A stretch of 37,773 nt of DNA. Origin: an uncultured Bacilli bacterium (lineage in GTDB: Bacteria > Bacillota_I > Bacilli_A > RF39 > UBA660). The stretch spans positions 1-37,773 of the forward strand of contig CALVRD010000007.1 in the NCBI GenBank assembly GCA_944358435.1. Direction: 5' to 3'. A program made the position numbers and the translations under genes. Positions 1 through 37,773 of this stretch are shown in pieces (the first letter of the stretch is position 1; the number at the start of each line of letters is the position of its first letter). The notes beneath the pieces were generated by a model. It ran no database searches, was not told the DNA's origin, and saw only the letters and a list, made by a program, of their open reading frames with translations.

Positions 1-7
1 AATTTAA

Positions 8-2077
8 TTAATTTCCACTCTTTTTAATAATATCTTCAGCAATATTTTTTGGAACTTCCTCATAATGATCTGGGAACATTACGAATGTTGCTCTACCTTG
101 TGTATTAGAACGTAAGTTAGTAGCATATCCAAACATTTCTGAAAGCGGAACCATAGCGCTTAATTTAATAGCATTACCTTGAGCTTCTTGTCCAAGTGGT
201 TTACCACGACGAGAAGTTAAATCACCCATTACATTACCAAAATATTCTTCTGGAGTTGTAACATCAACTTTCATAATTGGTTCTAGTAAAACTGGCTTAC
301 ATTTGTTCTTAGCTTCTTTTAATGCAAAGCTTGCAGCAATTTTGAAAGCCATTTCATTAGAATCTACATCATGGTATGAACCATCAAATAATGTAGCCTT
401 AACATCTATCATAGGATATCCTGCAAGTACACCTGATTGTAATGCTTCTTGTAATCCCTTATCAACAACTGGAATATATTCACGAGGAACAACACCTCCA
501 ACGATTTGATCAACGAATTCATATCCCTTATCAGGATTTGGCTCAAATTTAACCCAAACGTGTCCATATTGTCCACGACCACCAGATTGTTTAATATATT
601 TACCTTCACAATCCGCAGCTTGCTTAATTGTTTCACGATAAGCAACTTGTGGAGCTCCAACATTAGCTTCAACATTGAATTCGCGTCTCATACGATCAAC
701 TAATACATCCAAGTGTAATTCACCCATACCAGCAATAACTGTTTGACCAGTTTCATGATCAGTATGAACTTTAAATGTAGGATCTTCCTCAGCTAATTTT
801 TGTAAAGCCAAGGCCATCTTATCTTGATCTGCTTTAGATTTAGGTTCAACAGCCAATTGAATAACTGGTTCTGGAACTACTAAACTTTCTAGAATAATTG
901 GTTTCTTTTCATCACATAATGTATCACCAGTAGTTGTATTTTTTAATCCAACTGCAGCAGCAATATCACCTGTGTATACATCTGTAATTTCCTTACGATT
1001 ATTAGCATGCATTTGAAGAATACGACCAATTCTTTCCTTTGAATCTTTTGATGAATTTAATACATAACTACCACTTGATAAGTGTCCAGAATAAACTCTG
1101 AAGAATGTTAAACGTCCAACAAATGGATCAGTCATAACCTTAAATGCTAAAGCAGCAAAAGGCTCACTATCACTTGGATGACGAATAACCTCTTCTCCAT
1201 TTAAATCAGTTCCCTTAACAGACTCAATATCTAATGGGCTTGGTAAATAATCTATTACAGCATCAAGTAATAACTTAATACCCTTGTTACCTAAAGCTGT
1301 TCCACACATAACTGGGAAGAACTCAGCTTTTAATGTACCAGTTCTAATAGCCCTCTTAATCATTTCAATTGAAACTTCTCCACCGTCAAGGTAAGTCATC
1401 ATCATCTCATCATCAAATTCAGCTACAGCATCAATTAACTCTGCACGTTTATCTTCAGCTATGCTTTTTAAATCAGCAGGGATTTCAATTTCTTCTGGAT
1501 TTTCAGCTTGTTGGCCATCATACTTATAAGCCTTCATATTAACTAAATCAATTACACCAATGAAATCAGTTTCAGCTCCAATTGGCCATTCAATTGGTTT
1601 AGCATTAACTCCCAAACGATCTTTAATAGTTTTTAAACTATATTCGAAGTTTGCACCCATTTTATCCATCTTATTTGCAAAAATAATTCTTGGAACTTTA
1701 AAATCAGATGCTTGTCTCCAAACTGTTTCAGTTTGAGGTTCTACTCCTGCCTGTGCATCAATTAAAGCCACTGCTCCATCCAATACACGAAGTGAACGTG
1801 AAACTTCAATTGTAAAGTCTACGTGACCAGGAGTATCAATAATATTTAAACGATGTTTCTTCCAATGTGCTGTTGTTGCAGCAGAAGTGATTGTTATACC
1901 ACGTTCTTGCTCTTGCACCATCCAGTCCATTTGAGATTCACCATCATGAGTTTCCCCAATTTTATGAGTAACCCCAGTATGGAATAAGATTCTTTCAGTA
2001 CAAGTAGTTTTACCCGCATCAATATGAGCCATAATTCCAATGTTTCTTGTCATTTCTAATGACGTATCTCTTGCCAT
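8..2077 (-). CDS. fusA: Elongation factor G
   Basis: EF-G is the cytoplasmic GTPase that drives tRNA-mRNA translocation and, with ribosome recycling factor, splits post-termination ribosomes. At 689 aa it has normal family length. The N-terminal G domain shows AHIDAGKTT (P-loop, about residues 17-25), the switch region with [14 protein letters not shown] and NKMD. Domains II-V follow, including the domain IV loop region [11 protein letters not shown]. The ATG has a GGGAG box about 7 nt upstream. It is the last gene seen of the rpsL-rpsG-fusA operon, 15 nt after rpsG. In relatives tuf comes next and would lie beyond the left edge. Nothing unusual is visible in the protein. Confidence 0.98.
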
Positions 2078-2092
2078 ATTTATACTCCCTTC

Positions 2093-2560
2093 CTACCATC
2101 TATAATGTGCAAAAGCTTTATTAGCTTCAGCCATTCTATGAGTATCTTCACGCTTTTTAACAGCTGCACCAGTTCCATTTGAAGCATCAATTATTTCATT
2201 TGCCAAGTTATCAGCCATACCTTTTCCTCCACGTTCACGTGAATATTTAGTTAACCATCTTAATGCTAAAGCTAGGCTTCTAGCTGGTGTTACTTCAACT
2301 GGAACTTGATAATTAGAACCGCCAACACGACGACTCTTAACTTCAAGTTGTGGTCTAATATTTTCCATAGCAGTATTGAACACTTCTATTGGTTCTTTAC
2401 CACTCTTAGTCTTAACCTTATCAAATGCTTCATAAACTATAGATTGAGCTGTACCTTTTTTACCATCCAACATAATAGTATTAATTAGCTTTGCAACGGT
2501 TTTTGACTTATATATTGGATCTGGTAAAATATCTCTTTTTACTGCACGTCTCTTACGCAT
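2093..2560 (-). CDS. rpsG: 30S ribosomal protein S7
   Basis: S7 nucleates assembly of the 30S head and contacts the E-site tRNA and mRNA. The 155-aa protein has full family length, begins MRKRRAVKR and carries the typical [17 protein letters not shown] and [11 protein letters not shown] segments. The ATG is preceded by a strong GGGAGG box. It lies between rpsL (46 nt upstream) and fusA (15 nt downstream) in the str operon and should be cotranscribed with both from the promoter at 3117-3145. Confidence 0.98.
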
Positions 2561-2606
2561 TTAAATTTCCTCCCTTCAACTATATTTATATTATTTATTA
2601 ATTATT

Positions 2607-3020
2607 TTACTTTTTTGGTTTCTTTGCTCCGTATTTACTACGTCCTTGCTTACGGTCTTTAACTCCAGCAGTATCTAATGTACCACGAATAATATGATAA
2701 CGAACTCCGATTAAGTCCTTTACACGACCTCCACGAATTAATACAACACTGTGTTCTTGTAAGTTGTGTCCAATACCAGGAATGTATGTATCAACTTCCT
2801 TACCATTAGATAAACGAACACGAGCATACTTACGTAATGCTGAGTTTGGTTTCTTTGGTGTCTTAGTACCAACACGAGTACAAACTCCACGTTTTTGAGG
2901 TGATTTAACATCAGTAGTTACTTTTTGAATAGTATTTAAACCAACTCCAAGAACTGGTGCTTTACTCTTTCTTACCTTATCTTTACGATTTTTACGAACT
3001 AATTGGTTAATTGTAGGCAT
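2607..3020 (-). CDS. rpsL: 30S ribosomal protein S12
   Basis: S12 sits at the decoding centre and sets translational accuracy. The 137-aa protein has the hallmark [12 protein letters not shown] (residues 53-64), with the Lys of the classical streptomycin site intact, and the second accuracy loop [13 protein letters not shown] (residues 97-109). In that loop Ile104 occupies a position that is Pro in E. coli (KDLPGVRYH, Pro90); the codon reads ATC on the coding strand. The Asp that RimO methylthiolates (Asp102) is kept. The start has an AAAGGAGA box 8 nt upstream. It is the first gene of the str operon, with its own promoter and a roughly 90-nt leader. Confidence 0.98.
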
Positions 3021-3077
3021 AAAATATATCTCCTTTCTTTACACATATCCAGGTGTATCATTTTACCCCTTAAATAA

Positions 3078-3099
3078 AACTTTGCCAAAAAGCAAAGCT
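3078..3099 (-). promoter_or_regulatory. Hairpin in the rpsL 5' leader
   Basis: In the transcript AGCUUUGC pairs with GCAAAGUU (8 bp with one G-U) around a 6-nt loop. It has no U tract, so it is not a terminator. It could be a feedback site for a ribosomal protein of the operon or simply a 5' stabiliser; its function is unknown. Confidence 0.4.
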
Positions 3100-3116
3100 A
3101 TTTAATCAGCAGATAT

Positions 3117-3145
3117 AATATAACACCTTATCATATCAAAGTCAA
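3117..3145 (-). promoter_or_regulatory. Sigma-A promoter of rpsL-rpsG-fusA
   Basis: The -35 is TTGACT (3140-3145), the spacer is 17 nt and the -10 is TATATT (3117-3122). The start point is expected near 3110, giving a leader of about 90 nt before rpsL. This is one of the best promoter matches in the window. Confidence 0.75.
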
Positions 3146-3171
3146 TAATTTTTAATAAAATTACTTTACAA

Positions 3172-3903
3172 CTATTTTTTTACAAACTTACTAACCAGTT
3201 TTTTATTAAAAATATAATCTGTCAAAGTACAAGCTAAAACTAATAATGATAAGAAAATTACCAAAAAAACTACAAAGTAAGGATCAAAAATGATTTGTAT
3301 AATAGCCTCAATTGAAGAAAAATAAACTATAACATAAATAAAAATATAAAGGGAAATCACCAATGCCAAAATCACAAATATATTAGAAAGAAACATTTCA
3401 TAAACTGTAATTTTTCTATTACCATAAAAATCATCTAGCAAAAATTTGTAATTTACTTTAGTAAGCCTACTCCATCTCATTTCCTTATTTAATCCAATAT
3501 AAGAAGTAGAAATAATCGGAAGAAAAGTAAGTGCTAAAGTCAAAATGATTCGTCCCTTAAACTTTCTAGCAATATAATAATTAGCTTTTCCAAAGACAAA
3601 TAATGACAAAATAAGTATTGAAGTCTTCAAAAAAACTATAATACTATAAAGTTCTCTTATATTAAAGCTACATTTACCCAAAAACCAACCAAATAAATAT
3701 AAAAATATAAATATTGTTGATAACCAAGGTAAAGTATTACCTTTTTTAAAGTATAAATATGTACTATAAATTGGAATTAGTCCTTTTTTACCATCTATCC
3801 CAATTTTTTCAAAAAAATAGTATCTTCCTAATAAAATTACTATAAATACTAAAATAAAAAATATTATTTTAAATGGTCCTAGTACAAATAAAAACTTCAT
3901 CAT
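3172..3903 (-). CDS. Polytopic membrane protein, DUF5684-like N-terminal part
   Basis: This 243-aa protein is strongly hydrophobic with about six membrane segments (around residues 5-25, 58-75, 84-103, 116-134, 170-195 and 207-228). The segment GIDGKKGLIPIYSTYLYFKK resembles the IPIYN-type motif of DUF5684-like membrane proteins, which often sit beside signal peptidase or sortase genes; this is recalled, not searched. No catalytic residues stand out. It replaces ybxF (L7Ae-like) in the gap between rpoC and rpsL. It follows the rpoC terminator in map terms but is read from its own start, with a GAGGTTGG box before ATG. No strong promoter was identified. The function is unknown. Confidence 0.8.
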   Translation of the reverse strand: MMKFLFVLGPFKIIFFILVFIVILLGRYYFFEKIGIDGKKGLIPIYSTYLYFKKGNTLPWLSTIFIFLYLFGWFLGKCSFNIRELYSIIVFLKTSILILSLFVFGKANYYIARKFKGRIILTLALTFLPIISTSYIGLNKEMRWSRLTKVNYKFLLDDFYGNRKITVYEMFLSNIFVILALVISLYIFIYVIVYFSSIEAIIQIIFDPYFVVFLVIFLSLLVLACTLTDYIFNKKLVSKFVKK

Positions 3904-3988
3904 AAATAACCAACCTCACTTATAAAATATAAATCTACTCTACTTAAATATCTTATTAATAATATTACTATTAGTCAATATCAATAAC

Positions 3989-4021
3989 AAAAAAAAGAAG
4001 GCAATCGAAATTTACCTTCTT
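3989..4021 (-). terminator. Rho-independent terminator of ybxB-rpoB-rpoC
   Basis: AAGAAGG pairs with CCUUCUU, the helix is extended by AAU/AUU and capped by a UUCG tetraloop, and eight U residues follow. It starts about 20 nt after the rpoC stop. Confidence 0.88.
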
Positions 4022-4040
4022 CAAATTATTATGAAATCAT

Positions 4041-7000
4041 TTAGTCCATAAATTGATCTTCTAATTTTTCTAATGGTTCTTCATCCATAAATTCTTTCTT
4101 TAAATCAAAATCAACATCACGATAAGCCTTACTACCTGTACCAGCAGGGATTAACTTACCAATAATAACGTTTTCTTTTAATCCAGAAAGTGGATCTATC
4201 TTACCTTTAATAGCTGCATCAGTTAAGATACGAGTAGTTTCCTGGAATGAAGCAGCTGATAAGAATGAATCTGTTTCAAGTGCAGCCTTAGTAATTCCAA
4301 GTAAAATTGGTTTACCTAAAGCTGGCTTCTTACCATTAATAATAGCTTCTTTATTTCCATCAGTAAATTCACGGAAATTAACAAGAGCTCCAGGTAAGAA
4401 ACGAGTATCTCCTCCCTCAACAATTCTAATCTTAGAAATCATTCTACGTGCAATAACTTCAATATGTTTATCAGAAATATCAACACCTTGAGAACGATAA
4501 GTATGTTGAACTTCTTTCAATATGTATTCTTGAGTAGTAATTGGATCAGTAACAGCAAGTAACTCTTTAGGACTAATTGCTCCTTCTGTAAGTTTATCAC
4601 CGCAGTGAACCTCAGTTCCTTTATCAACACATAATTTAGAACCATAGTTAGTAACATGTTCTTTTGTCTCTAACTTGTTAGTAATACTAATTTTATATTT
4701 ACCATGATCTTCTTTAATCTTAGTAACTGTACCATCAATTTCAGCAATTGTAGCTTTACCTTTTGGATTGCGTGCTTCAAATAATTCTTGTACACGAGGA
4801 AGACCTTGAGTAATATCTTCAACACCAGCAACACCACCAGTATGGAATGTACGCATTGTAAGCTGAGTTCCAGGTTCTCCAATAGATTGAGCAGCCATAA
4901 CACCTACAGCTTCTCCAATCTCAACTAAGTTACCAGTTGCTAAATTACGTCCATAACATTTCTGACATACTCCATTAGCAGTAGCACAAGTTAAAATTGT
5001 ACGAATTTCTACTTCTGTAATACCAGCAGCAATTACTTTATCAGCAAGTGACTCAGTAATCATTTGAAGCTTGTCAACAATAACTTCCTTAGTTTCAGGA
5101 TTAATTATTTTCTTGTTAGCATAGCGACCTACAATACGATCACGTAAACTTTCAATTACAGAACCAGTCTTTTCATTAATAAAGTCACGAACAACTACGC
5201 CTTGATCAGTACCACAATCTTCTTCTCTAACTATCATATCTTGAGATACATCAACTAAACGACGAGTTAAGTATCCAGAATCAGCAGTCTTCAATGCTGT
5301 ATCAGCAGAACCTTTACGAGCACCATGTGTAGATAAGAAGAATTCAGAAACTGACAATCCTTCAATAAAGTTTGAAAGAACTGGAATTTCAACAGATGAA
5401 CCATCTGGTTTAGCCATAATACCACGCATACCAGCAACTTGAGTAAAGTTTGAAATATTACCACGTGCTTTAGAATGCATCATCATGAAAATTGGATTAT
5501 CTACATCACTATTAGCAATTTCTTGTAATTCAGCTTGAACTTGATCCTTAGCACCATTCCATGTTTCAATTACTTTATTATATCTTTCCTCTTCAGTAAT
5601 TAAACCACGTTTATATTGTTTATTAATCTTATCAACTAATTTTTGTGCCTCAGCAACAATTTCTTTCTTGTTTTTACTAATTACAACATCAGACATACTA
5701 ACAGTAATACCAGCAATTGTTGAATATTTAAATCCTAAATCTTTTAAATTATCAAGCATTGTAGAAGTTTCAGTAGTTTTATATCTCTTAAACACTTGAG
5801 CAATAATTTTTTCTAATGTTCCCTTTGCAAAAGGTTTAACAAGAGGCATTTCTTTAATTGCTTCTGGTATATTTACACCACGATCTAGGAAATACTTATT
5901 AGGTGTAATATTTTGAATATTATCATCAGTTGGTTCATTAATAAATGCAAATGAATCTGGAAGTATTTCATTAAATTTAATCTTACCAACTGTAGTTACT
6001 AAATACTTATCTTTTTGATTTTCTGTAAATAATTTATATTTAAATGAGTTTACTGGAATAGCAATTCTTGTATGTAAAGTAATTTCTCGTCTCTCATAAG
6101 CCATTAAAGCTTCATTAGTATTTTTGAATACTCTACCTTCTCCATCTTCACCAGCTTTTTCCATAGTAATATAATAGTTACCTAAAACCATATCTTGAGA
6201 TGGTGTAACAATAGGGTCACCTGATTTAGGATGTAGAATATTGTTAGAACCTAACATTAACATTCTAGCTTCTGCTTTTGCTTCTTCAGAAAGTGGAACG
6301 TGAACAGCCATTTGATCACCGTCGAAATCCGCATTAAATGCTGGACATACTAACGGATGTAAACGAATTGCTTTACCACCAACTAAGATTGGTTCAAATG
6401 CTTGAATACCTAATCTATGTAATGTTGGAGCACGATTAAGCATAACTGGATGTTCTTTTATAACTTCTTCAACAACATCCCAAACAACTGGATCTTGGTT
6501 CTCAATAAGTCTTTTAGCTGCCTTAATATTATGAGCTATATCCTTTTCAACTAAGCCATGAATAACATGTGGTTTAAACAATTCCAAAGCCATTTCTTTT
6601 GGAATACCACATTGATACATTTTTAAACTTGGTCCAACAACAATAACTGAACGTCCAGAATAATCAACACGTTTTCCAAGTAGATTTTGACGAAAACGTC
6701 CTTGCTTACCCTTTAACATACTAGAAATTGACTTTAATGGTCTGTTTCCAGCACCTGTTACACTTCTACCACGTCGTCCATTATCAAATAATGAATCAAC
6801 AGCTTCTTGTAACATGCGTTTTTCATTTTGAATAATAATTGTTGGAGCACCTAAATCAATAAGTTTCTTCAAACGATTATTTCTATTAATAACACGACGA
6901 TATAAATCATTTAAATCGCTAGTAGCAAAACGTCCTCCATCTAATTGAATCATTGGACGTAATTCAGGTGGAATAACAGGAATACAATCCATAATCATCC

Positions 7001-7673
7001 ATTCTGGCTTATTTCCAGAAGTATAGAAAGCATCTAAAACATCAAGTCTCTTAAGTAAACGAGTTCTCTTTTGACCTTGAGCCGTTTCTAATTCTGCAGT
7101 TATTTCATCGATTTCTTTCTTTAAATCTACTTTTTTAAGCAACTCTTTAATTGCTTCAGCTCCCATACCTACTCTGAAGCCAGTACCATATTTTTCATAA
7201 TAAGCACGATATTCCTTTTCAGATAAAGTTTGCTTATTTTCTAATGGAGCATTACCTTTATCAATAACAACGTAACTAACAAAATATAATACCTCTTCCA
7301 AATCTCTTGGACTCATATCAAGTACAAGTCCCATACGTGAAGGAACACCTTTAAAAAACCAAATGTGAGATACAGGAGTTGCTAACTCAATATGTCCCAT
7401 ACGTTCACGTCTAACTTTAGAACGAGTTACTTCAACTCCGCATCTATCACATACAATATTTTTATAACGAACACGCTTATATTTACCACAAGCACACTCA
7501 AAATCTTTAGTAGGTCCAAAAATCTTTTCACAGAATAAGCCATCACGTTCTGGTCTAAGTGTACGATAATTAATAGTTTCTGGCTTTTTTACTTCGCCAT
7601 AAGACCATTCACGAATTTTTTCAGGTGAAGCAATACCAATTTTTAATGCATCAAATTTGTTTACTTCTATCAT
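4041..7673 (-). CDS. rpoC: RNA polymerase subunit beta'
   Basis: Beta' is the catalytic large subunit of RNA polymerase. The 1210-aa protein has the N-terminal zinc finger ([16 protein letters not shown], about residues 60-78), the Mg-binding [12 protein letters not shown], the bridge-helix/trigger-loop region around [26 protein letters not shown], and the second zinc site ([15 protein letters not shown]). It has Bacillus-type length with no large lineage insertion. The start ATG immediately follows the rpoB stop region (adjacent ends at 7673), so translation is probably coupled. It ends the ybxB-rpoB-rpoC unit, with a strong terminator at 3989-4021. Confidence 0.98.
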
Positions 7674-10600
7674 TAAAGATCAGCTCCTTCCTCAAAATCT
7701 TCTTCTCCATTAAATTCTTCTTCCATGAATTCTTCAAATTCCGCATCGTCATCATCTTCATCATCATCAAAGTCTTCATCAGAATCATATTCATCCCAAT
7801 CATCAGATCTTGGAAGCTCAGTAGCTGGGGAATTTTCTAACTCGTCCATTGAAGAATTTAAATCTTCTTTATCTTCTGCTTCTTCTATTTCTTTTAACTG
7901 TAATGTTTTTCCTTCATCATTAATAATAGAAATGTCAAGTCCTAAAGCTTGGAACTCTTTCATCAATACCCTAAATGATTCTGGAACACCAGCTTGATTA
8001 ATCTCTTGCCCTTTAATAATTGACTCATAAACTTTAACACGGCCAAGAACATCATCTGATTTAACTGTCAAAATTTCTTGTAATGTATGAGCTGCACCAT
8101 ATGCATACAATGCCCAAACTTCCATTTCACCAAATCTCTGACCACCAAATTGAGCCTTACCACCAAGAGGTTGTTGCGTAACTAGTGAATATGGTCCAGT
8201 AGAACGTGCGTGTAACTTATCATCAACCATGTGATGTAGTTTAATCATATACATTACACCAACTGCAATACGATGATCAAATGGTTCACCAGTACGTCCA
8301 TCATATAAAACAGTTTTTCCATCTTCGTCCATTCCAGCTTCCTTCATCATCTCTTGAATATCATTGATGTGAGCACCATCAAATACTGGAGTAGCAACAT
8401 GAACACCAAGCTTCTTACAAGCCATTCCCATATGAATTTCAAGAATCTGACCAAAGTTCATTCGAGAAGGAACACCTTGAGGATTAAGCATAATATCAAC
8501 AGGAGTACCATCAGGTAAGTATGGCATATCTTCTTGTGGAAGTACAAGGGAAATAACACCTTTGTTACCATGACGTCCAGACATTTTATCTCCAACTTGA
8601 ATCTTACGTTTTTGAATTATATAAACACGAATTACTTTAGATACACCAGCAGGTAGTTCATCATTATCTTTACGTGAATAAATCTTAATATCATGAACTA
8701 TACCATCGCCACCATGTGGAACGCGAAGTGATGTATCACGTACTTCACGAGTCTTTTCACCAAAAATAGCATGTAATAATTTTTCTTCTGAAGTAAGTTC
8801 AGCCATTCCCTTTGGAGTAACTTTTCCAACTAAAATATCGCCTTCCTTAACTTCTGTTCCAATTGCAACAATACCATTTTCATCCAAATTACGACGAGCT
8901 TCTTCACTAACATTTGGAATATCCCTAGTAATTTCTTCAGGTCCTAACTTAGTTTCACGACATTGCATCTCATAATCTTCAAGATGTAATGAAGTATATT
9001 TATCATCTTTAACTAAATTTTCATTCAAGATAATTGCATCCTCATAGTTGTAACCATTAAATGTCATAAATGCAACAGTCATATTTTTACCTAATGCCAA
9101 CTCACCTTTATCAGTTGAGTTACCATCTGCTAATATAGTTTTGCCAGCATAAACCTTGTCTCCAACATGAACAATTGGTCTTTGATGAGAACAAATACTT
9201 GAGTTTGCTAATTCAAAATTAGCTAATTTATAAGTATCTTTTCCATTCATTGTCTTAACAACAATTTTCTTAGCATCAACATATTCAACAACACCATCAG
9301 CTTTTGCAACTATTTCAACACCAGAATCTTTAGCAGCAATAAATTCAACACCAGTACCTACATATGGAGCTTCAGTTTTGATTAAAGGCATAGCCTGACG
9401 TTGCATGTTTGCCCCCATCAATGCACGAGTAGCATCATCATGTTCTAGGAATGGAATACAACTTGTTGTTACAGAAACAACTTGTTGTGGTGAAACATCA
9501 ATATAATCAACTTGTTCAGGCTTAGCTAAAATATTCTCACCATGTAAACGAGCATTAACTTGTGACGAAATAATTTTATTTGTTTCATCAGTTTCAACAG
9601 CAGATTGTGAAATAATATAATCTAACTCTTCATCAGCAGTTAAATAAACAACTTCATCTGTAATTTGACAATCAACAACTTTACGGTATGGAGTCATAAT
9701 AAAACCATACTCATCAATTTTAGCGTAACTTGCTAATGATGTAATAAGTCCAATGTTTGGTCCTTCTGGAGATTCAATTGGACAAATACGACCATAGTGT
9801 GAAGTATTAACGTCACGTACTTCAACACCAGCACGATCACGAGAAAGTCCACCTGGCCCTAAAGCTGATAAACGACGTTTGTTAGTTAATTCAGCAATTG
9901 GATTAGTTTGATCCATAAATTGTGAAAGTTGTGAACTACCAAAGAATTCCTTCATTGCAGCTGTAACAGGTCTAATATTAATTAATGTTTTAGGAGTAAC
10001 TTCTTCCATTTCTTGAGTTGTCATTCGTTCACGAATAACTCTCTCCATTCTAGAAACACCAATTCTAAATTGATTTTGTAAAAGTTCTCCAACTTGACGA
10101 ATACGTCTATTTCCTAAATGATCAATTTCATCAAAATTACCAACACCTTGTAGTAAATTTAAATAATATGAAACAGATGCATAAACATCAGAAATAGTTA
10201 AACGTTTAACTTCAATTGTTTGATCATTACCAACAACAGCCATTTTTTTCTTTTTATCATCTGGTGCATAAATCATAACAACTTGAACTTTATTATATTG
10301 GTCTAAGTCTTCATTAATTTTAACTTCAGTTACGCCAAAACCATTAGCTAAAGCCTCTTTTACTAAGTCAATATTAGCTTTAGTAATTTTAGTACCCTTT
10401 TCAACAACAATTTCACCATTATTAGTAATATCTTCAGCAACAGTTTGATCTAATAATCGATCAACTACATTTAATTTACGATTAAATTTATAACGACCAA
10501 CACGAGCTAAATCATATCTAAATTCATCAAAGAAACGAGTAATAATCTGATTCTTAGAAGAATCTAATGTAGCAGGTTCACCTGGTCTTAATTTTTCATA

Positions 10601-11308
10601 AATCTCAATTAACGCTTCATCTGTATTTTTTGTAGAATCCTTAGCAATAGTATTTTTTAAATAATCATTTTCACCAAATGCATTTAAAATATCCTCATCA
10701 CTAGATAAACCAAAAGCACGTAATAATGTTGTTAATGTAACTTTTCTAGTACGATCTATACGTACATATAATACATCTCTAGCATCAGTTTCAAACTCTA
10801 GCCATGTACCACGAGTTGGTATAATTTGGGAAGTAATTAATTCACGCCCATTTTTATCAATTTCACGATTAAAATAAACGCTTGGGGAACGTACTAATTG
10901 AGAAACAATTACACGTTCAGCACCATTGATAACAAACGTACCACTATCTGTCATCATTGGCATATCACCCATAAAAATTTCCTGTTCCTTTACTTCACCT
11001 GTTTCACGATTAAATAAACGAACTTCAACTCTTAAAGGCGCAGAATACGTAGTTTCACGATCCTTGCTTTCTTTAATAGAGTAACGAGGTTCATCAAAAT
11101 GATAATCACCAAATTCAAGTGATAAAGTTCCAGAAAAATTTTCTACTGGAAATAAATCATCAAATACTTCTTTAATTCCAGTTTCAATAAACCACTTATA
11201 TGATTTTTTTTGAATTTCCAATAAATCTTTTAATTCATAAGTATTTCTAATTCTAGAGAAATTTCTTCTCTCACGATAGTCTCCACATTTTACAATTTTA
11301 TATGACAC
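7673..11308 (-). CDS. rpoB: RNA polymerase subunit beta
   Basis: Beta carries the other half of the RNA polymerase active site and the rifampicin pocket. The 1211-aa protein shows the rifampicin region ([31 protein letters not shown]; that pocket looks wild type) and [13 protein letters not shown] near the active site. The start is GTG with a GGGGTGA box at good spacing. The last 70 residues (1142-1211) are extremely Asp/Glu-rich, ending in a nearly uninterrupted acidic run. B. subtilis RpoB also has an acidic end, but this tail is stronger and recalls the disordered tail of the delta subunit. It lies 85 nt after ybxB and abuts rpoC. Confidence 0.98.
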
Positions 11309-11361
11309 TATTATTCACCCCACATTTGATTGTTTTGGACACCAACAAAATACGTCGATAT

Positions 11362-11389
11362 TTTATATTATCAATAAAGCAATAATCAA
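11362..11389 (-). promoter_or_regulatory. Possible internal promoter before rpoB
   Basis: TTGATT (11384-11389), a 16-nt spacer and TATAAA (11362-11367) lie in the 85-nt gap between ybxB and rpoB. This is moderate in an AT-rich sequence. It would let rpoBC be made even when the leader hairpin before ybxB stops transcription. Confidence 0.4.
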
Positions 11390-11393
11390 AAAA

Positions 11394-11978
11394 TTATAAA
11401 CTACACTTAATAATATAAAAGCCTTTACTCTTTTTTAATACCTCTACAGTATATATTTTTTTTAAGTCGACTATTAACGATTTAGCTCCCTGCTCTTTTC
11501 TGATTACCAAGAATAACTTCCCATTTTCTTCTAGATAATCCTTAGCATTCATCACAATGTCATAGACAACCTTTTTACCAGCCCTTATCGGAGGGTTAGT
11601 AACAATAGATGAGTATTTAGTTGAAACATTCTCATAAACATTACTTTCATACACACTTATATTTGAAACACCATTTAATTTAGCATTTCTTTCTGTTAGA
11701 TGTAAAGCGCGTAGATTAACATCAACCATATCAACATGTGCTGAAGTAATTTTACTAATAATGATACCAAACACTCCATAACCGCAACCCATATCAAGAA
11801 TTTTGCCTCCAACTTCTTCAAGCAGGATTGTCTCAAGAAGAAGTCTACTGCCAAAATCCAAACCGTCCTTTGAAAAAACTCCATTATCAGTTAAAAATGT
11901 AAATTTATTGCCCAAAACAAAACAATCAGTCTTTTTTACATCACTAGGCAATTTATCATTAGTAAAATACTGCCCCAT
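11394..11978 (-). CDS. ybxB: Class I SAM-dependent methyltransferase, RsmC-like (YbxB)
   Basis: The protein is 194 aa and corresponds to the C-terminal catalytic domain of RsmC/RlmG, the rRNA guanine-N2 methyltransferases. The SAM motif LDMGCGYGVFG is at about residues 60-70, with the acidic VDVN at the end of strand 2 and the catalytic NPPIRAGK at about 135-142. The fold and position (between rplL and rpoB, as in Bacillus ybxB) support the call, but its exact rRNA target is not established. An AAAGGAGA box precedes ATG. It is the first gene after the strong promoter at 12050-12078 and follows a terminator-like leader hairpin. Confidence 0.9.
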   Translation of the reverse strand: MGQYFTNDKLPSDVKKTDCFVLGNKFTFLTDNGVFSKDGLDFGSRLLLETILLEEVGGKILDMGCGYGVFGIIISKITSAHVDMVDVNLRALHLTERNAKLNGVSNISVYESNVYENVSTKYSSIVTNPPIRAGKKVVYDIVMNAKDYLEENGKLFLVIRKEQGAKSLIVDLKKIYTVEVLKKSKGFYIIKCSL

Positions 11979-11992
11979 TTTATCTCCTTTGC

Positions 11993-12037
11993 AAAAAAAG
12001 AAGAAGAAAACAATTAAAAAAATAATCAGTTTTCTTC
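11993..12037 (-). terminator. Attenuator-like hairpin before ybxB-rpoB-rpoC
   Basis: In the transcript GAAGAAAAC pairs with GUUUUCUUC, with inner AUUA/UAAU pairing, and a UUC followed by seven U residues comes after it. It begins within about 10 nt of the predicted start point and ends just before the ybxB ribosome binding site. It therefore lies in the leader of its own operon, where it could stop or pause RNA polymerase before rpoBC. Confidence 0.55.
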
Positions 12038-12049
12038 CTTTCGAAACAT

Positions 12050-12078
12050 ATATTACAACATATGAATATATTTGTCAA
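12050..12078 (-). promoter_or_regulatory. Sigma-A promoter of ybxB-rpoB-rpoC
   Basis: TTGACA (12073-12078, perfect), a 17-nt spacer and TAATAT (12050-12055). The start is expected near 12043, leaving a leader of about 65 nt that is mostly hairpin. Confidence 0.8.
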
Positions 12079-12115
12079 ACATTTTTTATATTTTTTGTAA
12101 ATTATTCAATTAATC

Positions 12116-12154
12116 AAGTAAAACTATGTTTTAAAATAACACAAAGTTTTACTT
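12116..12154. repeat. Perfect 10-bp inverted repeat with inner stem
   Basis: AAGTAAAACT (12116-12125) is mirrored by AGTTTTACTT (12145-12154). Inside, TGTT and AACA can extend the hairpin. There is no clean U tract on the minus strand, so it is not an obvious terminator. It lies upstream of the ybxB -35 and could be an operator or an RNA hairpin; its role is unknown. Confidence 0.5.
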
Positions 12155-12266
12155 TTCTACTTCATAATTTTTTATCGTTTGCATTTTTATATTGCTAAAA
12201 AGGAAATTATAATAAAATATTTCATAATTTCTAATTCTTACTAATAACATATTATCACTATATACC

Positions 12267-12293
12267 AAAAAAAGAAGTTAATTACTTAACTTC
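12267..12293 (-). terminator. rplL terminator overlapping its stop codon
   Basis: GAAGUUAA pairs with UUAACUUC around a short loop, followed by seven U residues. The upstream arm consists of the last Glu-Val-Lys codons of rplL, so coding sequence and terminator share bases. Confidence 0.85.
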
Positions 12294-12650
12294 TACAGTA
12301 GCTCCAGCTTCTTCTAACTTAGCTTTAATTTCATCAGCTTCAGCTTTAGCAATGTTTTCTTTAACAACACCGTTTGAATCAACGATATCTTTAGATTCTT
12401 TTAATCCTAAACCAGTAATTTCTTTAACAACTTTAATTACAGCAACTTTTGCAGCACCAGCATCAGCGATTGAAACAGTAACTGTGCTTGGTCCTTCTTC
12501 AGCAGCAGCTCCAGCAACTGGTGCAGCAACTGCTACAGCTGATGGATCAACTCCAAATTCTTCTTTCATTGCATCTACTAATTCTTTAATTTCTAATAAA
12601 GTCATTTCTTTTAAACTACTAATAAATTCATCTCTTGTTAATTTAGCCAT
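12282..12650 (-). CDS. rplL: 50S ribosomal protein L7/L12
   Basis: L7/L12 forms the multimeric stalk that recruits translation factors and stimulates their GTPase activity. The 122-aa protein has the N-terminal dimerisation domain ([21 protein letters not shown]), an Ala/Val-rich hinge around residues 38-55 and the C-terminal factor-binding domain with [21 protein letters not shown]. An AGGAGGAA box precedes ATG. It lies 31 nt after rplJ and ends in a terminator that overlaps its stop. Its level is set together with L10 by the leader upstream of rplJ. Confidence 0.98.
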
Positions 12651-12681
12651 TTTATTATTCCTCCTATATTTTTATTTTTAA

Positions 12682-13176
12682 TTACTTTTCTTCTTTTTGT
12701 TGACTATATAAGTCTAGGCAAATTGATAAATCTCTTGCAATTTCAATCATGCCACCAGCAAGCATTGTAAGTAGACCATCTCTTGATGGAATAGTAGCAT
12801 ACTCAGCTAATTTAGCCGCATCAGCTTTTTCTCCATCTACAATCCCTACTTTTAAAACTAATGCTGGATGATTTTTAGCAAATTCAGCCAAAGTCTTGAT
12901 TGGTGCAACTTGATCTTCACCATATGCAAAAGCACTTGGACCATTTAATGATTCATTAAGATCAATTCCTAACTCATTGAAAGCACGAGCCATTAAAGTA
13001 TTTTTATATACTTTATAATCTGAATTAGATTCTCTTAACTTACAACGCAATTCTTTTGCTTCACTATCAGTAATACCACGATAATCAAATAATACTATAG
13101 TATTAGCTCCTTGAACACGATTCTTGATTTCATCAATAATCACTTGTTTCTTTTGTAAAACTCCTTCACTTGCCAT
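12682..13176 (-). CDS. rplJ: 50S ribosomal protein L10
   Basis: L10 anchors the L7/L12 dimers to the ribosome and binds its own mRNA leader to repress rplJL. The chosen ATG (13176) gives 164 aa starting MASEGVLQKKQ and lies 7 nt after AGGAGG. A TTG one codon earlier is less likely. Typical segments are VLFDYRGITDSEAKELR, YKVYKNTLMARA and GPSAFAYG. The C-terminal helix binds L12. It is preceded by a recognisable L10 leader and attenuator. Confidence 0.97.
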   Translation of the reverse strand: MASEGVLQKKQVIIDEIKNRVQGANTIVLFDYRGITDSEAKELRCKLRESNSDYKVYKNTLMARAFNELGIDLNESLNGPSAFAYGEDQVAPIKTLAEFAKNHPALVLKVGIVDGEKADAAKLAEYATIPSRDGLLTMLAGGMIEIARDLSICLDLYSQQKEEK

Positions 13177-13202
13177 CAATACACCTCCTCATTATATTTA
13201 GG

Positions 13203-13302
13203 GATGCCATAAAAAAGTTTCTCACACAGACCGCGAGAAACTTTTCATACTATTTAAAGTCCTCGGTAGGATTTATTTTTATACCTACTGTCTATGGCAC
13301 CA
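13203..13302 (-). ncRNA. L10 leader RNA (rplJ-rplL autoregulation)
   Basis: The transcript contains GGUGCCAUAGACAGUAGG, then CCUACCGAGGAC. These are the conserved parts of the ribosomal L10 leader that folds into the L10(L12)4 binding site. The 3' part is the attenuator hairpin. The leader fills the 158-nt gap between rplA and rplJ, exactly where this element occurs in other Bacillota. Confidence 0.88.
13211..13245 (-). terminator. Attenuator terminator in the L10 leader
   Basis: AAGUUUCUC pairs with GAGAAACUU around an 11-nt loop, followed by a U-rich tract, upstream of the rplJ ribosome binding site. Premature termination here is the expected readout of L10-L12 binding. It can also act as the basal terminator of rplK-rplA. 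Confidence 0.85.
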
Positions 13303-13334
13303 ACAAATTTGTCTATATTGTAACCTATAATTTT

Positions 13335-14030
13335 CTATTTGTCAAAGCTATTTTCAACTTTTATTCCAGGACCCATAGTTGAAGATACTGAAATATTCTT
13401 AACATAATCTCCCTTAACACTTGCAGGTCTAAGTTTGATAATGTGAGAAACAAACGCATCTAAATTAGCTAGTAAGTCTTCTTCTGAGAATGAAACCTTA
13501 CCAATAACGCCATGAATATTACCAAAACTATCTGTTCTATATTCAACACGTCCAGCTTTAACTTCATTAACTGCTTTTGCAACATCTAAAGTAACAGTTC
13601 CAGTCTTTGGATTTGGCATTAAACCTTTTGGTCCTAAAACCTTACCTAATTTACCTAGAAGTGGCATCATATCAGGAGTAGCAATCATAGTATCGAAATC
13701 AAACCAATTTTCTTTTTCAATTTTCTCAAGCATATCAACATCACCAACATAGTCAGCTCCAGCTTCTTTAGCTTGATTTGCTTTATCTCCTTTAGCAATT
13801 ACTAAAACTTTCTTAGTCTTACCAGTCCCTTTAGGAAGTACTATCGCACCTCTTAATTGTTGATCAGCTTTTTTAGTATCAAGATTTAATCTCATTGCTA
13901 CTTCAACAGAGCCATCAAAAGAACTAGTAGAAGTTTCTTTAACTAACTTAATAGCTTCTTCTTTTGAATATACTTTACTTTTTTCAACTTTAGCTAAAGC
14001 TTCAGTATATTTTTTACCTCTTTTTCTCAT
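13335..14030 (-). CDS. rplA: 50S ribosomal protein L1
   Basis: L1 forms the mobile stalk at the E site and helps release deacylated tRNA. The 231-aa protein starts [19 protein letters not shown], a typical L1 N-terminus, and has the conserved [12 protein letters not shown] (about residues 130-141) and the two-domain layout. L1 is a translational repressor in many bacteria. An AGGAGGAAAG box precedes ATG. It lies 85 nt after rplK; the gap carries a dyad whose 3' arm touches this ribosome binding site. Confidence 0.98.
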
Positions 14031-14043
14031 TTTCTTTCCTCCT

Positions 14044-14098
14044 TATGTGGTAAAAGCGGATTAATTTAAATTTTTCCTTCCACATAGGTTAAACCTAT
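14044..14098 (-). promoter_or_regulatory. Candidate fold-switching site before rplA
   Basis: CUAUGUGG can pair with CCACAUA, which abuts the rplA AGGAGG box. The same CUAU also belongs to a perfect upstream hairpin, AUAGGUU/AACCUAU (14084-14098). The two structures are mutually exclusive, as expected of an on/off translational operator. L1 binding is only a guess. Confidence 0.35.
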
Positions 14099-14115
14099 AT
14101 GATAAATTACTTTAA

Positions 14116-14547
14116 TTACTCTTGACCTTCAATAGCAATTCCCATATTCTTTGCAGTTCCTGCAACAGTCTTCATTGCTTCATCAACAGTATATGCATTT
14201 AAATCTGGTAACTTAATTTCAGCAATCTCCTTTAATTGAGCTTGAGAAATAGTTCCAACAGATTCCTTAGAACCTTTAATAGATCCCTTATTAATCTTTG
14301 CATACTTCTTTAACAAGAAACTTGTAGGTGGAGTTTTAATAACGAAATCAAAACTTCTATCATCGTATATTGAAATTTCTACTGGTAAAATGTCTCCCAT
14401 TTTTTCTCTAGTAGCATCATTATACTTAGTACAAAAATCTTGTAAATTGATTCCAGCTGGTCCTAAAACAGTTCCTACTGGAGGAGCTGGTGTAGCTTTT
14501 CCTGCTGGGATTTGTAATTTGATTTTTCTTATTGCTTCCTTTGCCAC
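14116..14547 (-). CDS. rplK: 50S ribosomal protein L11
   Basis: L11 binds 23S rRNA at the GTPase centre and is needed for RelA-type stringent sensing. The GTG at 14547 is chosen because it lies 8 nt after AGGAGG and gives VAKEAIRKIKLQIPAGKATPAPPVG, matching the family start. An in-frame GTG three codons earlier overlaps the box. The 143-aa length is normal. The Pro-rich N-terminal domain contains GPAGINLQDFC and the C-terminal RNA-binding domain contains GTAKNMGI. Its own promoter lies at 14664-14692. Confidence 0.97.
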   Translation of the reverse strand: MAKEAIRKIKLQIPAGKATPAPPVGTVLGPAGINLQDFCTKYNDATREKMGDILPVEISIYDDRSFDFVIKTPPTSFLLKKYAKINKGSIKGSKESVGTISQAQLKEIAEIKLPDLNAYTVDEAMKTVAGTAKNMGIAIEGQE

Positions 14548-14579
14548 GAAAAACACCTCCTATAATTTTAGTTTTCGCG

Positions 14580-14633
14580 AGTGGTCCAAACAGCTTGATT
14601 CCCGCTTAACAAATGCAAACCATGCTTTCCACT
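14580..14633 (-). promoter_or_regulatory. Structured rplK leader (candidate r-protein site)
   Basis: AGUGG and CCACU can close a domain of about 54 nt with two short inner hairpins, just upstream of the rplK ribosome binding site. The position suits L1 or L11 feedback, but no family was recognised and the stems are short. Confidence 0.3.
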
Positions 14634-14663
14634 AAATCTATATTAATTAAATATAGCCCCTAA

Positions 14664-14692
14664 ATAATAACATAAAGTATTCAAAATTTCAA
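14664..14692 (-). promoter_or_regulatory. Sigma-A promoter of rplK-rplA
   Basis: TTGAAA (14687-14692), a 17-nt spacer and TATTAT (14664-14669). It lies between nusG and rplK and gives a leader of about 110 nt. Confidence 0.7.
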
Positions 14693-14705
14693 GCATTATC
14701 GTTAA

Positions 14706-15239
14706 TTATGCCTTTTCAATTTCGCCTAATTCAACTTCAACTGAAGTTTCTTGACCAAATAAATCAACTAATAGCATAACTTTTTGATTAGATAAATCCA
14801 CAGAATCGACTTTTCCATACATTCCATTAAATGGTCCAGAAATGATTTTAACTTTAGCCCCTGCTTTAAGTTCCTTATCAACATCAATTCTACTAATTCC
14901 CATATTACCAAGTATTTTATCAACTTCATATGGTTGTAATGGAGTAGGCTTAGCACCTTTACCACTTGACCCAATAAATCCAGTAACACCTGGAGTATTA
15001 CGTACAACATACCATGCTTCATCCGTCATAATCATTTCTACAAGTATATACCCAGGAAACATTTTCTTAACTCGTTCCTTAGTAACACCATCTTTTACTT
15101 CAACAACTTTTTCTTCTGGAATTACTACTCTAAAAATATAATCTTGCATATCCATAGATTCAGAACGCATTTCTAATTTTTCTTTAACCTTATTCTCATG
15201 TCCAGAATAAGTATTTACAACATACCATTGCTTATCCAT
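14706..15239 (-). CDS. nusG: Transcription termination/antitermination factor NusG
   Basis: NusG binds the RNA polymerase clamp and modulates pausing, and couples transcription to translation or Rho. The 177-aa protein has the NGN domain (WYVVNTYSGHENKVKEKLE at residues 5-23, FPGYILVEM, VRNTPGVTGFIG) and a C-terminal KOW domain (AGAKVKIISGPFNGMYGKVDSV). It is preceded by secE with a 14-nt gap, as in most Bacillota, and shares its promoter at 15611-15639. The start has a GGAG box 8-9 nt upstream. Confidence 0.98.
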   Translation of the reverse strand: MDKQWYVVNTYSGHENKVKEKLEMRSESMDMQDYIFRVVIPEEKVVEVKDGVTKERVKKMFPGYILVEMIMTDEAWYVVRNTPGVTGFIGSSGKGAKPTPLQPYEVDKILGNMGISRIDVDKELKAGAKVKIISGPFNGMYGKVDSVDLSNQKVMLLVDLFGQETSVEVELGEIEKA

Positions 15240-15253
15240 AAAAATTACTCCTT

Positions 15254-15556
15254 CTAATTAAATAGTGTTTGAATTAAAGCAAAAATAACATCAATCAAAT
15301 AGAAAAATAATGCAAAAAATACTACAAACACAATTGTTGCTACAGAGTATTTAATCATATCTTTCTTATTAGGCCAATGTATTTTACCAGATTCACTCTT
15401 TACACCATTACAGAAAATTCTAAACTTTGTCCACAAACTTTTCTTTTCAACAATAACTTTCTTGTTTGCTTTCTTTTCGACTTTTCTTTCTTTTTTTGTA
15501 GAATTTTTATCAGAGCTTTTTTCTTTAGCCACCTTTTTATCTACTGCTTCAGCCAT
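15254..15556 (-). CDS. secE: Preprotein translocase subunit SecE
   Basis: SecE clamps the SecY channel in the membrane. The ATG at 15556 is preferred over a TTG three codons upstream because the AGGAG box sits 10 nt before the ATG and only 1 nt before the TTG. This gives 100 aa. The first 45 or so residues are a Lys/Glu-rich cytoplasmic extension absent from B. subtilis SecE (59 aa). The conserved core is GVKSESGKIHWPNKKDMIKYS, then one transmembrane helix (about residues 70-95). It is cotranscribed with nusG. Confidence 0.95.
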   Translation of the reverse strand: MAEAVDKKVAKEKSSDKNSTKKERKVEKKANKKVIVEKKSLWTKFRIFCNGVKSESGKIHWPNKKDMIKYSVATIVFVVFFALFFYLIDVIFALIQTLFN

Positions 15557-15610
15557 ATTTACCAATCTCCTATTTTATCAAAATAAAAACACTTCCTAGT
15601 GCTCACCATT

Positions 15611-15639
15611 AAAATAGCACAAGCACATAGAAATGTCAA
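15611..15639 (-). promoter_or_regulatory. Sigma-A promoter of secE-nusG
   Basis: TTGACA (15634-15639, perfect), a 17-nt spacer and TATTTT (15611-15616), in the gap between the kinase-like gene and secE. Confidence 0.75.
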
Positions 15640-15651
15640 TCAAAACTTTAA

Positions 15652-16380
15652 TTATCGTAAAAGAAGAATAATAATTGTTAAAACAACTCCTAAAATTGCA
15701 ACAATAGTCGGAATAGTTAAACAACTGACAAAAGCAGAATCACTAAAATTATTAAGTTGCTTATAAATAGAATCATTAACCTTACTATTCATAGAATCAT
15801 ATTCTAATAAATGCCCAGCCATATTACTTTTCACAAATCTCTTATTAGTACTCGTTTCACCAGCAACGCCATCGATCTCTTTTTCTAACGCTACCAAATC
15901 ACGTTTACGTTTTTCATTTAAAAAATCCCCAAGATAAACACTAGCATTCCTTTCAATTACTCCTTTATAATAAGGAACAATATCTTCTGGTAAAAAATTC
16001 ACAAAATCATTAAAATTACTTTTCAAAAAATCTGGTCTTAAACAATTTAAACATCCTGCATGTATTCCTATCTGTAAAAAAGCCGACTTTTTTATATCTT
16101 CTCTCACAATATCCTTACGCTCTAGAAAATCAGTAGGCATAACCATTAAATTATTAAATCTTATCTGACTTAGTGAGTCATTTAATATTTCAATATCTTT
16201 AGGATTAAAAGATCCAATACAAAATCCTTTACTATGAATATATTTCATAGCACTATCCATATTAGCAAACAAAGTCAATAACTCATCTTTCCTATAATAA
16301 TTAGAAAGCCAATAACCAAGTGTAACATGAGAAGCATTATTAGGCTTCTCTAAACTTTTCAAATTAATAGTTTTGTCCAT
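15652..16380 (-). CDS. Tail-anchored protein with a degenerate kinase-like domain
   Basis: This gene is not assigned to a named family. The 242-aa product ends in one transmembrane helix (about residues 217-241) with nothing after it, so the bulk should face the cytoplasm. The segment MKYIHSKGFCIGSFNPKDIEI (45-65) resembles the catalytic loop of protein kinases (LHskgivHrDlkP.NI), but the HRD Asp is not at its place. A following stretch with DIKKSAFLQIGIHAG (95-109) recalls the helix after DFG/APE. This suggests a pseudokinase or a decayed kinase fold. The N-lobe with the ATP-binding Lys is not visible. GGGTGAG precedes ATG. It lies between sigH and secE, where Bacillus has rpmG. Confidence 0.75.
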   Translation of the reverse strand: MDKTINLKSLEKPNNASHVTLGYWLSNYYRKDELLTLFANMDSAMKYIHSKGFCIGSFNPKDIEILNDSLSQIRFNNLMVMPTDFLERKDIVREDIKKSAFLQIGIHAGCLNCLRPDFLKSNFNDFVNFLPEDIVPYYKGVIERNASVYLGDFLNEKRKRDLVALEKEIDGVAGETSTNKRFVKSNMAGHLLEYDSMNSKVNDSIYKQLNNFSDSAFVSCLTIPTIVAILGVVLTIIILLLR

Positions 16381-16431
16381 AGCTTCTCACCCTATTATTA
16401 TTTTAACTCAAATATTTTAAAATTACAAATG

Positions 16432-17016
16432 TTACAAAATAAAATTACATCTTTGCTGTAAAGATTTTCTTATTCTCGAAAGTCTAGCATCAACAGTCCC
16501 AATTGATATATCAAGCAAATTACTAATTTCCTTATAACTAAAGCCATTATATCTAAGTTCAAATACACTACTATATTTAATATCAAATAAATTCTTATAT
16601 CGTATAAAAGTATCTTCAGCCGACTTTTCATTAAAAAAATAATCAACGGATGACTTAGGATCTTTTAATGAATAACAATTATCATCACTAATACTATAAT
16701 TCAAAAAATAATTTTTCTTATTATCTGCCCTCTTGCAATATGTAATAATATGCCTCTCAATACATACAGAAACATAAGTATAAAATAAAATACCCATACT
16801 ATCATCATAACTATTAATAGCCTTATTAAGAGCAATCATTCCCTCTTGAATCAAATCATCAAATTCTATACCTAATGTTTTAACAAATGGCAAATACCTT
16901 GAAGCAATCTTACTAACAATCGGCAAATATTTTTTAAGTAATAATTCTCGAGCCCCTTCATCATTTTCTTTTATCATATACATAATTTCATAGTCGTTAA
17001 CTTTTCTATAATCCAT
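16432..17016 (-). CDS. sigH: RNA polymerase sigma factor, SigH-type
   Basis: This is a sigma-70 family factor of 194 aa (B. subtilis SigH has 218). Region 2 contains FDDLIQEGMIALNKAINSYD and FYTYVSVCIERHI (about residues 51-90). Region 4 is a C-terminal helix-turn-helix, YKEISNLLDISIGTVDARLSRIRKSL. Its place between rlmB and secE matches sigH of Bacillus, which directs transition-state and early sporulation genes. That role is inferred from synteny and the presence of sporulation genes. The start has an AGAGGAA box formed by the end of rlmB. Confidence 0.9.
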   Translation of the reverse strand: MDYRKVNDYEIMYMIKENDEGARELLLKKYLPIVSKIASRYLPFVKTLGIEFDDLIQEGMIALNKAINSYDDSMGILFYTYVSVCIERHIITYCKRADNKKNYFLNYSISDDNCYSLKDPKSSVDYFFNEKSAEDTFIRYKNLFDIKYSSVFELRYNGFSYKEISNLLDISIGTVDARLSRIRKSLQQRCNFIL

Positions 17017-17024
17017 TAATTCCT

Positions 17025-17723
17025 CTACTTTCTATTACGGACTACCTCATATATCATAATTCCTGAAGCAACACTAGCATTTAAACTGTTAGTAGTTCCA
17101 TACATTGGTATTTTAGCAATAAAATCACATGATTTACTAACCAATCTAGACATACCAACTCCCTCGTTACCAATTACTAAGGCAATTTTCCCTGAATAAT
17201 CTATGCTACGATAGTCTATACTATTTTCTAATGCCGTACCAACTATCCAGAAACCATTATCTTTCAATTCTGCAATTGAATTAACTAAATTTGTCACCAA
17301 AGCAATATTCATATTATTAAGAGTTCCAACACTAGTTTTCATAACAGTTGCATTAACTTGAACTTGCCTATCTTTTGGAATGATAATAGCATCAACTCCT
17401 GCTGCTTCGCACGTCCTTATTATTGCTCCAAAATTATGAGGATCCTCAATATGATCCAAAATAACAATAAACGAAGGATTCATTCTTAATATTTCTTCAA
17501 GATTACGATACTTATAGTCCGGAATAATTAGTATTATACCTTGATGAACACCATTCGCCAAACGATCAATTTCACGTTTTTGCTTATATTCAACCTTAAA
17601 ATTACCATTTTTTATAAGCAAATTTATCTCTTTATCATCAAACCCTTCCTGTAATATTATTTTTTCAATCTTTTCATTTTTTTCTAATAACTCTTTTGCG
17701 ACATTTCTTCCATATACTAACAT
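17025..17723 (-). CDS. rlmB: 23S rRNA 2'-O-methyltransferase, RlmB/TrmH family
   Basis: This is a SPOUT-class methyltransferase (232 aa) that likely modifies the ribose of a 23S rRNA residue. The N-terminal substrate-binding domain begins MLVYGRNVAKELLEKN. The C-terminal knot has LDHIEDPHNFGAIIRTCEAAG (motif 1), ALVIGNEGVGMS (motif 2) and IPMYGTTNSLNASVASGIMIYE (motif 3). It sits 3 nt after mrnC, whose last codons (GGAGAG) supply its ribosome binding site. The Bacillus gene rae1 (yacP), normally between rlmB and sigH, is absent. Confidence 0.95.
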   Translation of the reverse strand: MLVYGRNVAKELLEKNEKIEKIILQEGFDDKEINLLIKNGNFKVEYKQKREIDRLANGVHQGIILIIPDYKYRNLEEILRMNPSFIVILDHIEDPHNFGAIIRTCEAAGVDAIIIPKDRQVQVNATVMKTSVGTLNNMNIALVTNLVNSIAELKDNGFWIVGTALENSIDYRSIDYSGKIALVIGNEGVGMSRLVSKSCDFIAKIPMYGTTNSLNASVASGIMIYEVVRNRK

Positions 17724-17726
17724 AAT

Positions 17727-18101
17727 TTACTCTCCTAAAATAAACTTCATAATTTCATCTATTCGCTCATGCTTATTTTCTAACTCTAAATATCCAATCA
17801 AACTCTCTAATCCAGTTGCATATTTATATGTAACAATATCACAATTTTTAGGATGAGAAGTAGTCTTATAATTTCTAGCCCTTTTAACAATAACTATCTC
17901 CTCATCAGATAAAAAATTACATTCTATCATCTTCATTAAAAAAGCTGACTGACTTTTTGCACTAACATAATTAATTGCTTCATTTTGCAAGTCATTAACA
18001 TTACCAATTCCCTTAGTAATTAAAAACTTTCTAACATAATTCTCATATATAGTATCACCTAAATAAGCAAGTACTAAAACATTTATCTCTCTTATCTGCA
18101 T
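17727..18101 (-). CDS. mrnC: Mini-ribonuclease III
   Basis: Mini-III is a dimeric RNase III-like enzyme without the dsRNA-binding domain that matures 23S rRNA ends in Bacillota. The 124-aa protein has LAYLGDTIYENYVR (residues 11-24, catalytic Asp), VKRARNYKTTSHPKN and YKYATGLESLIGYLEL, the expected acidic site of helix 5. AGGTGAT precedes ATG. The order cysS-mrnC-rlmB is conserved in Bacillota. It lies 96 nt after cysS, separated by a terminator-like hairpin and a consensus -10. Confidence 0.95.
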   Translation of the reverse strand: MQIREINVLVLAYLGDTIYENYVRKFLITKGIGNVNDLQNEAINYVSAKSQSAFLMKMIECNFLSDEEIVIVKRARNYKTTSHPKNCDIVTYKYATGLESLIGYLELENKHERIDEIMKFILGE

Positions 18102-18153
18102 AAAATATCACCTACATAAAACTAATTTTAAGCAAACTTATATTAACACATCA

Positions 18154-18159
18154 ATTATA
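18154..18159 (-). promoter_or_regulatory. Possible -10 element before mrnC
   Basis: A perfect TATAAT lies about 53 nt before the mrnC start and downstream of the cysS hairpin, but no convincing -35 is seen at 16-18 nt. Confidence 0.35.
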
Positions 18160-18170
18160 ATACAAGCAAG

Positions 18171-18199
18171 GAAAAGAACTAGACTTTTGCCCAGTTCTT
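18171..18199 (-). terminator. cysS terminator overlapping its stop codon
   Basis: AAGAACUGGGC pairs with GUCUAGUUCUU through an 11-bp stem with two G-U pairs and an AAAA loop. Only UUCC follows the stem, so termination may be leaky. The stem begins within the cysS TAA. Confidence 0.6.
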
Positions 18200-19595
18200 A
18201 CACTATTTCATAAGTTGTTCCTTCACGAGTATCAATAAGTTTTATACCTTTTTCTAGTAACTCATCTCTTATAGCATCCGCTCTAGCAAAATCTTTATTC
18301 TTCTTTGCTTCTTTTCTCTCTTCTATTCTAGCAAGAATTTCATTTTCTAAATCAATAGAAACTTCCTTAACATCTTCTTTTAAAAGATCTAGTGATAGAA
18401 CTTTATCAAACTCTTCAATTAAACTAATTTTAGTTGCTCCATTAACTTCACCATCTTTTAATAAATCATATAAAACAGTTAGCATTAAAGAGGTATTTAA
18501 ATCATTCCCAATAGCATCACCAAATTTACTTAAATATAAAGACTTCTTTACAGCATCAATCTCTCCAGTATTTTCAATTCCAAGAACACGTCCTTTAAGT
18601 TTTAAAAAAGCATTTCTCGCAATATCTAATGATTCATAACTAAATACTAAAGTATTACGATAATGACTATTTAAGCAAAAATATCTATAATCAAGAGGAG
18701 TATATCCCTTATTTTTAAGCAAAGATAAAGTTAAAAATTCCCCATTAGATTTACTCATCTTACCAGTACTATCATTTAAATGTGCACCATGACACCAATA
18801 ATTACACCATTTATGGCCAAAATAAGCTTCACTCTGAGCAATTTCATTAGTATGATGAGGAAATATATTATCAACACCGCCACAATGAATATCTAAATAT
18901 TCTCCTAATGTTTTAGCTGCAATTCCAGAACATTCAATATGCCATCCAGGATAGCCGACACCCCAAGGAGAATCCCACTTCATAGCCTGATTTTCAAATT
19001 TAGACAACGTAAACCACAAAACAAAGTCAGCTGGATTACGCTTAGATTTATCTTCTTCAACTGTATCCCTAACACCAATCATTAAATCATCAGGATTTTT
19101 ACCAGATAACTTATAATAATCTTTTGCTTTACTAATATCAAAATAAACATTTCCATTTGAAATATAAGCATATCCATCATTTAACATCTTCTCAATCATT
19201 TCAATGTACTTTTCAATATTATCACTTGCTTTAAGAACTATAGAAGGCTTTTTAATATTTAAATCCGCCATATCATTAAAAAAAGCCATAGTATAAAAAT
19301 CAGCAATCTCATATACTGTTTTACCCTCTCTTTTAGCTCCCTTAGCCATTTTATCTTCACCAGTATCTCCATCACTAGTTAAATGTCCAACATCAGTAAT
19401 ATTCATTGCCCTAGTAACATCATAACCAAGAAATTTCAAACCCTTTTCTAATATATCTTCAAAAATATAAGTCCTTAAATTACCAATATGAGCATAATGA
19501 TAAACTGTAGGTCCACAAGTATACATCTTAACCTTACCCTCTTCATTAGGAACAAAATCTTCTACTTGCTTAGTTAACGTATTATATAATCTCAA
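18198..19595 (-). CDS. cysS: Cysteinyl-tRNA synthetase
   Basis: CysRS charges tRNA-Cys using ATP and a zinc-bound cysteine. The TTG at 19595 is chosen as start: GAGGTGA lies 5 nt upstream and the protein then begins LRLYNTLTKQVEDF, the family start, giving 465 aa. An ATG 11 codons earlier precedes the box and is unlikely. The HIGH-type motif is AHIGN with the zinc ligand in YTCGPTVYHYAHIG. WHIECSGIA and HCGGVDNIFPHHTNEIAQSEA carry the other zinc ligands, and KMSKS is GKMSKSNG. It sits about 50 nt after clpC. No T-box leader is present. Confidence 0.96.
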   Translation of the reverse strand: MRLYNTLTKQVEDFVPNEEGKVKMYTCGPTVYHYAHIGNLRTYIFEDILEKGLKFLGYDVTRAMNITDVGHLTSDGDTGEDKMAKGAKREGKTVYEIADFYTMAFFNDMADLNIKKPSIVLKASDNIEKYIEMIEKMLNDGYAYISNGNVYFDISKAKDYYKLSGKNPDDLMIGVRDTVEEDKSKRNPADFVLWFTLSKFENQAMKWDSPWGVGYPGWHIECSGIAAKTLGEYLDIHCGGVDNIFPHHTNEIAQSEAYFGHKWCNYWCHGAHLNDSTGKMSKSNGEFLTLSLLKNKGYTPLDYRYFCLNSHYRNTLVFSYESLDIARNAFLKLKGRVLGIENTGEIDAVKKSLYLSKFGDAIGNDLNTSLMLTVLYDLLKDGEVNGATKISLIEEFDKVLSLDLLKEDVKEVSIDLENEILARIEERKEAKKNKDFARADAIRDELLEKGIKLIDTREGTTYEIV

Positions 19596-19645
19596 ATTTA
19601 TCACCTCTATGTGCGTAGTATAACACATTAATAATAAAAATGGTA

Positions 19646-21862
19646 CTAGTGATTATAAATAGTCATCTCCTCAATATATTTATTCACAATTTTATCTAAT
19701 TTTCTTACCCCATAAGAGTTAAACTCCGACTCTTTTTTGATTCTTTCCACAATTTCTGTGGAAATATTCTTTATACCAGAATCATTTAATCTTTTCTTTA
19801 TAATTTTACAAATTGCTTTTTCATCAATATCATCAAAAGAGACAATAGCATCTAATCTATTAACAAACTCAATCCCCAAAAAATCTTTTAACTTATTTCT
19901 AAAATGATTATCATTATTACCAAATCCAATATTTGATTGAGCAGTACCAATATTAGATGTCATAAAAATAATTGCATGACTAAAGTCAATAATATCACCA
20001 CTTGAAGACGTCATTCTACCATCATCCAAAACTTGTAAAAAAAGTCGTAAAACATCAGGATGAGCTTTTTCAACTTCATCAATTAAAATTACACAATAAG
20101 GGTTTTGCTTAACTTTTTGCAAAATAAAATTATTATCATCGTACCCAATATATCCCGGAGGAGAACCAATTATCTTACTTATTGTATGTTTTTCTTTATA
20201 TTCACTCATATCTAATTTTATAAAAGATTCTTCCGGATATAAAAGCTTGGCATATTCTTTAACAAAATATGTTTTACCAACCCCACTTTTACCTACTAAA
20301 AATAATGATAAAGTAACATTTTTTCTACTTTTATCAATTATTTCAATAATTTCTTTAATAGCACGATCCTGCCCAATAACTAATTTTGCTAAATAATTAT
20401 ATATTTTCTTAGCATCAAGATTAAGAATATCACGAACTGGTATCTTAGTCCTATCGAAAATAACGTCATATATATTATCCTTAGTAATATCTTTAACTAT
20501 TACTTTATTAGCATTCTTCTCATTTAAGCAATTAACTTCACTTTCTAATTTTTCTTGTTGTAATTTTAATTCAGAAGCCAATTTGTAATTATGACTAATA
20601 ATAGCCGTATTTTTATCTACTTTTAAACTATTAATTTCACTAAGTAATTTCTTAAATTTCTTTTCATAAGTATTATCAATAACAGATGCCTTACAACAAG
20701 CCCCATCTAAAATATCAATTGCCTTATCGGGCAAATGCCCACTACTAACATATTTAACAGTCAATTCAACAATCAAATCAATCATTTCATCACTAATTCG
20801 TACCCCATGATAATTCTCATAAATAGACTTAGTTTTAAGTAATATTTCTCTAACTGCTTCAATACTTGGTTCTTCTACATAAATTTTTTGAAACCTCCTA
20901 TCAAGAGCCTTCTCTTTTTCTATATATTTACTATACTCTTTACTAGTAGTTGCTCCAATGACTTTAATTTTTCCTCTAGCCAAATATGGTTTTAAAATAT
21001 TAGCCGCATCAATAGCACCCTCAGCACCACCAGCTCCAACTAAAGTATGAATTTCATCAATAAATAAAATTACATTATCATCTTTTTCTAATTCCTCAAT
21101 TATTTTATTAATTCTCTCCTCAAATTCCCCACGATACTTTGTTCCCGCTACTAAAGAACCCATCGCTACACTCAAAATTCGAAAATTTTCAAGTTTTTTT
21201 GGAACATTTCCCATAACAATTCGCCTAACTAATTCTTCAACTAAAGCCGTCTTTCCAACCCCAGCATCACCAATTAATAAAGGATTATTCTTTGTCCTCC
21301 TAAGTAAGATTTCAATCATTCTATTAACTTGATCGTCTCTGCCAATAACCGGATCAAATCCCTCTTCTTTAAACTTTCTATTTAAATCAATTGCATAATC
21401 TTCCAAAAGCAATTTTTTATTATGACTATGTCGTGAACTTGAAAAATTATTAGCAAACCTCTCATATAACAAATCAATATCAATATTCATTCCTAATAAA
21501 ATTCTATTTGCCACACCATCACCTTCTTCAAGTAATGAAATAAGTAATTTTTCAACAGTGACAACTCCACCATCATCTTTACTATCATATATAGCATTCT
21601 CTAGTATTCGTTTAAGTAAAGGCGTATATAAAAACCAATTATTAGTACTTTTACCAATACCAATTACCTTTATAATTTCATTTTTATAATTATCATAATT
21701 TATACCAAATTCAATTAACAACTTAGTAACTTGTAATTCAACATTATGCAATATTGAAAGTAATAAATGTTCACTTCCAACGTAAGGATGTCGTAACTCC
21801 GTCATCTCTTTTTTTGCCATTAACAAAACTTTTTGAGATTCCTCATCAAATTTAGAAAACAT
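19646..21862 (-). CDS. clpC: AAA+ unfoldase ClpC
   Basis: ClpC is a hexameric unfoldase that feeds ClpP. The 738-aa protein is shorter than B. subtilis ClpC (about 810). Residues 1-145 form the Clp-N repeats. D1 has GDAGVGKT (198-205) and VILFIDE (264-270). A short UVR-like middle segment lies at about 415-445. D2 has GKSGVGKT (524-531) and VILIDE (591-596), with the first P-loop Gly-Pro replaced by Gly-Lys. The gene has its own AAGGAGATG box. CtsR, McsA and McsB, which precede clpC in Bacillus, are absent, and no CtsR heptad repeat is visible upstream. Confidence 0.93.
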
Positions 21863-21920
21863 TAAATCATCTCCTTAAAATAATTTTATTTCCTAAACCA
21901 AAGTAAAAGCAATAAATTAC

Positions 21921-21948
21921 GTTATACAAAAAAAGACAATGATTGCAA
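21921..21948 (-). promoter_or_regulatory. Possible clpC promoter
   Basis: TTGCAA (21943-21948), a 16-nt spacer and TATAAC (21921-21926), just downstream of the transporter's terminator. Confidence 0.45.
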
Positions 21949-21950
21949 AG

Positions 21951-21978
21951 AAAAAAGATAGAAACCTAAGTCTCTATC
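21951..21978 (-). terminator. Terminator of the DcuC/YfcC-like transporter gene
   Basis: GAUAGAGAC pairs with GUUUCUAUC (one G-U) around a UUAG loop, followed by six U residues, shortly after the transporter stop. Confidence 0.85.
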
Positions 21979-21996
21979 CTTACTAAAAATTTACTA

Positions 21997-23700
21997 TTAA
22001 AGTAGTACTATAATAACAATTATAACTAATAATACTGCTAAGAACTCCAATAAGAATTTCCATACTGTCTTTAACCATTTAGCATAATTAATATTTAAGT
22101 AAGATAAAACAGTCATTAGAATTAAACTTGTTGGAGCAAATAACATTGTAAATCCATAAGTAGCTTGGAACAATACACCAATAGCTGGATAACTAGCAGC
22201 ATCAGTAATAACAGTTGTTAAATAAGGTAAAACACTTTGGAAAGCATAAGCTGGATCAGAATTAAATATTCCTGCAAGTACAGAAGTTAATGAAGTAACT
22301 AAAGCTACGCCAATATTAAACTTTTTAAAAGGACTTAAAAGTGCTTTATATACTTCTAATTGAAATGGATGATATGTAGTAATTACTAAACATGTATATA
22401 TTAATATTACAACAATTCCAATTGGTAAAGCCTTCTTAATACCTTCATAAGCACCATCTAATACCTCTTCAAACTTAACCTTATAAATTATTACTAATAA
22501 TAGTGCTATTACTAATAATACAAGAGTTAAATCAATAATTGACCAACTACCAAATGCATTAAATGTTCCAAATAAACTACTGAAAATTGGAAAACCAAAC
22601 AATTGAAAATCAACAACTGCTTTAGTAGCATCATCAAAAGCCTTTACTCCAAAACTATCAGTCCAAGAAATAAATGCTAAAACTGTAATTATAAACAATA
22701 ATACAAATCCAACAATAAATGGCCAAATATTATGTTTAGATTTTACAGAAGCTGGAACTAAATCTGTATTTTCATCTTTTGTCTTTGGTTGTTCTTTTAC
22801 AATTACAACCTCTTCTTCTTTTACTGCTGCTTTTGTATCTTTCTTAGAAGAAGATTTCTTTGATTTAGACTTTTCAGCTGACTTTTCAACTTTAATTTCT
22901 TTTTTCTTAATTTCCTTAACTACTCCTTTATTATTACCTTGTTTTTTAATATAGAACATTGTATTAACAAATAATAATACTAATCCTAAAACTAAAATAA
23001 CAATTTTTGTAATAATTTCAGCAGTAATATTAACATCAAGGAAAGAAATAATTCCTTCAACATTAGCATATCCATATGTTGAACCTGCAATACCAACCAT
23101 AGTTGAACCAACCAAAGTAAGTGCAGCAACAATCTTATCAAATCCCATCAATAAAATTAATGAAACTAACATAGGGAAAAGACAAAGTAAAGCAATTTGC
23201 ATTCCACCAATTGATGTTAATACTGCTAATAAAAGCATAATTATAAATAAGACAAATTTTTCAGTACCTTTAACAGCTTTTACAATTCTATCTAAAAATA
23301 CACGGTAAGCAGGAATCTTATTTAAAACTCCATAGAATACCCCAATGCTTAAAACATAGAATGCAATATAACCAAAATATGATACTGAAGTAACAGGATA
23401 ATTTACTAAATCAAACAATCCCATTCGAATGCGCCCTTGTTCAGCATACTCACCTGACATCATTGCAGCAGATGGTATTAACCAAGTAAGTAGCATAAAA
23501 CATAAGATTACAGCTAAAATAACTTTATTAACATTATGCTTATCTTTAAAGTTAAATACTAATATAGATAATTCTACAAAAGTTAGTAATAAATTAACTA
23601 AGTAAGCCCATCCTTGATTAGGAAAAATTATAGCTAATAATAAAATTATTACAGGTACAATCCACATAGCGACTTTTAAAATATTATTATGTTTTTTCAT
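21997..23700 (-). CDS. DcuC/YfcC-like ion transporter superfamily protein
   Basis: The 567-aa protein has about 12-14 membrane segments in two halves. SIGGMQIALLCLFPMLVSLILLMGFDKIVAALTLVGSTMVGIAGSTYG and the second-half SVLAGIFNSDPAYAFQSVLPYL resemble YfcC/DcuC-type anaerobic C4-dicarboxylate or peptide-aminoacyl carriers of the ion transporter superfamily. The substrate cannot be read from sequence. The halves are joined by a Lys/Glu/Ser-rich loop (about residues 255-325) that looks cytoplasmic and disordered and is unusually long. It is transcribed alone, with its own promoter (23719-23746) and terminator (21951-21978), between lysS and clpC, where Bacillus has ctsR-mcsA-mcsB. GGGAGG precedes ATG. 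Confidence 0.8.
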   Translation of the reverse strand: MKKHNNILKVAMWIVPVIILLLAIIFPNQGWAYLVNLLLTFVELSILVFNFKDKHNVNKVILAVILCFMLLTWLIPSAAMMSGEYAEQGRIRMGLFDLVNYPVTSVSYFGYIAFYVLSIGVFYGVLNKIPAYRVFLDRIVKAVKGTEKFVLFIIMLLLAVLTSIGGMQIALLCLFPMLVSLILLMGFDKIVAALTLVGSTMVGIAGSTYGYANVEGIISFLDVNITAEIITKIVILVLGLVLLFVNTMFYIKKQGNNKGVVKEIKKKEIKVEKSAEKSKSKKSSSKKDTKAAVKEEEVVIVKEQPKTKDENTDLVPASVKSKHNIWPFIVGFVLLFIITVLAFISWTDSFGVKAFDDATKAVVDFQLFGFPIFSSLFGTFNAFGSWSIIDLTLVLLVIALLLVIIYKVKFEEVLDGAYEGIKKALPIGIVVILIYTCLVITTYHPFQLEVYKALLSPFKKFNIGVALVTSLTSVLAGIFNSDPAYAFQSVLPYLTTVITDAASYPAIGVLFQATYGFTMLFAPTSLILMTVLSYLNINYAKWLKTVWKFLLEFLAVLLVIIVIIVLL

Positions 23701-23718
23701 AATTAACCTCCCACTATA

Positions 23719-23746
23719 ATTATACTACACTTGTATCATTTTACAA
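23719..23746 (-). promoter_or_regulatory. Promoter of the DcuC/YfcC-like transporter gene
   Basis: TTGTAA (23741-23746), a 16-nt spacer and TATAAT (23719-23724). A dyad covers the -35 and most of the spacer. Confidence 0.65.
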
Positions 23747-23748
23747 GT
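23729..23748. promoter_or_regulatory. Palindromic operator candidate over the transporter promoter
   Basis: ACTTGTA and TACAAGT form a perfect 7-bp dyad with a 6-nt centre, overlapping the -35 region. This is the size and position of a repressor site. The regulator is unknown. Confidence 0.5.
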
Positions 23749-23788
23749 ATTTACCTACTTTTTAATAAGTTCAAACTAAAATAATGAC

Positions 23789-23816
23789 AAAAAAAGGCCT
23801 AATAAAACTAAGCCTT
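23789..23816 (-). terminator. lysS terminator
   Basis: AAGGCUUA pairs with UAGGCCUU (one U-G) around a 7-nt loop, then five or more U residues, about 30 nt after the lysS stop. Confidence 0.85.
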
Positions 23817-23847
23817 AAAGTTATTTATTTAAAGTTTAATAAATCAA

Positions 23848-25329
23848 TCATCTTTGCTTCATAGTTGGAAATAACAATACATCACGAATTGATTCTTGCT
23901 CTAAGAACAACATACATAATCTATCTATTCCATAACCAATTCCACCTGCTGGAGGCATACCATATTCTAGAGCTTCGATAAAGTCCATATCAATATCATT
24001 AGCTTCCTCATTACCTAAATCTCTTTCTTTTAATTGCTCATTAAACCTTGCTAATTGATCAATTGGATCATTTAACTCAGTATATGCGTTAGCAAATTCT
24101 TTACCAGCAATAAACAATTCAAAACGATCAACAAAACGTGGATCATCTGGATTTTTCTTAGTTAATGGAGAAAGCTCAATTGGATGGCCATATAAGAATG
24201 TAGGTTGAATTAACGTATCTTCAACATACTTTTCAAAAAACAAATTAATAATATGACCAACACTACGTTCATGTTCTTGTACTTCAATATGGTGTTCTTC
24301 TGCTAATTTTAAAGCTTCTTCAACTGTCATTTCTTGTTTAAAGTCAATTCCAGTTTGTTCCTTTATAGCATCAACCATACTAACTCTTTTCCATGGACCT
24401 TCAAGATTAATTTCATATCCACCAAAGTTATATGTCATTTTTCCCATTACCTTACTAGCAATCGTTTGAAACATATCTTCAGTTAAATTCATCATACCCT
24501 CAAGATCACTATATGCCAAATAAGCTTCCATCAAAGTAAATTCAGGATTATGCTTAGGATCCATTCCTTCATTTCTAAATACTCTTCCAATCTCATAAAC
24601 AGCTTCCATTCCACCTACAAGTAATCTCTTAAGTGGTAATTCCAAAGCAATTCTTAAATACATATCCAAATCTTGTGTATTATGATGTGTAACAAATGGT
24701 CTAGCAGAAGCTCCTGTTAATAAAGTAGAAAGAATTGGTGTTTCAACTTCTGTAAAACCTCTACCATCCATAAAGTTTTGAATACATCTAATAATTTTTG
24801 GTCGAGAAAATGCTACACGCTTAGATTCCTCATTCATAATTAAATCTACATAACGACGTCTATATCTCTCCTCAATATCAGTTAGACCATGGAACTTTTC
24901 AGGAAGTGGGCGCAAAGCTTTAACTAAATGAACATATTTAGTAGCTCTAACGCTTAATTCACCCATATCAGTTCTAAATACAGTTCCTTCTATTCCGACA
25001 ATATCACCAATATCAGACTTTTTAAATAATTCATATAATTCTTCACCAACTGCATCTTCTCTTATATAAATTTGCAATTGTCCATACTTATCTTGAATAT
25101 GAAAGAAACCAGCTCTTCCTTTACGACGTTTAGTCATTATTCTACCAGCAACTACAGCTGGAATATTTTTTCCTTCTAATTCTTCTTTAGAAAAAGCTCC
25201 ATAATCTTCATTAAGAACTTTCGAATTAGTAGTAACATCAAATCTACTACCAAACGGATCCATTCCCATTGCTCTTATTTCTTCAGCTTTTCCTCTTCTA
25301 ACTAATTCCTGTTCACTAAATTCTCTCAT
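23848..25329 (-). CDS. lysS: Lysyl-tRNA synthetase, class II
   Basis: LysRS charges tRNA-Lys. The 493-aa protein has an N-terminal OB fold for the anticodon ([31 protein letters not shown], about residues 57-90). The class II core has motif 1 near [12 protein letters not shown], motif 2 in [22 protein letters not shown] and motif 3 in [13 protein letters not shown] near the end. Length is normal. AGGAGTGA precedes ATG, 9 nt after the RDD gene. No T-box is present. It is followed by a strong terminator, so it likely ends the mscL-dusB-RDD-lysS unit. Confidence 0.98.
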
Positions 25330-25338
25330 ACTTCACTC

Positions 25339-25953
25339 CTACTTTCTACATTGAATAACTTTTGTATTTCCAAGTAAATCATGTAATCCTCTACCATCTT
25401 TACTAAACACAATCATAAGGAAACAAATAAACAAAATAATATAATTTAATACTCCAAAACCTAACGCCCCAGCAAACCAAACTTTTTGCGATGCAAAAAC
25501 AACAAAGGCAAATATAATCATATCTATTAAAAGAGAATTAATTACAAATGCTCTATAGATATAATTATTCATAGTTAATTTGCTTGAATCATTACTAACA
25601 ATTTTTATTCCAAATAATTTTTTTCCCAAGGTACGTCCATCTTTATAAAACTGATACACTACAAAATATAAAATATTAAAAAATATTGTAACTAAAGATA
25701 TAAACCCTTGCTTTTTAGCCAATCGATAAAATATTGAACAAGCAGAACTAATATAAGCATTAGTATCAATATTTCCTTGACTATAATCAACCATTATCTG
25801 TCCTGCACTCTCGCTCAAATTATTAATAGATTCATAATCTATAAATGGCATACATATAAATGAAACCACAAACGATACAATAACCACGTCAAAAACAAAA
25901 GCAAACATTCGTTGAACAAATAAACCATTGCTAGAATTATTTTTCTTTTTCAT
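25339..25953 (-). CDS. RDD family membrane protein
   Basis: The 204-aa protein has an RDD-like layout: an Arg in the first helix (FVQRMFAFVFDVVIVSFVVSF, residues 12-32), a second hydrophobic helix about 96-110, a cytoplasmic DGRTLGKKLFGIKIV motif (112-126) and two C-terminal helices ending in KDGRGLHDLLGNTKVI. RDD proteins are small integral membrane proteins of mostly unknown function; some take part in ion exchange. It overlaps dusB by 17 nt and precedes lysS by 9 nt, so the three are probably cotranscribed. Confidence 0.85.
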   Translation of the reverse strand: MKKKNNSSNGLFVQRMFAFVFDVVIVSFVVSFICMPFIDYESINNLSESAGQIMVDYSQGNIDTNAYISSACSIFYRLAKKQGFISLVTIFFNILYFVVYQFYKDGRTLGKKLFGIKIVSNDSSKLTMNNYIYRAFVINSLLIDMIIFAFVVFASQKVWFAGALGFGVLNYIILFICFLMIVFSKDGRGLHDLLGNTKVIQCRK

Positions 25954-26926
25954 TTAACAATTCCTCCCTAAATTTCTTCAATATAGAAATTATATCATAA
26001 ATATTCGTAGTTTTATAAATATTATTTTTAACATCATTAGATCCATTTATTCCTTTAAGGTACCAAGCTATATGATTTCTAATTTCTAAACAAGCTAATT
26101 TCTCATTCTTAAGTTCTTGTAAATAAGAAAGATGTTTTAAACACATATCTACTTTTTCAACATTAGAAACAACTCTTTCACTTTTGCCCTCTAAATAATT
26201 TAATGCATTTTCTATCAACCAAGGATTTCCTAAAATTCCACGACCAATCATTACCGCATCGCATCCAGTTTCATCTAACATTCTCTTAACATCCTCTGGC
26301 TTCTTTATATCACCATTACCAATTACTGGAATAGAAACACTATTCTTAACAGCTTTAATAACTGACCAATCAGCCTTACCACTATATCCCTGACTTCTAG
26401 TCCTAGGATGAACACAAATTCCACTAGCTCCAGCCTTTTCAACTATTTTAGCAACTTCTATAGCATTAATACTACTAACATCCCATCCACTACGTATTTT
26501 AACAGTAACAGGGATAGGGACTGCTTCAACTACTGCCTTAACAATTTCATAAATTTTTTCTGGATTTTTAAGTAAAGCCGCTCCAGCCTGAGAACGAAGT
26601 GCAACTTTAGGAACAGGACATCCCATATTTATATCAATAATATCTGGACGCATATTCTCATAAATATACTTTGCTGCAATTACAAAAGATTCTTTATCAC
26701 TACCAAAAATCTGTTGAACAAGTGGCCTTTCTTCATCAGTCATATAAAGCATATCAATAGTTTTTTGATTATTATAAAAAATTGCTTTATCACTTACCAT
26801 TTCCGCATAAATAAGACCACAACCCATTTCCTTGCAAATCCTTCTAAAAGCCGAATTACATATACCTGCCATTGGAGCCAAAACAATCTGATTCTTAATC
26901 TTTACATTACCAATATACCATTTCAT
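25937..26926 (-). CDS. dusB: tRNA-dihydrouridine synthase
   Basis: Dus enzymes reduce uridines in tRNA with FMN and NADPH. The 329-aa protein has the TIM-barrel motifs LAPMAGICNSAFRRICKEMGC (residues 16-36), DINMGCPVPKV (catalytic Cys), VTVKIRSGWD and VIGNGDI, and a C-terminal helical RNA-binding part. It is most like DusB, and the position before lysS matches Bacillus yacF. GGGGTTGA precedes ATG. It starts 17 nt after mscL. Confidence 0.96.
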   Translation of the reverse strand: MKWYIGNVKIKNQIVLAPMAGICNSAFRRICKEMGCGLIYAEMVSDKAIFYNNQKTIDMLYMTDEERPLVQQIFGSDKESFVIAAKYIYENMRPDIIDINMGCPVPKVALRSQAGAALLKNPEKIYEIVKAVVEAVPIPVTVKIRSGWDVSSINAIEVAKIVEKAGASGICVHPRTRSQGYSGKADWSVIKAVKNSVSIPVIGNGDIKKPEDVKRMLDETGCDAVMIGRGILGNPWLIENALNYLEGKSERVVSNVEKVDMCLKHLSYLQELKNEKLACLEIRNHIAWYLKGINGSNDVKNNIYKTTNIYDIISILKKFREELLNEKEK

Positions 26927-26943
26927 TAAATCAACCCCATAGT

Positions 26944-27396
26944 CTATTTATTCTTAAGTAAATCTCTAATTTCCTCTAATAATAGCACCTCATCACTCTT
27001 TTTAGGCGCTTCTTGTTTTACGTCATTTTTCTCTTCTTTCTTTCTAAATCCCTCAAAAAATTTAATCATCAAGAAAATGCAACCAGAAATAATTAAAAAA
27101 TCAATTATTGATTGAATAAAATTACCATAAGCAATAACTGCATCTTCTACCTTAATAGTTAAATTTGAAAAATCAAGTCCTCCAATAATAACCCCAATTG
27201 CTGGCATTAATATATCATTAACTAAACTAGTTACAATTTTCCCAAAAGCAGACCCAATTATAACACCGACAGCCATATCAACAACATTACCCCGAGAAAT
27301 GAAAACCTTAAATTCACTAGCACCTTTACTTAATTTCTTAATATTTTTATTATTTTTAATACTTTCTAACTCTTTAATCTTTTTTTCTTTTTTCAT
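26944..27396 (-). CDS. mscL: Large-conductance mechanosensitive channel MscL
   Basis: MscL is a homopentameric pore that opens under membrane tension to relieve hypo-osmotic shock. The ATG at 27396 is used because AGGAG lies before it; an earlier in-frame ATG precedes the box. This gives 150 aa. After a Lys-rich N-terminal extension come the amphipathic segment and TM1, FISRGNVVDMAVGVIIGSAFGKIVTSLVNDILMP, then TM2 (about residues 92-115) and a charged C-terminal helix. The N-terminal tail of about 28 residues is longer than in E. coli MscL. It is preceded by its own promoter (27432-27459). Confidence 0.95.
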   Translation of the reverse strand: MKKEKKIKELESIKNNKNIKKLSKGASEFKVFISRGNVVDMAVGVIIGSAFGKIVTSLVNDILMPAIGVIIGGLDFSNLTIKVEDAVIAYGNFIQSIIDFLIISGCIFLMIKFFEGFRKKEEKNDVKQEAPKKSDEVLLLEEIRDLLKNK

Positions 27397-27431
27397 AAAA
27401 GCCACTCCTTCCATAAAATATCTCTGTAGTT

Positions 27432-27459
27432 ATTATAATAATAACAAAATAATTTGCAA
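27432..27459 (-). promoter_or_regulatory. Sigma-A promoter of mscL-dusB-RDD-lysS
   Basis: TTGCAA (27454-27459), a 16-nt spacer and a perfect TATAAT (27432-27437), immediately after the ftsH terminator. Confidence 0.7.
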
Positions 27460-27460
27460 G

Positions 27461-27491
27461 AAAAAAGAGTTAAATTATACGTCTAACTCTT
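27461..27491 (-). terminator. ftsH terminator overlapping its stop codon
   Basis: AAGAGUUA pairs with UAACUCUU, followed by U residues. The upstream arm is made of the last ftsH codons. Confidence 0.8.
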
Positions 27492-29445
27492 TCAATAATT
27501 CTGCTTTTGTCAATTTATTAGCATTTTTAATACCTTTTTTTTCAGCTAATTCTCTTAGCTTAGTAACTGATAAAGACTCCAAATTACTTTCATCTTCTTC
27601 AGGCATTTTATTATGCTCAACTAAGTAATCAATTTGTTCCTTAGTCAATGTTTCATATTCTAATAAAGTATCAGCAATAAGTTTTAATAAATCCTTATTT
27701 TTCTTAATAATTTCAGCTGCTTCTTTATGACAATTATTAATGATTTTTCTCATTTCCATATCAATTTCATTCGCAACTTCATTAGAGAAATGCTGACTCT
27801 TATTATAATCCCTACCTAAGAATACACTTCCTGCAGCTTGTTCAAATTGAAGTGGTCCTAAATCACTCATACCATATTCAGTAACCATTGCTCGAGCAAT
27901 CTTAGTAGCCTTTTCAAAGTCATTATGAGCACCAGTAGTTATCTCACCAAATATAATTTCCTCAGCAGTACGTCCTCCTAATAAGCCAGTAATTTGTTCT
28001 AGCAAATCAGTCTTAGTTGAACATAGCTTTTCTTCAGTAGGAACCATCATATTATACCCACCCGCTGTTCCACGTGGAATAATTGTAACTTTTTGAACAT
28101 CACTGGCATTTTTAAGTTTCAAACCAATAACAGCATGACCAGCTTCATGATAAGCTACAAGCTTACGATCGTTTTCACTATACTTACGGGAAGTTTTAGC
28201 AGGTCCCATAAGTACTCTATCAGTTGCCTCATCAATCTCACTCATTGTAATTTTATTCTTATTTCTCCTAACTGCAAGTAAAGCTGCTTCATTCAATAAA
28301 TTTTCCAAATCAGCTCCACTAAATCCTGGAGTTCTCTTTGCTAAATTTTCTAAAGTAATACCATCTGCAAGAGTTTTATTTTTAGCATGTACAGCTAATA
28401 TTTCTTCTCTTTCTCTTACATCAGGTAAATTAACAGTAACTTGCCTATCAAATCTTCCTGGTCTAAGTAATGCCGGATCTAATACATCAGGACGGTTAGT
28501 AGCAGCAATAATGATTATCCCCTCATTAGCACCAAATCCATCCATTTCAGTAAGTAATTGGTTAAGTGTTTGCTCTCTTTCGTCATGTCCTCCACCTAAA
28601 CCAGTGCCTCTTTGACGACCTACTGCATCAATTTCATCAATAAAGATTAAACATGGGGCATTTCTTTTTGCTTGTTGAAACATATCTCTTACACGACTAG
28701 CCCCAACACCAACAAACAATTCTACGAAGTCAGAACCACTTATAAAATAGAATGGAACATCAGCTTCACCAGCTACAGCTTTAGCAAGCAAAGTTTTACC
28801 AGTTCCTGGAGGCCCAAATAATAATACTCCTTTAGGAATTCTAGCACCTAAGTTTTGAAATTTCTTAGGATTCTTTAAGAAATCAATCAACTCCTTAACT
28901 TCCTCTTTTTCCTCTTTTAATCCAGCAACATCTTTAAATGTAACTTTATTATTATCACTACTTAATCTAGCTCTGCTTTTACCAAAATCTAATGAATTTT
29001 TACTTCCAGCTAATTGTTTATTTAAAAACCAAAAAGCAACTCCAACTAATAATACAATTGGTAAAACATTAACAACAATTAATAATAGTCCGGATGATTC
29101 AGGATCTGGATTAACCATAAATTTAAAATCTTGGTTATCACTAGCTTCTACAATTTTTTTTACAACTTCTTCGCTTAATGGTAATGTTGCTACAAAGTAC
29201 TCATTTTCCTTACTATCCTTCAATTTACCATTAACTTCATAAATATAAGCACTACCATGAGTCGTTATCTCTAACTTTGCAATGTTTCCTTTATCGAGTT
29301 CAACAATAAACTGATCATAACTTAATTCATCAACTTTTTTATTACCAATCCTAGCAAAATAGAAAATTCCAAGCATTGCCAAAATTATAAATAAATAAGG
29401 CAACAATCCTCTTTTTAAAACTTTTTTATCTATTCCTTTATTCAC
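27475..29445 (-). CDS. ftsH: ATP-dependent zinc metalloprotease FtsH
   Basis: FtsH is a hexameric membrane AAA+ protease for membrane and regulatory proteins. The 656-aa protein has TM1 (about residues 14-30), an extracytoplasmic domain, TM2 (119-141), Walker A GPPGTGKT (211-218), Walker B LIFIDE (266-271), the [12 protein letters not shown] region and the zinc site HEAGH (433-437). The last 36 residues (621-656) form a Rho_N/SAP-like motif ([14 protein letters not shown].., [10 protein letters not shown]) not found on typical FtsH. The gene lies 12 nt after tilS; hprT, between them in Bacillus, is missing. Confidence 0.96.
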
Positions 29446-29457
29446 AAATTTTCCTCC

Positions 29458-30771
29458 TTAATTATATTTTAACATTATGTCATAACTCTCTACTGTTTTT
29501 TTATCATATTTAGACTTTATAATTCCTGGAATCCAAACAATTTTTCCTTTAGAATCAACTACTATTGGCCAAGAGTCTCTATCAGATAATCTAACCTTCT
29601 TATCAATAAAAATATCTTTTACTTTCCGAGAACCATCAAGACCTTTAACCATAATTCTATCACCAATTTTTCTAGTTCTAACAACTAAAGGTAATACTAT
29701 GTCTTGACTATTAAGTCTACAAACATTATTACTATTTCCTTCTAATTCAGGAACCTTCTCAATCGTATGATTATTAGGTAAAGTAACATAATCATCAAAT
29801 TCTATCTCATAGCTAGTTATTTCTTCTGTATCACGTTTTAATTCTAACATATTATAACACTTATTAGCAACAACATGATTAGGCAAATTAATAAAACTAT
29901 TTGCCTTCTTACTATACATTAAATTAATAATTAAATCAATATGTTTATCACCAACAAGAATTAAATCATCTTGATAAAAATCACTAAGTAAATAATATAA
30001 TATTTCCCTTTGAATATATTCATCTTCATTTTTAAACTTACTAATTACAATTGAATCATTAGATAAAGTACGCTTTAATGCTTTATCACGTTCTTTATTA
30101 ATATATTTTGAAGTATCTTCCAACATATTACTAAATTTTAAAAATTTATAATGTACATTCCTATCTTCAGCTTTTAAAAAAGGCAAAATATACTTACGGT
30201 ACCTATTTCTTGTATATTTATCACTACTATTAGATTTATCAATGTAATATTTAACATTATTATCTATATTATATTGTTCTAGCTCTGCTTTAGTGTAATC
30301 TATTAACGGCCTTACAATTAAATAATCATCCATATCAACTATTTTCTTAAATCCAGAATATCCATTTAAGTTTGAGCCTCTAACTATTCGCATTAAAATA
30401 GTCTCAATTAAATCATCCCCATGATGTGCAGTCATTAAATAATTAGCATTATATTTTTGAACAAGCGAATCAAAAAAACTATATCTTATAGCTCTAGCTT
30501 CATTTTCAAAATTATCATCACCATATTCTTCAATAATCATCGTTTCAAATATAAGATTATTTTTCTCACAATATTCTTTTACATAAAGGGCCTCTTCACA
30601 ACTTTCAACTCGGACATTATGGTTAACATGCGCAATTATTAGTAATAACTTATATTTTTCCCTAATTTTTAGCAACATATCAACTAAAGCCATTGAGTCT
30701 GGCCCGGCAGAACATCCTACAACTATTGTATCTCCTTCATGAAAAGAAAAACTATCTTCAATATTAATCAT
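29458..30771 (-). CDS. tilS: tRNA(Ile)-lysidine synthase
   Basis: TilS converts C34 of the CAU-anticodon tRNA-Ile to lysidine with ATP and lysine, changing codon recognition to AUA. The 437-aa protein has the PP-loop VVGCSAGPDSMALVDML (about residues 17-33). This is an SAGPDS form of the usual SGGxDS. It also shows AHVNHNVR and MTAHHGDDLIETILMRIVRGS. The C-terminal TilS domain has KIGDRI and KVKDIFID. AGGAGG precedes ATG. An extended -10 (TGATATAAT, 30794-30802) lies just upstream. Confidence 0.95.
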   Translation of the reverse strand: MINIEDSFSFHEGDTIVVGCSAGPDSMALVDMLLKIREKYKLLLIIAHVNHNVRVESCEEALYVKEYCEKNNLIFETMIIEEYGDDNFENEARAIRYSFFDSLVQKYNANYLMTAHHGDDLIETILMRIVRGSNLNGYSGFKKIVDMDDYLIVRPLIDYTKAELEQYNIDNNVKYYIDKSNSSDKYTRNRYRKYILPFLKAEDRNVHYKFLKFSNMLEDTSKYINKERDKALKRTLSNDSIVISKFKNEDEYIQREILYYLLSDFYQDDLILVGDKHIDLIINLMYSKKANSFINLPNHVVANKCYNMLELKRDTEEITSYEIEFDDYVTLPNNHTIEKVPELEGNSNNVCRLNSQDIVLPLVVRTRKIGDRIMVKGLDGSRKVKDIFIDKKVRLSDRDSWPIVVDSKGKIVWIPGIIKSKYDKKTVESYDIMLKYN

Positions 30772-30793
30772 AATTCCTCCTACACATCATAAC

Positions 30794-30802
30794 ATTATAT
30801 CA
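30794..30802 (-). promoter_or_regulatory. Extended -10 promoter of tilS-ftsH
   Basis: TGATATAAT is a perfect extended -10. The -35 region is T-rich with no clear hexamer. Confidence 0.5.
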
Positions 30803-30822
30803 CACAACCAAAAAAAGAGAAT

Positions 30823-31131
30823 TTATTCTTCAGGTATTTTTATTATAAATTCTCCCTCTTTTGAATATAAATATTTTTCTCTAGCATATCTTGCTATATA
30901 ATCGGGATCTTGCAGTCTCTTAGCATCCAGTCTTAACTCAGCCTCTTTATCCTTTAACTCAGCAAGTTGCTTGTCAAGTGCTTGCTTTTCTTGATACTTA
31001 TCATATATTTCTGCCCAATACCTACCAATGGTGAAGGTAATTGTAACAATAACTACAATTGAACTAACTCCAAAAAGAAGAATTCTACGTTGCATTTTCT
31101 TAGTCTTTAAGCTCTTTTTCTTTTTTGCCAT
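30823..31131 (-). CDS. divIC: Septum formation initiator, DivIC/FtsB family
   Basis: DivIC is a bitopic membrane protein that with FtsL and DivIB (FtsQ) activates septal peptidoglycan synthesis. The ATG at 31131 (MAKKKKSLKTKK, 102 aa) is chosen because AGGTGAAGG lies before it; an in-frame GTG three codons upstream overlaps the box. There is a basic cytoplasmic tail, one transmembrane helix (about residues 16-38), a coiled coil (42-75) and the typical DPDYIARYAREKYLYSKEGE (78-97). It follows yabQ, as in Bacillus. Confidence 0.95.
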   Translation of the reverse strand: MAKKKKSLKTKKMQRRILLFGVSSIVVIVTITFTIGRYWAEIYDKYQEKQALDKQLAELKDKEAELRLDAKRLQDPDYIARYAREKYLYSKEGEFIIKIPEE

Positions 31132-31157
31132 AACCTTCACCTACCTTTTCATCATAT

Positions 31158-31187
31158 ATTATAGATCCACATCAAAGATAGATTCAA
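31158..31187 (-). promoter_or_regulatory. Sigma-A promoter of divIC
   Basis: TTGAAT (31182-31187), an 18-nt spacer and a perfect TATAAT (31158-31163). It lets divIC be made in vegetative cells independently of yabPQ. Confidence 0.6.
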
Positions 31188-31219
31188 CAAGGATACAAAC
31201 AAAAAATTCGACTTTACAC

Positions 31220-31495
31220 TTATTTTTTACGAAATTTATCATAAAAACTTAAAAAAAATAAATTACCCGCCAAAAATAATAGTAAAAAATATACATGCAA
31301 AATTCCATTATTAATAATCTGTAATATAAAAAAATAAAGTAAGGACATAAAACCAATAAATAAAAATATATTAATATAACAAACAAATTTTTTCTTATAA
31401 AATAAAAATATATAAATAAGTTTAAAACTACCTCCAAAAAAAATACCAAATAAAAATGAATATATTAATGAAGCAATCTGTAACTTTAAATTCAT
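31220..31495 (-). CDS. yabQ: Spore cortex biosynthesis protein YabQ-like
   Basis: YabQ is a membrane protein of the mother cell needed for cortex formation in B. subtilis. The 91-aa product has three hydrophobic segments (about residues 5-28, 34-60 and 64-85) and the short cytoplasmic ends expected of the conserved YabQ core. The segment QIASLIYSFLFGIFFGGSFKLIY resembles the family's first helix. It is much shorter than B. subtilis YabQ (about 211 aa), which has a long C-terminal tail. It overlaps the yabP stop by 1 nt (TAATG). The call rests partly on synteny. Confidence 0.8.
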   Translation of the reverse strand: MNLKLQIASLIYSFLFGIFFGGSFKLIYIFLFYKKKFVCYINIFLFIGFMSLLYFFILQIINNGILHVYFLLLFLAGNLFFLSFYDKFRKK

Positions 31496-31788
31496 TATTT
31501 AAATAACCTACTAAAAATACTTTCTTCTCTACTCTTTTTATCATTCTCATCTATATAGTCAATTGAATTAATTGTTCCTTTAATAGACACATTACCTTGT
31601 AACGTATCTAACTTAACTAATTCCAGATCAGAGCCCTTAACCATCATAAAACCCATAATAGTTTCTAATAAAAATTGTTCTTTATCAAAGTTTTCAATCT
31701 TTTTTACTCCCGTAATAACTAAACTTTTTTTCTCAAATAAACTAACACCATGACTATAACTATTTATACTATTTTCTTGTTTATCCAT
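31495..31788 (-). CDS. yabP: Sporulation protein YabP
   Basis: YabP is a small mother-cell protein required for cortex assembly in B. subtilis (100 aa there, 97 aa here). Family features are visible in SHGVSLFEKKSLVITGVKKIENFDKEQFLLETIMGFMMVKGSDLELVKLD (residues 13-62) and VSIKGTINSIDY. AGGAGG precedes ATG. It is the first gene of yabPQ, between spoVG and divIC. A sigma-E-like promoter lies at 31805-31832. Confidence 0.93.
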   Translation of the reverse strand: MDKQENSINSYSHGVSLFEKKSLVITGVKKIENFDKEQFLLETIMGFMMVKGSDLELVKLDTLQGNVSIKGTINSIDYIDENDKKSREESIFSRLFK

Positions 31789-31804
31789 AATTTCCTCCTA
31801 CTGA

Positions 31805-31832
31805 ATAATATGAATAATCAAAAAAAATATGC
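31805..31832 (-). promoter_or_regulatory. Sigma-E-like promoter of yabP-yabQ
   Basis: GCATATT (31826-31832) matches the sigma-E -35 and CATATTAT (31805-31812) matches 6 of 8 of the -10, with a 13-nt spacer, one or two shorter than usual. In B. subtilis yabPQ is sigma-E dependent. The region is T-rich, so a chance match is possible. Confidence 0.45.
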
Positions 31833-31856
31833 AAAAAAAAATGCCGTAGCATTTTA
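31833..31856 (-). terminator. spoVG terminator overlapping its stop codon
   Basis: AAAUGC pairs with GCAUUU around UACG, followed by a long U tract. The stem begins at the spoVG TAA. Confidence 0.88.
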
Positions 31857-32129
31857 ATTTTCTTCAGTTACATCTTCAGCATTTTTGTAAGCTTCTAAGA
31901 TTGCATCCTCAAACATAGCTCTAACTTCAGGATTAATTGGATGAGCGATATCACGATAACCACCTGCAGCTACCTTTCGGCTAGGCATAGCTATAAATAG
32001 TCCGTTGTCTCCTTCAATAATACGAATATCATGTACAGCAAAACTATCATCTAATAATACTGAGGCAATTCCCTTCATACGAGAACCTTCTTTTTCAATT
32101 TTACGTACATTTACTGTTGTAATCTTCAT
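31854..32129 (-). CDS. spoVG: RNA/DNA-binding regulator SpoVG
   Basis: SpoVG is a small regulator that affects septation, cortex formation and virulence genes in various Bacillota. The 91-aa protein has the family signature [24 protein letters not shown] and [26 protein letters not shown] (about residues 47-72). GGGAGGAAT precedes ATG. The gene is monocistronic, with its own sigma-A-like promoter and a perfect terminator. No sigma-H promoter like that of B. subtilis spoVG is seen. Confidence 0.97.
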
Positions 32130-32172
32130 ATGATTATTCCTCCCTTTTAAAGTATTAAAACTTTATAACTAT

Positions 32173-32201
32173 ATTTTATAATATACAGTATTAAATTGCA
32201 A
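32173..32201 (-). promoter_or_regulatory. Sigma-A promoter of spoVG
   Basis: TTGCAA (32196-32201), a 17-nt spacer and TAAAAT (32173-32178), about 45 nt before spoVG. Confidence 0.6.
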
Positions 32202-32233
32202 CATTTTTTTATAGTCCAATATGAAACAAAACA

Positions 32234-32446
32234 TCATTCAATAATCTCCAAATTATTAATTAATAAATCACTATAACTAAATGATTTTATCACTTTATTT
32301 TCCAACTCAATTGTAAAAATAGCTGGATAAACACCAACAATCTTTCCACTAAATTCTTCATTTTGATTTCTTACACCATTAAATCTAAATACATGACTAA
32401 TACCCATATTCTGAGCAACCAAACTTTTCACTTTTTCAAGCATCAT
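32234..32446 (-). CDS. veg: Veg family protein
   Basis: Veg is a short, abundant protein linked to biofilm gene control in B. subtilis. The 70-aa product (86 in B. subtilis) has FRFNGVRNQNEEFSGKIVGVYPAIFTIEL followed by KSFSYSDLLINNLEI, the beta-barrel core of the family. The start overlaps the yabG stop by 4 nt (ATGA), so translation is probably coupled to yabG. Because yabG is broken, veg expression would depend on what promoter now reads through the fragment. Confidence 0.93.
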   Translation of the reverse strand: MMLEKVKSLVAQNMGISHVFRFNGVRNQNEEFSGKIVGVYPAIFTIELENKVIKSFSYSDLLINNLEIIE

Positions 32447-32973
32447 CTTGGATACCCCACATACATAGTACCATTAGTAATAATTCCTCCAATTCCATCT
32501 TTCCCATATTTTGTCTTCTCAATTAAGTGAACAACATCAATACTTTGGTTTCTGTCCGATAAAGCCAGTGAAGAAGCAATAATAGCTGGATCTAAAGCAT
32601 GAATATTAATTCTTTTAGGACTCGAAGCAAAATTAGCTCCAGCTTTAATCAATTCTTCATAATTAGACTGACATGCACCCGCAACTATAATTAATTTATC
32701 TTGACTTTTCTCATATTTACGAGCTTCCTTAACCGCATCAATAAAATTAACTGTATTTTGATAATTATTTAAATCCTTACTATCTCTTTTTTTTACATAA
32801 TAAGCATCATGCCCAGTAATAACTACAATATCAGGTTGAAACTCCCGAAGTAACTCTCCAATTCGATATGGAATATCAGCCTCAGATAAAGCAATCCCAT
32901 TAGCTTTAACATTCAAATCTTCATAAAACCGCATACATCTCTCCAAGTAGTCACTATCACCATCTGCAGACAC
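32443..32973 (-). CDS. yabG: Sporulation protease YabG, C-terminal part only
   Basis: YabG is a late-sporulation cysteine protease that trims coat proteins such as SpoIVA. Only 176 residues are present; full-length YabG has about 290. The fragment opens at ADGDSDYLERC, equivalent to the LDGDE.YL motif near the middle. His55 (ITGHDAYY) and Cys101 (GACQSNYE) are kept with the 46-residue spacing recalled for the catalytic pair His172/Cys218 of B. subtilis, so about 117 N-terminal residues are missing. The GTG used as start has no ribosome binding site, and an in-frame TAA lies two codons upstream (32977-32979). The fragment itself shows no decay. It looks like the 3' half of a gene split by an inserted element. 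Confidence 0.9.
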   Translation of the reverse strand: MSADGDSDYLERCMRFYEDLNVKANGIALSEADIPYRIGELLREFQPDIVVITGHDAYYVKKRDSKDLNNYQNTVNFIDAVKEARKYEKSQDKLIIVAGACQSNYEELIKAGANFASSPKRINIHALDPAIIASSLALSDRNQSIDVVHLIEKTKYGKDGIGGIITNGTMYVGYPR

Positions 32974-32989
32974 TCGTTAAGTAACTGCA
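32965..32989. other. Candidate attachment site at the yabG break
   Basis: Plus-strand arms TGCAGACACT (32965-32974) and AGTAACTGCA (32980-32989) match in 8 of 10 positions as an inverted repeat around a 5-nt centre, CGTTA. The centre contains the in-frame stop that separates the yabG fragment from upstream sequence. Imperfect palindromes around a dinucleotide core are typical of large serine recombinase att sites. Confidence 0.55.
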
Positions 32990-33139
32990 AAAACTTTAAT
33001 TAAAGACAATAAATTCTTACCATTATAGTCTTACATTTATATATCTATATATTCTTTTCAGCAACAATAAACACATTACATTAAATATTACATCTTAATA
33101 AATTACCAAATAAATTATATTATCATCATTAAAATAATT

Positions 33140-34702
33140 TTATTTTTTATGCTCACCTAATTTAAACTTAAAAAATATTTTTATCGTATTATCCTTATAA
33201 ACAACAATCTTATCAATTAAATCCCTTATAATATTATTTAAAAAATCATTACTATTAATAAACGTATAATATTTTTTTGCCAATCTTTCTTTATCATTTT
33301 TCTCATTTTTTAAATTAATTATTTCCCTTATCTTTTTCACCGATTCTTCTTTTAAAAGAACTTCCTTATTTTTTTCTTCTATAAATTCTTCTACGTTTAT
33401 TTTTCCCATTATCTTTTGTAAATATAGATTTCTAATATTTATATTATGAAATTCTATATTATCTTTTAAATTAGAAATTTTTAAATTATATCGTTCTACT
33501 TTTACTATTTTTTTTAAAGTCTTCATAAGAATATCATCTTCATCAACATAATTACCAATTATATCTTTTAAAGTAAAATCAACTATCATTTTCAGCTTAT
33601 CCTCACTAATACTTCTATTGAGGCATTTCTTCCTATCAACTATTTTTTTACACACTAAATAGTATTTTATTTTTTTATTGTATTTATTTACCCTCCAAAT
33701 AGTCATATTCTTTTCACATTCACCACATACCACAAGTTGATTAAGCAACCCACAATAATTATTTTTTTTTCTTTTAAGTTGTCGTAATCTCCCATTAGCA
33801 AGTTCAAATAATTCAGCTGTTATAATAACTGGATGACAATTATCAATAGTTTCTCTCTTATCTATAGGAATTACATTCCGTCTCTTTTGATGATAATCTT
33901 TTTTTTCAGATTTTCTTACAACAATTCTTCCAGTATAAATCTTATTTTTTAGTATTCTATATATTATTTTATCTGACCAATCATAATAATACTTTCTATT
34001 TTTATTAAGTTTCATTCCCATATAAACCGCAGGAGATAATACTTTATCCTTATTAAGTTCTTCCGCAACTTCCGCTCTAGATTTGCCATTTACAATTTCA
34101 GTAAATATTCTTTTAACAATACTTGCAGCATAATTATCAATTTCTAAAGTTCTCTTATCATCAAGCTTCTTTACTTTATATCCATAAGGAGCCATACATC
34201 CAATAAATTGTCCCTCTTTTGTTTTTGATAAAGCCACCTGTTTTCTCTTTATAGAGCACTCTTTTACATATCTTTCATTTATAAGTGAACTAAACATTAA
34301 CATCATTTGTTGTTCATTACTCTCAAAATTATAACTATCAAATTGATCATTTACCGCAATATATCTAACCTTATACTTAAAAAAATAATCATTAATATAA
34401 TATAACGTTTCTAGAAAATTTCTGCCAAGTCTAGACATATCCTTCGTTATTACAACTCCAATAAAGCCCTTTTTAATATCATCTTTTAATTGTTCAAATC
34501 CAGGTCTTTCAAAATTAATTCCTGAATAGCCATCATCAATATACTCTTTACTTACTAATAAGCCAATACTTCTAGCATAAGATTTTATACATTCTAACTG
34601 ATTATATATACTAGAAGAAAATTCATTATTCCTATTTATATCCTCTTGTGACAACCTAAGGTAAGCAACAGTAAGCCTATAATTTTCCATCACTTGCCCC
34701 AT
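33140..34702 (-). CDS. Large serine recombinase (distal gene of pair)
   Basis: This is a site-specific recombinase of the large serine integrase family, 520 aa. The catalytic domain has YLRLSQED with nucleophile Ser18, DDGYSGINFERPGF (57-70) and ITKDMSRLGR (85-94). The recombinase domain spans about 165-310. A zinc ribbon has Cys326, Cys329, Cys351 and Cys360. A coiled coil (about 400-490) follows, the element that controls integration versus excision. It overlaps the upstream recombinase by 26 nt, implying coupled translation. A second ATG four codons in (MENYRL) is a possible start. The gene ends 151 nt from the candidate att site. It is full length with all key residues. Confidence 0.92.
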   Translation of the reverse strand: MGQVMENYRLTVAYLRLSQEDINRNNEFSSSIYNQLECIKSYARSIGLLVSKEYIDDGYSGINFERPGFEQLKDDIKKGFIGVVITKDMSRLGRNFLETLYYINDYFFKYKVRYIAVNDQFDSYNFESNEQQMMLMFSSLINERYVKECSIKRKQVALSKTKEGQFIGCMAPYGYKVKKLDDKRTLEIDNYAASIVKRIFTEIVNGKSRAEVAEELNKDKVLSPAVYMGMKLNKNRKYYYDWSDKIIYRILKNKIYTGRIVVRKSEKKDYHQKRRNVIPIDKRETIDNCHPVIITAELFELANGRLRQLKRKKNNYCGLLNQLVVCGECEKNMTIWRVNKYNKKIKYYLVCKKIVDRKKCLNRSISEDKLKMIVDFTLKDIIGNYVDEDDILMKTLKKIVKVERYNLKISNLKDNIEFHNINIRNLYLQKIMGKINVEEFIEEKNKEVLLKEESVKKIREIINLKNEKNDKERLAKKYYTFINSNDFLNNIIRDLIDKIVVYKDNTIKIFFKFKLGEHKK

Positions 34703-36266
34703 TTATATTAAACTTAAAATACACTTTAATGGTTTTATCTTTATAGATTTCTATCTTATTAACTAAAATTTTAATAATTTGTCTATCAAAATCTTTTCCA
34801 GTTAAAAATTTATTAATATATTTCATCTTTTTTTCTCTATCATTAACTAAGTTCTTTATTTTACTTAAAATCAGCCTTAAATTAGATATTTTAGCCTCAT
34901 AATCTATCTTATCTTCTTCCAATCTTCTTTTTATCGCAACAAATTCATCTACCGATAAAACATTACTTGACCTATCTAAATATAAATTACTTATTGCTTT
35001 ATCTATAATAGCAATTTTAGATTTACATTTTTTTAAAGATGATTCATATTCCTTTAATACATTTAAATTACATAATACAGTTTCATATATTTTTTTCAAT
35101 TTATCAATTTCAACATTTTTAAATAAAATATCTCTAAGTTCTTTTAGCACTAATTCATTTAAATCGCTTTCTCTATAATAATGCATACTACAAATATTAT
35201 TTCTATATCTTGCATACGTTCTACATAAATATATAGGGGTTATAATAGAATTTCTACTTTTTACCCTCCGTACTGTCATTGTCGCACCACAATCAGCACA
35301 AACTACTAAGCCTTTTAATAAGTAATCATATTGTCTAAATCTAATATCTTTTTTTTCTTTTGAACTATTAACCTTATAAAAAATATCATTGGATACAATT
35401 TGTGGCAAAGCATTCTTTTTTACAACCCATTTGCTTTTTGGAAGTAATTCTTTTTTCTTTGCTTTAAGACTTAACCTCCTATATTTACCCTGAATTAAAG
35501 TCCCAATATAAGCTTCATTTTCTAAAATATGTTTTACTGAAGATGCTTTCCATAAATTAGTAGTTATAGTATACCTATTAAGTTTTTTTCCACTATAGAC
35601 ATCTGGTGGAAGCACACCATCTCTTGTTAAAGTCCTAGCTATTAAGCAATTTGTCATACCATTATTTTTCATTTCAAATATTTTTTTTACAATAGATGCC
35701 GCATAATCGTCAACAACTAACATTTTATTACTTTCAACAGATCTCTTATAACCATAAGGAACAGTTCCAGATACAAACTCCCCTCTATTCATAAGTTCAT
35801 GTCTAACACTTGTTATTTTCTTTGATATATCTTTTAAATACATATCATTTATAACGGCTTTAAAAGGAAGAATATCTTCAACACCATTTGGATTCAAAGT
35901 ATCATAGTTTTCAAGTATCGAAATATATCTAATATTGTGTTCCGGAAAATACTTAAAAACATAATTACCAGTCTCAATAAATTCTCTACCAAGTCTAGAC
36001 ATATCCTTTGTTATTACACAGTCAATAATACCGTGCTCAATATCATTTATAAGTCTATTAAATGCCGGTCTATCAAAATTTCCTCCAGAATATCCGTCAT
36101 CAACATAGTAATCATAAATTTCAATATTATTATTTGTAGCGAACTCTTTTATAAAAGATCTTTGATTTCTAATACTAACACTTTCAACATCTTTATTGCC
36201 ATCATCAATTGAAAGTCTTAAATAAGCCCCTGCCCTATATATTTTATTTGTTAAACAGTCCTTCAT
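34677..36266 (-). CDS. Large serine recombinase (proximal gene of pair)
   Basis: This is the second serine integrase, 529 aa from the ATG at 36266, which has AAAGG 6 nt upstream. The catalytic domain has AYLRLSIDD with Ser19, DDGYSGGNFDRPAF (56-69) and ITKDMSRLGREF (85-96). The recombinase domain follows (about 165-315), then a zinc ribbon with Cys323, Cys326, Cys348 and Cys359, and a coiled coil around 370-480. It is a clear paralogue of the downstream recombinase but diverged. Such tandem pairs occur in SCC elements (ccrA-ccrB), where both are needed. It is the likely first long gene of the operon, 70 nt after a 41-aa ORF. Confidence 0.92.
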   Translation of the reverse strand: MKDCLTNKIYRAGAYLRLSIDDGNKDVESVSIRNQRSFIKEFATNNNIEIYDYYVDDGYSGGNFDRPAFNRLINDIEHGIIDCVITKDMSRLGREFIETGNYVFKYFPEHNIRYISILENYDTLNPNGVEDILPFKAVINDMYLKDISKKITSVRHELMNRGEFVSGTVPYGYKRSVESNKMLVVDDYAASIVKKIFEMKNNGMTNCLIARTLTRDGVLPPDVYSGKKLNRYTITTNLWKASSVKHILENEAYIGTLIQGKYRRLSLKAKKKELLPKSKWVVKKNALPQIVSNDIFYKVNSSKEKKDIRFRQYDYLLKGLVVCADCGATMTVRRVKSRNSIITPIYLCRTYARYRNNICSMHYYRESDLNELVLKELRDILFKNVEIDKLKKIYETVLCNLNVLKEYESSLKKCKSKIAIIDKAISNLYLDRSSNVLSVDEFVAIKRRLEEDKIDYEAKISNLRLILSKIKNLVNDREKKMKYINKFLTGKDFDRQIIKILVNKIEIYKDKTIKVYFKFNINGASDGKL

Positions 36267-36336
36267 TATCAACCTTTCTTTTCCTACAAATTTTATACAT
36301 ATCTTTTAATAAAAGTTAAGCATTAATAATAAGTAA

Positions 36337-36462
36337 TTATAAAAAATTAGTATCATCTAAAAGTGTCTTCAAATATCTCTCAAAAGCTTCAAGTATTTTG
36401 TCACTAACTGATGGACCAGATTCATCATAAATACATATTACAAGTTCATTTTTGTCTCTCAT
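36337..36462 (-). CDS. 41-aa small protein leading the recombinase operon
   Basis: An ORF starts at the ATG at 36462, preceded by a strong GGGAGGA box 6 nt upstream, and codes for 41 residues: MRDKNELVICIYDESGPSV, then SDKILEAFERYLKTLLDD and a short tail. It predicts as a beta strand plus one amphipathic helix. No family is recognised. Its place just ahead of the recombinases, in the same direction, makes a recombination partner such as a directionality factor possible, but nothing in the sequence proves it. Confidence 0.65.
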   Translation of the reverse strand: MRDKNELVICIYDESGPSVSDKILEAFERYLKTLLDDTNFL

Positions 36463-36666
36463 AATAATCCTCCCTATTAAAAATTTATGAATAAATTGCC
36501 AATTTAATGAAGAAAAAATAACTTTTAAAATATAAAAAACTATTATAAAAAGTCACATTTCATGTAAAATAATTTGTAAAAATAACAAATAAATTTTTTT
36601 CAAACTACATAGTAACTTTGTTTTTTATTCATACATTTGATATACTAAAATAGTAGAGGTGAATGA
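36463..36666. other. Divergent intergenic region of the element
   Basis: This 204-nt AT-rich spacer lies between the leftward recombinase operon and the rightward hydrolase gene. On the minus strand a TATAAT occurs near 36540 with a poor -35. The plus-strand promoter is at 36618-36646. No clear operator dyad is seen. Confidence 0.5.
36618..36646 (+). promoter_or_regulatory. Promoter of the WXG/SleB-type gene
   Basis: TTGTTT (36618-36623), a 17-nt spacer ending in TGA, and TATACT (36641-36646), which forms an extended -10. AGAGGTGA follows as ribosome binding site. Confidence 0.65.
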
Positions 36667-37704
36667 ATGAAAACAGAAATTAATAATGTACCGGAATTAG
36701 CAGGCCTAACAGAAAAATTAATAGCTAGCTCGAATGAGCTAACTGAATCTCTCGATAATTTAAAATCAATTGTAGGAAGAGCTAAAGATTATGATGGAAT
36801 TGACGTAACAACTGCCGGTAATATATTAAAGAACAATTTAAAAGTTTTATCTAATGACATGAAAAATGCAGCAAAAAATATGAAAAGTTATTCAACTGGA
36901 ATAGAAAACCTAGATGTTGATGACTTTACTACACAAAGTGACACCTTCTCTTTATCTTTAGGAAATAAAATTGGTGGATTTATATCGGGAATTGTAACTT
37001 CCTATACAACAGGACTAGATAAAATAGGTAAAGCTATAATGGTTCCATTTACAAATAATGATGAAAATAGTAATAGTAATAATCAATCAGAAATGCAAAG
37101 TACACCAGAAGGTCAAAAAAACTCTGTTGCAATCCCTAGATCAGAATATGTAAATCCAAACCCAGAATTAAAAGAGACTGGAAACCTAAGAGATAAAATA
37201 ACTCAAAGGACAACATATACAACAAACAAAGGAACAGTTGTTATTTCTCCAGGAGATCCAAACGTTGATTTAGACTTAAGTGTATATCATAATAATCCCG
37301 CAACTGGATTTCAAGTTACTACTGGAAATCCGACTTATGAACTAAGTCAACAAGATCTTCAATTGATGTATGGTTTAGTAGCATCAGAAAGTGACAAAAC
37401 ATATGATGATGCTCTTGGTGTTGCTACAACAATTCTTAATAGATGTGAAACATCTAACTGGGTTAACGCTCATTCTCAAAACCCAATTGAACAAATAACT
37501 GCACCTGGCCAATTTGAAGTATACTCTAAAGGAACTTATAAGCAATGGCAAACTAGAGAACTTCCAGAAACAGTTGTAAAAGCTGTTAATGACGCCTTAT
37601 CCGGAGTAAGAAATCATGATTATTGCTATTTTAGATCTAATGGATCAAATAGTTATTCTGATAATATGATCACACAAACAGGTAATAGATATGGATATAA
37701 ATAG
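36667..37704 (+). CDS. WXG/LXG-like protein with SleB-type cell-wall hydrolase domain
   Basis: The 345-aa protein has no signal peptide. Residues 1-90 are alpha-helical and soluble, like the WXG100/LXG N-terminal modules of type VII secreted proteins. Residues 98-125 are Gly-rich and mildly hydrophobic. A low-complexity Asn/Ser/Pro linker follows to about 225. Residues 228-345 resemble the SleB/CwlJ hydrolase family: LMYGLVASESDKTYDDALGVATTILNR, with Glu241 at the catalytic Glu position, then PGQFEVYSKG and CYFRSN. It may cut peptidoglycan. It is transcribed divergently from the recombinases and is the only cargo gene seen. No immunity gene is visible. Confidence 0.75.
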   Translation: MKTEINNVPELAGLTEKLIASSNELTESLDNLKSIVGRAKDYDGIDVTTAGNILKNNLKVLSNDMKNAAKNMKSYSTGIENLDVDDFTTQSDTFSLSLGNKIGGFISGIVTSYTTGLDKIGKAIMVPFTNNDENSNSNNQSEMQSTPEGQKNSVAIPRSEYVNPNPELKETGNLRDKITQRTTYTTNKGTVVISPGDPNVDLDLSVYHNNPATGFQVTTGNPTYELSQQDLQLMYGLVASESDKTYDDALGVATTILNRCETSNWVNAHSQNPIEQITAPGQFEVYSKGTYKQWQTRELPETVVKAVNDALSGVRNHDYCYFRSNGSNSYSDNMITQTGNRYGYK

Positions 37705-37742
37705 TAAAAATATGTAAAACAAGTTTTTTCACATAGAATATA

Positions 37743-37773
37743 TGATATAATTAATACAAAATAAAGGAGGAAT
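37743..37773 (+). promoter_or_regulatory. Promoter and ribosome binding site of the next gene
   Basis: An extended -10, TGATATAAT (37743-37751), and AAAGGAGG near the window end indicate a further rightward gene starting just beyond the edge. Confidence 0.55.

Follow-up and report, generated by a model that had tools for sequence, protein, structure and literature searches.

What becomes of a sporulation gene that is cut in two by mobile DNA, and could such a gene still serve the cell that carries it? This question is raised by a locus in which the catalytic half of yabG, the gene of a spore-coat protease, stands beside two large serine recombinase genes. The window, that is the whole stretch of DNA analysed here (37,773 nucleotides), is the entire contig C7 of a 1.24-Mb draft genome, and a preliminary description of it had proposed that yabG is split by a recombinase-bearing element. 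In fact, the 3' half of the gene lies in the window and the 5' half on another contig of the same genome (C8), with a core shared by the two junctions; we regard it as almost certain that the agent splitting yabG is a site-specific element that can be excised.

A yabG gene in two parts

The features of the locus are collected in Table 1. The YabG ORF of the window covers positions 108-280 of the Peptidase_U57 profile and its catalytic half is intact, with His55 and Cys101 placed where the preliminary description had put them. As had also been observed there, this ORF starts abruptly, just ahead of the DGD motif, without a ribosome binding site (RBS) or a start signal of its own, and an in-frame TAA (32979-32977) lies two codons upstream of its GTG. 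The interval 32443-37773, to which the interruption had been assigned, covers only the right part of the element; since the window is an entire contig, the element leaves it on the right and continues from the first base of C8.

Table 1. Features of the split yabG locus, with coordinates in the window
Feature	Position	Strand	Remarks
veg homologue	32234..32446	-	gene usually following yabG; identified by resemblance; same order in L037 and L042
yabG 3' (catalytic) half	32443..32973	-	176-aa ORF, Peptidase_U57 E=2.5e-71; host-derived sequence from the core (32964)
10-bp core GATGGTGATA	32955..32964	-	common to the 5' junction on C8 (1437-1428); predicted crossover GA = 32964-32963
Element side of attR	32963..32985	-	outer arm GTTACTTAA (32977-32985) plus TCTGCA-GA; forms an inverted repeat together with the arm of attL on C8
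Part of the element within the window	32964..37773	.	remainder: C8:1-1437 plus a gap of unsequenced DNA
R2, large serine recombinase	33140..34702	-	immediately upstream of the yabG 3' half in every case
R1, large serine recombinase	34677..36272	-	overlap of about 26 bp with R2
SP, conserved 41-aa ORF	36337..36462	-	lies upstream of R1 and has a strong RBS; found in each of the 12 elements examined and on 3 IMG/VR contigs
Promoter-like block before SP	36463..36511	-	TTCATTAAAT-N12-TTCATAAATTTTTAA-RBS, conserved
Cargo: cell wall hydrolase	36667..37704	+	Hydrolase_2, SleB-like; 28.3 bits against a cut-off of 27

The search for an N-terminal half, whose absence the preliminary description had itself named as refuting its proposal, recovered it at C8:1393-1704(-), directly after a ksgA homologue, which is the usual yabG start position, and ending beside the same 10-bp core. 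A YabG profile search of the whole genome gave no yabG copy beyond these two halves. Downstream of the 3' half lie two genes that we take, by resemblance, to be homologues of veg and spoVG; with ksgA before the 5' half and these genes after the 3' half, the order is reconstructed as ksgA, yabG-5', element, yabG-3', veg, spoVG. When the two halves are joined at the core they form a YabG frame of 262 aa, cut after about 89 of its 262 codons. The product matches the YabG of an intact relative at 206/262 residues, and the junction is free of gaps; relatives carry the gene in its fused form.

No overlap was found between the right end of the window and the other contigs. The window ends in an RBS (37763-37773) and C8 starts inside an ORF on the same strand (L002:2-1069), so that the unsequenced stretch between them may be short and lie inside a single gene.

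Attachment sites, recombinases and cargo

In the ten genomes in which both junctions are readable, the cut falls at the same GA, in the first Asp codon of ILH[IL]DGD, with an in-frame join (10/10), and the same break is seen at four more 3' junctions (G092, G387, G464 and G504); the GA is the same in all 14 genomes. The expectation that both halves are intact and that excision would rebuild the gene in frame is borne out. The third base of the Asp codon was ruled out as the crossover point, since several species have different bases there in attL and in attR, whereas the GA is always identical and is therefore the likely crossover dinucleotide. The reconstructed attP is an imperfect inverted repeat, typically of the form TCAGCA-GA-TGCTGA and flanked by the outer arms GTTACTTAA and TTAAGTAAC, and its palindrome exceeds the shuffled expectation in 9/10 reconstructed sites. 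A circular attP was sought in the IMG/VR viral contigs, where none was found, and no excised or circular molecule was seen.

One genome (G044) offers a further view of the site. Its 5' half ends at ...CATATTGAT, the element forms one contig and the 3' half starts at GATGGTGAT; the contigs break exactly at the core and the neighbours overlap by exactly 55 bp on both sides, which is the pattern of a k=55 assembly graph with a second path that skips the element. The base before GAT in the other 3' path is not the A of nearly all elements, and this fits an empty site. These observations, read from contig ends with the alternative path itself unseen, are best explained by the coexistence of occupied and empty chromosomes; since the circular form (attP) has no branch of its own, they may reflect element-free strains rather than ongoing excision.

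The fixed module of the element, read toward the yabG 3' half, consists of SP (39-42 aa), R1 and R2. The identification of R1 and R2 as large serine recombinases adjoining the break proved correct: both are intact and each contains the Resolvase, Recombinase and Zn-ribbon domains. Their catalytic-type Ser/Arg residues are invariant in 12 elements, and the recombinases have low dN/dS values, of 0.11-0.36. SP, which gave no significant match in Pfam and PHROGs, is by its position and size a candidate directionality factor, a role that we propose tentatively.

Several further observations concern these genes. On a 32-kb IMG/VR contig, an SP-like ORF of 60 aa (L293:5995-6177) has a large serine recombinase and a relaxase-like gene as neighbours, so that proteins like SP may be more general companions of such recombinases. 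In two copies of the element from IMG/VR (L195:3786-4367 and L194:5940-6524), R2 is followed by a third recombinase, with the resolvase catalytic domain alone, and then by a small YLRFSKEPEE-type ORF. In G386 and G384 (L042:9794-10528 and L146:904-1638), an element ORF of about 70 aa (VILYLRLSQEPE...) continues in frame across attR into the yabG 3' half, a read-through that could yield a chimeric protein while the element is integrated. Moreover, the genome of the window encodes another large serine recombinase on contig C12 (L154:3450-5018), with about 35% identity to R2; an ffh-like gene and an adenine methylase lie nearby.

In 15/15 elements the block before SP includes a CATA-type -10, though the DNA beyond the block is unrelated. 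A similar -10 is found upstream of spoIVA and yabG; SASP genes carry a different one. The -10 looks sporulation-type, and the block suggests sporulation control of SP-R1-R2. Among the ten split genomes tested, spoIVA is retained in 10/10, spo0A in 9/10 and alpha/beta SASP in 8/10. The host family probably belongs to the GTDB order RF39, which a published survey predicted to be able to sporulate (PMC10868615).

The complete elements measure 8,927, 9,589 and 11,317 bp, and 8,851 bp in G044; that of the window amounts to at least 6.2 kb plus the gap. Their cargo varies from element to element: apart from the hydrolase of the window, it comprises a sigma-like protein with a dockerin protein, glycosyltransferase, kinase, radical SAM and NUDIX genes, a histidine kinase with an AMP-binding enzyme, an ABC transporter and an amidase. 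The L095 element encodes an EcoRI-type adenine methylase, a GmrSD/HNH nuclease and a MazF-type toxin (L095:2134-4528 and L095:6143-6505), and MazF-type genes also adjoin SP in G098 and G274. Phage structural families were absent from the scanned cargo, the window's own element being partly unsequenced.

Recurrence, horizontal movement and selection

Splits were called from the reading frame and the junction DNA, and all of the genomes are draft assemblies of uncultured organisms. After removal of duplicates, yabG is split in 14 genomes of one taxonomic family of uncultured gut Bacilli, belonging to at least 14 species and at least 12 genera. Three genomes whose sequence ends inside yabG (G002, G240 and G290) were left out of the count, and two with an attL-type junction, from which no 3' half was recovered (G162 and G177), are candidates only, outside the 14. 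G048 was rejected as a split case, since its yabG is intact and simply runs into the end of a contig; the presence of two PF05582 matches per genome was likewise discarded as a sign of splitting, as the profile also breaks within intact ORFs.

Close relatives of R2 (at least 45% identity, E<1e-122) occur in 10/386 genomes of the family. In nine of these ten the yabG 3' half follows R2 directly, and in the tenth (G044) it is reached via the 55-bp contig overlap. The sample of the order contributed three more with the same R2-yabG arrangement (G464, G477 and G504), a contig search also gave L037, L042, L085 and L095, and the operon also occurs on three IMG/VR contigs, of which one extends into a yabG 3' half. 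Every close R2 relative with enough flanking sequence adjoins a yabG 3' half. None of the 20 weaker recombinase matches that were checked adjoins yabG, no R2 was found outside the family in the class and phylum samples, and the best-listed R2 relatives in phage and plasmid collections are no closer than 33%.

The identity of R1 correlates with that of R2 (r=0.94), while the correlation between R2 and YabG is r=-0.14. Furthermore, the DNA of G384 and G386 is 89.9% identical over the 4.36 kb that lead up to the yabG boundary, whereas the residue identity of their YabG 3' halves is 61%. The two recombinases thus track each other but not the YabG of the host and this, together with the contrast between G384 and G386, indicates that the elements jump between species into one fixed site.

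Neither half of yabG is decaying and both are under purifying selection. No frameshift or stop was found in the 14 C halves and 10 N halves. The split 3' halves have dN/dS values of 0.056-0.227 (median 0.12) against 0.080 in intact genes, that is a slightly weaker constraint on the C half when it is split (Mann-Whitney p=0.014); the median for the 5' halves is 0.22 against 0.14 in intact genes, and the 3' half in the window gives 0.071 relative to the nearest intact homologue. The small excess could be due to relaxed constraint or to larger distances, and the low values may partly be inherited from before the insertion.

Probable rebuilding of yabG, its alternatives and known systems

The best explanation of the whole, which we regard as likely, is a yabG-specific integrative element that would be excised by SP-R1-R2, probably at a time set by sporulation. 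An element with an attachment site specific for yabG would insert at the GA in the first Asp codon of ILHIDGD. As the 3' half has no start signals, no YabG would be made during integration, and sporulating cells would obtain it only after excision, in which the recombinases would cut attL and attR at the GA, release a circular element and unite the halves of yabG in frame. Since removal of the element would rebuild yabG exactly, DNA excision probably restores the gene at spore formation. The timing would probably be set by the promoter of SP-R1-R2, as in skin and gin; a tie between excision and sporulation appears fairly likely.

The same locus could be read as a site-specific mobile element lodged in a gene dispensable for growth, excised occasionally and not developmentally, in hosts that tolerate the loss of YabG or from which selection removes the element. 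Such a reading agrees with the patchy distribution of the split state, which requires at least 11 changes on the YabG tree, 6 of them forced by well-supported branches, and with the clear horizontal movement, the presence in some elements of MazF-type toxins and restriction-modification genes, such as selfish islands typically carry, the slightly raised dN/dS and the lack of an attP branch in G044. However, it sits poorly with halves that carry neither frameshift nor stop (14 C and 10 N), with a sporulation-like promoter block that is kept before the operon despite unrelated cargo, and with the developmental excision of known elements of like layout (gin and skin); we consider it unlikely, though worth keeping in mind.

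The remaining explanations deserve far less credit. Random insertion, killing yabG and leaving its halves as pseudogene remnants, had been raised as the alternative in the preliminary description and would account for a 3' half standing alone without start codon context; it is refuted by the recurrence of site and recombinases, since an identical dinucleotide in 14 genomes, a common core, the recombinase pair every time, intact frames and low dN/dS leave it scarcely credible. That the halves act as separate proteins, as a split protease for which excision would be unneeded, is very improbable: both are conserved, and the 70-aa element ORF of G384 and G386 does run in frame through attR into the 3' half, but most elements, including that of the window, have a stop just upstream of the 3' half, with no RBS and no conserved start, and relatives carry a fused gene. 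An artefact of assembly or binning might be suspected from halves that lie on different contigs in the genome of the window; it is refuted, with negligible probability left, by L037, L042 and L150, independent assemblies in which a single contig carries the whole element with a yabG half on either side.

An element that is removed from yabG was thought in the preliminary description to be possibly new. The literature does not support this: a publication of 2023 describes yin, a prophage with one recombinase by the 5' half of yabG, in a single strain, Clostridium botulinum V73 (PMC10747680). Excision of yin rebuilds yabG and yields a circle, as shown by PCR, and its authors knew of no other insertion in yabG (PMC10747680). 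At the gene level the two are alike in the target, the serine recombinase and the short repeat at both ends. Unlike yin, the elements described here have no phage structural genes in the scanned cargo, two tandem recombinases by the 3' half, and a distribution over at least 12 genera with horizontal movement.

Their layout is closer to that of gin than to that of yin. Gin is a phage-free element of 28.6 kb in gerE of Bacillus cereus, with three recombinases, two of them in an operon; the working one, GirC, lies away from the operon, and the recombination directionality factor (RDF) is GirX (PMC5595907). Common to both are the lack of phage genes, several serine recombinases, a variable gene content and restriction-modification cargo, and the gin core, of 9 bp, also comes with an imperfect inverted repeat; by description, they differ in target (gerE vs yabG) and in size (28.6 kb vs about 6-11 kb). 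In skin, which interrupts sigK in Bacillus subtilis and Clostridioides difficile, regulated excision is proven, with a small RDF in C. difficile (PMC5025042). Here too a sporulation gene is interrupted by an element encoding large serine recombinases and we infer regulated excision, but skin is prophage-like and has one recombinase, whereas the yabG elements have two and a scanned cargo free of phage structural genes. With SCC (ccrA-ccrB; PMC5595907) they share a fixed recombinase pair, a fixed chromosomal site and swappable cargo; SCC, however, enters the 3' end of rlmH, which still works, while yabG is cut in mid-gene.

A sporulation gene in two intact pieces, a serine recombinase, a core common to both junctions and an in-frame join are thus shared with the sporulation gene-intervening elements (skin, spsM/SPbeta, vfbin, gin and yin). 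What is new is the breadth, over at least 12 genera, with a fixed site, the SP-R1-R2 module and evidence of horizontal movement. Whether these are dedicated, swappable cassettes built on a fixed, sporulation-controlled SP-R1-R2 module, with yabG as their sole home across a family of uncultured gut Bacilli, is in our view evenly balanced.

Gene-rebuilding elements have so far come from a few cultured strains of Bacillus and Clostridium, and the only yabG case from a single prophage; the hosts described here have genomes of about 1.2 Mb and are bacteria known chiefly from metagenomes. For annotation, yabG may seem truncated or absent in some of these genomes though it is present in two parts. 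Many natural sets of att sites and recombinases are also at hand, on which the requirements of a two-recombinase system can be tested. A late sporulation gene can be a recurrent docking site for mobile DNA and, if the cassette proposal is true, this family would join the cargo exchange known from SCC with the programmed gene rebuilding known from skin, while spreading between genera.
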